A DNA stretch of 64,000 nt from NCBI GenBank assembly GCA_903939115.1, contig CAJAFV010000086.1:1-64000 (forward strand). The letters are read 5' to 3'. Each line of letters starts with the position of its first letter. Position 1 is the stretch's first letter. Made by a program: the position numbers and the translations under genes. Shown here one piece after another: positions 1 through 64,000 of this stretch. Source of the stretch: an uncultured Geobacteraceae bacterium. GTDB taxonomy: Bacteria; Desulfobacterota; Desulfuromonadia; Geobacterales; Pseudopelobacteraceae. Below the pieces are notes generated by a model. The model was not told the origin of the DNA. It made no database searches and saw nothing but the letters and a program-made list of their open reading frames with translations.

Positions 1-15
1 AAAAGGGAGGATGTC

Positions 16-246
16 ATGAGAGCACTTATTATAACAATCGCAGGAATCATAGCCCCAGCATCAGCAATGGCAGCAACAGGTATGCGTGAAGACAACAGTG
101 GGATTTTTGTTTGGGTGTTCCTTGGTTTTTGTGCCCTGATAGTTGTAGCACAGGTTATTCCGGCAGTATTGATGGCAACTGGAATGGTAAAAGGGATTGT
201 ATCAGTTGTTAATAATGAAACTGTTGAAGTAGCTGCTAAAAACTAG
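16..246 (+). CDS. Small hydrophobic membrane protein, 76 aa, unknown function
   Basis: ORF with GGGAGG Shine-Dalgarno just upstream; signal/TM-like N-terminus and a second hydrophobic segment. Confidence 0.7.
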   Translation: MRALIITIAGIIAPASAMAATGMREDNSGIFVWVFLGFCALIVVAQVIPAVLMATGMVKGIVSVVNNETVEVAAKN

Positions 247-272
247 CACAGGGGGAATACATAGAGAGAGAG

Positions 273-307
273 GATGAGAGGCCACCTGATGAGGGTGGCC
301 TCTCATC
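273..307. terminator. Stem-loop after the first gene
   Basis: Perfect 14-bp arms GATGAGAGGCCACC / GGTGGCCTCTCATC (273-286 / 294-307), 7-nt loop; weak T tract. Confidence 0.55.
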
Positions 308-358
308 GTGAGATAAACTCCAACTTTTTGCTGTAATGATGACATCAGGCCCACACAC

Positions 359-664
359 TCACTTGTTATCAGTTGTACCAGAATCGATAGATTCAGGAGG
401 AGGTTCTATTTTAGCTGGGAGTTGCTGTGGAACTTCTGCTGGAGGCGAACATACTTTAACACACTCTTTGTATGTTGCAGCGATTCTGCCAATGCACTGT
501 TTGTGGTCGTCATCAGAGAATCCACCAGATGGCGGGCAGAACATTTCATTTGAACGCTTATCATTTGAACAACTGTTCAGACAATCCGAATTATCATCAG
601 CAAAACTCGTTACAGTTATAGAACAAAGCACCTGTACTAAAATAGTTATGATAAAAATTCTCAT
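359..664 (-). CDS. Secreted Cys-rich small protein, 101 aa
   Basis: Sec-type signal peptide (MRIFIITILVQVLCSITVTSFA), then several Cys (CLNSC, C, C, CVKVC). Confidence 0.55.
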   Translation of the reverse strand: MRIFIITILVQVLCSITVTSFADDNSDCLNSCSNDKRSNEMFCPPSGGFSDDDHKQCIGRIAATYKECVKVCSPPAEVPQQLPAKIEPPPESIDSGTTDNK

Positions 665-843
665 GAAGACCTCCTTTTTCTTAGTTGAATTCTACACCGT
701 TATAATGCAAACTATCAATAGTCTCTTTTATCTTGGCTATTTTATACCGCTTGAAATAACTTCTCTACCGATTTATCCAGCATGGCTACTTCTCCGGATA
801 ATCGTTTTTGTCTTAATCTCATATCCTCGCGGAGGAGGAGCAA

Positions 844-993
844 TTATCTATACAGGCGCACTTGCTCCATACTCGCCCCTGTTGCTCTAAACAGCACTGC
901 ATTTATGGGGTTGAGGTGAGGCTTCTCATCTAACAAGAACGACAACCACCTTTCCAATTCAATGTGGCGAGCCGTTCTTTTCGGCATCCTCAT
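844..993 (-). CDS. Small ORF, 49 aa (MRMPKRTARHIELERWLSFLLDEKPHLNPINAVLFRATGASMEQVRLYR), possibly part of a degenerate gene
   Basis: Translated by hand; below the length cutoff of the supplied track; overlaps the end of an upstream frame, no homology known. Confidence 0.3.
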   Translation of the reverse strand: MRMPKRTARHIELERWLSFLLDEKPHLNPINAVLFRATGASMEQVRLYR

Positions 994-1405
994 CGGTAGT
1001 GACCTCCTCAACTAACAAAATGTCGGTTACCTCCATCAGATAAAGAATATTCTGTGGCTCTTTCAAGGCTTCGCTTAACTACTGCGTGGCCTCTCGTAAC
1101 ACCTTTAGACTGCTGTTGTTAGCGGCTCCGGTAAATGACATGATTGCCTTTATGAGCCTACGGTGTACGCGAGTCTGTTCACTCTCCATAATTATCCCCC
1201 TCAAGTAATTGCTGTTCACGCTTTCAACACATTTCCACAATTATTTGACGAATGAACCCTATCAGAACGTGACGGAGAGTCTATTAGAGAATGATTTAAA
1301 TTGGAATGACGAGGAAAGGTTCACGGGAATATTCGCTTTTGGCACGGATATCATTTGAATATTCTTGGATATTCCATTATATGTTTTCGGAATTAATATT
1401 ATGGG

Positions 1406-1705
1406 GTGAGACGGGAGAGGTTTTACATTATGCAACAATATTTAATATACGTTCTGTTGTTACCCTTTTGGGTTCTATGCGTCCAATTTACTTGTCGTGC
1501 CATTAGCATGAAAGGTGTTGAAAAACAGAATGAATGCAAGGTTGTGGGCATTGCCTTTACAACTATCGGTATTGTCAGCCTAGCGTCTCGTGATGTATTG
1601 TTTGCGGTATCAGGACTTGTCCTTATCATGCTTGGCTTGCGTATGATGGCAATCAGCCTTGACCGTATTGACAAAAAGACGTTTATTGATCTTCCGCCAC
1701 AATAA
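1406..1705 (+). CDS. Small membrane protein, unknown function (start may be 1430, MQQYLIYVLL)
   Basis: Two hydrophobic segments; coding-like composition. Confidence 0.5.
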   Translation: MRRERFYIMQQYLIYVLLLPFWVLCVQFTCRAISMKGVEKQNECKVVGIAFTTIGIVSLASRDVLFAVSGLVLIMLGLRMMAISLDRIDKKTFIDLPPQ

Positions 1706-2029
1706 TGGGCGATGCCGCCATATCATTGACAAACTGGGTGAATCATCCAGTCGCTCCTAAAGTGCCTTTACCCTTGATTTCAAAGGTTTTTAGCCTTATT
1801 TCCTTAGTAATGAATCACTCCCTAATGAAGTCGCTTCCAGCAGTCTCCTTTTTTGTTATAAGACCCTCATCCGCAACTGTAACGATGAAAGTGCCTTGAA
1901 TAGGCAGTTTCAAATTTTCCATGGTCAGTAGTAGCTTTCGACTTATGGCTTACATGACTCTGTAATTCAGACGGCATAATTATGTGCCAATTATTGCACA
2001 CCCTAAGAAAATAGGTTATAAGAACAGCC

Positions 2030-4321
2030 ATGGAACCTATCGTTACCTATAAAGAGCGCTGTCGTCGCTGCTATTCCTGTGTTCGGAGCTGTCCGGTCAA
2101 AGCCATCAAGATTGACGGTGGCTTTGCTCAGATCATGTACGACCGCTGCATCGGCTGCGGGAATTGCCTGAGTTGTCCGCAACACGCTAAAGTTGTTGTT
2201 GACCGTATGGTGAAAACACAGGAGATGCTGACTTCGGGTGCACCGGTTGTGGCGGTACTCGGCTGCTCATTTCCTGCTTATTTCCATGCCCTGCACCCCG
2301 GGCAGCTGGTTGCAGCCCTGAAAAGCCTCGGTTTCAGCGAAGTTCATGAGGGAGCATACGGTGCCCGCATGATTGCCGGCAGTTACCGGGAGGCGCTCAG
2401 CTCCTCTGAACAGCCGCTCATCTCATCGCATTGTCCGGCTGTGGTCGATCTGATTGAACGCCATTACCCGGCATTAGTTTCGAATCTTATGCCGATTGTT
2501 TCACCAATGGTTGCGATGGGGCGCTTCATTAAAAGCATTCTCGGCGATGAGACCAAGGTTGTTTACGTGAGTACCTGCATTGCGGCAAAGTTCGAAATTC
2601 AGGGAGAGGTTTCCGGAGCGATAGACGTCGTACTCACCTACCAGGAGATGGATAAACTTCTTAAAAACAGGGGAATCACTCCAGCCACTCTCCTTGAAAT
2701 GCCGTTCGACGGGATTGATCCGGGTGCCGGGCGTCTGTATTCACTTACCGGCGGCCCGCTTAAGGTCTTTGATATTCCGACCGACTTTGAGGACAATGAA
2801 ACCATCAGTGCCGAAGGTGAAGCCCATACTATCGGTATAATTCGCGACCTGGCTGCTGACCGGATTTCGCCGGCATTTGTTGATCTTCGTTTCTGTGACG
2901 GTGGCTGTGTCGATGGGCCGACTCGTGACAAAGAGCTCAATCATTTTTTCAAGCGCAAGCTTATCGTCTGCCACAACAGCGCCGCTCCTGCGTATAAGAC
3001 AGCGAAACACTACCGCTCGAGCTCGTCTTTGCCGGATCTCGCCCGTTCTTATTCAGACAAGTCTCAGAAGCTCGCCGTTCCGAGCAGGGATGATATTAAG
3101 CGCATTCTTCATTCAATAAATAAATTTACGCAAGGAGACGAGCTCAACTGCCGGGCCTGCGGATACAACTCCTGCAGGGAGCTCGCCGTAGCAGTCTTTC
3201 AAGGGTTTGCCGATATCGAAATGTGCCTGCCCCGAAATATGCAACTGATTGAGGAAGAGCGTGGCTATCTGAAGCAGCGCTATGAATTGGCGCAGCGAGA
3301 GCTGGACAGACAGGCTGGCGACGACACGATTGTTGGCAGTGACGCCGGGATCAGGGAGGTAATGGAGCTGATTCACCAGGTGGCCCCCACGCCGACAACC
3401 GTGCTGATCAGAGGTGAGACCGGGACCGGAAAGGAGTTGACGGCTCGCGCGCTTCATCGCCAAAGCCAGCGAAACGATAAGCCGCTGATGACGGTCAACT
3501 GCACGACCTTAACTGACTCGCTCCTTGAAAGCGAATTATTCGGCCATAAAAAAGGTTCGTTTACCGGAGCTATCGCTGATAAAAAAGGACTGTTTGAGGC
3601 GGCCAACGGCGGAACCATTTTTCTTGATGAAATCGGCGACATCACCCCAAAACTGCAGGCGGAGCTTCTGCGGATACTGGACCTTGGCGAGGTTCGCCCG
3701 GTAGGGGGTGTAACCGTTAAAAAGGTGGATGTCCGCTTGATAGCGGCCACGAACAAGGACCTGGAATCGGGGGTACGGGAAGGGTGGTTCCGGGAAGACC
3801 TGTATTACCGGCTTAACGTTTTCAGCATCGAGCTGCCGCCGCTGCGGAAGAGGGCTGAGTCAGTGCCTGAGCTGGCACAACATTTTCTTGATAACGCCAG
3901 AAAAAAACTCAACAAAACTATCGTCGGCATAGAAGAGCGCGCCGTGAAAGCCATGCAGCTCTACCCTTGGCCCGGAAATATACGTGAGATGCAAAATGTT
4001 ATCGAGCGTAGTGCCGTCCTGGCAAAAGATGGCATAATCCGACTGGAAAATCTCCCCACTGTTTTTACCAATACTTTTGAATCCTGCCAGGATATCGACG
4101 TCAAGCGGCGGCGCGTATCATTTAAGGCAGAGCGGGAGCTGCAGGTCGTTCGCACCGAGAAGAATATCATCGCCCGTTATCTTGACGAGAGCAATGGAAA
4201 CGTCGCTAAAGCGGCTCGCTTAGCAAATTTACCGCGGCGGACATTTTATCGCCTTCTCGAAAAGCATGACATTGTGGTTGTACGACAGCCAAAAACAATT
4301 TCCCCTCCTGAATCGCTCTAA
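2030..4321 (+). CDS. Sigma54-dependent transcriptional activator with N-terminal ferredoxin and Fe-only hydrogenase-like sensory domain
   Basis: Two Cx2Cx2Cx3C clusters at N-term; H-cluster-like segments SSHCP, STCIAAKFE, FCDGGCVDGP; RACGYNSC Fe-S domain; AAA GETGTGKE, GAFTGA-type GSFTGA, C-terminal Fis HTH. Confidence 0.9.
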   Translation: MEPIVTYKERCRRCYSCVRSCPVKAIKIDGGFAQIMYDRCIGCGNCLSCPQHAKVVVDRMVKTQEMLTSGAPVVAVLGCSFPAYFHALHPGQLVAALKSLGFSEVHEGAYGARMIAGSYREALSSSEQPLISSHCPAVVDLIERHYPALVSNLMPIVSPMVAMGRFIKSILGDETKVVYVSTCIAAKFEIQGEVSGAIDVVLTYQEMDKLLKNRGITPATLLEMPFDGIDPGAGRLYSLTGGPLKVFDIPTDFEDNETISAEGEAHTIGIIRDLAADRISPAFVDLRFCDGGCVDGPTRDKELNHFFKRKLIVCHNSAAPAYKTAKHYRSSSSLPDLARSYSDKSQKLAVPSRDDIKRILHSINKFTQGDELNCRACGYNSCRELAVAVFQGFADIEMCLPRNMQLIEEERGYLKQRYELAQRELDRQAGDDTIVGSDAGIREVMELIHQVAPTPTTVLIRGETGTGKELTARALHRQSQRNDKPLMTVNCTTLTDSLLESELFGHKKGSFTGAIADKKGLFEAANGGTIFLDEIGDITPKLQAELLRILDLGEVRPVGGVTVKKVDVRLIAATNKDLESGVREGWFREDLYYRLNVFSIELPPLRKRAESVPELAQHFLDNARKKLNKTIVGIEERAVKAMQLYPWPGNIREMQNVIERSAVLAKDGIIRLENLPTVFTNTFESCQDIDVKRRRVSFKAERELQVVRTEKNIIARYLDESNGNVAKAARLANLPRRTFYRLLEKHDIVVVRQPKTISPPESL

Positions 4322-4343
4322 TATTCCGCTCTGGCGTAACATA

Positions 4344-4371
4344 GTTCACCCTCTCTGAGAAGGGAGTGAAC
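4344..4371. terminator. Stem-loop downstream of the sigma54 activator
   Basis: GTTCACCCT...AGGGAGTGAAC imperfect inverted repeat. Confidence 0.4.
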
Positions 4372-4594
4372 GGAAATCTGTTTCTAAATAGTGTATACTT
4401 TTGGCCACTATGCGCCAAAAATGACACACTTATTTTAATGAAAATCCAGAAGACAGCTGAAGTCTTATTTCAACTCACTATTATCATTAGTTTATTATTT
4501 ATTTTACGTTTTGGCATGATAATAGCTTATGTATACAGCAGAACTGTTCGTACACTATTGGGACACGTCACATACATTAAGAGAGGAATAAGCC

Positions 4595-4780
4595 ATGGGA
4601 AGAATGAGAGAGAATCCACGTTACAATGTAATTTCAATGAGGGTGAGTGATGAAGAGCGCGACCATCTTGAAACGTTGATGAAAACCACTCACAAGAGCA
4701 TCTCGGATATTATGCGTGAAGCGATGGAATATTTCTCCGCTCACCATGAGCAGGAAGGCTTGAACAGCAAAGCCGCATAA
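4595..4780 (+). CDS. Ribbon-helix-helix (CopG/MetJ/Arc-like) protein, 61 aa
   Basis: NVISMRVSDEERDHLETLMKTTHKSISDIMREAM matches RHH pattern; AGAGGAA SD. Confidence 0.7.
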   Translation: MGRMRENPRYNVISMRVSDEERDHLETLMKTTHKSISDIMREAMEYFSAHHEQEGLNSKAA

Positions 4781-4794
4781 CAATCCAATCCCGT

Positions 4795-4839
4795 TAAACG
4801 CAACGAGGCGGTGATATTGTCACCGCCTCGTTGCGTTTA
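4795..4839. terminator. Bidirectional terminator between the convergent RHH gene and rng
   Basis: Perfect 20-bp arms TAAACGCAACGAGGCGGTGA / TCACCGCCTCGTTGCGTTTA with 5-nt loop. Confidence 0.85.
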
Positions 4840-4861
4840 CATCGTATTAAGACAAGTAAAT

Positions 4862-6388
4862 TCAGTTGATCGTAATTTCAAACTGTTCTTGATGGAACCC
4901 CGGTTTCGCCCGCACAGTGATCCTTTTTTTGAATTTCTTTTCCAGCTCCTCCAGACCGCGGCGCTCTTCATCATAGAGGAGGTCGGCAACTTGCGGATGT
5001 ACGGTCACGGTTGCTTTAGTACCGCGTATATCAAGCATTTCCCGACGTAATTCGCGGAATATTTCATGACATACCGTTGTTTTTGATTTGATATAACCGC
5101 GCCCTTCACAGTAACTGCACGGCTCACACATCATCCGGCTGATATTTTCACGAACCCGCTTCCTGGTCATCTCCACGAGACCAAGCTCGGAGATCTTAAG
5201 AATATTGGTCTTTGACTTGTCCACCTTCAAAGCTTCTTCCAGCGCTCCATACACCTTTTCGCGATTTACCTCTTTTTCCATATCGATAAAGTCAATAATG
5301 ATGATGCCGCCAATGTTGCGTAAACGGAGCTGATACGCGATCTCCTTTACCGCCTCCAGATTCGTTTTTAAGATGGTGTCTTCCAGATTGTGCTTGCCGA
5401 CATAGCGGCCGGTGTTAACATCAACGGCACTCAACGCTTCGGTCTGCTCGATAATGATATAGCCGCCTGATTTCAGCCAGACCTTTCTTCCTAAAGCGCG
5501 ACTGATTTCGACTTCCAGTCCGTAATGGTCAAAAATCGGTTCATCTTCATCGTAAAGTTCAATCGAATATTTCATTTTTGACGCAAAGGTTGATATGAAA
5601 TGGACAATCCGGTCGTAATCCACTTGAGAATCGACAATAATTTTATCGACCTGCTCGGTAACTATATCCCGCACCACTTTCTGGACGACATCAAGATCAG
5701 AATGAAGCAATGACGGCACCGCGCCCTTTGCCTGACGATTGGAGATCTCCTCCCATACTGTCGTCAGGTAGAGCATGTCGGCAATCAAGTCTTCTTCGCT
5801 TTTTCCTTCCGAAACGGTTCTGACGATGTAGCCGGAGCCCGGTCTTTTGAGGCGTTCAACAATTTCCCGCAGCCGTTCGCGCTCTTCCTCGTCCTCGATC
5901 CGCCGGGAAATACCGATATGATCGACTGTCGGCATATAGACCAGATGACGGCCGGGCAGGGAAATATGTGAGGTAATCCTGGCACCCTTAGTGCCGAGCG
6001 GCTCCTTGGAAATCTGGACCAGTAGCTCCTGCCCCTCCTGCAGCAGATCTTCAATAGGATGGAGCGGCCGAAATTCTTGCCGGTCAGTACCCTCCTGCTC
6101 TTGAGTCGGCTCGTCGTCCTTTTTGCTTCCGGCGTAGAGAAGCGACTCATACTCTTCAATGGCGTCGAACACATCCGCCACATACAGAAAAGCGGCTTTT
6201 TCCAGGCCTATGTCAACAAATGCTGCCTGCATCCCCGGCAATACGCGGACAACGCGCCCTTTGTAAATATTCCCCACAATTCCCTTTTCTCGACTGCGTT
6301 CGATATAAAGCTCGGCAATAGTGCCGTTCTCAATGAGCGCAATGCGGGTTTCGTGGGAAGCGGCATTAATTACTAATTCAGCTCCCAT
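4862..6388 (-). CDS. rng: Ribonuclease G/E family
   Basis: S1-like N-terminus (GNIYKGRVVRVLPGMQAAFVDIG), DVNTGRYVGK, IIIDFIDM, CxxC zinc link; typical length. Confidence 0.95.
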   Translation of the reverse strand: MGAELVINAASHETRIALIENGTIAELYIERSREKGIVGNIYKGRVVRVLPGMQAAFVDIGLEKAAFLYVADVFDAIEEYESLLYAGSKKDDEPTQEQEGTDRQEFRPLHPIEDLLQEGQELLVQISKEPLGTKGARITSHISLPGRHLVYMPTVDHIGISRRIEDEEERERLREIVERLKRPGSGYIVRTVSEGKSEEDLIADMLYLTTVWEEISNRQAKGAVPSLLHSDLDVVQKVVRDIVTEQVDKIIVDSQVDYDRIVHFISTFASKMKYSIELYDEDEPIFDHYGLEVEISRALGRKVWLKSGGYIIIEQTEALSAVDVNTGRYVGKHNLEDTILKTNLEAVKEIAYQLRLRNIGGIIIIDFIDMEKEVNREKVYGALEEALKVDKSKTNILKISELGLVEMTRKRVRENISRMMCEPCSYCEGRGYIKSKTTVCHEIFRELRREMLDIRGTKATVTVHPQVADLLYDEERRGLEELEKKFKKRITVRAKPGFHQEQFEITIN

Positions 6389-6440
6389 GGTGGTTTTCTC
6401 CGTTAATCTGAAATATATGAACTATAAAATCGTCTATAAT

Positions 6441-8912
6441 TTATTGGGTAAAGATGACTTCCAGCTTCTCTACCTGGATGTCATCACCCTGAAGCGATTC
6501 AGTCCCGGTAATGGCACGGGCGAATTCGACCGGTTTACCACGTTTGGCTACAAGCAGTAACGCCTGGCCGTCGGCACTGAGTGACACCGTCTCGCCCCTC
6601 AGGTCGACCGTTTGCGTCTGTCCCTTTTTAGTCCGCTGAATGACGAATGAGCTATGTGCCAAAAACTGCACACATTGATTTATTAGCTCGACCTTATCGG
6701 CACTGGCTATGGTTATTCGATAACGGGTGGCATCAATCAAAGTCGAGAGAGATGGTGATTTGGCGTCTATCTCTGCTGCGTCAAGAATCTGCAACCCCTC
6801 GGGGAGCACGGAATTAAGACGCGCCAGCACCTCCGAAGCCGTGATGCCGGCGGCAACAACCATATCCATGTACTCAGCTTGTGACTCTACGCCAACGGAT
6901 GTCGCAGTTCCAAACGAGAAGCGTGGATGCGGATGAAACCCGAGCGAAAAGAGGATCGGCACTTCACCTCTGCTGACGGCACGGGTGAAAACGGTGATCA
7001 GCTCAAGGTGACTTAAATAACGCATGACGCCGGTTTTGGAAAATCTGAGACGCATGCGGGCGGCGGCCGGCTCAGCAACCGCGATGTCCGGCCGCTGCGG
7101 AAGATCTGCCTGCGGCGAAATCCGGTTCGTCACAACGGTAAAATCGCAGACGCCGCAGGAGCTGCAGCTGCCGTCACGACAATCTTTTGTTGGGGCTTCC
7201 GCGAGGGCCAGCTCGCGCTCGTCCAGCAGATATTTTTTCGTCACACCGCAATCGAGATGATCCCACGGCAGAACTTCTTTGAGATCCCGTCGTCGCAGAT
7301 ACCATTCCGGTTCGACGCCGCAGTCAGCAAACGCCTGCAGCCAGCGTTGCAGAGAAAAATGCTCGCGCCAGCCATCAAAACGACAGCCGAGTTCAACAGC
7401 ACGGATCAGCACCGGAGCAAGACGCCGGTCACCACGGGCAAACACGCCTTCCATGAACGAAAGCGGCGCATCCTGCCATTTAAATTTCAGCTTGCGTTTT
7501 TTCAGATCGCAGTGCAGCTGATACTGGAGATCTGTGGTTTCCTGCGATGAAATCTGCGGTTCCCACTGGAAAGGCGTATGCGCTTTCGGCACAAAGGTAC
7601 TGACGGCGACATTTACGTCTCCGGAGACTCCGCTCCCTTTTGACTGGTCTTTAACCTGTCGGGCCAGGGTTGAAATCTGGGCAATATCTTCAGCAGTTTC
7701 ACCCGGCAACCCGATCATAAAATAGAGCTTGATCAGGCGCCAGCCGGCGTGGTAGATCGCCGCGGCGCCGGTAATAAGGTCGGCCTCACTGATCCCTTTA
7801 TTGATAACCCTCCTCATCCGGTCACTGCCGGCCTCGGGTGCCAGCGTAAAGCCGGTCTTGCGTACTTTTTTTATTTCATCGATCAGCTCGTCCGACAGAC
7901 TCCCGACGCGCAGGGATGGGAGCGATACCGCCACCCGATCCTCGGCATAGCGTGCCATCAACTCGGTTACCAGCGGGGTTACACATGAATAATCGCCGGT
8001 AGAAAGCGACAGCAGCGATATTTCGTCATAGCCGGTGGCTTTGAGAGATTTTTCTATGACATCCAGAATTGTTTCCGGAGAGCGTTCGCGCAGCGGGCGG
8101 TAGACATAGCCGGCCTGACAGAAACGGCAGCCTCGGGTACAGCCGCGCGCGATCTCGACCGCTACCCGATCATGAATTGTCTTCATGAACGGCACAACGG
8201 GAGAATCCGGATAGGGAGCCGAGTTGAGATCCGCCAGGAAGCGGCGGCGGACAGATGTGTAGTTTGGTTTGAGCGGAGTTATCTCCGAAAGGGTGCCGTC
8301 GGCAGCATACTTCGGATCAAAGAACGAGGGGATATAGACGCCTTCTATCGCAGAGAGCCGCTCGAGCAGACGGGCTTTGTTCTCGCCGGTTTTTTTTGAT
8401 TCCCGCACAGCAAGGGCTATTTCCAGAGTAGCCTCTTCACCATCCCCCAGCAATACCGCGTCAAAGAACGGGGCCAACGGTTCCGGGTTGTATGCGCACG
8501 GGCCGCCGGCGATAATGAGCGGGAACAGCTCGCTCCGGTCGCTGGCAAGAAGCGGAATGCCGCTCAAGCGGAGCATAGAGAGAATATTCGTGTAAGAAAG
8601 TTCGTACTGCAGTGTAAACCCGATTATGTCACAGGCTGCCAGCGGAGTGGCGGTTTCAAGTGTTGCCAGGGGTGCTTTTGCGGCCAGCATCTCTGTTTCC
8701 ATGTCAGGCCAGGGAGCAAAAACACGCTCTGCAGCAATTCCTTCAACTTCATTCAGGATGTGATAGAGAATCCGCAGGCCAAGGTGACTCATGCCGACTT
8801 CATAGACGTCAGGAAACGCAAGCGCAAAGCGGACATCTGCATCAATCTTGCGAATGGAGCCCATTTCGCCGCCCATGTAACGGGCAGGTTTTTCAACTGC
8901 GAGAAGATTCAT
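6441..8912 (-). CDS. B12-binding-like radical SAM protein fused to a DUF2344-like domain (TIGR03960/TIGR03936 type)
   Basis: ARGCTRGCRFCQAGYVYRP radical SAM motif; C-terminal MRLRFSKTGVMRYLSHLE; adjacency to rng is common. Confidence 0.9.
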   Translation of the reverse strand: MNLLAVEKPARYMGGEMGSIRKIDADVRFALAFPDVYEVGMSHLGLRILYHILNEVEGIAAERVFAPWPDMETEMLAAKAPLATLETATPLAACDIIGFTLQYELSYTNILSMLRLSGIPLLASDRSELFPLIIAGGPCAYNPEPLAPFFDAVLLGDGEEATLEIALAVRESKKTGENKARLLERLSAIEGVYIPSFFDPKYAADGTLSEITPLKPNYTSVRRRFLADLNSAPYPDSPVVPFMKTIHDRVAVEIARGCTRGCRFCQAGYVYRPLRERSPETILDVIEKSLKATGYDEISLLSLSTGDYSCVTPLVTELMARYAEDRVAVSLPSLRVGSLSDELIDEIKKVRKTGFTLAPEAGSDRMRRVINKGISEADLITGAAAIYHAGWRLIKLYFMIGLPGETAEDIAQISTLARQVKDQSKGSGVSGDVNVAVSTFVPKAHTPFQWEPQISSQETTDLQYQLHCDLKKRKLKFKWQDAPLSFMEGVFARGDRRLAPVLIRAVELGCRFDGWREHFSLQRWLQAFADCGVEPEWYLRRRDLKEVLPWDHLDCGVTKKYLLDERELALAEAPTKDCRDGSCSSCGVCDFTVVTNRISPQADLPQRPDIAVAEPAAARMRLRFSKTGVMRYLSHLELITVFTRAVSRGEVPILFSLGFHPHPRFSFGTATSVGVESQAEYMDMVVAAGITASEVLARLNSVLPEGLQILDAAEIDAKSPSLSTLIDATRYRITIASADKVELINQCVQFLAHSSFVIQRTKKGQTQTVDLRGETVSLSADGQALLLVAKRGKPVEFARAITGTESLQGDDIQVEKLEVIFTQ

Positions 8913-9130
8913 TAATGAAATTCAGTTCTTATGCGAGATAGAGAAAGTCTGGAAATATACCAAATCAACCTGCGGTATGCAAGATAAATAGCCGTATTTG
9001 CCAATGAAATAGCAGGAAAGACCACCCGCACTTGCACTTTTTCCTCTGGTCGCTTATTATGCCCCCGGAAGATCTTTCACAACACCATCAAATAAGCATG
9101 TGAGGCTGGTATGAATTCACGTAACACGGT

Positions 9131-10510
9131 ATGCCCGAAATGATTATCAGACGACCAGCGACCGGCACCTCTTCTGCAAATCCACGACAAGCCGCCTGCG
9201 AAGCCCTTTTACGCATCAGGAAAGAAGGAGGTTTTGCCGACCGCCTGATCGACATTGAGCTCTCCAACGGCGTACTAACCGGACCGGATCGAGGGTTATA
9301 TGCCGAGCTGGTTTTCGGTGTGCTGCGCCGCCAGGGGACGCTGGATCACATACTTCAGCAGCTGCTTGAAAAACCGATGATTGAGCTTGATCCGCTGGCG
9401 CTCGTTATCCTGCGCATCGGCCTGTATCAGCTGACCTGCCTTGACCGCATCCCTGAATCTGCCGCCGTGAATGAATCGGTCAACCTGGCAAAGCTGATCA
9501 CGCCAGGCACGAGCGGACTGATCAATGCCGTGCTGCGCAACTATCTGCGCCGCCGCGATACGATCAGTTTTCCTGATATCAGCACTCATCCGGCGGCGGC
9601 GATAGCGACCCGCCACTCACAACCGGAATGGCTGGTTGAGCAATGGCTTGACCAACTTGGCGTTACCGAGGCCGGGCAGTTGGCTGAGGCCTCTTCTCAG
9701 CAGCCTCCGCTGACGCTTCGCGTCAACACGCTCCGCTCAAGTCGCGACGAACTGCTGCGAGAGTTTACCCTGCAACATGTTGAAGCGGCCCCCTGTCGCT
9801 ATTCACCAGACGGCATAACTCTCGTCGGGCGCCATATTATCAACACGTTGCCCGGTTTTGATGCCGGCCTGTTCGCTGTACAGGATGAAGCGTCACAGTT
9901 GGCCGGCCGATTGCTGGGCGCCGAACCTGGAGAACGGATCTGGGATGCCTGCTGCGCCCCGGGCGGAAAGACCTGCCATATAGCCGAGCTGATGGACGAC
10001 CGTGGCGAACTGATCGCTACCGATATATCCCGATCGAAATTGACAACTGTTCAGGACAATCTCCGCCGACTCGGCATGAACGCAGTTTCAACGGCTGTTG
10101 CTGACCTGCATCAACCGGATACTTTTCCTGACGGCTCCTTTGACCGCATCCTTCTGGACGCGCCATGTTCCGGACTTGGTGTTATACGTCGCAATCCGGA
10201 GGCCAAGTGGCGGCTCTTTTCCGGGGACATCACCCGTCTGGCCGCCGTCCAGAAAACCCTTTTGAAGAATGCTGCCACGAAATTGAAGCCGGGAGGAACA
10301 CTGCTCTATTCAACCTGTTCCACCTCGGAAGCGGAAAATGAGCTTGTTGTGGAGGATTTTCTTTTGCACCACCCCGGGTTCGTGTTAGAAAACCTGAACG
10401 ACATTTTTCCTGAATGGCGTGACCTGATCGCATTTTATGGCATGTTCAGGGTCTGGCCGCACCGTCATGGCATGGATGGGTTCTTCGCCGCACGCTTAAA
10501 ACGGGTATAA
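9131..10510 (+). CDS. rsmB: 16S rRNA (cytosine-967-C5)-methyltransferase
   Basis: NusB-like N-term plus DACCAPGGKT, DAPCSGLGVIRRNPE, YSTCS motifs. Confidence 0.95.
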   Translation: MPEMIIRRPATGTSSANPRQAACEALLRIRKEGGFADRLIDIELSNGVLTGPDRGLYAELVFGVLRRQGTLDHILQQLLEKPMIELDPLALVILRIGLYQLTCLDRIPESAAVNESVNLAKLITPGTSGLINAVLRNYLRRRDTISFPDISTHPAAAIATRHSQPEWLVEQWLDQLGVTEAGQLAEASSQQPPLTLRVNTLRSSRDELLREFTLQHVEAAPCRYSPDGITLVGRHIINTLPGFDAGLFAVQDEASQLAGRLLGAEPGERIWDACCAPGGKTCHIAELMDDRGELIATDISRSKLTTVQDNLRRLGMNAVSTAVADLHQPDTFPDGSFDRILLDAPCSGLGVIRRNPEAKWRLFSGDITRLAAVQKTLLKNAATKLKPGGTLLYSTCSTSEAENELVVEDFLLHHPGFVLENLNDIFPEWRDLIAFYGMFRVWPHRHGMDGFFAARLKRV

Positions 10511-10524
10511 ATCTTATAACCCTC

Positions 10525-10678
10525 ACCACAGAGTCACAGCCAAAAGAGGCGCTTTGAAGCGAGAGCACAGAGAAAAAATATTTAGTTCACCATTTTTACA
10601 TGAGAACGGTTCAGGTGAATTAGGTACTGATTTACTAAAATCGACTTGAATCCTCAGTGTCCTCTGTGACTCTGTGGT
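10525..10678. repeat. Intergenic 15-bp inverted repeat between rsmB and rpe
   Basis: ACCACAGAGTCACAG (10525-10539) and CTGTGACTCTGTGGT (10664-10678), perfect reverse complements. Confidence 0.8.
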
Positions 10679-10702
10679 AGGTTGTGATCTAAGGAGTTCT
10701 AT

Positions 10703-11368
10703 ATGAAAAAAATTGCGCCATCCATTCTGTCTGCCGACTTTTCCCGCCTTGGTGATGAAATCCGTGCCGTTGAGGCGGCCGGAGCCGATTACATCCATAT
10801 TGATGTTATGGATGGTCATTTCGTTCCCAACATCACGATCGGCCCGCTGATTGTTGCAGCGGCCCGTAAAGTGACGTCCCTGACGCTGGATGTCCATCTG
10901 ATGATCGAGAATCCCGATCTGTATATCCCGGATTTTGCAGCGGCCGGTTCCGATATCATTGTCGTACATGCGGAAGCGACCAGCCATCTGCATCGCAGCA
11001 TACAGCTGATAAAATCTTTCGGGAAAAAAGCCGGCGTTTCGCTCAACCCGGCGACACCGTTGAATGTTCTTGATTACGTCATCGATGATCTGGATTTAGT
11101 GCTGCTGATGACCGTCAATCCCGGATTTGGCGGCCAGAGTTTCATCGAAGCCTGCCTTCCTAAAATTCATTCATTGCGGGAGCTCCTTGATCGTCGTGGC
11201 TCTGAGGCAGAACTTGAAATTGACGGCGGGGTCAAACCGTCAAACATCGCCCGAATCTCACACGCCGGGGCGGATGTTTTTGTCGCCGGCAGTGCCGTTT
11301 TTGGAGCGACTGATTATGTTGCGACGATTGCGGAAATGAAGCGCCTGGCCCATGAACCGCTGCTCTGA
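10703..11368 (+). CDS. rpe: Ribulose-phosphate 3-epimerase
   Basis: [48 protein letters not shown]. Confidence 0.97.
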
Positions 11369-11443
11369 TATTTGTTGAATTCCCACAGAGATGGCCGTTT
11401 TATTAATTGAAATTTAGGGTGAATTCGTCTACACTTCCGCGCT

Positions 11444-12385
11444 ATGCCTACCAGTGTGCTTATCATAGATGATTCGGTTACCGTCCGGGAGCAGATCATC
11501 CGGACTCTCGAGTCGTTCAATCTCTTCAGCCGCTATCATGAAGCGGAAGACGGCCTGGAAGGGTTTAAAAAGCTATTATCGTCTCCGGTTGATATCATTC
11601 TGTGCGATCTGGAGATGCCGCGCATCGATGGCTTTAAGTTTCTGAGTATGCTCAAAGCCAGGCCGGAGCTTCAGGATGTCCCGGTTATCATCCTGACCGG
11701 GGTGAACGATCGGGAGCGTAAGATCAAGGGGCTTGAGCAGGGGGCAAGCGATTATATCACCAAGCCGTTTGACCGTGATGAGCTGGTCGCCCGGGTAAAA
11801 ATCCATCTCAAAATCAAAAAACTGCAAGACGATCTGAAACGCTCCAACGAACTGCTTCTGGAACTCTCCAACACCGATCACCTGACAGGGCTATTTAACC
11901 GCCGCTACATGATGGAAGCGCTCGACAAAGAGGTGCAGCGAAGCGTGCGCAGCGGTGGCAACCTGTCGCTCATCATGCTTGACATTGATCATTTCAAGCT
12001 CGTTAATGACCGTTTCGGTCATCTTCAGGGAGATGTCGTCCTGCAGAGGGTGGCATTGCAGCTGCAGAAAGAGTTGCGCAGCTACGACTGTGCTGCTCGT
12101 TACGGTGGCGAAGAGTTCGTCGCCATTCTGCCGGATTCGCCACTGAAAGAAGCTGTTTTGGTCGCCGACCGCATCCGCCTGGCGGTGCAGGGGACCAGGT
12201 TTAATGGACAGCTGTCGCCACTCTGTCTTACCGCAAGTATGGGAGTCGCCTGCTTTTCGAATGAACAGTCCGTTACGGTCGACGGTTTTATCAAACAGGC
12301 AGATGACGCCCTGTACCGGGCAAAGGCCAATGGCAGAAACCGGGTCGAGTCCCATGACTGTACAGACCTTACACGCGGTTGTTGA
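11444..12385 (+). CDS. Response regulator with GGDEF diguanylate cyclase domain
   Basis: REC (LCDLEMPRIDG) plus RYGGEEF. Confidence 0.93.
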   Translation: MPTSVLIIDDSVTVREQIIRTLESFNLFSRYHEAEDGLEGFKKLLSSPVDIILCDLEMPRIDGFKFLSMLKARPELQDVPVIILTGVNDRERKIKGLEQGASDYITKPFDRDELVARVKIHLKIKKLQDDLKRSNELLLELSNTDHLTGLFNRRYMMEALDKEVQRSVRSGGNLSLIMLDIDHFKLVNDRFGHLQGDVVLQRVALQLQKELRSYDCAARYGGEEFVAILPDSPLKEAVLVADRIRLAVQGTRFNGQLSPLCLTASMGVACFSNEQSVTVDGFIKQADDALYRAKANGRNRVESHDCTDLTRGC

Positions 12386-13827
12386 TGTACACAGGTTACC
12401 GCTTTATCACTGCAGGGCTGCTCGTTCTCTGCTGCGCCCTGGCCGCAATGGCGGCTCCATTCAGCAGAATCGATGCACCACCGCTCTCTGAACGCTGGTT
12501 CGGAGTTTATGTGAACAACGAGCGGGTCGGATTTTTCCGGCAACGGATTGAAGCGTCGGGTGATGGCTACCTGATGGAAGGGAATGGAAGCGTTCAGATG
12601 AACGTAATGAATGTTTCCAAAAAGGCGTTCATGCGGGAGACATACCTCGTTTCAAAAAGCCTGGCTCTCCGCTCACTTGAAGTTGAGCAGACGGTCAATG
12701 GGGTGTCATCTCACGTCACCGGCCTGGTCAGCGGTAACGCCATCCATATTAAAAGAGAGTCGCATGGCAGAACAACCGAAAAAACGCTCACATTTAAGGG
12801 CGAAGTGTACCCTGCCCCGGCGCTTAATCTCTATCCACTTATGCGCGCTGTCTCGACTGGAACGTCGTATACCATCCAGGCGTTCGATCCGGAAGAGGTC
12901 AGGATTAAGGATGTTCTGATCACAGTGATGGGTAAGGGTACGACGAGTGAGGGTCTGCCTGCCCTGAAACTCAGCAATAATCTGTATCCGTATGTAACTA
13001 ACGAAATCTGGGTTGACAGCCGGGGAAATACCCTTGAGGAGTCGGTTCGAGAAGGGTTGGTGACAACAAAAGCGGAACTGCCCACAGCCCTTGGCGCATT
13101 CGTCAGTGACTGGGTGATCGCCAAGAAGGATTTGATTTATGACTTCAGTATGGTGCGTGTACAACCGCCCATTAAGGACGTAAAGAAGTTAACCGGTCTG
13201 GCGGTCGAAATCAGTGGCTGGAATGACGCTCTGCCACTTCTGCAGGGTGGCGGGCAGCAGGTGGAAATGACGGCTGCCGGGCGGGTACTATTCAAGACCG
13301 GCACATTGGCTCTGAAATCATCTGACTTGAAAGTAGAGAAAACGACCGATGCACAGCTGAAACCGGCTGATAAAATAGAGTCAGATGCGCCCGAGATTCG
13401 TTCACAGGCCACATTGATTGCTGCAGGGGTCAAGAAGGATGACCTCGCCAAGGCTCTTGCTTCCTGGACAGCCGCCTGGCTGAATGACACTATTGATGAT
13501 GGCGGCAGTGCCGTTGAGAGTTTTAAATCGAGGAGCGGTAACTGCCAGACACATGCCCGACTCTACACGGCACTGGCGCGTGCCGCCGGTATCCCGACCC
13601 GCTTTGTCTCAGGATTGGTACATGTGGAAGGAAAGGGTTTTCTGTATCACAGCTGGGCAGAAAGTTTTATCGCGAATCGCTGGGTTGCGATTGACCCCAC
13701 GTATAATCAGCTCCCTGCAGATCCTACGCATCTTAAGCTTCTTGAAGGGCATCTCCCTGAAGATATGGCGCCAATTCTTGCTATCATCGGCCGAATAAAA
13801 ATGAACATTTTAGAAACCGCCTACTGA
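12379..13827 (+). CDS. Transglutaminase-like (cysteine protease fold) exported protein
   Basis: Signal peptide; SRSGNCQTHARLYTALARAAGIPTR and HSWAE...WVAIDPTYNQ. Confidence 0.85.
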   Translation: MLMYTGYRFITAGLLVLCCALAAMAAPFSRIDAPPLSERWFGVYVNNERVGFFRQRIEASGDGYLMEGNGSVQMNVMNVSKKAFMRETYLVSKSLALRSLEVEQTVNGVSSHVTGLVSGNAIHIKRESHGRTTEKTLTFKGEVYPAPALNLYPLMRAVSTGTSYTIQAFDPEEVRIKDVLITVMGKGTTSEGLPALKLSNNLYPYVTNEIWVDSRGNTLEESVREGLVTTKAELPTALGAFVSDWVIAKKDLIYDFSMVRVQPPIKDVKKLTGLAVEISGWNDALPLLQGGGQQVEMTAAGRVLFKTGTLALKSSDLKVEKTTDAQLKPADKIESDAPEIRSQATLIAAGVKKDDLAKALASWTAAWLNDTIDDGGSAVESFKSRSGNCQTHARLYTALARAAGIPTRFVSGLVHVEGKGFLYHSWAESFIANRWVAIDPTYNQLPADPTHLKLLEGHLPEDMAPILAIIGRIKMNILETAY

Positions 13828-13838
13828 TGCCACGTCTA

Positions 13839-15128
13839 TCAAAATCGTTGTTGATACTCCGCGACCAACTCCCGTAATTTTTTCTTCATGCCCCTTTTCC
13901 ACGGCCCTACCGCCACCAGGCGTAGATTGTCGGGGGCAAAAAGCGCCCGGGCGGTGTCCTGAAGCTCGGCGGCAGTGATCCGGCGTGCCTCTGCCTGATC
14001 CTCTTCAATACTTCTGACCACACCCATCAGTTCGCCCCAGCCATAACGCCCACCCATTTCGTACGCAGAATCGCGGCTGAATTCAAGGTCGAAAATATAG
14101 GAATTGCGAATACGCTCCAGTTCTTCATCCGGCACCGCGGTTGTCGCAACGAGAAGCAGCTCTTTAAACGTTGCCTCTACCGCATGGATCAAGGTGTTTG
14201 GAGCTGTCGAGAGATCAAATGCGAGGCAACCGGTTTCATCGTACGCCCCGATGGCGCCATCGACGGAATAAATAATTCCCAACTCCTCACGCAGATGCAG
14301 GTGCAGGCGTGAACTGCCGCCACCGGCAAGGATTCTCCGTAAAAAGCGGAGCGCCATAAAGCGTCGGTCATCGCGCGCGAAGCCGAGGAATGCGAGCTGC
14401 AGATTCATCTGGCTGTCAGAGTCCTGCACGCAGCGGACCTGCGGCGCAAATTGGCGGAGTGTTACGAGCGGCGCCGGCGGAACAGTCGTGTCAGCCCACT
14501 CCCCGAAACAGTCCGTAGCAGCGTCCAGGACCGCACTGCATGTAACCGGGCCGGATACGACCAGAACCGCATTTGAAGGGACATAATGCTTCTTCAGATG
14601 TTCTTCCAAGTCAGACCGCCCGATAGCGGCAATGCTGTCAAGAGTGCCGATTGTCGGCATCCCGAGCGGGTGGCGGGGCCAGAGCATACGACTGACAATG
14701 GTGTCAGGATTGACCTCCTCCCCCTGTTCGTTAAGATCCTCCCGCGCTTCCTCGGCAATAATCCGCTTTTCAATCTCGATGCCGGAGAGGAGCGGCTTCA
14801 TCAGCATTGACGCGAGTATTTCCATGCCACGTTTGACACTATCAGGATGTACCCGTGAATAATAATAGGTCGATTCGGCGTCTGTCGCGGCGTTCGGTGC
14901 CCCCCCGATGACTTCAAAGGCCGACTCGATAGCCAGCGAAGAAGGGAATTGAGCGGTACCGCGAAACAGAATGTGCTCCAGAAAATGCGAAAGGCCTTCC
15001 CGTCCGGGCGGGTCATTGCGTCCCCCAACCTTGAGGTAAATTGCCAGTTCGGCAGAGTGAAGGTGCGGCATTTCGACACAGACAACCCGCAGGCCGTTGG
15101 TAAGTGTATGTAGGTGGGAACGGATCAT
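13839..15128 (-). CDS. M16 family zinc peptidase
   Basis: HFLEHILFRGT (HxxEH) and downstream E; typical length. Confidence 0.93.
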   Translation of the reverse strand: MIRSHLHTLTNGLRVVCVEMPHLHSAELAIYLKVGGRNDPPGREGLSHFLEHILFRGTAQFPSSLAIESAFEVIGGAPNAATDAESTYYYSRVHPDSVKRGMEILASMLMKPLLSGIEIEKRIIAEEAREDLNEQGEEVNPDTIVSRMLWPRHPLGMPTIGTLDSIAAIGRSDLEEHLKKHYVPSNAVLVVSGPVTCSAVLDAATDCFGEWADTTVPPAPLVTLRQFAPQVRCVQDSDSQMNLQLAFLGFARDDRRFMALRFLRRILAGGGSSRLHLHLREELGIIYSVDGAIGAYDETGCLAFDLSTAPNTLIHAVEATFKELLLVATTAVPDEELERIRNSYIFDLEFSRDSAYEMGGRYGWGELMGVVRSIEEDQAEARRITAAELQDTARALFAPDNLRLVAVGPWKRGMKKKLRELVAEYQQRF

Positions 15129-15547
15129 GATAAAGCTCTCCGGATAGATTCAATGCGTTGGTGCTGCTCATCTGGCGTAAGAAGCCGCTCCTCATGCTGC
15201 TCCGCCCAGATCGGCCGTGGCCAGAGATATTCTGTCGAGAAGCGCGGTACGATGTGCCAGTGGATATGCGGCACCATATTTCCCAGCAGTTCATAATTGA
15301 TCTTGGCAGGTTTGTATATGCCATACAGCGCCTCAGCCACGGAAGAAACCTCTTCCATCAGAGTGGAGCGAACATCGCGATCAAGATGGAACAGTTCCGT
15401 GACGTGAGCTTTGGTAAAGAGCAGCGTATAGCCGGGAAAATACTGGTCACGGTTCAGCGTTACATAGGAGTATGGCAGTTCAATGATCTGCAGATCCTTT
15501 TCTTTTTCCCAGCGTGAACACATCGGGCAGTCGGTCATATTATTCAT
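15125..15547 (-). CDS. HIT family protein
   Basis: HIHWHIVPR histidine triad-like motif. Confidence 0.88.
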   Translation of the reverse strand: MNNMTDCPMCSRWEKEKDLQIIELPYSYVTLNRDQYFPGYTLLFTKAHVTELFHLDRDVRSTLMEEVSSVAEALYGIYKPAKINYELLGNMVPHIHWHIVPRFSTEYLWPRPIWAEQHEERLLTPDEQHQRIESIRRALS

Positions 15548-16766
15548 ACCTCAGCGCGTCAATTGGATTGAGACCGGCCGCTTTTTTGGCAGGGTAAAAA
15601 CCGAAAAAGATACCGACTGCACCGGAAAAGACAAAGGCGATGGCGATGGATTGGAACGAAATCATGGTTGGCCAGTCAAGCATGCGCGACACGGCCGTGG
15701 CTCCTCCGGCCCCCAGAGCAATACCGATCAGGCCCCCCAGCATGGTAAGCAGCACCGCTTCGGTCATGAACTGCAGCAGGATATCATTCTTTTTGGCGCC
15801 GATCGCCATCCGGATGCCGATTTCACGGGTTCGTTCCGTAACGGAAACCAGCATGATGTTCATAATGCCGATACCCCCTACGATCAAAGAAATTGAAGCG
15901 ACAGCTCCAAGCAGCAGCGACATGGCCTTTGATGATTTTTCCGCGACCGCCAGAATCTCTGACAGGTTGCGGGTCGAAAAGTCAGGTTCCTTAACGTTAC
16001 TGATCCGATGGCGCTGGGTAAGAAGCGCCTGAATTTCGCTTTCAGCCTTGTCAATCTGCTCCTCACTCTTTGCCTTTACGATAATTGCACTGACAATTCC
16101 TGTTCGCTGCGACCGGACCAGATTGCGTTGTGCGGTCCGCAGCGGCACAAAAACGGCATCATCCTGATCCTGCCCCTGAGGTGATTGACCTTTGCGGTCG
16201 AGGATGCCGATAACAGTAAAAGGGATTTTTTTGATCCTGATAATATTCCCGACCGGATCTGCAGACCCAAACAGGTTTTCGGCGACTGTCTGACCGAGCA
16301 GGCACACTTTGACAGCACCGTTCTCATCCTCCTGACTGATAGGGCGACCGCTGACAACCGGCCACTCGCGGATCTCAAACAGCTCCGGCGTCCCCCCCAT
16401 GACCACTGACGACCAGTTCATATTGCCGCTGACGATCTGCCCCGATGTCCTCACAGTGCCAGCTGCGTATGCCACGGAAGGGCACTCGGTCATGATGGCC
16501 TTGGAATCGTCACTGGAAAGTGTCTGGGCTCCGCCGGAGCCGGTACGCAAGCCGCCGCTGGTCGTCGATCCGGGCACAACCAGAATAATATTGCTGCCGA
16601 TACTGGCGATCTGCTGGGAGATGACATAGCTGGCCCCGGTTCCAACCGCCATCATGGCGATAACGGCGGCAATACCGATAATGATGCCGAGCATAGTCAA
16701 AAAAGAGCGCATCTTGTTGGTGCGCAGCGCCCGGAGGGCTATTTTGAGAGTTTGAAGAAAGTCCAC
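15540..16766 (-). CDS. MacB-type ABC transporter permease
   Basis: KIALRALRTNKMRSFLTMLGIIIGIAAVI; C-terminal FtsX-like domain VTERTREIGIRMAIGAKK. Confidence 0.92.
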   Translation of the reverse strand: MDFLQTLKIALRALRTNKMRSFLTMLGIIIGIAAVIAMMAVGTGASYVISQQIASIGSNIILVVPGSTTSGGLRTGSGGAQTLSSDDSKAIMTECPSVAYAAGTVRTSGQIVSGNMNWSSVVMGGTPELFEIREWPVVSGRPISQEDENGAVKVCLLGQTVAENLFGSADPVGNIIRIKKIPFTVIGILDRKGQSPQGQDQDDAVFVPLRTAQRNLVRSQRTGIVSAIIVKAKSEEQIDKAESEIQALLTQRHRISNVKEPDFSTRNLSEILAVAEKSSKAMSLLLGAVASISLIVGGIGIMNIMLVSVTERTREIGIRMAIGAKKNDILLQFMTEAVLLTMLGGLIGIALGAGGATAVSRMLDWPTMISFQSIAIAFVFSGAVGIFFGFYPAKKAAGLNPIDALRYE

Positions 16767-16769
16767 GCG

Positions 16770-17465
<696 letters not shown>

Positions 17466-18728
17466 TTAGAAACGCGGCCCCATCGGCGAAGCGCTTGCTC
17501 CGGCCTTTTTCTTTGTATCGCCACCAACCTGCTCGATAATGACCTCATTTCCTTCCTTGAGGCTGCTCTCTACCAATTCAATGCTGCTGTTGTTGGCTAT
17601 GCCGGTTTTTACCGGCGTCGCTACCGGCTTGCCATCAGTAAGCAGATATACCTGCAGAGTGCGTTCCTTTGACTTGGCGGAGCCACCCTTACCGACTCCT
17701 CCAGGCGCCCCGCCCATGGGGCGCTGACCGGAGGCCGCGGTGCGCTCGCCACTGCTCTTCTCTTTTGGTTCGTCACCTTTTGATTTCGGCTTGAAGCGCA
17801 AAGCTGCCGGTGGCAGTTTGAGGACGTCATCCTTTTTAGCAACTTCAACAGATACGTTGGCCGTCATGCCTGGCTTCAGCTTCATGTCGCTATTATCAAC
17901 GCTTACGACAACAACATAGGTGACCACATTCTGAGTAATGATCGGTGCACTACGAATCTGGATTACTTTACCGCGAAAAGTCTGCTCCGGATAGGAATCG
18001 ACGGTGAAACTGGCTTTCTGCTCGAGCTGAATACGACTGATATCTGCCTCATCAACACTAACCTCGATCTGCATTTTGGTCAGATCCTGGGCAATGGTGA
18101 AGAGCGTTGGCGTGGAAAACGAGGCGGCAACCGTCTGGCCGACATCAATTGCGCGGGATATGACCACGCCGTCCACCGGTGAGCGGATAACAGAGTAACG
18201 GAGATTTGTCTGTGCCTGCATGAGAGAACCACGCGTCTGGGCAAGAACACCTTCAGCTCCCTTAACAGCGGCTTTAGCAGAGTGCAGCGTGGTCTCGGCT
18301 GTATCGAAATCTCCCTGAGAGATTATCCCGTCAGCCAGCATCTGTTTTGAACGCTTGAAGGTGCGCTCCGCATCGATAAGGGCAATTTTGGCTTTCTGGA
18401 GGTTGGCCTCCGCACTGAAATGATTCCCCTGCGACTGTTCCACTGCAGCATTAAACAGAGACGGGTCAATTTCGGCGATCGGTTGCCCTTTTTTGACCCG
18501 CGAGTTGAAATCGACATAGAGCTTCTGGATCGTGCCAGACACCTGGGTACCGACCTGGACAGTTATAACCGCCGAAAGATTGCCGGTGGCTGCAACATTC
18601 GAGATAATCGTGCCGCGCTCTACTTTCGCTGTCTTGTAGCTGATCTCGGGCGTTTGTTTATAGTAGAAGTAGCCGGCAATGCTGCTTACTGCAAGGATGA
18701 TGGCCAGAATAATGAGGTATTTTTTCAT
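17466..18728 (-). CDS. Efflux periplasmic adaptor (MacA/HlyD-like)
   Basis: N-terminal anchor, QVSGTIQKLYVDFNSRVKKGQPIAEID biotinyl-lipoyl-like motif. Confidence 0.92.
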   Translation of the reverse strand: MKKYLIILAIILAVSSIAGYFYYKQTPEISYKTAKVERGTIISNVAATGNLSAVITVQVGTQVSGTIQKLYVDFNSRVKKGQPIAEIDPSLFNAAVEQSQGNHFSAEANLQKAKIALIDAERTFKRSKQMLADGIISQGDFDTAETTLHSAKAAVKGAEGVLAQTRGSLMQAQTNLRYSVIRSPVDGVVISRAIDVGQTVAASFSTPTLFTIAQDLTKMQIEVSVDEADISRIQLEQKASFTVDSYPEQTFRGKVIQIRSAPIITQNVVTYVVVVSVDNSDMKLKPGMTANVSVEVAKKDDVLKLPPAALRFKPKSKGDEPKEKSSGERTAASGQRPMGGAPGGVGKGGSAKSKERTLQVYLLTDGKPVATPVKTGIANNSSIELVESSLKEGNEVIIEQVGGDTKKKAGASASPMGPRF

Positions 18729-18775
18729 ACGGATCTCTCTCGATATCGTCGTAGCTGGAAGTGGATGCCGCCGGC

Positions 18776-18781
18776 ATCATA
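18776..18781 (-). promoter_or_regulatory. Candidate extended -10 (TGCTATGAT) for the efflux operon
   Basis: TATGAT preceded by TGC on the minus strand, between the terminator and the adaptor gene. Confidence 0.35.
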
Positions 18782-18808
18782 GCAGATAACAGCCGGCACA
18801 AACAAAAA

Positions 18809-18838
18809 AAATCCCCCTGTCTGACGACAGAGGGATTT
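18809..18838 (-). terminator. Rho-independent terminator after the 20-aa peptide ORF
   Basis: Minus strand AAATCCCTCTGTCGTCAGACAGGGGGATTTTTTTT: GC-rich stem followed by an 8-T run. Confidence 0.85.
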
Positions 18839-18872
18839 ATCTTCTGAACGCCCGCGACCGGTCGGTGGCGGG

Positions 18873-18935
18873 CTAACTAGGGCAACCCTCTTTGCAGTGA
18901 GAAACCGGGCGAATCTTAAATCTTGCAGTCCACAT
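18873..18935 (-). CDS. 20-aa peptide MWTARFKIRPVSHCKEGCPS
   Basis: Hand translation; AAAGGAG SD 9 nt before ATG, promoter upstream, terminator downstream; not in supplied ORF list. Confidence 0.65.
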   Translation of the reverse strand: MWTARFKIRPVSHCKEGCPS

Positions 18936-18986
18936 TGGCAGGGTCTCCTTTCGACGTATTATTTAATTCCTAACAGGATGGTTTTT

Positions 18987-19014
18987 ATCTTAATACTATT
19001 TCAAAACTTGTCAA
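18987..19014 (-). promoter_or_regulatory. Sigma70-like promoter for the 20-aa peptide gene
   Basis: Minus strand TTGACA (19009-19014), 16-nt spacer, TAAGAT (18987-18992). Confidence 0.6.
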
Positions 19015-19051
19015 GCAAGAAATATACAGCAGGAAAAATGCAGCGCGTTAT

Positions 19052-19672
19052 TTGATTGCAATATCTGAAGCTAATGGCAAAATGGGACGCATGGCACCTT
19101 ACAACACATTTCAGGAAATATACTGCCAGCAGGTAATGGTTGACGATGCTTCGATATTTTCCATTCAGTGGACCGACCTCCCTGCCGTGATTGCCGGAGC
19201 ACTTTCTGTTGAACAATTACTTGGCCAATATCTCGGCTATATAAAAAAGTGTACGCTCACGTTGATTCAACCGGTGTCTCTGGAGAGCGGTGTCGAGTTC
19301 CGCCTGATCGGGACCGGCGTCAGCTTGATCAGTTTCTTGCCGCCGGTATACGCAGACGGCTTTGCAACACTGCGCATTTGCGGAGGTCTTCTGGTGCAAC
19401 CGCGCCAGTGCGATCAGGGTGAGCTTCGTTTCGGGGTTGAGCATCTGCCCGGATGCGAACGGGTATCGCTCCAACTCAGTGATTACTGTCCACTCATTCT
19501 TGGTAGCCAATCGCCATCCCGTGTACGCTTCTGGCTCTACCGAGTTACTCAGGCCGCAATCCATCGCCTGGTAATTGTACGCTTCCTGTCGCTGCTCTAT
19601 CATGAACTGGCCGGACCCTCTGCCGGAGTGCGGGTTGTAAAAGTTGTTGTTCGATCAGGAAAGCCTGTCTGA
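19052..19672 (+). CDS. Hypothetical protein, about 200 aa (start uncertain)
   Basis: Longest ORF in region, amphipathic composition; overlapping antisense ORF judged less likely. Confidence 0.55.
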   Translation: MIAISEANGKMGRMAPYNTFQEIYCQQVMVDDASIFSIQWTDLPAVIAGALSVEQLLGQYLGYIKKCTLTLIQPVSLESGVEFRLIGTGVSLISFLPPVYADGFATLRICGGLLVQPRQCDQGELRFGVEHLPGCERVSLQLSDYCPLILGSQSPSRVRFWLYRVTQAAIHRLVIVRFLSLLYHELAGPSAGVRVVKVVVRSGKPV

Positions 19673-19772
19673 AGGTTTGCTTGTGGCTTGAAGTATGCTA
19701 GTATTGCAACAAACGTAGATGGAGCATGGTCGCACATTCAGAGTAATTAACAGATAAAAGGACTGACAGAAG

Positions 19773-22091
19773 ATGCCGCACGCGAATATCGAAATACCTG
19801 CTAAATTGCCGCTTTTCTCCCAGAAGGATACGGTTGTTTTTCCGTACATGCTTCTTCCTTTGTATGTCGGAGAAAAAGATATCGCTCCCTTCCGCGAAGC
19901 GGATGCCACCCCTGAAAAATATGTCGCTCTCGCCTTTGAGCGTCCGGAAGACCCGAAAAGCGAATACCCGGGCGGCAGGAGCGAAATAGGGACGCTCTGC
20001 AAGGTCAATCAGATTAAAAAGCTGGATGACGGCCGTTATAAAATTTCGCTGGAAGGGATCACCAGGCTGCGGATTCTGGAGACCGAGCCTGCAGGCTTGG
20101 TGACGCTGGCTCATTGTGAAATTGTCCGGGAGTTTGTTGAAAAAAACCTTGTCTCTGACGCGCTGGTTCAAAGCCTTAATGCTCTGCTGAAAATTGCGCT
20201 TTCGCATGGGAAGCCGCTCCCTGAAGATGTTTTGAAGATGATTGACTATATTGACAACCCTGCCCGCCTCTCAGATCTCGTGGCGCTGTATGTGAATCTC
20301 CCGATAGTGGATCTGCAGGAGCTGCTGGAGACGACCGATCCGCTGGATCGCCTGAAAAAAGTGTATGTTCATCTGACGAACGAAGTGCAGCGGATTCAGA
20401 TCAAGAACGAGGTGGCGGGCGAAGTCACCAAGCGGGTGGGAAAAAACCAGAAAGAATATATTCTGCGCGAGCAGATGAAGCACATTCAGGAAGAGTTGGG
20501 TGATGAAGACCCGCGCTCGACAGATATGAACGATTTGCGCCGGAAAATCGAAGAGGCGGGCCTTCCGGAAGATGTCAAAAAGATTGCCGATAAAGAGCTG
20601 AAGCGCCTGGAGCGTATCAACCAGGCTTCACCGGAATATAACGTGGCGCGGACGTATCTTGATTATCTGGTCGGAATGCCGTGGAATACCAGTACGACCG
20701 ACAGCCTTGATATGGTACGGGCCGAGGAGATTCTTAACGAAGACCATTACAACCTGAAAAAAGTCAAAGAGCGGATTCTGGAATTTTTGGCCGTTCGCTC
20801 ATTAAAAGAGAACATGAAGGGGCCGGTTCTCTGTTTTGTCGGCCCGCCGGGAGTCGGCAAAACGTCACTGGGCAAGTCGATAGCCCGTGCGATGGGGCGT
20901 AAATTTGTCCGCATTTCACTGGGAGGCGTCAGGGATGAAGCAGAAATCCGTGGCCATCGCCGTACCTATATCGGTGCTCTCCCGGGACGCATTATCAAAG
21001 AACTTTACCGCTGTGGCGTCAACAACCCGATCTTCATGCTGGATGAGATTGACAAGCTGGGCAACGACTTCCGCGGCGATCCTGCCAGTGCCCTCCTGGA
21101 GGTACTCGACCCGGAGCAGAATTTCACCTTCAACGACCATTACCTCGACGTTGCTTTTGACCTGTCAAAAGTAATGTTTATCACCACCGCCAACCAGCTT
21201 GATACAATACCCGGGCCGCTTAAGGATCGTATGGAAGTCATCCGCCTGGCCGGCTACAGCAGTCAGGAAAAACTTCAGATTGCCAAAGATTTTATTGTCC
21301 GGCGTGAGCTGGACGAGAACGGCCTCGCCGACCGGGGACTTGAGTTCTCCGACGAAGCGCTGGAGAAAGTCATCAGTGACTACACCCGCGAGGCCGGCGT
21401 GCGCGGTCTGCAGCGCACGGTAGCCTCCATCTGCCGCAAAGTGGCCAAGGAGATCACCCAGCAGAAAGCCGCACGGAGCTGTATTACCCCTGAAGCGGTT
21501 GCAGAGTTGCTCGGGGCAAAAAAATTCCATAACGAAGTGGCGGCCGAGCATGACCGTGTCGGTGTGGTGACCGGACTCGCCTGGACTGAGTCTGGCGGAG
21601 ATATCCTCTTCATCGAGGTCACCTCAATGCCGGGCAAAGCGGAGCTGATCCTGACCGGCTCCCTGGGCGACGTCATGAAGGAGTCCGCCCGAGCGGCGCT
21701 CTCCTACATTGAGGCGCATGCCGAAGAATTCGGCATCAAACCGGAGGTGTTTGAAAACCGCACCATTCACATTCATGTCCCGTCCGGCGCCATACCCAAA
21801 GACGGCCCCTCAGCAGGAGTTACCATGGTCACAGCGCTGGTTTCGCTCCTGACCGGAAAACCGGCGCGGCGTAATGTTGCCATGACCGGGGAGATTACCT
21901 TGACCGGTCGGGTACTTGCTATTGGCGGCTTGAAGGAAAAGGTGCTGGCGGCTCATCGCGCCGGAGTCAGCACGGTCGTAGCGCCGGAGCGCAATCGTGA
22001 CGATCTGGAAGATATTCCTGAAAACGTCCGCAATGACCTTCAGTTCATCTTTATCAGTGAAGCAGCCGAGGCGCTGGCAGTGGCACTGTAG
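19773..22091 (+). CDS. lon: ATP-dependent protease La
   Basis: [26 protein letters not shown] catalytic Ser. Confidence 0.98.
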
Positions 22092-22097
22092 CCCGGT

Positions 22098-22871
22098 ATG
22101 AATGTTGCCACCATCGATAAAATTCTGCTTATTTTTTTCCACGAGCTGCAGAATTACTTCACCCTGGCGGGGCGCGCGTTTGTGCGGATTTTCCGTCGTC
22201 CTTTCTATTATCGCGAATGTACCATCCAGTTTGACAAATTGGGATTTTCCTCGCTGTTCATCTGTACACTGACCGGGCTTTTCTCCGGCATGGTCATGGC
22301 GCTGCAGTCACTGATCCAACTCAAGCCGTTTGCGGCAACCAGCTATGTCGGCGGTATGGTGGCGGTAACGATGATCAAGGAACTGGGGCCGGTGCTGGCT
22401 GCACTGATGGTCGCTGGACGGGTTGGATCGGCCATTACCGCCGAACTGGGAACGATGGTGGTCACCGAACAGGTTGACGCCATGCGGGTTGAAGGTACCG
22501 ATATTATTAAACGCCTTGTTGTGCCGCGGCTTATTGCCATGCTTATTGCCCTGCCGCTCCTGACAATTGTGACCGATCTGATCTCTGTATGTGGCGGCTA
22601 TATTATGGCGTCCGGCTACAGTATCAATCCGGTCTTGTACATCAGCGGGCTGCCCCAGTTCATGCAGTTTCAGGATCTGATCGAGGGGGTGGCAAAGCCG
22701 GCGCTGTTCGGGGCGATTATTGCCATAACCGCCTGTTATGTCGGGCTCAATACGAAGGGTGGGGCAGCCGGCGTCGGAGCTGCCGCCAAGCATGCGGTCG
22801 TACTCTCTTCAGTACTGATTCTGGTGTGTGATTTTTTCATGGCGAAGATTTTTGTCGTGTTCAGAGGATAA
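22098..22871 (+). CDS. MlaE-family ABC permease
   Basis: FFSGMVMALQS, ELGPVLAALMVAGRVGSAITAELGTM. Confidence 0.93.
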   Translation: MNVATIDKILLIFFHELQNYFTLAGRAFVRIFRRPFYYRECTIQFDKLGFSSLFICTLTGLFSGMVMALQSLIQLKPFAATSYVGGMVAVTMIKELGPVLAALMVAGRVGSAITAELGTMVVTEQVDAMRVEGTDIIKRLVVPRLIAMLIALPLLTIVTDLISVCGGYIMASGYSINPVLYISGLPQFMQFQDLIEGVAKPALFGAIIAITACYVGLNTKGGAAGVGAAAKHAVVLSSVLILVCDFFMAKIFVVFRG

Positions 22872-22872
22872 T

Positions 22873-23367
22873 ATGGCGTATTGGCTATTCAAGACGGAAC
22901 CGGGCTGTTTTTCCTTCGACGATTTGAAAAATCGCCCAGACATGACTGAGCCGTGGGATGGCGTGCGCAATTTTCAGGCGCGTAATTTTTTGCGGGACAC
23001 GGTCAAAGTGGGCGATCAGCTGCTGTTCTATCACAGCAACATTCCGGCACCCGCCGTGGTTGGGCTGGCGGAGATCGTCCGATCCGCTCTTCCCGATACA
23101 ACTGCTTTAAATCCAAACGGAGAGCACTTCGATCCCAAGGCAACCATTGTCAACCCGATCTGGTATATGGTCGATGTGCGCTACGTTCAGCCGTTGCACT
23201 CGATTGTGACGTTGGAACGAATTAAGCAGAATCCGCTGCTGGCCGATATGCCGCTGGTGAAGCGCAGTCGCCTGTCGATTCAGCCGGTGACGGAAGCTGA
23301 GTGGCAGATCATTCTGACCATGGGGGGCTTGGGGGAAGGTCTGTCGGGGGAGAAAAAAGGCCCATGA
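22873..23367 (+). CDS. EVE (PUA-like) domain protein
   Basis: MAYWLFKTEPGCFSFDDL...WDGVRNFQARNFLRD...GDQLLFYHS characteristic; internal start of the 22828 ORF. Confidence 0.92.
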   Translation: MAYWLFKTEPGCFSFDDLKNRPDMTEPWDGVRNFQARNFLRDTVKVGDQLLFYHSNIPAPAVVGLAEIVRSALPDTTALNPNGEHFDPKATIVNPIWYMVDVRYVQPLHSIVTLERIKQNPLLADMPLVKRSRLSIQPVTEAEWQIILTMGGLGEGLSGEKKGP

Positions 23368-24164
23368 CCTCCAGCGACTCCATCCGTATTGAAAAGTTAT
23401 GTTATTCGATCGGCGGCCGCAAGATCCTGCAGAATTTTGACTTTCATCTGGAGCGCGGCGTAAATCGCACTATTCTCGGGGTCAGCGGCGCGGGAAAAAC
23501 GACCATACTTAAACTGCTGCTCGGACTTCTTGAGCCGGACTCCGGAAAAGTGTTTATCGGCGACCTCTGCATCACCGGCTTACCGGAAGCGCAATTCATG
23601 CAGCAGCGCAAAAGGATCGCCATCGTTTTTCAGGGGGGGGCGCTCTTTGATTCGATGACGGTCGGCGAAAATGTCGGCTATCGCCTGTTTGAAGAGGGGC
23701 GGCTTTCGCAGGGTGAAATTACGGAAATCGTACTCGAAAAGCTTGGTTTTGTCGGCGTGGAAGCGGCCCTCAACCTCTATCCTGCCGAACTCTCGGGCGG
23801 CATGAAAAAGCGGGTTGCTATCGCCCGCGCCCTGGCGGCCGACCCGGATTACATCTTCTTTGACGAGCCGACCACCGGACTGGATCCGATCGGAGTCCAC
23901 AATATCTGTAACCTCATGCAGCGGCTCCAGGCTGAAGGGAAGACGACCCTCATGGTCACTCACGATCTCGCCACCGCCTTTAGCACCTCACAGCGATTCA
24001 CCTTTCTTCATAAGGCGCGCATACTGTTCGAGGGGAGTGAGGAGGAGATGAAGGCGAGCAGCATTCCCGAGGTATGCGAATTTCTGGAACCGACGGACAG
24101 GTCACTGTTTTATGATGTGCAAACGACTAATGACAAACAACTGGAACAGGTGGAATCGCTATGA
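23364..24164 (+). CDS. MlaF-family ABC ATP-binding protein
   Basis: GVSGAGKTTILK, LSGGMKKRVAIARALA, FDEPTTGLDPI; start at ATGACCTCC. Confidence 0.93.
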   Translation: MTSSDSIRIEKLCYSIGGRKILQNFDFHLERGVNRTILGVSGAGKTTILKLLLGLLEPDSGKVFIGDLCITGLPEAQFMQQRKRIAIVFQGGALFDSMTVGENVGYRLFEEGRLSQGEITEIVLEKLGFVGVEAALNLYPAELSGGMKKRVAIARALAADPDYIFFDEPTTGLDPIGVHNICNLMQRLQAEGKTTLMVTHDLATAFSTSQRFTFLHKARILFEGSEEEMKASSIPEVCEFLEPTDRSLFYDVQTTNDKQLEQVESL

Positions 24165-25243
24165 AACGGAGTAATCAGATCGGCTGGGCACAGGTGCGAG
24201 GGGGTGTTTTTATCTTTCTGGCTCTGCTCACTTTTGCCGGCGGGGTACTGCTGATGGGGCAGAAAACCAAAATGTTTGTCAGCAAGGGGGACCTGCGGAT
24301 TGTCATGAGTGACGTCGTAGGACTGAAAATCGGCGCACCGGTCTGGCTCGCCGGAGTCGATGTCGGGCTTGTCACCGGCATTCTCTTTGCCAATCCCAAA
24401 AACAGCAACGAAGTCAGCATTGATATTGAAGTTGATACCAACGCTCTGAAGAAAATCGGCGCTGATTCTAAAATAACAATTAAAACCCGCGGGCTCATGG
24501 GGGAAAAATACGTTGATATCCTCCCCTCAAAACAGTACTCCGAAACACCCCCTACCCAATTGCAAGGCACACCGGTTGCCAAGCTAGACGATGTCATCCA
24601 AAAGGCTGGTGATGCCTTTGACAGAGTCAACGGGATCATCAATAACATCGAAAAGGGGAAGGGGACTCTGGGGAAGCTTAACAATGACGAGACCCTTTAC
24701 AGCAACGTTGCGCGGCTTGCCGTTGAAATGAAAGAGCTGGTAGTCACGATGAACCGGGGTGAGGGGACACTTGGCAGGCTTAACCGCGATCCGGAACCGT
24801 ATAACAGGCTGGTCAGCATTCTTAACCGTGCCGACCAGACGCTGCAGGATATTCAGACATCTGACGGGACGCTCAACAAATTAATCTATGATAAGGCGCT
24901 CTACACGAAATTGACATCACTGGCAGACAAGAGTATTCAGGCTGCCGATGATGTCAGCGCTCTGCAAAAACGAATCATGTCAAAAGACGCCACACTCGGA
25001 CTGCTGCTGAATGATCGGGAATTTTATGACAAGGGAATAAAGCTCCTTACCCGGGCTGAATCGTCCGTCAAAGCGATCGAAGAGGTGACGGGAAAAGTTA
25101 ACGGCGGCGACGGAACCGCAGGCCGGTTGGTGAATGACAAGGCGCTCTATGAAAAAATGAACAAGATGGTTGACGATCTGGATGCCGTGATAAAGGATTT
25201 CAAGGAAGATCCGCGTAAATATATCAAATTTTCGGTATTTTAA
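24161..25243 (+). CDS. MlaD/MCE domain protein
   Basis: MCE domain VVGLKIGAPVWLAGVDVGLV; N-terminal TM. Confidence 0.92.
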   Translation: MKRSNQIGWAQVRGGVFIFLALLTFAGGVLLMGQKTKMFVSKGDLRIVMSDVVGLKIGAPVWLAGVDVGLVTGILFANPKNSNEVSIDIEVDTNALKKIGADSKITIKTRGLMGEKYVDILPSKQYSETPPTQLQGTPVAKLDDVIQKAGDAFDRVNGIINNIEKGKGTLGKLNNDETLYSNVARLAVEMKELVVTMNRGEGTLGRLNRDPEPYNRLVSILNRADQTLQDIQTSDGTLNKLIYDKALYTKLTSLADKSIQAADDVSALQKRIMSKDATLGLLLNDREFYDKGIKLLTRAESSVKAIEEVTGKVNGGDGTAGRLVNDKALYEKMNKMVDDLDAVIKDFKEDPRKYIKFSVF

Positions 25244-25257
25244 TGGGAGTACACAGT

Positions 25258-26742
25258 ATGAAGCATATTTTGTTGATAGTTACTCTGCTGGCCCTGTCTG
25301 TTACCGGCACACAGGCGGCAACACTGGAAGAGAAGGTAGTTGAGCACACCATGAAAAACGGAATGAAACTGCTGATGGTGGAGCGGCATACCTCGCCAAC
25401 CGTATCTGCCTGGATTCGTTTCAGAGTCGGGAGTGTCGACGAGCGCAGCGATGAGCGCGGAATCGCCCACCTGCTGGAGCATATGCTCTTTAAAGGGACG
25501 ACCACGCTCGGTACGAAGGATTTTGCCGCAGAGAAGCCGATCCTGGACAGTATCGAAGCAACGGCCAGGGAACTGACGGCGGAGAAGGCAAAAAGAGAAA
25601 AAGCGGACTCCGTAAAGATGACGGAACTTGAAAAACAGCTGACAAAGCTGGAAGCTGATGCGTCAAAATATGTCATAAAAGATGAATTCTTTGAGCTCTA
25701 TTCTAAAAACGGCGGCACCGGCTACAACGCCTTTACCGGTCGCGATGGCACGACATATCTGATCAGCCTGCCATCCAACAAGCTGGAGCTATGGGCTGCC
25801 ATCGAGTCAGATCGCCTGCAAAATGCGGTTCTGCGGGAATTTTACACCGAACGCTCGGTTGTCATGGAAGAACGCCGCAGATCATACGATGCCGATCCGG
25901 AGAGTAAATTGTGGGAAACATTCGTGGCCTCCAGTTTTCTCACTCATTCCTACGGCCAGCCGACAATCGGCTGGATGTCAGATATTGAAAATCTCACCCG
26001 GACCAAGGCGGAGCAGTTTTTCCATAATTATTATGCGCCCAACAATGCGATCGTTGCCATTGTCGGTGATATCAATGCAAAGGAAACGATCGCACTGGTC
26101 GAGCGCTATTTCGGCACAATCAAGCCGGGGAAAGAGGTACCTCCGGTCACCGCACTGGAACCGAAACAGTCCGGAGAACGCCGCATAGAGCTGGTTGCGG
26201 AAGCTGAACCGTCAATGATGATGGGCTTCCATAAGCCGGGTATTGCCACTCCCGATGATTATGTTTTTGATGTCATCAGCATGATTCTTGGAAGCGGCCG
26301 GACGTCGCGTTTTTACAAAAAACTGGTGATTGAGGCGCAACTCGCCACTGAAATAGGGGCGTTTGATGCTCCGGGGGATCGCTATCCGAATCTGTTTGTC
26401 GTAACAGCGAACCCGCGCGCGCCACACACCGTTAAAGAGGTTGAAGATGCCATTCAGGCCGAACTGGATCTGCTGAAAACCACCCCGGTGGCCGAACGGG
26501 ACCTGCAGCGCATCCTTAATAAGATAGAGTATGAGGAAGCACGCCGGATGGGTACCAATGGTGGTCTTGCACGCAACCTGACTGAGTACGAAGCGACAAC
26601 CGGCAGTTGGCGGTATATGACCGAAAATCGTGGCAAGATTGCCAAAGTCACGCCGGCTGACATTCAGCGGGTGGCCGCCGCCTACTTCACCCGTGAGAAC
26701 CGCACGGTTGGTTTTATTACCAAAAAAGGGGGTGACAAATGA
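25258..26742 (+). CDS. M16 family peptidase, exported
   Basis: HLLEHMLFKGT (HxxEH) active site; signal peptide. Confidence 0.95.
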   Translation: MKHILLIVTLLALSVTGTQAATLEEKVVEHTMKNGMKLLMVERHTSPTVSAWIRFRVGSVDERSDERGIAHLLEHMLFKGTTTLGTKDFAAEKPILDSIEATARELTAEKAKREKADSVKMTELEKQLTKLEADASKYVIKDEFFELYSKNGGTGYNAFTGRDGTTYLISLPSNKLELWAAIESDRLQNAVLREFYTERSVVMEERRRSYDADPESKLWETFVASSFLTHSYGQPTIGWMSDIENLTRTKAEQFFHNYYAPNNAIVAIVGDINAKETIALVERYFGTIKPGKEVPPVTALEPKQSGERRIELVAEAEPSMMMGFHKPGIATPDDYVFDVISMILGSGRTSRFYKKLVIEAQLATEIGAFDAPGDRYPNLFVVTANPRAPHTVKEVEDAIQAELDLLKTTPVAERDLQRILNKIEYEEARRMGTNGGLARNLTEYEATTGSWRYMTENRGKIAKVTPADIQRVAAAYFTRENRTVGFITKKGGDK

Positions 26743-28169
26743 GTCGGTTTATACTGCTACTCTGCTTTCTGGCTATCGCCGTCGCACCTGTGTATGCAAC
26801 GGAGCAACAGCCGGCAAATCCTCGAACCATGAAATTTCCCGCTTTGAATTTTCAGATTCCTAAAGCCGAACGCGTCGTGCTGGAGTGCGGGATGCCTGTC
26901 TACCTGCTGCGCGACACCGAACTGCCGATCATAAACATGACCGCAATGATACGGGTCGGATCGGTTTACGAACCGGCAACAAAAACAGGACTGGCCGGAA
27001 TGGCCGGCAGTGTCATGCGCAGCGGCGGTGCCGGAGGCCTGACGCCGGAACAGATGGATGATGAGCTCGAATTCATGGCTTCTTCGGTCGAAAGCGGCAT
27101 CGGCAGCGATATGGGGACTCTCTCGCTGACGGCGCTTAAAAAGAACTTTAACCGTACGCTGCAGATTTTTAATGACGTGCTTCTGCACCCCGACTTCAGT
27201 GCGAAACGGCTTGAAATTACCCGGCAGCAGAGCATTGAAGGCTTGCGGCGTCAAAATGACGATCCCAAAGAGATAGCCGGGCGGGAGATAAACCGGACCA
27301 TTTATGCAGGGCACCCTCTGGGAAACATTGCGACCTTTGAGTCGATTAATTCTGTAACCCGCCAGGATCTGGTTGATTTCCACCGCCGTTACTACCGGCT
27401 TGACAACATGATCCTTGCAGTTTCCGGCGATTTTGATCGAACCGCATTGCTTAAAGAGTTGAATCTGGTTTTTAAGCCGGAAAGATACCCGGCCGCTCTC
27501 GTTCTGCCAAACATACCTCAACCGAAAGAACTGCTGCAGGGTGCGGTACTCTATGGCAAAAAGGATGTCAATCAAACGGTCATTCGTATGGGGCACCTCG
27601 GACTAACCAAGGACTCCCCTGATATCTATGCGGTTCGCCTGCTGGACTACATTCTTGGCGGGAGTTTCACCTCACGGTTGACGATGGAGATCCGTACCAA
27701 TCAGGGGCTGGCCTACAGCGTCGGGAGTCACTTTGACATCGGCCGCCGTTTTACCGGAAGCTTTATTGCTGAAACTGAGACCAAGGCCGAATCGACCGGA
27801 AAAGCGATCAATCTGATGAAAAGTATTATCTCCGGCCTGACAACAGAACCGGTCAGAGACGATGAGCTTACTGCCGCCCGGGAATACATGATAAACTCAT
27901 TCATGTTCGGCTTCACCAGTCCGGTTTCAATTGTAACCCAACGCGCCCGGCTTGAGTATTACGGCTACCCTGACGGTTACCTTGAGCAGTATCGCGATAA
28001 TATTGCCAAAGTAACCAAAGCTGATATATTGACCGTTGCTCAAAAATATCTGCATCCTGATGCGTTTAAAATTGTTGTTGTCGGCGATGCGGCAAAGTTC
28101 GATCTGCCGCTCGAATCGCTCGGCAAGGTGCAGGAACTTGACCTGAAGCTGAATATTCCCAAACCATGA
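26739..28169 (+). CDS. M16 family peptidase-like protein lacking HxxEH
   Basis: M16 fold-like sequence without zinc motif; partner of preceding gene, 4-bp overlap. Confidence 0.9.
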   Translation: MSRFILLLCFLAIAVAPVYATEQQPANPRTMKFPALNFQIPKAERVVLECGMPVYLLRDTELPIINMTAMIRVGSVYEPATKTGLAGMAGSVMRSGGAGGLTPEQMDDELEFMASSVESGIGSDMGTLSLTALKKNFNRTLQIFNDVLLHPDFSAKRLEITRQQSIEGLRRQNDDPKEIAGREINRTIYAGHPLGNIATFESINSVTRQDLVDFHRRYYRLDNMILAVSGDFDRTALLKELNLVFKPERYPAALVLPNIPQPKELLQGAVLYGKKDVNQTVIRMGHLGLTKDSPDIYAVRLLDYILGGSFTSRLTMEIRTNQGLAYSVGSHFDIGRRFTGSFIAETETKAESTGKAINLMKSIISGLTTEPVRDDELTAAREYMINSFMFGFTSPVSIVTQRARLEYYGYPDGYLEQYRDNIAKVTKADILTVAQKYLHPDAFKIVVVGDAAKFDLPLESLGKVQELDLKLNIPKP

Positions 28170-28195
28170 AACGCAGATATGTGAGGTAAAAAGAG

Positions 28196-28600
28196 ATGAC
28201 TACTTTTGCATGGGATAGCAGTATCGCCCTCGGTATTCCGACTATCGATGAGCAGCACAAGGCGCTTTTCGGCTGGCTTGACACACTTAATGAGGAAATT
28301 AAGAACGGCGGCGGGGCTGAAGCGGTTGGAGAGGTTATCAGGAATTTGATTGCCTACGTGACGGAACATTTCTGCGAAGAAGAGCGACTGATGCTCTCCT
28401 GCAATTACCCCGCATTTGTCGCTCACCGTATGGAGCATGACCAGTTTGTCTCACGTTTACAGGAAATACAGGTCAACTTTATCGCCGGTCATGACATGGG
28501 CGAGAACGTTGCGGCTTTAATGGCGGAGTGGCTGGTCTGTCATATAAAAGGGACTGACCAGGGCTACAGCAGGTTTATTCACCAGCAGGAGAAGCTGTAA
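28196..28600 (+). CDS. Bacteriohemerythrin
   Basis: IDEQHKALF, HFCEEERLM, HRMEHDQF, HIKGTDQ iron-binding pattern. Confidence 0.93.
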   Translation: MTTFAWDSSIALGIPTIDEQHKALFGWLDTLNEEIKNGGGAEAVGEVIRNLIAYVTEHFCEEERLMLSCNYPAFVAHRMEHDQFVSRLQEIQVNFIAGHDMGENVAALMAEWLVCHIKGTDQGYSRFIHQQEKL

Positions 28601-28610
28601 CCCCTCTAAA

Positions 28611-28632
28611 TCTCCCCTTAGATAAGGGGAGA
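28611..28632. terminator. Palindrome between convergent genes
   Basis: TCTCCCCTTA / TAAGGGGAGA perfect arms; adjacent CCCCCC...GGGGGG. Confidence 0.5.
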
Positions 28633-28663
28633 CTTCAAGGCTTCCCCCCGGGACTGAGGGGGG

Positions 28664-30241
28664 TCAGGTTTTCAGCCGTTCCGCGATACTATCCGCGACT
28701 TTTATGCCATCCACGGCGGAACTCATAATGCCGCCGGCATAACCGGCGCCTTCACCGACCGGGTAGAGGCCTTTAACGCCGACGGACTCGAAACAGCTGT
28801 CACGCAGGACCCGCACCGGTGAAGAGGTGCGGGATTCAATGCCGATCAAGGTGGCTTCGGCAGTCACAAACCCCCGCAACTTACGGCCGAAATCAGTAAT
28901 CCCTTCCCGCAACGTATCGATGATAAACGGCGGCAGTACCGTGTCCAGTTCTGTTTCACAGATGCCGGGGCGATAACTTGTTCTGGCGGCACCTTTTCCG
29001 GGCAGTCCTAAAAAACCGAGCAGGTTTTGTGCCGGCGCCCGGTAACCACCGCCTCCCAATTCAAACGCCCGCTGCTCCCACTTTCGTTGCAGGCGAACTC
29101 CTGCCAGCGATCCCGGCCCGTCAAAATCATCTTCCCGAACATTGACCACCAGAGCGCTGTTGGCATAGGGCGAGTTGCGCAGCTGGCCGCTCATGCCGTT
29201 GGTGACGACCCCTCCCGCTTCTGACGCTCCCCCGACAACGACACCGCCTGGGCACATGCAGAAGGAATAGGCGCTGCGCCCGCTGGAACTGCTGTTCCAG
29301 GCAACAGCATAATCGGCAGCAGGAAGGTTTGGCTGTTTTTGGCTGCCATACTGAATGGTGTTGATCAGCTCCTGCGGGTGCTCAACCCTGAGGCCCATTG
29401 CGAACGGTTTCCGCTGAAGCGGTACGTTCAGCCGCTCCAGCATTTCAAACGTATCACGGGCGCTATGGCCACTGGCTAGAATCAGGTGGTCACACCGGAT
29501 TTCTTCAGAATCGTTCAGGATAACGGCGGAGAGCCTTCCGTTTGCGATACTCAGGTCGGTCATCCGGCAGCCAAAACGGAAGATAAAACCTTTGTCCTGC
29601 AGTTCCCGTCTGATAGCGCTTATTACGGTTCTCAGCCGGTCGGTGCCGATGTGCGGTTTGGCGAGATACCGTATCTCAGGCTGGGCCCCGAAAGTCGCTA
29701 ATTTATCCAGTACCCAGGGAACTAACCGGTCTTTTGAGCGGCAGGTCAGCTTGCCGTCAGAAAACGTTCCCGCTCCCCCCTCCCCGAACTGGACATTGGA
29801 TTCAGGATCAAGGATACCATCCTTCCAAAAACGCTGTACGGAGAGTGCCCGTTGTTCTACCGGTTCCCCCCGTTCCACGATTGTTGCCGCTAATCCGTAC
29901 TCGGCGAGACGCAAGGCGGCAAATAGCCCGGCCGGGCCGCTTCCGACAATAACGATACGTTGTGACGACTGCAGTTGCTGAGGGGTCTGGTGTACTATTT
30001 CGTCGAACCACTCCAGCGCAGGGTCCGTACCAAGACGTGACTGTACCAGATTGTCAGCGGAAAAAGAGAGCGTGTAGACTATCTTGATCTGTGGCTTTTT
30101 ACGGGCATCGATACCTTTGCGGATTATGCGGACATTCTGAAGAGATGAAAGAGTGACAGATAGTTTTGCCGCCAGTAGCGCAGGCAGGGTTTCTTCAGCA
30201 TCGTTCGGGGTAAGCAATAGGTTCCGATAAATAAAAGGCAT
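28664..30241 (-). CDS. NAD(P)/FAD-dependent oxidoreductase
   Basis: IVGSGPAGLFAALRLAEYG Rossmann motif; SNVQFGEGGAGTFSDGKLTCR; CMCPGG. Confidence 0.93.
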   Translation of the reverse strand: MPFIYRNLLLTPNDAEETLPALLAAKLSVTLSSLQNVRIIRKGIDARKKPQIKIVYTLSFSADNLVQSRLGTDPALEWFDEIVHQTPQQLQSSQRIVIVGSGPAGLFAALRLAEYGLAATIVERGEPVEQRALSVQRFWKDGILDPESNVQFGEGGAGTFSDGKLTCRSKDRLVPWVLDKLATFGAQPEIRYLAKPHIGTDRLRTVISAIRRELQDKGFIFRFGCRMTDLSIANGRLSAVILNDSEEIRCDHLILASGHSARDTFEMLERLNVPLQRKPFAMGLRVEHPQELINTIQYGSQKQPNLPAADYAVAWNSSSSGRSAYSFCMCPGGVVVGGASEAGGVVTNGMSGQLRNSPYANSALVVNVREDDFDGPGSLAGVRLQRKWEQRAFELGGGGYRAPAQNLLGFLGLPGKGAARTSYRPGICETELDTVLPPFIIDTLREGITDFGRKLRGFVTAEATLIGIESRTSSPVRVLRDSCFESVGVKGLYPVGEGAGYAGGIMSSAVDGIKVADSIAERLKT

Positions 30242-30245
30242 GGTG

Positions 30246-30644
30246 TCAGTTCTGCAGATATTTTCTGCGCTCCAGCAGCTGTTCTACAATAATGACAACA
30301 TCCACTGGGCTGGTTGACTTCGGGATATGTATTTTCGCGCCCATTTCCGGGACATCATGCTCATGGGGTGCTTCCTTGATCATTGAAGTCAGCAGAATAA
30401 TTACCGGGGGGTGGTCACCGGCCAACCGGCCGATTTCCATGCAGGTGCTGACCCCTCCCATGCGTGGCATAACAAGATCAGAAATCACGACGTCCGGTAA
30501 CGTCTCAAGATAGGTCTTTATCCCCTCAATGCCGTCATTCGCATTAAACACGGTGAATCCGTTGTCTTTGAAATTGTCCGTCAAAACTTTCAAAAAAAAA
30601 GGATCGTCATCGATGAGTAGAATTTTTCTGGGAGAACAGGTCAT
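30246..30644 (-). CDS. Single-domain response regulator
   Basis: LLIDDDPFFL, VVISDLVMPRMGG. Confidence 0.9.
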   Translation of the reverse strand: MTCSPRKILLIDDDPFFLKVLTDNFKDNGFTVFNANDGIEGIKTYLETLPDVVISDLVMPRMGGVSTCMEIGRLAGDHPPVIILLTSMIKEAPHEHDVPEMGAKIHIPKSTSPVDVVIIVEQLLERRKYLQN

Positions 30645-30724
30645 CGCGGCACACTACCTGGAATGAGTGTCAAAAGATGAGGCATAGTACACTACCTCTC
30701 CAGGAAAAAGAAAGTATGAAAGTT

Positions 30725-31915
30725 TTACCTAAAGGCCGGAAACTCGAGGCGGAATGTGGTACCTTCCGGCGAAGTGTATTCAACCTCCATGCTCCCTTCA
30801 TACATTCTGGCAATACGTTGAGCTACCGGGAGCCCCATGCCGGTGCCGCGGTTTTTTGTGCTGAAGAAAGGATCAAAGATGCTGGGGAGAACATCTTCCG
30901 AAATGCCGCTGCCGCTATCACTAACCCTGATTACGACCCTGTTGTTCTTTTCAAAAACTTCAACAGTAAGAGAGCCTCCGGAGCTCATTGCATCCAGAGC
31001 ATTCAAAAAAAGATTTGTGAATATCTGTTCCAACTCGGTCGGATCCCCCGTTATGGGGGGTGGAACCCCGTGATAGCGCCGGTCAACCTGAATTTTTCTG
31101 GCTTCCGTCTGCGGGGAGAAGGCTTCGATAGCGTTATCGATTACCTGGTTTATCTGGATGTCAGACGAAATGGTGCGGGTTCTTCGGGATGCATCCAGCA
31201 ATTTTCTGATAATAGAATCTATTCGATCGACCTCTTTCAGAATCTTTGTCTGATATTCAAGCTGATCCGGTTCCGTTGCTGTTTGACGCATGAGTTGGAC
31301 GAAGAGGGAGATGGAATTGAGCGGGTTGCGTATCTCATGCGCCATACCGGCGGAAAGATAGCCCATCGCCGCGAGTTTTTCTGACCGGGCGATTTCTTCC
31401 AACGCGTTCTGGAGGGCATCCGATTTTTCATGAACCCTCTTTTTGAGTTCAAGGTTCCACTGCTCTATTTCGGAGAGAAGAAGCTCCTGTTGTTTTTGTA
31501 ATGCCCGGTTGTGAAGCTCTATCTCCCTGATTCTCAGTACGTTTTCAAGCCGTTCGATCAGATTACGATTATTGAATGGTTTGAGAATATATTCTGAAGC
31601 ACCATTTTTCATCGATGCTACGGCAATCTCTTCACTCCCCTTGCCGGTAAGCATTACGACGTACGTATCCGGAAAACATGACTTGATCTGCTGCAGCACA
31701 GAAAGCCCGTCCATGTCCGGCATCATATAGTCGAGTAGGACCAGATCAGGAGCATAACGGGCAACAAGCTCAAAGCCGTCACTGGCGCGCTCTGCCGTAT
31801 ATGCGTGGAAACCGCTCTTTGCGAGTATCAGGGAAGTTAGTTCGAGAATGTTTCGGTCGTCATCAATGATGACAACAGAGACTTTTTTGTCAGGTGAGTC
31901 CGTTTCTGTTGTCAT
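30725..31915 (-). CDS. REC domain-histidine kinase hybrid
   Basis: LVLLDYMMPDMDG; MAHEIRNPLNSISLF; HATPase; start taken as MTTETDSP. Confidence 0.9.
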   Translation of the reverse strand: MTTETDSPDKKVSVVIIDDDRNILELTSLILAKSGFHAYTAERASDGFELVARYAPDLVLLDYMMPDMDGLSVLQQIKSCFPDTYVVMLTGKGSEEIAVASMKNGASEYILKPFNNRNLIERLENVLRIREIELHNRALQKQQELLLSEIEQWNLELKKRVHEKSDALQNALEEIARSEKLAAMGYLSAGMAHEIRNPLNSISLFVQLMRQTATEPDQLEYQTKILKEVDRIDSIIRKLLDASRRTRTISSDIQINQVIDNAIEAFSPQTEARKIQVDRRYHGVPPPITGDPTELEQIFTNLFLNALDAMSSGGSLTVEVFEKNNRVVIRVSDSGSGISEDVLPSIFDPFFSTKNRGTGMGLPVAQRIARMYEGSMEVEYTSPEGTTFRLEFPAFR

Positions 31916-31934
31916 GGATGGGCAACTCTCTGCT

Positions 31935-32384
31935 TTAATTACTCGGGAGCCTGACCGTAAGTACGGGACAGCTTGCAGAGCGGACAACCCGCTCTGCCGT
32001 ACTGCCGAAAAGGATACGGTCAAGACCGGTTCTGCCATGTGTACCGATTACAATCAGAGACGCATCAATTTTAGACGCATTAGCCGTAATTTCGTCATAC
32101 GGAATACCGGTTACGATCGCCGTTTTGTAATTAGTAAAAGTACCGAGCCGTGAAGAGCAAAATGCTGCCATCATGCTGACGGCACTCTCTTCGATCTCTT
32201 TTTCAAGCTGTTCAAATGATATGTGCGGCACATAGAAACCACGCAAATCGACCGGTTCATTAATAACATGAATTATTGTCAGTTCGGCATTGAACTGAGT
32301 AGCCAGAGTCAGAGCATAGTCAAAAGCACATTCAGAATTTTCGGAAAAATCGACGGCGGTCAGAATTTTTGTAAAAGGTTTCAT
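31935..32384 (-). CDS. Universal stress protein
   Basis: ILTAVDFSENSECAF, GTHGRTGLDRILFGSTAERV; start taken as MKPFTKIL. Confidence 0.93.
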   Translation of the reverse strand: MKPFTKILTAVDFSENSECAFDYALTLATQFNAELTIIHVINEPVDLRGFYVPHISFEQLEKEIEESAVSMMAAFCSSRLGTFTNYKTAIVTGIPYDEITANASKIDASLIVIGTHGRTGLDRILFGSTAERVVRSASCPVLTVRLPSN

Positions 32385-32406
32385 GGGAATCCTCCTGGCC
32401 GTCTGC

Positions 32407-32781
32407 TCAGGCCGCTTTGGAAATTTTGTCGATGACCTTTTTAAGGTCGTCATATTTTACCGGTTTGTTGATATATTCGAACGCGCCAAGTGTAATCGCC
32501 TCAAGATACGACTCGACCTCCCCATAGGCGGTGATCATAATAACCTTGCTGGACGGGTAGCTGCGTTTTAACTCACGCAGAAACGCCAGGCCATTCATTT
32601 CAGGCATGTTGAGATCGGTAATGATCAGCTCAACAGCGTTGTTGCGCAAAAAGTTGAGAGCCTCAAGGCCGTTCCCTGCTGATGAGACATCATAGCCGTC
32701 ATGGGTTAGAATCTTGGAGAGTGCCACCCGAGCGTTCTCCTCATCATCAACAACCAGTATCCTTTTATATTCGTGTGGCAC
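32407..32781 (-). CDS. Single-domain response regulator (GTG start)
   Basis: LVVDDEENAR, ITDLNMPEMNG; AGGAG SD before GTG. Confidence 0.9.
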   Translation of the reverse strand: MPHEYKRILVVDDEENARVALSKILTHDGYDVSSAGNGLEALNFLRNNAVELIITDLNMPEMNGLAFLRELKRSYPSSKVIMITAYGEVESYLEAITLGAFEYINKPVKYDDLKKVIDKISKAA

Positions 32782-32904
32782 GGTTATTCTCCTGCACGGT
32801 TCGAAGTACAGGAAGTCTAACATGGAGTGGCGGAGTGTCAAGAGCCAGATTTTTTTTTATTTGTTTCGGCAGGAATAATTTAACGAGGGGGTAACCTTTC
32901 TGTA

Positions 32905-33783
32905 TTACTGCGTAATGCCATCGCTATCCAGCTCAATATACTCCGGTTTACCTGTGGCCCCGAGCGACTTATACGGCTTGCCATTCAGCTCCACATCGAT
33001 CCTTCCGGCATTACTTAATTCCAGCGCGACCTTTTTTTCTGCTTTCCACTCGATGACATCACCCGTCGTAAGCTCATACGGTTGTGCTGCAGAGCCATCG
33101 ACAGTAACCATTAATGTGCCGTTCTGGGTCACTTTTATTTTAAGGATAAACCCTTTGGGCACGGCCACAGAACGCTCCGGCGGCACTCTCTTTTCAACAG
33201 TGGCCCTTTCAGACGTCTGTTTTTCCACCGTAAGGACAGGAGCATCCTGCGCTCTTCTCTCGGTGCGTGCGGCGCTTTGCACGTTCTGGATAGCGGCATT
33301 CTGTACCGGAGGAACAACAATCACAGTCGTTTGCGGTTGACGAACGAGAGGCGGGGGTGGGCGATTAAAAAAAGTAGCCGTAATCAGAATCAGCGCCAGC
33401 AATAGTGCCGGGAATGTCAATTTCTTCAGTGATATCAGACGGCGCTTGGGACGATTTCCGGGGGGCGATATGCCGGCCGGATCACTCTTTTCACCCTGGC
33501 CTCCAAAAAGCTTGGTATACATCCGCGCGATATCTTCTGAATTCAGGCCGAGGTAGGTAGCGTAGATGCGGAGAAAACCCTTAAGGTAGGCCTGGTTAGC
33601 GAATTCGCCGATCTGGTCATCTTCCAAAGCCTTGAGATGAGAAATGCCGATCTTTGTCGTTTCAGAAGCTTCTTCAAGCGTAATTTCATGAAATTCGCGG
33701 CAGCGGCGCAGTATGGACCCGGGCGAACCGCTTCCCGTTTCCGGCAATGATGAAACCGGTTCTTTCATCCTGTTGACACTCAC
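32905..33783 (-). CDS. RodZ-like HTH / DUF4115 membrane protein
   Basis: RCREFHEITLEEASETTKIGISHLKALE, single TM, C-terminal beta domain. Confidence 0.85.
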   Translation of the reverse strand: MSVNRMKEPVSSLPETGSGSPGSILRRCREFHEITLEEASETTKIGISHLKALEDDQIGEFANQAYLKGFLRIYATYLGLNSEDIARMYTKLFGGQGEKSDPAGISPPGNRPKRRLISLKKLTFPALLLALILITATFFNRPPPPLVRQPQTTVIVVPPVQNAAIQNVQSAARTERRAQDAPVLTVEKQTSERATVEKRVPPERSVAVPKGFILKIKVTQNGTLMVTVDGSAAQPYELTTGDVIEWKAEKKVALELSNAGRIDVELNGKPYKSLGATGKPEYIELDSDGITQ

Positions 33784-34541
33784 TTAATCAGCTCCAGATA
33801 GCCAAGAGCGGCGCGTCCAAGCTCACTTTCAGGGATAAGGCGCACCGCTTCTTTAAATGAACTGCGGGCAGCATCAATCCTGTTCAGCTTGAGTTGTGCC
33901 TGGCCAAGATAATAATACGCAGCACCATAATCGTGATAAATAGTAAGTGCCTTGTTATATTCAATTATTGCCTGTTCACTTTTGTCCATTGCAAACCAGA
34001 CCCGGCCGAGAGAAACCCGCGCCACGGGGTTACGCGGGTTGATGGCGGCAACCGCCTGTAGCTCTTCCCGGGCTTTCGTATAATCGCCCTTTCCCAGGTA
34101 GGCCAACCCGAGATTAATGCCGGCATTTTCGTTGTTGTCATAGAAAAGATCATCTTTAACGATTTTGAACTGCTGGATGGCGCTGTCCCATCGTTTCAAG
34201 TCGAGATAGGCGACACCCAGATCATTACGGGCGGCAGAGAAACACGGCTTCAGAAGGATTGCTTTCAGAAATTTTGCTTCGGCAAGATCAGAGCGTTTTT
34301 TGCCGACGTAGGCCAGACCGAGATTGTAGAGGACATCAGGATTTTCGGGATCAAGCTTTTCGGCCTCAGTAAGATCAAACAGGGCAGCGGAAAAATTACG
34401 TTCACCAAGATAGGAAACTCCCATCTGATAGTGATAGGAAGCAGGGTTTGGTTTTAGGTCGTTATTCCCCCGGCCTGACATGCACCCGGAAGCGGTCAGG
34501 CAGAGGAGCAGTAGAGTTGTTACGCAGAAACAATTTTTCAT
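33780..34541 (-). CDS. TPR lipoprotein (PilF-like)
   Basis: Lipobox LTASGC; repeated TPR units. Confidence 0.85.
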   Translation of the reverse strand: MKNCFCVTTLLLLCLTASGCMSGRGNNDLKPNPASYHYQMGVSYLGERNFSAALFDLTEAEKLDPENPDVLYNLGLAYVGKKRSDLAEAKFLKAILLKPCFSAARNDLGVAYLDLKRWDSAIQQFKIVKDDLFYDNNENAGINLGLAYLGKGDYTKAREELQAVAAINPRNPVARVSLGRVWFAMDKSEQAIIEYNKALTIYHDYGAAYYYLGQAQLKLNRIDAARSSFKEAVRLIPESELGRAALGYLELIK

Positions 34542-34565
34542 TTATCGCTCATATCAATCTGCATC

Positions 34566-34628
34566 GTAGGGGCGCACTGCGTGCGCCCATGTTCGTGCAA
34601 AGGCGAGGGCGTATGCAATACGCCCCTC
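34566..34628. repeat. GTAGGGGCG-type intergenic palindromic repeat
   Basis: GGGCGCAC TGC GTGCGCCC and GGGCGTATGCAATACGCCC nested inside AGGGGCG / CGCCCCT. Confidence 0.75.
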
Positions 34629-34630
34629 CA

Positions 34631-35545
34631 TCAGGAAGAAATATCCTTGAAAGTTGTTAATCCTTTGAAACTGCGGAAACGCGCTTGAATCTCACTGTAC
34701 TCGAGCCGTTTCATCCGGTTAAGGCTGAAGTCCTCAACGTTGAAAGAGGCCATAACGCTGCCGGCTACAATCGCCTGACGCAACCCTTCCTCTGACAGGT
34801 CACCAGTATTTGCCAGATAGCCCATAAAGCCCCCGGCAAAGGTATCTCCTGCTCCGGTCGGATCGAACACCTCCTCCAACGGATAGGCTGGTGCAGCGAA
34901 TACCGAATCTGCTGTGAACATCAAAACGCCATACTCTCCCCGCTTGACGACGACTCTCTTGCAGCCGAGGGCAATTATCTGCCGGGCCGCTTTAACCAGA
35001 TTCGCCTCTCCGGTAAACTGCCGCGCTTCGCCCTCATTAATAACGACAATATCTACTTTCTGCAGCACCTGCCGCAATGCTTCCGGCTTTGAAGAGATCC
35101 AGAAATTCATCGTGTCACACGCCACCAGTTTTGGTTTCCTTACCTGCTCCAGAACCTTCATCTGCAGTTCCGGGTCAATATTGGCAAGAAAAAGATACTC
35201 CGCGTCACGGTAGGATTCCGGCAGGTTCGGCTGAAAATCCATCAGTACATTAAGCTGGGTGTCAAGAGTCTGGGCTTCGTTCAGATCAAAGCCGTAGCGC
35301 CCGCTCCAGTGGAAGGTTTTGCCGGGGATGCGCTGCAAGCCGGTGGTATCAATATTTCGGCTTTGGAGAAAACTGACATGCTCTTCCGGGAAATCATCAC
35401 CGACAACAGCAACCAGTGAGACATCGGCAAAAAAACTGGCGGAGGTGGAAAAATAAGTAGCCGATCCGCCAAGAACGTTTTCCCCCCTGCCGAAAGGGGT
35501 TTCAACCGTATCAAATGCCACTGTGCCAACAACAACAATGCTCAT
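34631..35545 (-). CDS. PfkB family sugar kinase
   Basis: DPTGAGDTFAGGFMG motif; start MSIVVVG with SD. Confidence 0.92.
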   Translation of the reverse strand: MSIVVVGTVAFDTVETPFGRGENVLGGSATYFSTSASFFADVSLVAVVGDDFPEEHVSFLQSRNIDTTGLQRIPGKTFHWSGRYGFDLNEAQTLDTQLNVLMDFQPNLPESYRDAEYLFLANIDPELQMKVLEQVRKPKLVACDTMNFWISSKPEALRQVLQKVDIVVINEGEARQFTGEANLVKAARQIIALGCKRVVVKRGEYGVLMFTADSVFAAPAYPLEEVFDPTGAGDTFAGGFMGYLANTGDLSEEGLRQAIVAGSVMASFNVEDFSLNRMKRLEYSEIQARFRSFKGLTTFKDISS

Positions 35546-35702
35546 TGGTTTCTCCTGAGGAAAATAATAGTGCAAAGTATCACGCAGCTCCAATTGAGTC
35601 AAAAGGATTTGTCGAGACAACTGTCCTTGACAATCATAGATACGATACATACCTTGCAGTGGCTAGACAAAATTTACCCGAAAGACAATAACAGGTTCCA
35701 CA

Positions 35703-37466
35703 ATGCGCTCTTTTCTCAGTAAGTTTCTCCCATTCTTCGTTGCAGCAGGCGTCTTCAGCTTTTTCATGAACATGCTGCTACTGACCCCCTCTCTCTACAT
35801 GCTGCAGGTTTATGATCGGGTCCTTGGCAGCCGTAGTGAGGAAACCCTCTGGTTTATCTCGCTGCTACTTCTTGCCGCTCTGTTGGTGATGGGTTCGATG
35901 GAGCTTGTCCGCTCCCGTCTGCTGGTACGTGCCAACAACGCCATTGATGCCCAGCTGGCACCATACCTGCTGAGAAAAATGGCCGAAGGGGCCACCTCGC
36001 CAGAAGGAAATCAATATTCACACGGCCTGCGCGATCTTAATTCAATAAAAGGTTTTCTGACCGGCACCGGCATCCTGGCGCTGTTTGACGCCCCGTGGAT
36101 GCCGATTGCCATGATTATCCTCTGGTATATGCACTTCTATCTTTTTCTTGTCGCGCTGGTTGGTGCGGTACTAATGGTCGGCTTGACAATCCTCAACGAA
36201 GTATTGACCCGTAAGCCGCTCACCGATGCTAATGGTGCGAGCCAGGCAGCAGGACGTCATGTCGAGGTGGCGCTGCGCAACGCCGAAGTAGTCAATGCCA
36301 TGGGTATGCTCAAAGGGGTTGCTGCCCGTTGGGCAGGACTTAACGACCGGGTGCTGGCACTGCAATCTAAAGCCAGTCAGCGTGGCGGCAACATATCCGG
36401 TGTAACCAAATTTGTGCGTCAGGCGATCCAGTCGCTCGGTCTGGGTGTCGGTGCCTACATAGTCTTAAAAGAGCCGACCTTTACGCCCGGCATGATGATA
36501 GCCGGTACTATAGTACTAGGCAAGGCACTGGGACCGATAGAGCTATTGATCGCCGGATGGAAAGGCTTTCTGGATGCCCGTATCGCTTACGGACGCCTCG
36601 ATGCCTTTATGAAAGCGCAGCATCTGGAGATTGAGCCGATGGAACTGCCGCCGCCAACAGGTCAGATCTCTCTGGAGAAGGTAACGTTCGGCATTCGTGC
36701 CACTAATAAAGTAATTATAAAAGATGTCTCTTTTGCACTGACGGCCGGAGAAGCGCTCGGGATCATCGGGCCGAGTGCCGCCGGAAAATCAACACTGGCC
36801 CGCCTGATGGTTGGAGTCTGGAAACCACTGCAGGGCAATATTCGCCTTGATGGCGCTGACTTGACGTCCTGGTCATCGGATCGTCTTGGCCCCTATCTCG
36901 GCTATCTGCCGCAGGATATTGAACTGTTTGCCGGCAGTATTGCCGACAACATCGCGCGCCTGGACGAGCCGGATTCAGAAAAAGTCATCAAGGCCGCGCG
37001 CCTGAGTGGCCTTCATGAAATGATCCTCAACATGCCGCAGGGGTACGACACCTACATCGGCAACAACGGTGCGGTGCTGTCCGGTGGCCAGCGGCAGCGG
37101 ATAGGCTTGGCACGGGCGCTGTACGGAGATCCCAAGCTGGTGGTATTAGACGAGCCGAACGCCAGTCTGGATAACGACGGAGAGCTGGCACTCCTGCAGG
37201 CACTGGCCTATCTCAAACAGATGGGCACCACCGTTGTAATAATCACCCACAAGGTCAGCCTGCTTTCAAATGTTGACAAGCTGCTGGTCATGCAGGACGG
37301 CGCCCTGGCGGTCTTTGGGCCAAGGGAAGGGGTACTGCAGCATCTGCTGCAGCAGCAACAGAAACAGCTGCAGCAGCAGGCAGAGGCACAAGCGGCAGAG
37401 ACGAATCCATCATCTGGTGGTAATAACGAAAACGCTGCAGCCGGCAAGGAGGTGTCCCGTGGCTAA
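35703..37466 (+). CDS. Type I secretion ABC transporter/permease (PrtD-like)
   Basis: Six-TM N-term, GPSAAGKSTLARLMVG, LSGGQRQRIGLARALYG. Confidence 0.93.
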   Translation: MRSFLSKFLPFFVAAGVFSFFMNMLLLTPSLYMLQVYDRVLGSRSEETLWFISLLLLAALLVMGSMELVRSRLLVRANNAIDAQLAPYLLRKMAEGATSPEGNQYSHGLRDLNSIKGFLTGTGILALFDAPWMPIAMIILWYMHFYLFLVALVGAVLMVGLTILNEVLTRKPLTDANGASQAAGRHVEVALRNAEVVNAMGMLKGVAARWAGLNDRVLALQSKASQRGGNISGVTKFVRQAIQSLGLGVGAYIVLKEPTFTPGMMIAGTIVLGKALGPIELLIAGWKGFLDARIAYGRLDAFMKAQHLEIEPMELPPPTGQISLEKVTFGIRATNKVIIKDVSFALTAGEALGIIGPSAAGKSTLARLMVGVWKPLQGNIRLDGADLTSWSSDRLGPYLGYLPQDIELFAGSIADNIARLDEPDSEKVIKAARLSGLHEMILNMPQGYDTYIGNNGAVLSGGQRQRIGLARALYGDPKLVVLDEPNASLDNDGELALLQALAYLKQMGTTVVIITHKVSLLSNVDKLLVMQDGALAVFGPREGVLQHLLQQQQKQLQQQAEAQAAETNPSSGGNNENAAAGKEVSRG

Positions 37467-38778
37467 ACTCAAACAAAGCGCCATCGTGATGGATACCCTG
37501 AAACGGGAAACCAACTATTCACCGACACCCATTATTCTAACCGGAGTCGGCATCCTGGCACTCTTCTTTGGCGCGATTGCCATTTGGGCCTCCTTTGCGC
37601 CACTTAATGCCGCCGTGCATGCTCAGGGGGAGGTCATCTTTCAGAACAAGCGTCAGGCGGTGCAGCATCAGGAGGGGGGGATAGTCAAACAGATTCTGGT
37701 GAAAGATGGTGAAACCGTCAAAGCGGGTCAACCGCTGCTTATTCTTGAGGATGACCAGGTCAGGCCGATCGTTGATATGTACGAAGGGCAGGCGGTAGCT
37801 GAAACCGCGAGCTTAATCCGGCTTGAGGCTGAAAAGAATGACTTGCCGGCAGTAGTGTTCCCCAAAACTATTCCGGCTGCGGTCGTTCAGACCGAGACCA
37901 GGCTGTTCAGCGCCAAACGGGATGCGTACCTGAAGCAGATTGAAATGATAAAAAGTCAGATTGAACAGTCACGGGAGATGATTAAGGGTGCACAGGAACA
38001 GCTGGCGTCAAAGAAAAAAGAGGTCGCCTCGCTCAAGGAACAGCTGGAGGCAAATCAAGCCCTGCGGAAAGAAGGATACGTCACCAAAACAATAGTGCTC
38101 GATCTGGAACGAGTCCTGGCGGAAAAAAACGGCGAGCGTGAGCAGATCTCCGCAAATATTGCCACCAATCTGCAACGCATAGCCGAACAGGAACAGCGGA
38201 TACTGGCGGTCAGGGCCGAGCGGGTTCAGCAGGCTGCCAATGAAATCAAGCAATCCTCCATGAAGCGTCTGGAGTTGGAAGAGCGGGTGCGACCATCCCG
38301 CGCCATGATGACACGTGGCATCATTCGTGCCCCGGTAGCCGGCAAGGTAGTCGGGCTCAAGGTCACTACGATCGGCGGCGTCGTTATTCCCCGGGAACCG
38401 TTGATGGAGATAGCGCCGCTGTCAGATCATCTGGTTATCGAAACTAAAGTTGCCGTCAACGATATCAGCGATGTCAAACTGGGGCAGGAAGCCGAAGTAA
38501 CCCTGACCGCCTTCAAGAGCAGCGAGGTGCCATCAGTAAAAGCTATCGTCACCTATATTTCCGACGACCGTCTGACCGTACGGACAGCACAGGGTGAAAT
38601 GCCCTACTACGCGGCCATCCTGGAGCTTGACCCTGCTGCGCTCAAAGCGCTGAATGGTCTGGCACTGGTGCCGGGGATGCAGGCGCAGGCCTCTATCGCC
38701 ACCAAACCCCGCACCGCGCTTGATTACTTCATCGGACCGCTGCGCGACCGGATGGGAAAGGCCTTCCATGCGAAATAA
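37459..38778 (+). CDS. Type I secretion HlyD-family adaptor (GTG start)
   Basis: AAGGAGG SD, GTG at 37459; single TM, coiled-coil, IIRAPVAGKVVGLKVTTIGGVV. Confidence 0.92.
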   Translation: MAKLKQSAIVMDTLKRETNYSPTPIILTGVGILALFFGAIAIWASFAPLNAAVHAQGEVIFQNKRQAVQHQEGGIVKQILVKDGETVKAGQPLLILEDDQVRPIVDMYEGQAVAETASLIRLEAEKNDLPAVVFPKTIPAAVVQTETRLFSAKRDAYLKQIEMIKSQIEQSREMIKGAQEQLASKKKEVASLKEQLEANQALRKEGYVTKTIVLDLERVLAEKNGEREQISANIATNLQRIAEQEQRILAVRAERVQQAANEIKQSSMKRLELEERVRPSRAMMTRGIIRAPVAGKVVGLKVTTIGGVVIPREPLMEIAPLSDHLVIETKVAVNDISDVKLGQEAEVTLTAFKSSEVPSVKAIVTYISDDRLTVRTAQGEMPYYAAILELDPAALKALNGLALVPGMQAQASIATKPRTALDYFIGPLRDRMGKAFHAK

Positions 38779-40108
38779 ATTCAGAACTATAGGAACCGCC
38801 GCACTGTTCCTCTCTCTGTGTGTCGTTCCCTCCTTCGTCCATGCTCAGGAGTACGACCTCTCGGAGCTGTACAAGCTGGCCAAAGCCACAGATCCGACGG
38901 TAAGTCGCGCCGAAGCTCGATTGGAGGCCGGCAAGGCGGACAAGGAGATCGCCTGGTCCGCACTGCTGCCGCGTGTCAGTGCCAACGGATCAATACGCGA
39001 GATACATCATGAGGTACTCTATTACGCCAAAGTTCCGGTTGATGGTAAGTATACCGGTTTCAGCTACGGTGCCGGCGCGGCGACATCACTCTATAACCTC
39101 CCCTCCTGGTACCAGATTTCAGCTGCCGATGCCGGTATCAACAGCGCCGACACCGGTCTGCAGGCGGCACGGCAGGATCTTATCGTCCGCCTTCTTGATG
39201 CCCATCTGCGCTACTTGAAAGCAAGGGCAGACGAAAAATTGTACCGCGACGAATTGAGCAGGGTCGGGAAGGTGCTTGAGCAGTCCGAGGCGTTTTTGAA
39301 AGCCGGAACCGGAGACATTATCGCTGTATACGAAGCCAAAGCACGCTTGGACAGTGCCGCCGCCGACATGGTCAAGACCGAAGGGATTCTTCGGCTTGCC
39401 CTGCAGAATCTTTCCAGCCTGACCGGCGTTGTCGTTGATGGCGTCAAGGATATTTCGGTCGACAAATCTTCCGGTCCTCAACCCGTCGAGCAGGAGTGGT
39501 GGATTGACACCATGCAGCGGAGAAGCCCTGCGCTTCTCCAGGCCAAAGAAGACCTGCTGCAGGCAGAAGAAAACCGTAAGGCTGCCAACGCCGGACATCT
39601 GCCGACTCTTTCGGGCAACGGCGGCTACACGGTTGACAAAGGGAGTACCTTTCTCCCCAAGGTTGAAACACGGCAGTGGTATATCGGACTTCAGTTGAAC
39701 GTGCCGATCTATTCCGGTGGCGAGACCGCCGCCCGTACCCGGCGCGCCCTGGCTGGGGAGTCCGAGCGGCGCGCCATGCTTGATGATGCGCAAACGCAGG
39801 CGATCAGGCGTCTTAAGGAGGCTTATCTCAACCTGTCCTACAACCAGAGTCTGGTCGAGGCGTACCAGCGCAAGCATGAATCATCCGAACTGCAGCTGAA
39901 GGCAGTGCAAAAAGGGCGCGACATCGGCACAAGAACCGCCATCGACCTCCTGAATGCAGAACAGACCTATGCCGTTAGCCGGCGCGATTTGACCTCCGCC
40001 CTGTACGACAATGTCCAACGGCAGATTGAATTGAAATCTGCCGCCGGTATCCTGAGCGAGGATGACCTTGCTGCCGTTAGTGGGAAGACCGCAGTGGCGA
40101 AACAGTAA
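38768..40108 (+). CDS. TolC-family outer membrane protein
   Basis: Signal peptide; DLSELYKLAKATDPTVSRAEARLEAGKADKEIAWSALLPRVS; overlaps preceding gene. Confidence 0.93.
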   Translation: MRNKFRTIGTAALFLSLCVVPSFVHAQEYDLSELYKLAKATDPTVSRAEARLEAGKADKEIAWSALLPRVSANGSIREIHHEVLYYAKVPVDGKYTGFSYGAGAATSLYNLPSWYQISAADAGINSADTGLQAARQDLIVRLLDAHLRYLKARADEKLYRDELSRVGKVLEQSEAFLKAGTGDIIAVYEAKARLDSAAADMVKTEGILRLALQNLSSLTGVVVDGVKDISVDKSSGPQPVEQEWWIDTMQRRSPALLQAKEDLLQAEENRKAANAGHLPTLSGNGGYTVDKGSTFLPKVETRQWYIGLQLNVPIYSGGETAARTRRALAGESERRAMLDDAQTQAIRRLKEAYLNLSYNQSLVEAYQRKHESSELQLKAVQKGRDIGTRTAIDLLNAEQTYAVSRRDLTSALYDNVQRQIELKSAAGILSEDDLAAVSGKTAVAKQ

Positions 40109-40155
40109 CTAAAGGCGCGCAAATTTATTTAACAGGAATATATTGTGATACCAAT

Positions 40156-40797
40156 CTAAATAACAATGCCATGAGTAATGCAGTAGCTGATGATTTCGGC
40201 ATTGGTTTTGATGTGCAGTTTTTCAAGAACGCGGCTGCGATAAGAGCTGATAGTCTTAACACTCAGGTTAAGTTCCTGTGCGATTTGGGTCATGGTTTTC
40301 CCGGACGTCATCATACAGGCAAATTGATATTCTCTGTCAGATAAGAGGTTGTGTAAACCCGCGACATCATGATCTTCACTGATTGCATCTGCAAGGAGTG
40401 TTGCCTGCAAAGAAGTTACATATTTTTCCCCTCGCAGCGCCTTTTCAATGGCACCCTTCAATTCTTCGGAAGCACTGGCCTTGGTTAAGTATCCCGAAGC
40501 GCCTGCTCGCAAAGCCCGGACGGCATACTGTTCATCAGGATGCATACTTAACACCAGTACCGGGATTTTGGGTTTCAGCTGGCGCATCTGCCTGAGCACA
40601 TCGAGCCCATTGCGCCCCGGCAGAGTGATATCAAGCAACACAAGGCAGTATTCGTTTTCGTTGAATTTGTCGATACCCTCCTGTCCTGTTGATGCCTCAT
40701 CGAAAGTCATAGCAGGAGGTTTCAGCATTATTGATAGGAGTTGAATCAATCCCTGTCTTACAACTACATGGTCATCAACAACCAGTATCCGTTTCAT
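40156..40797 (-). CDS. NarL/FixJ-type response regulator
   Basis: LVLLDITLPGRNG; LuxR HTH LSDREYQFACMMTSGKTMTQIAQELNLSVKTISSYRSRVLEKL. Confidence 0.94.
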   Translation of the reverse strand: MKRILVVDDHVVVRQGLIQLLSIMLKPPAMTFDEASTGQEGIDKFNENEYCLVLLDITLPGRNGLDVLRQMRQLKPKIPVLVLSMHPDEQYAVRALRAGASGYLTKASASEELKGAIEKALRGEKYVTSLQATLLADAISEDHDVAGLHNLLSDREYQFACMMTSGKTMTQIAQELNLSVKTISSYRSRVLEKLHIKTNAEIISYCITHGIVI

Positions 40798-42185
40798 AAT
40801 TGCTCCTGCATCGGTTCAATGGGGATGGAAAGGCATACGGTTGTACCTGATCCCGGTATTCCATTGAAGACAAGTTCCCCCTGACAAAGGCGGGCGCGTT
40901 CCTGCATGCCCAATAGACCGTATGCTGTCGGAGAATTACATGCTTCAGATGATATGCCGCATCCATTATCAGAGATCTCCAGTATTAAAGAGTTATTTCT
41001 GCATGTAAGAGAAACATTGACCATTGTCGCCTGTGCATGCCGAGATATGTTTGTCAGCGCCTCAATTGCAATGCGAATTACTGCGGTAGCAACCTTTTTG
41101 TCGGGTTCCTTGATGGCCTTGTCCATGTGCAAATGGCATGCGATTTCGTTTCTGTTCCTGAATTCACGAATCTGCCAATCAATTGCGTCTGTAAGACCGA
41201 GGTTGTCCAGAAGTGGAGGGCGAAGATTGGCAATAATGCCTTGTGCCTTACCTATCAGGCGGTTCAGGGCTAAGTGCATCATATTCAGGCGCCCGATAAA
41301 TTCAGAATTTCCTGGCAGAAATCTGTGCTCCATCCAGGCCAAGTCAAGTTTCACGGCAGTCAAAGATTGTCCGATTTCATCGTGTATGTCGCGCGAAATT
41401 GCCACACGCTCTTCTTCCCGAATATTTTCCATATGCTCATTCAGCTTATGCAACGAGTATTCGGTCTGTTTGCGCACATGCATCTCACCTTGCAAGAGTT
41501 GATTGGCAGTCAGCAATTCTTCGGTCCGCTGCGCGACAAGCAGATCTAACTGGTCCCGATGTCTCCTCAGTTCAAGACCGTCGAGCGTTCTTCGGCTTAT
41601 ATCTCTCCGCAACAGCAGGAAAATAGCGCTGATCAGGATGAGGACAATAGCGCCGTTAATTATAAGCATATACCAAACTATTTTCAGGGAGTGCTGCTGG
41701 TTTGCTGAGGACTCCTGAATGTCGCGGATCGTTTGCAATTTTATGGCTGAAACAACTTCTATAATCTCACCTAGTCTCCCCCTGGCGGAAGCAGACATAC
41801 CGGTTTTAATGCCTTCTTCAAGTGTCAACTGCCTTTTCTGTATTAACGGCACAATTTCGGCAAGTTTCTCACGATACCTCTCATTGCGATGCGTTGCGTC
41901 CTGAAGTAAGGTCAGTTGCTGTTGCACACTTTGCACGGCGTTTTCATATTCTTTCAGGTAGCGATTATCGTTAGAAGAAATAAAGTCCCGCTGCGCAGTC
42001 CTTTCGTTTCTGAGAAATTTCAAGAGCTCGTCCAGTGTTACGATCACACTGAAAACATAATTTTCTTCCTTGTCCTGTTTTGTGTAATGAGCAAAAAAAG
42101 AATAGGAAAAAAATAGTACTGTAGACAGAAATATCACAGAAAGCAGAAATCCGGTCTTGATGGCAATGTTTGTATTCATTTTCAT
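40794..42185 (-). CDS. NarX-like sensor histidine kinase with CHASE3-like periplasmic domain
   Basis: Two TMs; ISRDIHDEIGQSLTAVKLDLAWM (HisKA_3); GLLGMQERA. Confidence 0.92.
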   Translation of the reverse strand: MKMNTNIAIKTGFLLSVIFLSTVLFFSYSFFAHYTKQDKEENYVFSVIVTLDELLKFLRNERTAQRDFISSNDNRYLKEYENAVQSVQQQLTLLQDATHRNERYREKLAEIVPLIQKRQLTLEEGIKTGMSASARGRLGEIIEVVSAIKLQTIRDIQESSANQQHSLKIVWYMLIINGAIVLILISAIFLLLRRDISRRTLDGLELRRHRDQLDLLVAQRTEELLTANQLLQGEMHVRKQTEYSLHKLNEHMENIREEERVAISRDIHDEIGQSLTAVKLDLAWMEHRFLPGNSEFIGRLNMMHLALNRLIGKAQGIIANLRPPLLDNLGLTDAIDWQIREFRNRNEIACHLHMDKAIKEPDKKVATAVIRIAIEALTNISRHAQATMVNVSLTCRNNSLILEISDNGCGISSEACNSPTAYGLLGMQERARLCQGELVFNGIPGSGTTVCLSIPIEPMQEQL

Positions 42186-42314
42186 CTTTTTTGCCTGTTT
42201 AGTATGATTGCCAACCGATTTGCTTTTATTGAACGCTGCAATATAGCACAGGGGAGGGAGAAACTGAACCGATTTGGCACTCTATTAATACAGAGCATGC
42301 CTTCTTGATATAAG

Positions 42315-43571
42315 CTATTTGGAGAGGAGTGGTGCTATGTGTGCCATGCCCTTTTTATTGTCGGTATAAGTCTCAGTGTTCATGCTGTCACCGCTGATTA
42401 TTGTTGAGAAATCAATCTTTTTGGCCAAAAAATATGACTCAAAGTAAGTATAAGATACCATTGATAGTGCGGTCACTATACATATCACTAAAAAATAGAG
42501 AAAACTGTTAGCGGCCCAAAGCAGGGTATTATAAGAATATATATTTGTTTCAGGCGTAAAATATTTTACTAACAGTTTTACTGCAAGTGAAATAGCTATC
42601 GCATGAAACATATATATGCCATAAGATATTTTGCCTAAATAGCTAAATAACTTGTTATTTAATGTCAGAATCGAGTGCGGATTGGATGAAAGATTCAGAA
42701 TAATTATCGTAAAAAGAACACTGAACAGAAGATGTCTCTCGGAATTAAAATGTATCCGGTTGACCATTAATACGATTAAAAGCAGGAATGTTGTGATCTG
42801 CGCTGATTTAGAATAGAGCGCACCGAGAAGCCGCTGTTTTTGATTATAGAGTACCCAGGCCCCCACACCTCCGACTGCCATGCAGTCTATTCTGGTAAGC
42901 CCCAATATCCTTCGCAAAAAGACTAGCTGATCAAGCACATTAGTACTCGTACTGGTATCGCGCAATAACGCAGTAAATGTGACAAGAGCTGCAGTACGGG
43001 CCATAACAAAAAAAACAATTAATATAACAAGTGGCTTGAGTGGGTTACTGAAGTATTTCATCAATAACGGCCATAGCAGGTAAAACTGTTCCTCAACTCC
43101 AATTGACCAAATTTGCGAAACATACAGAATGGGCGGGAATAAGATTATGGCGGCATTCGGCATGAAAAAAATATCTAACAGTAATTGAGCAGTAAAATGT
43201 GCCGATAAATTTGTGCTGCTGGTTTTGTCCCATAATACCGGTATAAATTCGGGTATTATCCAAAAGCCCAAGAGAATTATCAGAAAGTAAAGCGGCCAAA
43301 TTCTCAGAATTCTTCGAGTATAAAAGTTTCGCAACGAGATGGTGCCAGAGCTTAGTTTCTCGGACTGCAGCAGATATGTAATCAGAAACCCGCTCAATAC
43401 GAAAAAAAGCGTAACGCCAATTTGACCAAGTTCACTCTCTTCACTAAAAGAAGTAGGAAAGCCGATTTTAATCTTAGCTTCTTCAGTATGCTGAATAACC
43501 ACCATTAATGCCGCTATGAATCTAACGCCATTCAGGTTTGGAAAATAAACCTTTTTTGTTTCCATCATCAC
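42315..43571 (-). CDS. Acyltransferase family 3 membrane protein
   Basis: NGVRFIAALMVVIQHTEE, FFVLSGFLITYLL, multiple TMs. Confidence 0.93.
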   Translation of the reverse strand: MMMETKKVYFPNLNGVRFIAALMVVIQHTEEAKIKIGFPTSFSEESELGQIGVTLFFVLSGFLITYLLQSEKLSSGTISLRNFYTRRILRIWPLYFLIILLGFWIIPEFIPVLWDKTSSTNLSAHFTAQLLLDIFFMPNAAIILFPPILYVSQIWSIGVEEQFYLLWPLLMKYFSNPLKPLVILIVFFVMARTAALVTFTALLRDTSTSTNVLDQLVFLRRILGLTRIDCMAVGGVGAWVLYNQKQRLLGALYSKSAQITTFLLLIVLMVNRIHFNSERHLLFSVLFTIIILNLSSNPHSILTLNNKLFSYLGKISYGIYMFHAIAISLAVKLLVKYFTPETNIYSYNTLLWAANSFLYFLVICIVTALSMVSYTYFESYFLAKKIDFSTIISGDSMNTETYTDNKKGMAHIAPLLSK

Positions 43572-43724
43572 CCCGCGGAGTGTTGCTCACTACCGCCGGG
43601 AAATGTAACAAAAAAAAGAATGCTCTTAAATCAGCTGTTGTCTGTAAATAATGCAGGAAAATTTGCCTGAATCTGAAGTTTTTCCGGCATAAGGGTGCCG
43701 GACGGGGGGGGTAAGACGGGGGAA

Positions 43725-43817
43725 CTACTGCTTAAAATGAGAATCGGGAGCCACCTCTCCCTCAAGTTCTTCCAGATAGCTTTGATTACGAATTACCTGT
43801 CTCCGATATTCAAGCAC
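43725..43817 (-). CDS. Possible 30-aa small ORF overlapping the 3' end of the glycosyltransferase gene
   Basis: GTG-start frame MLEYRRQVIRNQSYLEELEGEVAPDSHFKQ; charged protein-like composition; no strong SD. Confidence 0.25.
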   Translation of the reverse strand: MLEYRRQVIRNQSYLEELEGEVAPDSHFKQ

Positions 43818-44737
43818 GCCATGATCTCACCAGGTGATGGCCAGTCAGACAAAACCTGATCTGACCAGTAAGCGGGGATCGGCCGGTAGCCGCGCGGGGT
43901 GGATGATGACGACAGAGCTGTTACACCAGGCGGGAGCCATTCCATTATATTCGAGCAGCGGGACAAAGCTATAGTCGGGGAGCCAAGAAAAGCAGCAAGG
44001 TGCATCGGGCCGGAATCATTCGAAATGACATGGCGGGCGTTCTTTAAAGAGTCAATCAATTCCGGCCATTTGGGTCTCTGAACGGCGTCTGCTAACATTC
44101 CGGGCGGCAGTAAATCGTCAGGACCGGCCAGTATCTCTACACGGCAACCTGCTTTTGTTAATAGCTCTGTCAGCTCTGCAACGTGGGGATACTGCTTGGA
44201 GCGCCATTGTGCACCAACGTGAATTACAACGGCTGCTTCATCGTCCTTTTTTTGGCGCACATTGTAGGAATTTTTAATCACATCAAACGGGATACCAGTT
44301 GCTTCCGCCCAGGCGCGGTAGCGGTTGCGGATCGGGAGAGCGCCTGAAGCAAAGGGACTGTCAAAAACAGCTAGTTTACGGGCCAGGAATGGGCGCCAGC
44401 CGGTAAACGAGAATTTCGCACCATTGAAAATACGGCGGGCTGCAAGCAAATCACGAAGGTCACCACGGATACTGATGATTTCAGTATTGCAGAGTTGTAG
44501 AGAGCTGAACTTTGATTTAAGAGAAGCGGCGTCACCGAGAGAGAAAAATTTCTTCCCGGTGCGCCAGACATATGGGAGATTGAGGGGGAGCAGATTAAGG
44601 GATCCGCTTGATGCCAACAGCAGCGGTTCGTGCCAGAGAGTGTTGCAGGCGAGAATTATACGATCAGGAGCGAGCCTTGCGACTGATGCTGCGATAATGG
44701 CATCGCCAAGGTTCCAAGGCTCAAAAAGTAAAATCAA
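43793..44737 (-). CDS. Glycosyltransferase family 9 (heptosyltransferase-like)
   Basis: MILLFEPWNLGDAIIA; VIHVGAQWRSKQYP; VISNDSGPMHLAAFLGSPTIAL. Confidence 0.92.
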   Translation of the reverse strand: MILLFEPWNLGDAIIAASVARLAPDRIILACNTLWHEPLLLASSGSLNLLPLNLPYVWRTGKKFFSLGDAASLKSKFSSLQLCNTEIISIRGDLRDLLAARRIFNGAKFSFTGWRPFLARKLAVFDSPFASGALPIRNRYRAWAEATGIPFDVIKNSYNVRQKKDDEAAVVIHVGAQWRSKQYPHVAELTELLTKAGCRVEILAGPDDLLPPGMLADAVQRPKWPELIDSLKNARHVISNDSGPMHLAAFLGSPTIALSRCSNIMEWLPPGVTALSSSSTPRGYRPIPAYWSDQVLSDWPSPGEIMACLNIGDR

Positions 44738-44751
44738 GCCACCACTCCGGT

Positions 44752-45174
44752 CTACTTCAGCTTCTTGTAAAGGGCCGGAGTGTACCCGGAAACTTTCATG
44801 GTGAATTGTTTGTTTTGAAGTTTAACTCCATAGACAATAGGAGCTTTTGACCAATCACTCTGCGAATTGCCCATCATGGCCAGCATGATTTCCATACCCT
44901 TTAATTCCGGGTTTTTCGTGAGGGCCCCTTCAGTTTCTGCCGGAGTCGGATTCACTTTGTACTTGAATGGCATCGGCATGTTGGGAGAGATCATTTTCCC
45001 ATCTGCGGTAAATTGAATCTGCTGGCCAACAAACGGGCAATTCTTTCCTTCGGAGTCTTTAGCGGGTTCTACCAGTTGCCACGTACCTACCAGTGCGGCA
45101 CTGTCAAGAGCCATTGCGAATGATGCCGCAGAGAGTACGATTGTCATTGCCAATAAAATCATAAATCTATTCAT
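44752..45174 (-). CDS. Exported hypothetical protein, 140 aa (lipocalin-like)
   Basis: Signal peptide; LVGTWQLVE...IQFTADGKM pattern. Confidence 0.6.
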   Translation of the reverse strand: MNRFMILLAMTIVLSAASFAMALDSAALVGTWQLVEPAKDSEGKNCPFVGQQIQFTADGKMISPNMPMPFKYKVNPTPAETEGALTKNPELKGMEIMLAMMGNSQSDWSKAPIVYGVKLQNKQFTMKVSGYTPALYKKLK

Positions 45175-45270
45175 GTTGAAGTTCTCCAGGAAGTTGAATT
45201 GAAATACGGAAGCTTTTTAAGTTCAGCTGCTCATATATGCATACTATCAAGATTGGTGTAAAGATTTTTT

Positions 45271-46230
45271 TCACGACGACCGGTCGGACTCTTTTGAGAA
45301 CTCCATTTTTTTTACCCGATACTGAACATCTTCCATAAGGCGCCGGTTTACGGCCAGGAGATCTGCCAGGAAAGCGGTCAGCATAGTCTGGAAGCCGACT
45401 CCGAGGAGTATTGAAGCTAATATCAGCGACTGTATATGCCCCGCACTATCACCTGAAAAGTAGAAGTACAGATATCTGATACCACCAATCAACCCAAGGC
45501 AGAGAAGGGTCAGACCTAACGACATAAAGAACCTAAAGGCTTTGTAGACGATGAAGATTCTGATGATCGTGACCAGGGATTTCCTGATATAGGAGGGGAC
45601 GCTTTTTACCAGGCGCGACGGGCGCAAGGAGCTGTTGACGCGCACCGGTACCGATGTAATGGCAATGTTCTTCTGTCCTGCCTGAATTATGGTTTCCAGA
45701 GTGTAGGTGTAGTCGTTAAAGACATTGAAGCGCATTGCGGCTTCACGGGTCATGGCCCGGAAACCGCTCGGTGCGTCAGGAATAGAGGTCTTGCTGACAA
45801 AACGTACTACGAAGCTGCCGATTTTTTGCAACATCTTCTTCGCCAGCGAAAAGGATTCGATTCCGTTGATGGGGCGGGCACCGATAACGACATCGGCCCT
45901 CCCTGCAAGGATCGGGGCGACCAGTGCGGGAATGTCCGCAGCCATATACTGATTGTCGGCATCAGTGTTGACAATGACATCCGCCCCCAGTTTCACGGCA
46001 GTGTCGAGTCCGGCCAGAAAAGCTCTGGCGAGCCCCTGATTATTCGTGAAGCTGACGATATGGTCGACTCCGTTTTTTCTGGCGGTTTCCTCTGTGTTAT
46101 CCGTGCTGCCGTCATTGATGACAAGCCACTCCACGGAGCTAAACCCCGTGACCTCACGAGGCAACTCTTTCAGTGTAATGGGCAGTGCCCCCGCCTCGTT
46201 GAAACAGGGTATCTGTATGATTAGTTTCAT
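45271..46230 (-). CDS. Glycosyltransferase family 2 (dolichyl-phosphate-mannose synthase-like, C-terminal TMs)
   Basis: IIQIPCFNEAGALP, NDGSTDNTEE, NTDADNQY. Confidence 0.93.
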   Translation of the reverse strand: MKLIIQIPCFNEAGALPITLKELPREVTGFSSVEWLVINDGSTDNTEETARKNGVDHIVSFTNNQGLARAFLAGLDTAVKLGADVIVNTDADNQYMAADIPALVAPILAGRADVVIGARPINGIESFSLAKKMLQKIGSFVVRFVSKTSIPDAPSGFRAMTREAAMRFNVFNDYTYTLETIIQAGQKNIAITSVPVRVNSSLRPSRLVKSVPSYIRKSLVTIIRIFIVYKAFRFFMSLGLTLLCLGLIGGIRYLYFYFSGDSAGHIQSLILASILLGVGFQTMLTAFLADLLAVNRRLMEDVQYRVKKMEFSKESDRSS

Positions 46231-46231
46231 G

Positions 46232-46969
46232 CTAATTCCTGTACTGCGGAGAGGTAGCAAATCCCCACTTGTTGAGCCGGAAAAGCAGAGCTGTCGCGAG
46301 AACACCCAGACCGTAGATCACGCTACGACGGAAATTAATGGAAGATGCCTCCTTGAAGTACTTGGTGGGGCAGGAGAGCTCGCCGACCCGGAAATCGAAC
46401 CAGACCATCTGGGCGATCATCTGGTTGTCAAAGACGAAATCGTTTGAATTGGCGTCCAGCGGCAGCTTTTCCAGCACCTCCCGTGAAAAGGCCCGGTAGC
46501 CGGTGTGATACTCGGAAAACTTCTGCCCAAGCAGGATATTTTCCGCCAGTGTCAGAAACCGGTTGGCAATGTATTTGTAAAGCGGCATACCACCTTTGAG
46601 CGCTCCAGTCCCGAGAATACGGGAAGCGAGGACGGCGTCGAATTCGCCGTATGCAATCATCGCAGCCATTGCAGTGACCAGTCGCGGCGTATACTGGTAG
46701 TCGGGGTGAACCATGACTACGATGTCTGCACCCATATCCAGTGCGACGCGGTAGCAGGTTTTCTGGTTGCCGCCGTAGCCGGTGTTGGTTTCGTGGACTA
46801 CCGTGGTAATTCCTAGCTTCTGCGCCAGCCCAGCCGTGTTGTCCCGGCTGCAGTCATCCACAAGCACAATATCATCGACCTCGGGGGGGATTTCCCGCCA
46901 GGTGTCCTCCAATGTTTTTTCGGCGTTGTATGCTGGAAGCACCACAACGACCTTTAGGCCGTTAATCAT
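46232..46969 (-). CDS. Glycosyltransferase family 2
   Basis: [42 protein letters not shown]. Confidence 0.93.
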
Positions 46970-47041
46970 GTACAGGCTCCATAATAGATAAAACTGGATT
47001 TAAAAGGTATATGATGTTATTTTTACCAGGTTGAATCGGCA

Positions 47042-48547
47042 TTGCAACATATTGATTTTCAAGGGAGATGTCAAATAGAAACAACAACATCACGTAAAAA
47101 AATCCTTTTTGTAACGCCCCCATATCATAGCGGTGTAGATGAAATTGCCGGTCGCTGGATTCCCCTCGGTCTGGTTTATCTCGCCGGTGCTGCCCGCCAG
47201 GCGAAACTGGATCCAGAAATCTACGATGCCATGGCAAAGGGGCATGCATACCCCGAAATTGAACATCGCCTTCATGAATCCATGGCAGATTACGTCGCCT
47301 CCACTGCGCTCACCGCGACCATCAATGACGCCGTTAAGATCCTCGAAATGGCCAAAAGGATCAAGCCGGATACCGTAACAATTCTGGGCGGCGTACATCC
47401 TACCTTTTTGTATGAAGAGGTTCTGACTGGATCTGCTGCCGTCGACTATATTGTTATCGGCGAAGGAGAAAGCACTCTCCGGCAACTGCTGGAGGTTCTT
47501 GAGTCTGGCGGAAATCCGGAAATGGTTGACGGCATTGCTTTCCGGCGGGGTGATACAGTTGTCCAAACTGTCAGGCGCAGTATGATGGCGGTTATTGACG
47601 ATCTTCCGGCTGCGTGGGACCTTCTCAACTGGGACGACTATTACAGCCTGGTAATTCCTGACTCCCGCATGGGAGCGATCAGCACCTCTCGCGGCTGCTC
47701 TCATGACTGCACATTCTGCTCACAGCAGAAATTCTGGGAGAAAAGCTGGCGTGCCCGCGACCCTCTGAAAGTGGCCGCTGAACTGGAATATCTCTATAGC
47801 ACATACCGCGTAAATGTTTTTATGATTACCGATGAGCACCCCACCAGAGACCGGGAGCGATGGGAAGCCCTCCTCGATACTGTCATTGACAAGAATATTC
47901 CGGTTTATCTCTTAATGGAAACGAGAGCCCAGGATATTATCCGTGACCGGGAAATTCTCTGGAAGTACCGTAAAGCGGGGATCATTTACATTTCAACCGG
48001 GATTGAGACCGCCGACCAGTCTACCCTTGATACATTGAAAAAATCGCAGGTTGTGGAAGAAACGAAGCAGGTCTTCGATATTCTCCGGGAACAGGAGATA
48101 GTCTCCGAAGCGTCTTTCATGGTCGGTTTTCCCGGCGAGACCTCTGACAGCATAAAAAAGACCATGCAACTTGCCCAGCACTACAATCCCGATATTGCAA
48201 ACTTTTTTACGTTCACCCCCTGGCCGTATTCAGACGGATACAATGACCTTAAACCGCTTATTCAGACCCACAATTATGAAAAGTACAACATGGTTGATCC
48301 TGTCCTTGAGCCGCATAAAATGAGTGTTCTCCAGATTGAAGTTGCAATAGCGGACGGCTACCGCCGTTTTTACATGGGCAAAATCATGGAATATATGACC
48401 ATGAAGGCCACCTTCAAGCGAGACTATCTGATGCGCATCACCAAGCTGTTTATGGGGAGCTCTTTTGTCATGAAAAAACTGGGCCTCGGCATACTCGGTA
48501 AAATACCGGCAAAGATGGAGGAGATTCGGAGAGGGATGAGAGAGTAG
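47042..48547 (+). CDS. B12-binding-type radical SAM protein (BchE-like), paralog 1
   Basis: N-term LFVTPPYHSGV...LGLVYLAGAAR; TSRGCSHDCTFCSQQKFW; start codon uncertain. Confidence 0.9.
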   Translation: MQHIDFQGRCQIETTTSRKKILFVTPPYHSGVDEIAGRWIPLGLVYLAGAARQAKLDPEIYDAMAKGHAYPEIEHRLHESMADYVASTALTATINDAVKILEMAKRIKPDTVTILGGVHPTFLYEEVLTGSAAVDYIVIGEGESTLRQLLEVLESGGNPEMVDGIAFRRGDTVVQTVRRSMMAVIDDLPAAWDLLNWDDYYSLVIPDSRMGAISTSRGCSHDCTFCSQQKFWEKSWRARDPLKVAAELEYLYSTYRVNVFMITDEHPTRDRERWEALLDTVIDKNIPVYLLMETRAQDIIRDREILWKYRKAGIIYISTGIETADQSTLDTLKKSQVVEETKQVFDILREQEIVSEASFMVGFPGETSDSIKKTMQLAQHYNPDIANFFTFTPWPYSDGYNDLKPLIQTHNYEKYNMVDPVLEPHKMSVLQIEVAIADGYRRFYMGKIMEYMTMKATFKRDYLMRITKLFMGSSFVMKKLGLGILGKIPAKMEEIRRGMRE

Positions 48548-48874
48548 ATGAGAGAGGAATTTACTATGCAGCCGCAGGAACTGGCGAAAAGAATAGCACG
48601 CAGGAAATCTCCGACGGTGGTGGATGTGCGCACCGGTTTTGAGTTCAAGGCGGGGCATATTCCCGGGGCGATAAACGCGCCGATATGGAAAATTTTACTG
48701 AAGCTTGTGTCGCTCCCACAGGACAAGGAAGCTGAACTTGTCGTGCTCTGTGCGCTTGGCCCCCGTGCCATGATAGGTAAAGTGCTATTAAACTTTTTAG
48801 GGTATCGCAACGTATCTCTTCTTACCGGTCATATGTCTGCCTGGCTGCGTTCCGGCCTGCCGGTTGAAAAATGA
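48548..48874 (+). CDS. Rhodanese-like domain protein
   Basis: VVDVRTGFEFKAGHIPGAINAP; active-site VLCALGPRA. Confidence 0.9.
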   Translation: MREEFTMQPQELAKRIARRKSPTVVDVRTGFEFKAGHIPGAINAPIWKILLKLVSLPQDKEAELVVLCALGPRAMIGKVLLNFLGYRNVSLLTGHMSAWLRSGLPVEK

Positions 48875-48882
48875 GTGAAAAC

Positions 48883-48978
48883 TGATGAGGGATGAGCAAG
48901 AAACGATGAGGGATGAAAGCTGTTGCCTGTTTCACCCCTCATCGCCTTTCTTGTTTTCTCATCTCTCATCCCTCATCA
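48883..48978. repeat. Intergenic inverted repeat TGATGAGGGATGAG / CTCATCCCTCATCA
   Basis: Perfect 14-bp arms 48883-48896 and 48965-48978; related GATGAG motifs inside and at about 50770-50800. Confidence 0.75.
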
Positions 48979-48993
48979 AATTCGGAGAAAAGT

Positions 48994-49707
48994 ATGAGTC
49001 AATCCACAGGCAGCCTTGGAACCGTGCTGATAGTAGAGGATGATCGCAATACTGCCGCTCTGGTTGCGACCTATCTGGAGCGCGAGGGCTTTTTGACGGT
49101 AGTGGTCCATGACGGCGGGGTGGCAATTCAGGCAGCCGCTGATTGCAACCCTGTGTTCGTCGTTCTTGACGTCATGCTGCCGAACATGGACGGTTGGGAG
49201 ATCTGCCGGACACTGCGAAAGGTCTCTGAGGTTCCAGTCCTGATGCTCACGGCGAGGGAAGAGGAAGCTGACCGGGTTGCAGGCCTTGCCATGGGTGCTG
49301 ATGATTATGTGGTTAAGCCGTTCAGCCCACGCGAACTAGTGGAGCGTGTGAAGGCTATACTGCGCCGCAGCAGGCCGGTCTCCGCGCGCCAGGCAGCCGT
49401 GATCTCTATTGATGGCCTCGAAGTTGATCCGGAGAAGCACAGTGTCACCCGCGATGGCCGCCCTATCGCACTAACAGCGTCTGAATACAAGATACTTCTG
49501 GCGCTGATGAGCTTTCCCGGCAAGGCATTTTCCCGTGAGGAGCTCCTGAGTCACTGTTATCAGAACAGCGATGCGGTGATTGATCGAGTTGTTGACGTGC
49601 ACATAGGCAAACTTCGGCACAAGATCGAGGACGATCCTGCCCAGCCTCGCTTTATTGTGACGGTACGCGGCCATGGGTACCGGTTTAGCGAGGATGAAGA
49701 GAGATGA
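48994..49707 (+). CDS. OmpR-family response regulator
   Basis: VVLDVMLPNMDGWE; winged-helix VVDVHIGKLRHKIEDDPAQPRFIVTVRGHGYRF. Confidence 0.95.
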   Translation: MSQSTGSLGTVLIVEDDRNTAALVATYLEREGFLTVVVHDGGVAIQAAADCNPVFVVLDVMLPNMDGWEICRTLRKVSEVPVLMLTAREEEADRVAGLAMGADDYVVKPFSPRELVERVKAILRRSRPVSARQAAVISIDGLEVDPEKHSVTRDGRPIALTASEYKILLALMSFPGKAFSREELLSHCYQNSDAVIDRVVDVHIGKLRHKIEDDPAQPRFIVTVRGHGYRFSEDEER

Positions 49708-50783
49708 GACAGCGACTACTCTGGAAGTTGCTTATAGGCCACATTGTCCCGATCTTCGCGATTTTTACCACGGTGGTCTGGCAAGCTGTAGATCAGCAGG
49801 CGGCGTTGTATTACAAGGAGCTGGGAGAGAGTTTCCATGTCACGCCGTTTGATTTGCATAACAGGTTTCTTGAAGCTATCCACCACCATATGTTCTGGGG
49901 AGTTATTGTTGCGCTGACCTTTACTCTGCTCTTTACGTACCTCTTGACCAGCTGGGTCTTACGCCCCTTGTTGCAGATTACCGCCATCACCAAAAAGGTT
50001 GCCGACGGTAATTATTCCGAAAGAGTCAATGCGATATCACGCTATGAAGGGGGACAGCTTGCAGACGCTTTCAACCATATGGCCGATAACTTGGAGATGG
50101 TTGAGCGGCTTCGAAAGAATATGGTGGCAGACATATCCCACGAACTGCGCACTCCGCTGACCAATTTACGCGGTTATCTGGAGGGCTTGAGCGACTCAGT
50201 GATACCACCAACCCGGGAAACTTTCCATATGCTTGAACAGGAGGTTCTGCGTCTCGTCAACCTGGTCGAGGATCTTCAGCAACTCGCAAGAGCAGATGCC
50301 GCCAAGGTGTTCCTCGATTGCCGGCAACTTTCCCTCCATGAGCTACTCCGTCAGATCATGGATCTTTATCGGCCGAACTTCCAGGAGAAGGAGCTTGACG
50401 TGCAGTGGCATCTCGATCCGGACAGCGAACTGGTAACGGCAGATCGTGACAAGCTGCTGCAGGCAATCCGCAACCTGGTAGACAATGCCTGGAAGTACAC
50501 CCCACAGCGGGGGAACGTCACGATTTCGGCGATACGTACCGAAGAGGGCGTGAAAACTGTTTTCACCAACAGCGGCACAGTCGTCGCTGACAAGGATATA
50601 CCGTACCTGTTCGAACGGTTTTTCCGGACGGATCGGTCGCGGTCGCGGGATGTAGGGGGGGCCGGTATCGGTTTGGCAATTGTCAAGGAACTGATTGAGG
50701 CGCACGGCGGCACAGTGGGCGCGGACAGTGGTGAAAACTGCACACGGGTGTGGTTTTTTCTTCCTAAAACTGATGAGAGATGA
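49704..50783 (+). CDS. Sensor histidine kinase (HAMP-HisKA-HATPase)
   Basis: Two TMs, DISHELRTPLTNLRGYLEGL, DNAWKYTPQRGNV, GGAGIGLAIVKELIEAHGG. Confidence 0.95.
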   Translation: MRQRLLWKLLIGHIVPIFAIFTTVVWQAVDQQAALYYKELGESFHVTPFDLHNRFLEAIHHHMFWGVIVALTFTLLFTYLLTSWVLRPLLQITAITKKVADGNYSERVNAISRYEGGQLADAFNHMADNLEMVERLRKNMVADISHELRTPLTNLRGYLEGLSDSVIPPTRETFHMLEQEVLRLVNLVEDLQQLARADAAKVFLDCRQLSLHELLRQIMDLYRPNFQEKELDVQWHLDPDSELVTADRDKLLQAIRNLVDNAWKYTPQRGNVTISAIRTEEGVKTVFTNSGTVVADKDIPYLFERFFRTDRSRSRDVGGAGIGLAIVKELIEAHGGTVGADSGENCTRVWFFLPKTDER

Positions 50784-50863
50784 GAAGTTCTCTCATCCCT
50801 CGTCTCCCTTATTTTCTTTCAGCACTGTCCGTTTGGTTTATTCAGTCGCCTTAAAAGTCCCCA

Positions 50864-50883
50864 CTCCCCTTGCGGGAGGGGAG
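50864..50883. terminator. Stem-loop after the kinase gene
   Basis: CTCCCCT / AGGGGAG arms. Confidence 0.4.
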
Positions 50884-50921
50884 GCTAAATGCAAAGACCA
50901 TATCAGGACAACATGGATTTT

Positions 50922-50938
50922 CTTTACCAAATCTTTAC
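50922..50938 (-). promoter_or_regulatory. CpxR-like direct repeat GTAAAG-ATTTG-GTAAAG
   Basis: Plus strand CTTTACCAAATCTTTAC; 11-bp repeat period, just upstream of a TTGACC -35-like hexamer. Confidence 0.45.
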
Positions 50939-51028
50939 ATGACCATTGACCGTTTCCTTGCTACTGTGCATACAGATTTTTTGGGCTTCCGATCTGAGAC
51001 TAATACCATTCACACATAGGAGAAACAA

Positions 51029-52495
51029 ATGAGTAAGATAATTTTTATAACAGCCCCGTATCACTGCTGGGGAGTACAGGTTGTTGGTAACTGGCCACCG
51101 CTGCACCTCGCTTATCTCGCCGGAGCCGCACTGGAATCCGGACATGAAGCCAGAATCTTTGACGCCATGAACAAAAACCTTAACTTTGACGACATCAGGC
51201 AGGAGATTGAGCGTTTCCAGCCCGATTACGTCATGACCCTCGATTATCTTCCGGTCACCGGCGCCATCAGCACCGCCACGGTTCCCGATGCTCTCAAAAT
51301 TCTTGATGTTGCCAAAGAGGTGAATCCGGCAATCATTACTCTGTTGGGCGGCCCCCATCCCACGTTCATGTTTAATGAAATCCTCGAAGATAACAAAAAC
51401 CATGTCGACTATATTTTGAAGGGGGAGCCGGAACAGACTTTGAAACAGCTGCTTGCAGCGATTCCTGAGGGTAAAGGGAAAGAGGTAAAAGGGATTGCGT
51501 ATCTGGCGGGTGGTGAGGTCGTTTCAAACGAAAATCAAGCCCACATAGTAGAGCTGGACTCACTGGTCCCGGCGTGGCATCTGCTGGACTGGGATGACTA
51601 CCAGTATCGTGTCGCCCCTACCGGCAGAATGGCCTCTATCCTGACCTCCCGTGGTTGTGACATGGCCTGTGCCTTCTGCAGCCAGCGGATGTTCTGGCGT
51701 GAAGACTGGCGCTGCCGTAAACCGGAAAATGTCATTGAAGAAATGGCCCATATGATCAAGACTTATGACATCAAGTTTTTCACGTTGATCGATGCCTATC
51801 CCACGAAACAGCAAGACCGCTGGGAACTGTTTCTTGACCTGCTTATTGAGCGGAAGTTTGGAGTCCACCTGCTCATCGAAACCAGAGTTGAAGATATCAT
51901 CCGAGATGCTGACATCCTTCACAAATACCGGGATGCCGGAATTATCCATATTTACATCGGCGCAGAGAGTGCCGACAAGGATACCTTGAACAGCCTGAAC
52001 AAAGGGACCAGTTTTGAGCAGAACAAGCAGGCGCTGGATCTCTGCCGCGAGAACGACATCATTACGGAAGCATCATTCATGATCGGCTTTCCGAACGAAA
52101 CCTGGGAGTCGATACAAAACAACATTGATTCAGCTATCTATCTCAATCCTGATATTGCCGTGTTTCCTGTGGTTACTCCAATGCCGTTCACGCCGATACA
52201 CGCTGAAATGAAGGATCGCATCAGGGTCTGGGATTACTCGAAATATAATCTGGTAACCCCGATCATCGAGCCTGTTGCGATGAGCATGGATGAAATAACC
52301 CAGGCGCTCGGCACGTGTTACATGCAATTTTACAGTAATAAAGCACAGGAAATAGTCGCGTTGGAGGATGGCTTTAAAAGAAGATATATGCTCAGTGCCT
52401 TCAAACTGATGATGAAAGATCACGGGGAGAAATTTGATTTCTCCGGCTCCGCAATGCCGATGCATTTCACCACGGACGATTTTAAAAGCTATTGA
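51029..52495 (+). CDS. B12-binding-type radical SAM protein (BchE-like), paralog 2
   Basis: IIFITAPYHCWGVQ, LTSRGCDMACAFCSQRMFW; AGGAG SD. Confidence 0.92.
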   Translation: MSKIIFITAPYHCWGVQVVGNWPPLHLAYLAGAALESGHEARIFDAMNKNLNFDDIRQEIERFQPDYVMTLDYLPVTGAISTATVPDALKILDVAKEVNPAIITLLGGPHPTFMFNEILEDNKNHVDYILKGEPEQTLKQLLAAIPEGKGKEVKGIAYLAGGEVVSNENQAHIVELDSLVPAWHLLDWDDYQYRVAPTGRMASILTSRGCDMACAFCSQRMFWREDWRCRKPENVIEEMAHMIKTYDIKFFTLIDAYPTKQQDRWELFLDLLIERKFGVHLLIETRVEDIIRDADILHKYRDAGIIHIYIGAESADKDTLNSLNKGTSFEQNKQALDLCRENDIITEASFMIGFPNETWESIQNNIDSAIYLNPDIAVFPVVTPMPFTPIHAEMKDRIRVWDYSKYNLVTPIIEPVAMSMDEITQALGTCYMQFYSNKAQEIVALEDGFKRRYMLSAFKLMMKDHGEKFDFSGSAMPMHFTTDDFKSY

Positions 52496-52543
52496 TAGAA
52501 ACCGATCTGATTCATTCTAATTCGCCGTTTGGCGTCCAAACAG

Positions 52544-52651
52544 TCCCCTCTCCATGAGGGAGAGGGTTAGGGTGAGGGGGAAAAGCTGGATTATGCTTTA
52601 TCGTCCCCCCTCATCCGGCCTTCGGCCACCTTCTCCCTCAGGGAGAAGGGA
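52544..52651. repeat. REP-like intergenic repeat, two inverted halves
   Basis: CCCCTCTCCATGAGGGAGAGGGTTAGGGTGAGGGG facing CCCCTCATCCGGCCTTCGGCCACCTTCTCCCTCAGGGAGAAGGG. Confidence 0.85.
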
Positions 52652-52688
52652 GTTAGTAGCGAATTAGAACTAATCACAAAAACCCTCA

Positions 52689-53762
52689 TCACACCTTCCC
52701 CTTCAGCTTGTAAACATACGCTAAAACCTCGGCAACAGCGGCATAGAGGGCTTCAGGGATCGGTTCGTTTTCCTTGACCTGATCATACAGCTCACGGGCC
52801 AGGAAGCGGTTTTCCACCAGGGTAATGCTGTGTTCTCGGGCGATTTTTTTGATCGCCTCCGCCATAATATCCATTCCTTTAGCAAGAACTATCGGCGCAA
52901 CCATCTTTTGCCGGTCATATTTAAGCGCTACGGCAAAGTGAGTCGGGTTGGTAATGACGACATCGGCCAGCGGGATGATTTTAGTCATTCGGCGGCGAGC
53001 CATCTGAAACTGCATCTTCTTAATTTTCCCTTTTACTTCCGGGTTCCCGTCTGATTCCTTGTGCTCGTCCTTGACCTCCTGCTTGGTCATTTTGAGCTTT
53101 TCCGTGTACTGCCATTTGACATACAGCATATCCAACAGGCCGAGAACAATCATGATGCCGCAAGCATGGGTGACGATCTTGAATGCGATGTGACCGACAA
53201 AGTTGAATATTGTCTGAATGTCCGCTTCAGCCAGAAAAGTGATATTCTGCATTTCGTCCCGAATAACGCCATAGGCGATCCAGCCGACTACCAACAGCTT
53301 GAGCAGCGACTTAAGCATCTCAACCAGGGCATCCTTATTAAAAAGTCTGCCGAAGCCGCTCAGTGGATTCAGTTTACTGAAGCTTATTTTCAGACGTGAT
53401 GTCTGAAATTCAAGCCTGCCGTTATCCTGAATAAGTTTGGAAACTACTGCCGTGGCTATGACTGTTATGACAAGCGGAGCAAGCAGCAGCACAATGGTCC
53501 CGAACAGCTTGAGGACGAGCACGTACAGGTTTGCTTCGTTCAACTGAAAGCTGTCCATCGTCGACAGGATTGCTGATGTACTCTGCTTGAGGCCGTCCAT
53601 CATGAAGCTGCCGAAAATATAAAGACTGACCATACCAGTGAGCAGAGTAAGTGATGACGTCAGCATCTGGCTCATCGGCGGCGGGCTGTCTTCCCGCGAC
53701 TTATCTAGCCGCTTACTGGTCGGTTGTTCGGTTTTTGAGTGTTTATCTGAGTCTTCCGCCGT
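52689..53762 (-). CDS. flhB: Flagellar export protein FlhB; apparent ACG start (first ATG only at 53675)
   Basis: DVVITNPTHFAVALKYD (NPTH cleavage motif); in-frame upstream AEDSDKHSKTEQPTSKRLDKSRED. Confidence 0.92.
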   Translation of the reverse strand, partial: TAEDSDKHSKTEQPTSKRLDKSREDSPPPMSQMLTSSLTLLTGMVSLYIFGSFMMDGLKQSTSAILSTMDSFQLNEANLYVLVLKLFGTIVLLLAPLVITVIATAVVSKLIQDNGRLEFQTSRLKISFSKLNPLSGFGRLFNKDALVEMLKSLLKLLVVGWIAYGVIRDEMQNITFLAEADIQTIFNFVGHIAFKIVTHACGIMIVLGLLDMLYVKWQYTEKLKMTKQEVKDEHKESDGNPEVKGKIKKMQFQMARRRMTKIIPLADVVITNPTHFAVALKYDRQKMVAPIVLAKGMDIMAEAIKKIAREHSITLVENRFLARELYDQVKENEPIPEALYAAVAEVLAYVYKLKGKV

Positions 53763-53765
53763 AGG

Positions 53766-54560
53766 TCATCCCCCCTTTGCCATGAGCCGGAAGAGTGCGT
53801 TAACTTGAGCAGATAGTTGCCCGAAAGACACTTCCAGAACATGGAAAAATATAGTCAGCGTCATTCCCATAATCATCAAGCCGAGCCCGACGTTGAGCGG
53901 CAGACTGATCATGAAAATATTCATCTGTGGAAAAGCTCGCGCCATGATGCCCAGAGCTACCGTCGTGAGGAGAAGTGCCACCATAACCGGTGCGGCAAGG
54001 CGTATGCCGATGATAAAAACATCAGCCGTACGCATAACAAGAAAATTCACCAGTTCGCCGCTCATACGCCACCCGCCGAGCGGAATAACTTTGAAACTGT
54101 CCATAATTGCCCGGATAAACATATGGTGAATATTAAGTGAGAGGAACATCAGAGTCGCAAAGAGCGTCTGGACGACGGACATGATCTGGGTCTGCGTACC
54201 TCGCGAGGGGTCAATAATTGATGAGATGGTCAACCCCATCTGCATACCGATGATCTGGCCGCTGAATTCGACCGCCGCAAAAATTATCTGCGTTATGAAT
54301 GCCAGCGTCAGACCGATCATTACTTCACTTAATGCCAGCAAGGCAAGGCTGAAAGCATCAGGCGGCATCTGCGGCAGCGTAACGGAGAGCGCCGGGAAGC
54401 AGACGAGCGTTATCATGAGGACGATCAGTGCTTTAATACGAGTCGACAGAACTTTTCCGCCGAAAACCGGTAACGCGGCAAAAATCCCGGCCACACGGCT
54501 TAATACCAGCATAAAAAATATGACTTCACGGGGAGATGGAAAGGGGAGCAGCGGAAACAT
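53766..54560 (-). CDS. fliR: Flagellar export protein FliR
   Basis: FliR-like TM pattern; order fliP-fliQ-fliR-flhB. Confidence 0.95.
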   Translation of the reverse strand: MFPLLPFPSPREVIFFMLVLSRVAGIFAALPVFGGKVLSTRIKALIVLMITLVCFPALSVTLPQMPPDAFSLALLALSEVMIGLTLAFITQIIFAAVEFSGQIIGMQMGLTISSIIDPSRGTQTQIMSVVQTLFATLMFLSLNIHHMFIRAIMDSFKVIPLGGWRMSGELVNFLVMRTADVFIIGIRLAAPVMVALLLTTVALGIMARAFPQMNIFMISLPLNVGLGLMIMGMTLTIFFHVLEVSFGQLSAQVNALFRLMAKGG

Positions 54561-54566
54561 CGAAGG

Positions 54567-54836
54567 CTAACGCCTCATGGTTGCAATAAAGGAGTAGATC
54601 TCTCGGGTAAAGTCGCTCATATAGCTCATCATCCAGGGGAAGAAAATGATCATGGCTACCATGACGGCGATGATTTTCGGGGCGAAGGCAAGCGTTGCTT
54701 CGTTAATAGAGGTAACCGCCTGAAAGACACTGATTATTAGGCCGACAATCAAGCTGGCAATAAGGAGCGGAGCGGCCAGCAACAAAGTGGCCTCAAAACT
54801 GCGTCGGGCGAGTTGTACAACTAATTCGGGAGTCAT
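54567..54836 (-). CDS. fliQ: Flagellar export protein FliQ
   Basis: 89 aa, AAPLLIASLIVGLIISVFQAVTSINEATLAFAPKI. Confidence 0.96.
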   Translation of the reverse strand: MTPELVVQLARRSFEATLLLAAPLLIASLIVGLIISVFQAVTSINEATLAFAPKIIAVMVAMIIFFPWMMSYMSDFTREIYSFIATMRR

Positions 54837-54847
54837 TAATAGTTCAC

Positions 54848-55636
54848 CTAACCAAAGCTTTTTACAAGTGAGCCGATGACCAGCCCCCAGCCATCGACTA
54901 GCACAAAGAGCAGAATTTTGAACGGCAGTGAAATCATAACCGGCGGCAGCATCATCATACCCATCGACATCAGGACTGAAGCCACTACCATATCAACGAC
55001 GATGAAGGGAATATAGATCAAAAATCCGATCTGAAATGCTGTGCGCAGCTCAGAAATCATGAACGCCGGAATGATGGTTAACGTCGGAATGTCTTCAGCA
55101 TTCTTTGGTCTCTGCAGCTTTGAAAGGCTCACAAAGAGCGCCAGATCTTTTTCGCGCGTCTGGGAAAGCATGAACGTGCGCACCGGCTTGACAGCCCGCT
55201 CCATAGCCTGCTCCTGGCTGATCAGTTGCGCCTTCCATGGCTGGTAGGCGTCCTTGTTGATCTGCTGCCAGACCGGCGTCATGATGAAGAAGGTCAAAAA
55301 CATCGATAACGCCAGAATAATCTGGTTTGAAGGCGCTGCCTGAGTACCCATCGCAGTACGCAGAAACGACAGCACCACCGAGATCCGGGTAAACGACGTG
55401 GTCATGATCAACAGACCGGGCGCAAGCGACATGATCGTCAACAGCAGGAAAATCTGCACCGTGACGGCAACATCATTCGGTTTAGTGGCGGACCCAACCC
55501 CGATACTCAGTGACGGAAACGGCATCGGTGCAGCATATGAGACGGCACATGCCAGCAGCAGGGCCGTCAGAGTGAAAATCACGGTACGTTTTGTGATCTG
55601 CCTGGTTGTCTTGTTGGTTGTTGTTTTGGTTGTCAT
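54848..55636 (-). CDS. fliP: Flagellar export protein FliP
   Basis: MTTSFTRISVVLSFLRTAMGTQAAPSNQIILALSMFLTFFIMTP; PFKILLFVLVDGW. Confidence 0.97.
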   Translation of the reverse strand: MTTKTTTNKTTRQITKRTVIFTLTALLLACAVSYAAPMPFPSLSIGVGSATKPNDVAVTVQIFLLLTIMSLAPGLLIMTTSFTRISVVLSFLRTAMGTQAAPSNQIILALSMFLTFFIMTPVWQQINKDAYQPWKAQLISQEQAMERAVKPVRTFMLSQTREKDLALFVSLSKLQRPKNAEDIPTLTIIPAFMISELRTAFQIGFLIYIPFIVVDMVVASVLMSMGMMMLPPVMISLPFKILLFVLVDGWGLVIGSLVKSFG

Positions 55637-56052
55637 GATGTCTGTCTCATGCGTGTCAGCAATGTGGCAAAACTGCTTTGCTCCGGCTTCTCTTCAATAA
55701 TTTCAATCTCTTCCAGCATATCAATCTGCTTGATAAGAGCCAGTCCGCTATCGCTGCTGGAGAGCAGCAGGTACTCACCGCCGACTTCAACCAGCAGCAG
55801 TGCCTTCTTCGGCCCGAAATAGCGCGTTTCTATGAGGCGGATATGCTTTGGCAGAAGCTGTTGGCCAATAGGCAAACCTTTCATCAGTTTGCCGGAAAAA
55901 TGCCAGGTAACGAGAATCAGGCCGACGACAAGAGCCAGGGCTGCAATCATTTGCAGAAAACTCGCCAAGAAGCTGAATTCCGGCCCGGTGCTCTCGGCGG
56001 CTGACACTATGGAAGGGAGGAAGAGAAGAAGTGCGGAGGCCGCACGTTTCAC
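55633..56052 (-). CDS. fliO: Flagellar biosynthetic protein FliO
   Basis: Single TM; LIETRYFGPKKALLLVEVGGEYLLLSSSDSG. Confidence 0.85.
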   Translation of the reverse strand: MKRAASALLLFLPSIVSAAESTGPEFSFLASFLQMIAALALVVGLILVTWHFSGKLMKGLPIGQQLLPKHIRLIETRYFGPKKALLLVEVGGEYLLLSSSDSGLALIKQIDMLEEIEIIEEKPEQSSFATLLTRMRQTS

Positions 56053-56345
56053 AGAATTTTCTCCACCCGCTCATTTGGAGAAACGATATCGACAAGCCGG
56101 ACACCGAACTTTTCATTGACAACAACCGCTTCCCCGCGAGCCACCAGTTTTGAATTGACAAAAATATCCAGCGGTTCGCCAGCCAGTTTGGTTAATTCGA
56201 CCACTGCACCCTGGTTTAACTGCAGAATATCCTTCACCAGCAGTTTGGTTCTCCCCAGTTCCACCGTTACCTGCAGCGGAATATCGAGGATAAAGTCGAG
56301 ATTCTTCCTGTCAAGCGCTTCGTTTGCTTCAGGCGTATCACTCAC
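56049..56345 (-). CDS. fliN: Flagellar motor switch protein FliN
   Basis: [55 protein letters not shown]-like SpoA domain. Confidence 0.96.
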   Translation of the reverse strand: [98 protein letters not shown]

Positions 56346-57334
56346 TGCTGCCCCCTATTGCTGCAAATCTTACTGATCTGAATCGCTTTGTTGCCATGCC
56401 TGATACCCGGTATGCCGAAATATTTTGGTACTCCCTCGACTTTGACTAACATTTCGCTCGAACAGGCTTTATCAAGCATGATGGTATCTCCCGGAGCGAG
56501 ATCGAGCAGTTCACGCAGAGTAATAAGGGCGTTTCCCATTTCGACGGTAGTTTCCATTGGCGCTTCCATTATTTCCGAAGAAAGCCGGAATGACCAGAGC
56601 GGGTCGACCGCCATCAGATCAAACTGCATCCCGGTTTTGAGCTTATCCCGAATCGGATCGATGGTCATGTACGGCACTGCAAACATCATATTGCCGGAGA
56701 TATCATCAATCTGAAACTTGAGAGTCATGGTTACGATCTGGTATTCAGGTGGAACAATATTAAGCAGGCGCGGATTCGTTTCCATACGAAGCAGGGTCAT
56801 ATGCGTGTAGCAGAGCGGCGCCCAGGCTTTTTCGAAATCCTGCAGGACGTCAAGGACAATCTTTTCCATTAATCTCAACTCAATCGAGGTAAACATACGA
56901 TTTGCGATGGGCACTTTTGCGCTGCCAGTCCCGCCAAGCAGACTGTCAACCAGAGAGAGGACCAGGGTATTGTCAAAGGAGATCAGTGCGGCCCCCTTGA
57001 GAGGCTCAATCTTGAAAATCCCCATACAGACCGGTGTCGCCAAAGTCTGGAGGAAATCATCGAATTTGTAGGCGCGGGCGCCGACTTTTTTTATTTCAAC
57101 TGATTTGCGCAGGCGGTTGGAGAGATTGACACGGTTGGAACGGATAAAACCGTCATAAATAATATCTAAATTCGGGACTGAGCCCTTTAGGGCATCCGAG
57201 TTGGTCAGGTCATATGGTACGACAGCACCCTCTGCCTTTGAGAGTTCCTTCTCGGGTTCAATTCGACCTTCAAATACCGCATTAAGGAGTGCCTCTATCT
57301 CCGCTTTTGAAAGAATCTTTTCCATTGCAGCCAC
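56342..57334 (-). CDS. fliM: Flagellar motor switch protein FliM
   Basis: ILSKAEIEALLNAV, GGTG motif, SpoA C-terminus. Confidence 0.96.
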   Translation of the reverse strand: MAAMEKILSKAEIEALLNAVFEGRIEPEKELSKAEGAVVPYDLTNSDALKGSVPNLDIIYDGFIRSNRVNLSNRLRKSVEIKKVGARAYKFDDFLQTLATPVCMGIFKIEPLKGAALISFDNTLVLSLVDSLLGGTGSAKVPIANRMFTSIELRLMEKIVLDVLQDFEKAWAPLCYTHMTLLRMETNPRLLNIVPPEYQIVTMTLKFQIDDISGNMMFAVPYMTIDPIRDKLKTGMQFDLMAVDPLWSFRLSSEIMEAPMETTVEMGNALITLRELLDLAPGDTIMLDKACSSEMLVKVEGVPKYFGIPGIRHGNKAIQISKICSNRGQQ

Positions 57335-57342
57335 TTAGGTTC

Positions 57343-57912
57343 CTATTGAACCACGAAATCGGTGAAATATACCTTGGAAATCTTGCCAGGTGGTATGTTC
57401 TTGTTTATTGCCGCCAGAATTTCATCCTTGAGCGTATTTTTCCCCTGAACGTCTTGAATATCCTGAAGAGTTTTCGCACTGAGTAAAATCAGCACAGCAT
57501 CACGGATCGGAGCCAGGCGCGCCTCTATCTCTGTTTTTATCGCCGGTCCAACCATCTCCAGCTCAATTTTCACCTTGAGATAACGCAGTTCCTGGCCGTC
57601 ATAAATATTAACAATAAACGGTTCCAAAGGAAAAATGTTTGCAGCCGGACCAGCGGCGGCGCCGGCAGCCGGAGCACCATGTCCACCTGCAGCCGGTGCA
57701 GTCGCAGCGGGCGCGGCGGCCCCGTGTCCACCTTCAGCTTGAGCGGTTTCACCCTCTTTTTTGGTCTTTTTATCCCCTTTGCCAAGCATCATGAAGGCAA
57801 CAAGGCCGAGAATCAGGGCAACGGCTACAGCAGCACCGATAATGATAAGCTTCTTTTTTTTGCCACCGTCTTCTGCAGCTTCTACAGCGGGAGCCTGTTC
57901 TTCTTTGGCCAT
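57343..57912 (-). CDS. fliL: Flagellar basal body-associated protein FliL
   Basis: Single TM, Ala/Gly/His/Pro linker, FIVNIYDGQELRYLKVKIELE, VYFTDFVVQ end. Confidence 0.92.
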   Translation of the reverse strand: MAKEEQAPAVEAAEDGGKKKKLIIIGAAVAVALILGLVAFMMLGKGDKKTKKEGETAQAEGGHGAAAPAATAPAAGGHGAPAAGAAAGPAANIFPLEPFIVNIYDGQELRYLKVKIELEMVGPAIKTEIEARLAPIRDAVLILLSAKTLQDIQDVQGKNTLKDEILAAINKNIPPGKISKVYFTDFVVQ

Positions 57913-58007
57913 GGATTTCCTCCGCGAATGGATAATGAATTCAATGGATTAATAATCAACGCATTATGTAAAACGAATCCACTGTTTTTGCAACTATTTA
58001 AACGTGA

Positions 58008-58043
58008 CGGAGGCGCATTCCTGATTATCGGACTACGCCTCCG
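58008..58043. terminator. Stem-loop between the flgE-like gene and fliL
   Basis: CGGAGGCG / CGCCTCCG arms with inner TCC/GGA pairing; little T tract. Confidence 0.4.
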
Positions 58044-58068
58044 CCCTTACCGCTTGTCTACATCCAGA

Positions 58069-59388
58069 TTACCGTTTGAGGGCCAAAGCCTCCTGAGTCA
58101 TTTCGTCAGCTGTTGTGATGGTCTTTGAGTTGGCTGAATACGCCCGTTGGGTCAGGATCATACTGACCATCTGACTGGCCATGTCGACGTTGCTCTGCTC
58201 GAGTGAGTTGGTGTAGATCCTTTCGCTAATGCCATTCGGAGCATTGGCTGCCAAAGTGAACGGTATTGCAGTGACGCCGGAAGTGGCTGTCGGCCTGAAA
58301 AGCGTACCGCCCGCTTTTTCCAGACCGTTCGGATTGATAACCGTCATAATGGCCAGCCGCTGTACGGTGGCTGCGTTGGCAGCCGTTGCTGGAACTCCAA
58401 CCTGCCCGGAAAGATTGTAGTAGTTTAAGGTGATGCCGTCTTTGCCGATGTAGGTAATCAGACCGCTCGGATCAATGCTGGTGATCTTGCTGAACGCCAA
58501 ACCTTGAGCCGCTGCTAATTGGGCTTTGGCTGCCGGGACAGGTTCTGCCGTCGTATATGCCGTGTTAAGACCTGTTTTAAAGGCGGCAAATAGCCCAGAT
58601 GCTCCTGTAGCTGCTCCGGGTGATGTTGTAAATGAAGAGCTGTTCGTCAACGCATAAAGCGCTGTGAATGCTGCCTGCGCTGCTGCAGTATTGGCAGGGC
58701 TCGACGTGGTGACCGCAAGATCCGCAGCCGTTTTAGCTGTAAGGGCGGCTGCAGCGATTGCATCAGCTGCAGCTTTCTCAGCAGCTGTAGCTGCAACGAC
58801 CGCAGGCGGACCGACCGCTGGGGCTATCACTTTGACAGCAGCTGCAAAAGCAATGGCAGCAGTGTTTTGTGCTACAGCCTGAGCTTGTACGACAAGATCC
58901 GTTGCAGGGACGGCAGCGGCGACGGCAGTATTGGCGGTCGCAATAGCTGCCGCATTGTCGTTGAATTTAATCGGATTCCCCTGGGTATCGAGTACCTGAT
59001 AGGTGTCCGGATTTACCAGATTTAACTTGTCATCCAAACGGAAGGCTCCGGCCCGTGTCAACATACAGCCATTCTGGTTAACCGGTGCTGTTGCATTGGG
59101 ATCCATAACGGCAAAAAAACTACCACCTTGAATAGCCAGGTCGGTCACGCTCTCGGTGAGGGCAAACGACCCCTGCCCGTAAATAGTATCAACCTGTTGA
59201 ATTTGAGTACCACGACCAATTTGTGCACTGCCGTTGATGTTTGTGGAAAGTATGTCTGAAAAGATCATACGGCTGCTTTTAAAGCCAATCGAGTTGACGT
59301 TTGAAAGGTTGTCGCCGATGACGTTGATGCCTTCAGCGTTGGCCAAAAGGCCGCTGACGCCGGTAAATAATGCAGATGTAACGCTCAT
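58069..59388 (-). CDS. flgE: Flagellar hook protein FlgE-like, with Ala-rich insertion
   Basis: SVTSALFTGVSGLLANAEGINVIGDNLSNVNSIGFKSSR; C-term SNVDMASQMVSMILTQRAYSANSKTITTADEM. Confidence 0.85.
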   Translation of the reverse strand: MSVTSALFTGVSGLLANAEGINVIGDNLSNVNSIGFKSSRMIFSDILSTNINGSAQIGRGTQIQQVDTIYGQGSFALTESVTDLAIQGGSFFAVMDPNATAPVNQNGCMLTRAGAFRLDDKLNLVNPDTYQVLDTQGNPIKFNDNAAAIATANTAVAAAVPATDLVVQAQAVAQNTAAIAFAAAVKVIAPAVGPPAVVAATAAEKAAADAIAAAALTAKTAADLAVTTSSPANTAAAQAAFTALYALTNSSSFTTSPGAATGASGLFAAFKTGLNTAYTTAEPVPAAKAQLAAAQGLAFSKITSIDPSGLITYIGKDGITLNYYNLSGQVGVPATAANAATVQRLAIMTVINPNGLEKAGGTLFRPTATSGVTAIPFTLAANAPNGISERIYTNSLEQSNVDMASQMVSMILTQRAYSANSKTITTADEMTQEALALKR

Positions 59389-59493
59389 GGTGTTGCCTCC
59401 ATTGTTTGTGTGAGAGAGTTTATGGTGCGTAAAACGCGTCAATCGATCGGCGTTTCGAGGGCTTCCTCTCGGAGGACCGGCCCTGCTTCTGGT

Positions 59494-59880
59494 TTAAATC
59501 ACTACCGCTGAATCTATGTTCGTAAAAACGTTGCCCTTCATTTGTGCCCGGTCCATAGCGGTCACCACGGTCCGGTTTTTAATGCTGACTACCAGTGCTG
59601 AATCTCCCATCATAACCAGTGATTCCTTCCCACCTTTCTGGGCGACACTGTTGACGGCCCCTTCAAGGTTGGCAAGGTCGCTGGCAGAGAGGGTTATGTT
59701 GCGCGCCCTAAGTCTGTCCTGGGCATGTTGCGAAAACTTCACTCCCTGCGCCGGCAGTTTTTCGTCCAGGACTCTGGCAAATGCGGAGTTCTCTGGTCTG
59801 CCTGTTACCGGTTTTTGCGGTTGCGGTCGATCGATCCTGCCCGGCTGAACCGGATTTGGCATAAAAATCTGATCTATCAT
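59494..59880 (-). CDS. Flagellar operon protein (TIGR02530 type)
   Basis: VKFSQHAQDRLRARNITLSASDLANLEGAVNSVAQKGGKESLVMMGDSALVVSIKNRTVVTAMD. Confidence 0.9.
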   Translation of the reverse strand: MIDQIFMPNPVQPGRIDRPQPQKPVTGRPENSAFARVLDEKLPAQGVKFSQHAQDRLRARNITLSASDLANLEGAVNSVAQKGGKESLVMMGDSALVVSIKNRTVVTAMDRAQMKGNVFTNIDSAVVI

Positions 59881-59886
59881 AGATTG

Positions 59887-60549
59887 TTACACCCCCTTGA
59901 CGCTGATGACATCGGTCAGCGATACGATAGTGCCGCCAATGTTCAGCTTCGGAGTACTGCCCGCAAGGTTGACACCATCGATCCTTCCTGTGGTGTACGT
60001 GGTTGCCGGCAGTGAAATGCCGGTTGCCGAAGCAGCTTTAACGGAAAACGTGTAAGCCCCTGCGGGAAGTAATGCGCCACTGTTGTCGCGACCATCCCAG
60101 AGGATGTTGTTATCGCCCACCTTGGATGCTCCCAGATCAGTTGTTTTTACAGTCACTCCAGCGCTGTTAACTATTGATATTTGCGTTGATGCAGAAGGAA
60201 TAGACAAGTTGAACATCAGGGAAGAGGGAGCGGTGCCATCAAAGGTTGCAACGTTTCCGTTTGCTTTGACATCTTTACCAATGAACGAAAGTGCTGTCAG
60301 GCTGATGGAATTGTTCTGAGCTGACAACAAATCCTTAAGCGCTGTGTTGCTGTTATACGACTGCTCAACCAGAGACAGCTGTGAGAGCTGATCCAGCATG
60401 GCACTCGGGTCTTGCGGTTTCAACGGATCCTGGTACTGCAGCTGGGCGATAAAAAGCTTCATAAAGTCATCCTTGTTCATTCCCAGAGATTTCTTCATGG
60501 CTGCTGCCGTTGCCGTTGTATCAGTGGTTCCTGTTACGGTACTTACCAT
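59887..60549 (-). CDS. flgD: Flagellar hook capping protein FlgD
   Basis: MNKDDFMKLFIAQLQYQDPLKPQDPSAMLDQLSQLSLVEQ; WDGRDNSGALLPAG. Confidence 0.95.
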   Translation of the reverse strand: MVSTVTGTTDTTATAAAMKKSLGMNKDDFMKLFIAQLQYQDPLKPQDPSAMLDQLSQLSLVEQSYNSNTALKDLLSAQNNSISLTALSFIGKDVKANGNVATFDGTAPSSLMFNLSIPSASTQISIVNSAGVTVKTTDLGASKVGDNNILWDGRDNSGALLPAGAYTFSVKAASATGISLPATTYTTGRIDGVNLAGSTPKLNIGGTIVSLTDVISVKGV

Positions 60550-60567
60550 TATATTCTCACCTCACTT

Positions 60568-62001
60568 TCAATAATGAATATCGAGCATCGACTGCCCCTG
60601 ACGTCTCTGCTGGAGCGCCTGTTCGGACGGGAGATCAGCCTGTGCGGTGGTATAACCGCGCGGAGATGTCCAAAGCTGCTGCTGTTGCTGCTGTTTCGTC
60701 AGTTCACGCCAGGCATTCTGATTCTGCCCCTGGTTTCCAGAACCTTTTCCTCCGGTGGTAACATCAAAAGATTCCATTGTTATGTTTTGGCGCGCCAGCG
60801 TTTCCTTGAGCGTATCGACATGCTGCAGGATTGCATCACGGACTGATCTGTTTTCAGAGACAATTTCGATCGAAAGTTTTTGCCCCTGGAGATTCAGGTT
60901 CATTTTGATTTCGCCGAGGTTTTCTGGCGAAAGGGTCAGTGTCATCTGCTGTTTCCCCTGTTTTATGTCGTGCTGATCCAATCTCTCTTTGACCTGCTGC
61001 ATAACCTGTTCCGGAATGTCATGCCGGAGTGGTTCGGATGTTGCGGATTTACTCATGACCGCCGACACTTTCTGCGGTTCCACGAGCAGTTGCCCCGACA
61101 GGTGCTGCGTCGTATCCGGATTGTCATTGGCACCATCAGGCTGCCCCTGATTGTTGTCACTGCCGTTTGAATCCTCCGAACCCAAGCTGCCGGATACATC
61201 CGTCAGCAGAGCAGAAGTCACTTCTTTGACAGCAGTCGCATCTGTACCTGTCCGGACCTTCTCTGTCTGAGGATCAGAACCAGGATGCTGTCTGATCGAG
61301 CGGGTACCATTAAGGAGTGTAGCCGTTGCAGCAGGTGCAGCAGCTACTCGGGGGATAATCGGGAGAGGCTGCGAGAGTTGAATTTCCAACTCCAGCTCCG
61401 ATGTTGGAGCCGTTACGACGGCAGGTTGTTCTGTTGCCATGAAGGCGTTCTGCTGCATGTCAACAACGACTGGTGCCGGTTTGGTCACTTCCACTGTTCT
61501 TGCGGAAGTTTCAGGTTTAACTTCTGTCGGAGCTGTTTGAGCTGCAACAGGAGCTGCCTCTACTGCTGTTGCTGTTGGAGCCGTTACGACGGCAGGTTGT
61601 TCTGTTGCCATGGCGGCGTTCTGCTGCATGTCAACAACGACTGGTGCCAGGACAGCAATTTCTGGCATTCTGCCAAGCTGTGCGTATGCCGCCAGGGCCA
61701 TTTGAGACGTAATGCTGGATAATTCGCTGCCCTGTGGCAAAACATCGGCAGAAACATCCTTCTCTTCACGAGCAGCTGGTTTTAGTGAAACATCTTTCTC
61801 ACCCTGCGCCTGCTCCGCCTGATTTGCGTCAGTCGGGGTATTCATCTGCGCCAGCGCTTGAAGCCCGCTCAGCAACCCGGCAAAATCACTGTCGCCCTGC
61901 GGTGCGCCTTCCTTTGTCACAGCAACTGCCGATGATGCCTTTTGAGCAGTAAGCGGCATAGCTGTCAATGTTGATGTTACGTTCATCTGTCCATTATTCA
62001 T
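60568..62001 (-). CDS. fliK: Flagellar hook-length control protein FliK
   Basis: C-term MTLTLSPENLGEIKMNLNLQGQKLSIEIVSENRSVRDAI; disordered N-term. Confidence 0.9.
   Translation of the reverse strand: MNNGQMNVTSTLTAMPLTAQKASSAVAVTKEGAPQGDSDFAGLLSGLQALAQMNTPTDANQAEQAQGEKDVSLKPAAREEKDVSADVLPQGSELSSITSQMALAAYAQLGRMPEIAVLAPVVVDMQQNAAMATEQPAVVTAPTATAVEAAPVAAQTAPTEVKPETSARTVEVTKPAPVVVDMQQNAFMATEQPAVVTAPTSELELEIQLSQPLPIIPRVAAAPAATATLLNGTRSIRQHPGSDPQTEKVRTGTDATAVKEVTSALLTDVSGSLGSEDSNGSDNNQGQPDGANDNPDTTQHLSGQLLVEPQKVSAVMSKSATSEPLRHDIPEQVMQQVKERLDQHDIKQGKQQMTLTLSPENLGEIKMNLNLQGQKLSIEIVSENRSVRDAILQHVDTLKETLARQNITMESFDVTTGGKGSGNQGQNQNAWRELTKQQQQQQLWTSPRGYTTAQADLPSEQALQQRRQGQSMLDIHY
61402..61648. repeat. 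76-bp direct repeat inside fliK
   Basis: 61402-61477 and 61573-61648, 74/76 identical, 171-bp (57-codon) offset. Confidence 0.9.
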
Positions 62002-62058
62002 TAGTTTTCACCTCCCTTCTGATAGATTTTTTACGGGGGGGACTGGTAGCCCGTAAAT

Positions 62059-62631
62059 TTATGAATTATTATTGAGATTGTTCTTTATCCATTTAAGAAC
62101 CATCGGTTGGTTGAGATACGGCATCAACTTCAGGATCATCTTGTTATCCAGGTCATTCAGAATCGCAATAACTTCGACCTCTTCCATTTTACCCAGAAAC
62201 TGTCCGGCCTGTTCAGGCCGCATTTTCTTGAGAAGCGCCAGCATACGCTTACGCTTTTCATCAAGAGCCTTTTTCTTTTGTTTCAGCGATTCGTCAAGAC
62301 GCTTTTTGCTTTCTTCCAGCGCCTTGACCTGCGATTCCAGCTTATCGCTCAGTTTTTTCAGCTCCAGCTCTTTTGCCGCCAGAGCAGCCTCTTTTTCGGC
62401 CAACTGCTGGCGCCGGGCATCCTGAAGCGCCTTCTCTTCACGTGCCGCCCGCGTGGCATTAATCGGTTGCGGAGCCGTTCCAACAGGCTCTTTGCCCGCC
62501 TCGGCAGGAGGTTTAGCCGCAGTTTCATTCTGAACGGCAGCACTGGCAAAAACGGCTGGCATGGAATACTGAGCCAGAAGAAGGCTTCCCCCAAACAAGA
62601 GGGCCAGTAATAGTTTTTTTTTCTGATTCAC
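62059..62631 (-). CDS. MotE/MgtE-N-like coiled-coil flagellar protein
   Basis: Signal anchor, long coiled coil, LLKKMRPEQAGQFLGKMEEVEVIAILNDLDNKMILKLMPYL. Confidence 0.8.
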   Translation of the reverse strand: MNQKKKLLLALLFGGSLLLAQYSMPAVFASAAVQNETAAKPPAEAGKEPVGTAPQPINATRAAREEKALQDARRQQLAEKEAALAAKELELKKLSDKLESQVKALEESKKRLDESLKQKKKALDEKRKRMLALLKKMRPEQAGQFLGKMEEVEVIAILNDLDNKMILKLMPYLNQPMVLKWIKNNLNNNS

Positions 62632-63071
62632 GTCGGCTTATCCTTCTTTTGGATGGATATTTCGTCGAGAAAGTTCCGCTCCTTGGTTGCCATCTCCTGC
62701 CGAAACTCGGCAGCCTTTTTCTCTTTCAATGATTCGAGGACTTTCTTTTCTTTACTTGCTTCCAACAAGTCGGATCTTTTGTCATTCATAATCTGGTCAA
62801 GCTCTACGATCCGTTCGCCATACTGTTTTATCTGTTCGCGCTTGCGGGAAAAAAAATCTGCATACATCCGCATGTCGTCAATACATCCGATATCCTGCTG
62901 ACACCGCTGGAATTCTTGTGATAACAGTTCAACCAGATCCTCTTCCCGCTTTAACTCCTGATTGGCCTGTTCGAGCAGCTGTTTCGCTACTGCAAACTCC
63001 TGTTTGCGCAGCTTTTCCATTTCGCGGCGATACACGAGTACCTGTTCCAGCTCAAATGTTTTTCCAGCCAT
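62628..63071 (-). CDS. fliJ: Flagellar export protein FliJ
   Basis: 147-aa coiled coil between fliI and motE-like gene; FELEQVLVYRREMEKLRKQEFA. Confidence 0.88.
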   Translation of the reverse strand: MAGKTFELEQVLVYRREMEKLRKQEFAVAKQLLEQANQELKREEDLVELLSQEFQRCQQDIGCIDDMRMYADFFSRKREQIKQYGERIVELDQIMNDKRSDLLEASKEKKVLESLKEKKAAEFRQEMATKERNFLDEISIQKKDKPT

Positions 63072-63101
63072 CAGACGTTACTCCCCCGAACATCGCTGGA
63101 A

Positions 63102-64000
63102 TCAGGATTCAAACATTACCTTTAAATCCTGTAACGCTTCTTCCAGCATGACCGGATTATGAACAGCCTGTTTCATAAATGACTGCATCTGCTCAATGTG
63201 GTCTACAGCATAATCTATACCGGGATTGCTCCCTTTTTTATACGCCCCGATATTTATCAGATCCTCTGACTGACGGTACGTCGCGAGCACCTCTTTGAAC
63301 CGGGAAGCTACTTTCAGGTGCTCATCCGAAGCAACATCCGTCATGACTCGACTGGCGCTTGCGAGAACGTCGATTGGCGGATAGATGGCCCTCGCTGCAA
63401 GATCACGCGACAGTACGATGTGACCATCGAGAATACTGCGCATCGCATCCGAAATCGGCTCGTTGAAGTCGTCCCCCTCGACAAGAACCGTATAAAGAGC
63501 GGTGATGCTCCCCTCAGGAAAATTACCGGTCCGCTCAAGTAATTTCGGGAGCGCCGCAAAAACTGAGGGGGTATATCCTTTAGTCGTAGGCGGCTCACCT
63601 ATGGCAAGACCAACCTCACGCATCGCCATAGCAAATCGGGTTGCAGAGTCCATCATCAGCAGCACTTTTTTACCCTGATTTTTAAAATATTCCGCTATTG
63701 TTGTTGCTATGTATGCACCGCGCATCCTTACGAGAGGGGGCTGATCAGACGTAGCGACCACCACAACGGACTTTTTCAGTCCTTGATCCTGCAGATCCTT
63801 TTCAATAAATTCGCGAAGTTCACGCCCACGCTCACCAATAAGTGCAATAACGTTAACATCAGCTTCGGTGTAGCGGGCGATCATCCCCAGCAAAGTTGAT
63901 TTACCCACGCCGGAACCGGCCATAATACCGACCCGTTGCCCCTGACCGCAGGTCAGCAGGCCGTTTATGCTGCGGATACCGAGATCAAGCGGTTTCCGGA
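63102..64000 (-). CDS. fliI: Flagellum-specific ATPase FliI, truncated by window end
   Basis: [36 protein letters not shown]; frame open to 64000. Confidence 0.95.

Follow-up and report, generated by a model that had tools for sequence, protein, structure and literature searches.

Does the short open reading frame upstream of an efflux operon in this Geobacteraceae contig belong to a gene of its own and, if so, how might its product act? The initial annotation of the window (the whole stretch of 64,000 nucleotides that was analysed) described a self-contained gene at positions 18809-19014 for a cysteine-containing peptide of 20 residues without a named family. We find that this gene almost certainly belongs to a real family of micropeptide genes, unannotated and very strongly conserved. 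The family also goes well beyond what was first thought, being order-wide, spread through the phylum and also present in Patescibacteria.

Layout of the unit and its neighbours

Every part named in the initial annotation, namely the promoter, Shine-Dalgarno sequence, ORF and terminator, was found to be correctly placed on the minus strand, and these parts form, together with a hairpin, a complete monocistronic unit (Table 1). The covarying second hairpin (18873-18850) and the fixed distance at which the RNA structure follows codon 18 had been missed. The first base of this hairpin is the last base of the TAG stop codon, and the terminator in the window starts about 35 nt past the end of the ORF. 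Folding of the region from 18980 to 18800 gave a z of -3.36. The promoter is one of two 10/12 matches in the 3 kb scanned, where seven promoter-like sites were found against 2.8 +/- 1.6 expected; by itself, the match in the window is only modestly above chance. A TTGAC(A/T)-type -35 and a TA-rich -10 were observed by eye before nearly all Geobacterales-type copies and the three Moranbacteria copies, and the Shine-Dalgarno sequence is strong in all members. In Geobacterales the parts are arranged as in a short monocistronic mRNA, about 180 nt long. Just 3' of the -10, a TCCTGTTAGGA motif (18978-18968, minus strand) is kept within the genus and may serve as an operator or form a 5' hairpin.

Table 1. 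Positions of the annotated features in the window
Feature	Positions	Strand	Remarks
Sigma70-type promoter TTGACA-16-TAAGAT	18987..19014	-	TTGACA 19014-19009, TAAGAT 18992-18987
Shine-Dalgarno AAAGGAG	18945..18951	-	Kept as GAAAGGAG, up to GAAAGGAGGTG elsewhere
ORF, 20 codons, peptide MWTARFKIRPVSHCKEGCPS	18873..18935	-	ATG 18935, stop TAG 18873
Codon 18 (Cys; six relatives have His)	18882..18884	-	Reference point, fixed distance to RNA structure
8-nt spacer, codon 18 to RNA structure	18874..18881	-	Spacing counts across relatives
Hairpin GCCCGCCACC-GACC-GGTCGCGGGC directly 3' of ORF	18850..18873	-	Folding and covariation
Intrinsic terminator, 13-pair stem (18838-18809) and run of 8 T	18799..18838	-	
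MacA-like periplasmic adaptor, neighbour outside the unit	17466..18728	-	

The efflux operon in the window consists of a MacA-like gene, a MacB-like ATPase and a MacB-like permease, gene assignments in the window being made by sequence reading and clustering only. The position upstream of an efflux operon, as first described, holds in the window but for only part of the family: a MacA-like gene lies downstream of 64 of the 103 distinct Geobacterales-type elements and of none of the distant ones, and the link to the efflux operon that this position implied goes no further than a partly conserved neighbourhood. The next downstream gene is co-directional at 33 of the 52 distant loci and at 14 of the 19 loci of the Geobacterales or Moranbacteria type, it lies on the opposite strand at the others (19/52 and 5/19 respectively), and its identity is variable. 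A TGCTATGAT stretch, read by eye between the terminator and macA, looks like an extended -10 of macA, i.e. a promoter element of macA's own. Because the unit has its own promoter and terminator and the next gene is variable, we regard it as autonomous, with the efflux operon as a frequent neighbour and not a fixed target.

Two further neighbourhoods were observed. Within 13839-17465 of the window (minus strand), the MacAB-type genes are succeeded by a HIT-domain-like gene at 15125-15547 and, at 13839-15128, an M16-peptidase-like gene; this pair directly follows the peptide gene in L112 and recurs in L095, so that the neighbourhood is partly conserved. A cluster that recurs in distant Desulfobacterota (L119, L124-L126, L137, L231, L234, L246, L247 and L252) comprises a rubrerythrin, a geranylgeranyl-reductase-like flavoprotein, a PDZ and/or LTXXQ metal-resistance protein and the micropeptide, then a hemerythrin or GRDB selenoprotein-type gene.

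Conservation of the peptide, and metal-related genes near some members

A single copy of the gene is present in its own genome, and the identical peptide was found in 13 genomes of the genus. In protein-against-genome searches, matches were found in 69 of the 76 family genomes and in 135 of the 143 order genomes (94%), representing all 30 genera and often with two copies; the named relatives with matches include Geobacter sp., Geomonas, Geotalea, Oryzomonas, Pelotalea and Trichlorobacter. Outside the order, a 20-row profile (E < 1e-4, 398 genomes of the phylum) identified about 50 further genomes from many families. Patescibacteria also hold members, which show high amino-acid identity despite the tiny genomes. 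Three Moranbacteria genomes (~1 Mb) carry MWTARFRIRPVSHCKEGC at one shared place, before an S4/pseudouridine-synthase gene; contamination of these bins was ruled out, as the three small genomes share flanking pseudouridine synthase and glycosyltransferase genes. As judged by sequence comparison, the conservation of the peptide across genomes is far beyond chance.

The statement that the peptide belongs to no named family agrees with all library searches. Three members were compared with Pfam and none matched a family at E<=10, the NCBIfam, PHROG and PDB libraries gave no match to the peptide, and Rfam gave nothing on the element (window at the gathering cut-off; 18 loci at E<=1). A literature search for the peptide strings found no paper containing any of them. 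A phage or plasmid origin was rejected because the one query run against plasmid records and the one run against phage records had no match, and neither did viral contigs give any. The free-standing micropeptide gene belongs to an undescribed family, with peptides of 18-24 residues; a gene of about 20 codons is present in 94% of the order genomes searched, yet it is without a match in the annotation libraries searched.

Conservation of the reading frame in relatives and selection at the codon level had been proposed as checks at the outset, and the gene passed both. Codons 2–18 of 76 distinct Geobacterales-type ORFs gave a pS of 0.56, a pN of 0.08 and a pN/pS of 0.147, and the same DNA read one or two bases later gave 3.9 and 2.0. 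The 55 distinct ORFs of other lineages gave 0.308 in frame against 1.6 and 1.3 in the other frames. The low ratio occurs in the ORF frame only and therefore selection acts on the peptide, which points to a translated ORF.

The peptides have the core motif [KR][FYW]x[ILV][RP][PR][VI][AST]HCxxG[C/H]. Seven residues (R9, P10, V11, C14, K15, G17 and C18) are invariant in the Geobacterales type. C14 is invariant in every lineage and position 18 is C18 or H18 in most others, with six members having His at this position (HCGEGH, HCDEGH, HCGDGH); four weak members (L229, L230, L256 and L258) are without the second ligand. This pattern, in which C14 never changes and C18 is mostly kept or exchanged for His, supports the earlier proposal that the cysteines are probably functional. 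The N-terminal half of the peptide is basic and conserved, the residues past position 18 are free to vary and the stop can occur anywhere from codon 16 to codon 40. In L257 (HCSCCSEGGC) and L258 (HCSYCSEGG) there is an insertion inside the ligand motif, which suggests an extra ligand or a site variant.

The initial annotation had also suggested metal binding, for which there is indirect support in that the C18-to-H18 exchange and the copper-gene neighbours of the H18 variants are consistent with a metal ligand at this position. Five of the six H18 variants lie beside DUF5676, YHS/TRASH, CopA or DsbD/thioredoxin genes, with two CopA-type ATPases carrying HMA segments among these neighbours. L245 lies ahead of DUF5676, YHS and a CopA-type ATPase that has two HMA-like segments, L255 has a TRASH-like gene on one side and an HMA/YHS P-type ATPase on the other, L253 lies ahead of DUF5676, and DsbD and thioredoxin genes are found beside L254 and L262. 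The sixth, L251, has no metal gene in its vicinity. Neighbours in the distant lineages include LTXXQ/Metal_resist periplasmic proteins, which several members follow, as well as hemerythrin, rubrerythrin, GRDB selenoprotein-type, CopZ, HMA, COX2-like, DsbD and thioredoxin genes, with L237 flanked by genes for a CopZ zinc domain and for an HMA protein. No metal genes were found near the members in roughly ten of some 17 families. A precursor of the GeoRSP radical-SAM type was rejected, as the model was below the cut-off in the genome and there is no conserved maturase nearby.

RNA structure and its distance from codon 18

A GC-rich hairpin follows the ORF in Geobacterales, with two-sided changes in six of its ten pairs and a covariation score that was reached by none of 500 shuffles. 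Its loops vary freely. In most other lineages the hairpin is replaced by NGUC-C-YGGGCA-N-GACN-(N)UAAAC-UGCCCR, which is a probable H-type pseudoknot whose covariation score was likewise reached by 0/500 shuffles. Stem 2 of this structure shows clear covariation, with pair 27–45 changed from GC to AU in ten sequences. Stem 1 consists of three invariant or nearly invariant GUC/GAC pairs and one variable outer pair, the latter changed on both sides in 13 and unpaired in 17 of 40 sequences. The pseudoknot loop NGACNNUAAAC is conserved across phyla, and the element is present, loop included, in the Patescibacteria genome L227. The Moranbacteria members L180, L193 and L194 have the ORF hairpin, then a short UGGCGAAAGUCCA-like hairpin (with a GNRA loop in L180) and then the terminator.

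The hairpin starts exactly 8 nt past codon 18 in 77 of 102 elements, with the remainder at 2-7 nt, and the same exact spacing was found in 60 of 71 elements once redundancy was removed. The pseudoknot starts 5-8 nt past codon 18 in 41 of the 54 other elements. Almost everywhere, the start of the structure lies 7–8 nt past codon 18, independent of the position of the stop. This distance has been kept while the sequence of the structure, the type of structure and the stop have changed, and it is the main clue to the mechanism. A mere lack of indels can also produce a constant spacing.

Candidate modes of action and known systems

The reading that we tentatively prefer is one in which the nascent peptide and the downstream structure pause the ribosome on a metal or thiol signal in a free-standing translation unit. 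It builds on the selection on the peptide, on the structure and its fixed position and on the monocistronic layout in Geobacterales. The ribosome would be slowed or arrested while codon 17 or 18 is decoded, because at that moment the RNA structure would have reached the mRNA entry and the conserved RPVSHCKEG would lie in the part of the exit tunnel that adjoins the catalytic centre. The peptide's H-C-x-x-G-[C/H] end may sense or carry a soft metal, e.g. Cu(I)/Zn(II), or a thiol signal, and the output could be the pausing, the release or the finished peptide. Since the gene stands alone, action in trans would be likelier than control of the next gene. The pausing, the metal response and any target are inferred, and the complete version, i.e. 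a stand-alone metal- or thiol-responsive pausing device with a tunnel peptide of 17-18 residues and a structure 8 nt ahead that acts in trans in two phyla, is a doubtful proposition. If the spacing does mark a ribosome pause, the unit would be an arrest-type leader without a downstream gene, a layout that is not described in the literature found.

Three other translational events were considered and rejected. These are a -1 frameshift, as no slippery heptamer was recognised by eye at codons 17-18, selenocysteine insertion, as there is no conserved UGA, and a macrolide-type +X+ stalling motif (RFK/KIR), which was set aside since other lineages have RFM or RYM at these positions.

A close rival to the pausing device is a free metal-binding micropeptide, possible though somewhat unlikely, in which the finished peptide of 18-24 residues would serve in soluble form as a chaperone or buffer for Cu/Zn/Fe or as a regulator subunit, with the structure only protecting or punctuating the mRNA. 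The ligand exchange in H13-C14-x-x-G17-C/H18, the copper and metal-resistance neighbours of several members, the conserved basic N-terminal half and the Shine-Dalgarno sequence that is strong everywhere all favour such a product, which however leaves unexplained why the distance of the structure is fixed to codon 18 and not to the stop, and why the stop and the residues past 18 move freely. If this reading is correct, few conserved gene products that bind metal would be as small as this peptide, and culturable strains of Geobacter, Geomonas or Trichlorobacter would allow an immediate test.

A dual-function sRNA of about 180 nt, acting in trans and encoding a peptide as in SgrS/SgrT or rnTrpL/peTrpL and possibly tuning the neighbouring efflux genes, is quite unlikely. 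It would account for the unit's own promoter and intrinsic terminator and for the pseudoknot loop kept across phyla; the MacA-like gene adjoining 64/103 Geobacterales-type elements and the action of peTrpL on an efflux operon (PMC7298713) point the same way. However, Geobacterales have no conserved pairing seed beyond the Shine-Dalgarno sequence, the ORF and the stem, and their loops vary freely.

Slightly less likely again is a leader peptide or attenuator that would act in cis on the efflux operon or on whichever gene comes next. The order of ORF, hairpin and terminator is attenuator-like, a MacA-like gene is downstream in most of the gene's own family, and the H18 variants with copper-type genes have such a gene downstream and co-directional. 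Against these observations, the next gene is on the opposite strand at 19 of the 52 distant and 5 of the 19 Geobacterales/Moranbacteria-type loci, its identity is not conserved and macA appears to own the extended -10 seen by eye. Given its own promoter and terminator, and since no neighbour is shared between the lineages, the unit is more than a leader of the efflux operon.

That the locus is not a gene but a conserved structured RNA or regulatory DNA with an incidental ORF is highly improbable, for although nucleotide conservation is high with the flanks included and the folding is strong (z = -3.36), the excess of synonymous changes is confined to the ORF frame, the exchanges are of the K/R, E/D, S/T and C/H kind, the Shine-Dalgarno sequence is kept at the right distance and Rfam has no match.

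CutF and CruR are precedents for peptides that sense copper while nascent, but each of them regulates a gene next to it, and the micropeptide differs from both in features that define them. CutF, from cutFOG of Rhodobacter capsulatus, is a small protein with a CxxxC copper motif, a proposed nascent-chain control and a downstream mRNA stem-loop (PMC9973294). The micropeptide has in common with it the CxxxC spacing (C14-x3-C18 in most members, with His at 18 in six) and a downstream RNA structure. CutF carries a Sec signal peptide and a C-terminal proline-rich stall-like motif, its mature form is about 90 residues long, and it controls the next gene, cutO, whose Shine-Dalgarno sequence is shielded by the stem-loop (PMC9973294), whereas the micropeptide of 18-24 residues has neither signal peptide nor proline-rich C-terminus and its gene stands alone. 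In the CruR (DUF2946) uORF of Bordetella, a Cys pair is proposed to sense copper during translation; CruR heads copper operons, has CXXC and RAPP about 45 residues apart and acts through Rho (PMC9426467). Unlike CruR, the micropeptide shows no DUF2946 match in Pfam (three members, E<=10), carries HCxxG[C/H] and not CXXC, has no RAPP and is not found at the head of a copper operon, its contexts being variable with copper genes near some members only.

The peTrpL/rnTrpL system of Sinorhizobium, which derives from the trp attenuator, provides a very short peptide that acts in trans in ribonucleoprotein complexes (PMC7298713). The small size of the peptide and the connection to an efflux operon are parallels, but the micropeptide gene has neither tandem Trp codons nor a biosynthetic operon. 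From attenuator leader peptides it differs in having no fixed co-directional target gene downstream. It is also unlike recoding signals in having no slippery heptamer (by eye), no conserved stop and no ORF that could be reached before the terminator. What it shares with them is a structure, often an H-type pseudoknot, a few nucleotides past a fixed codon, and the 8-nt spacer is within the 3-14 nt given for the spacer between shift site and stimulator in a review of recoding (PMC5009743).
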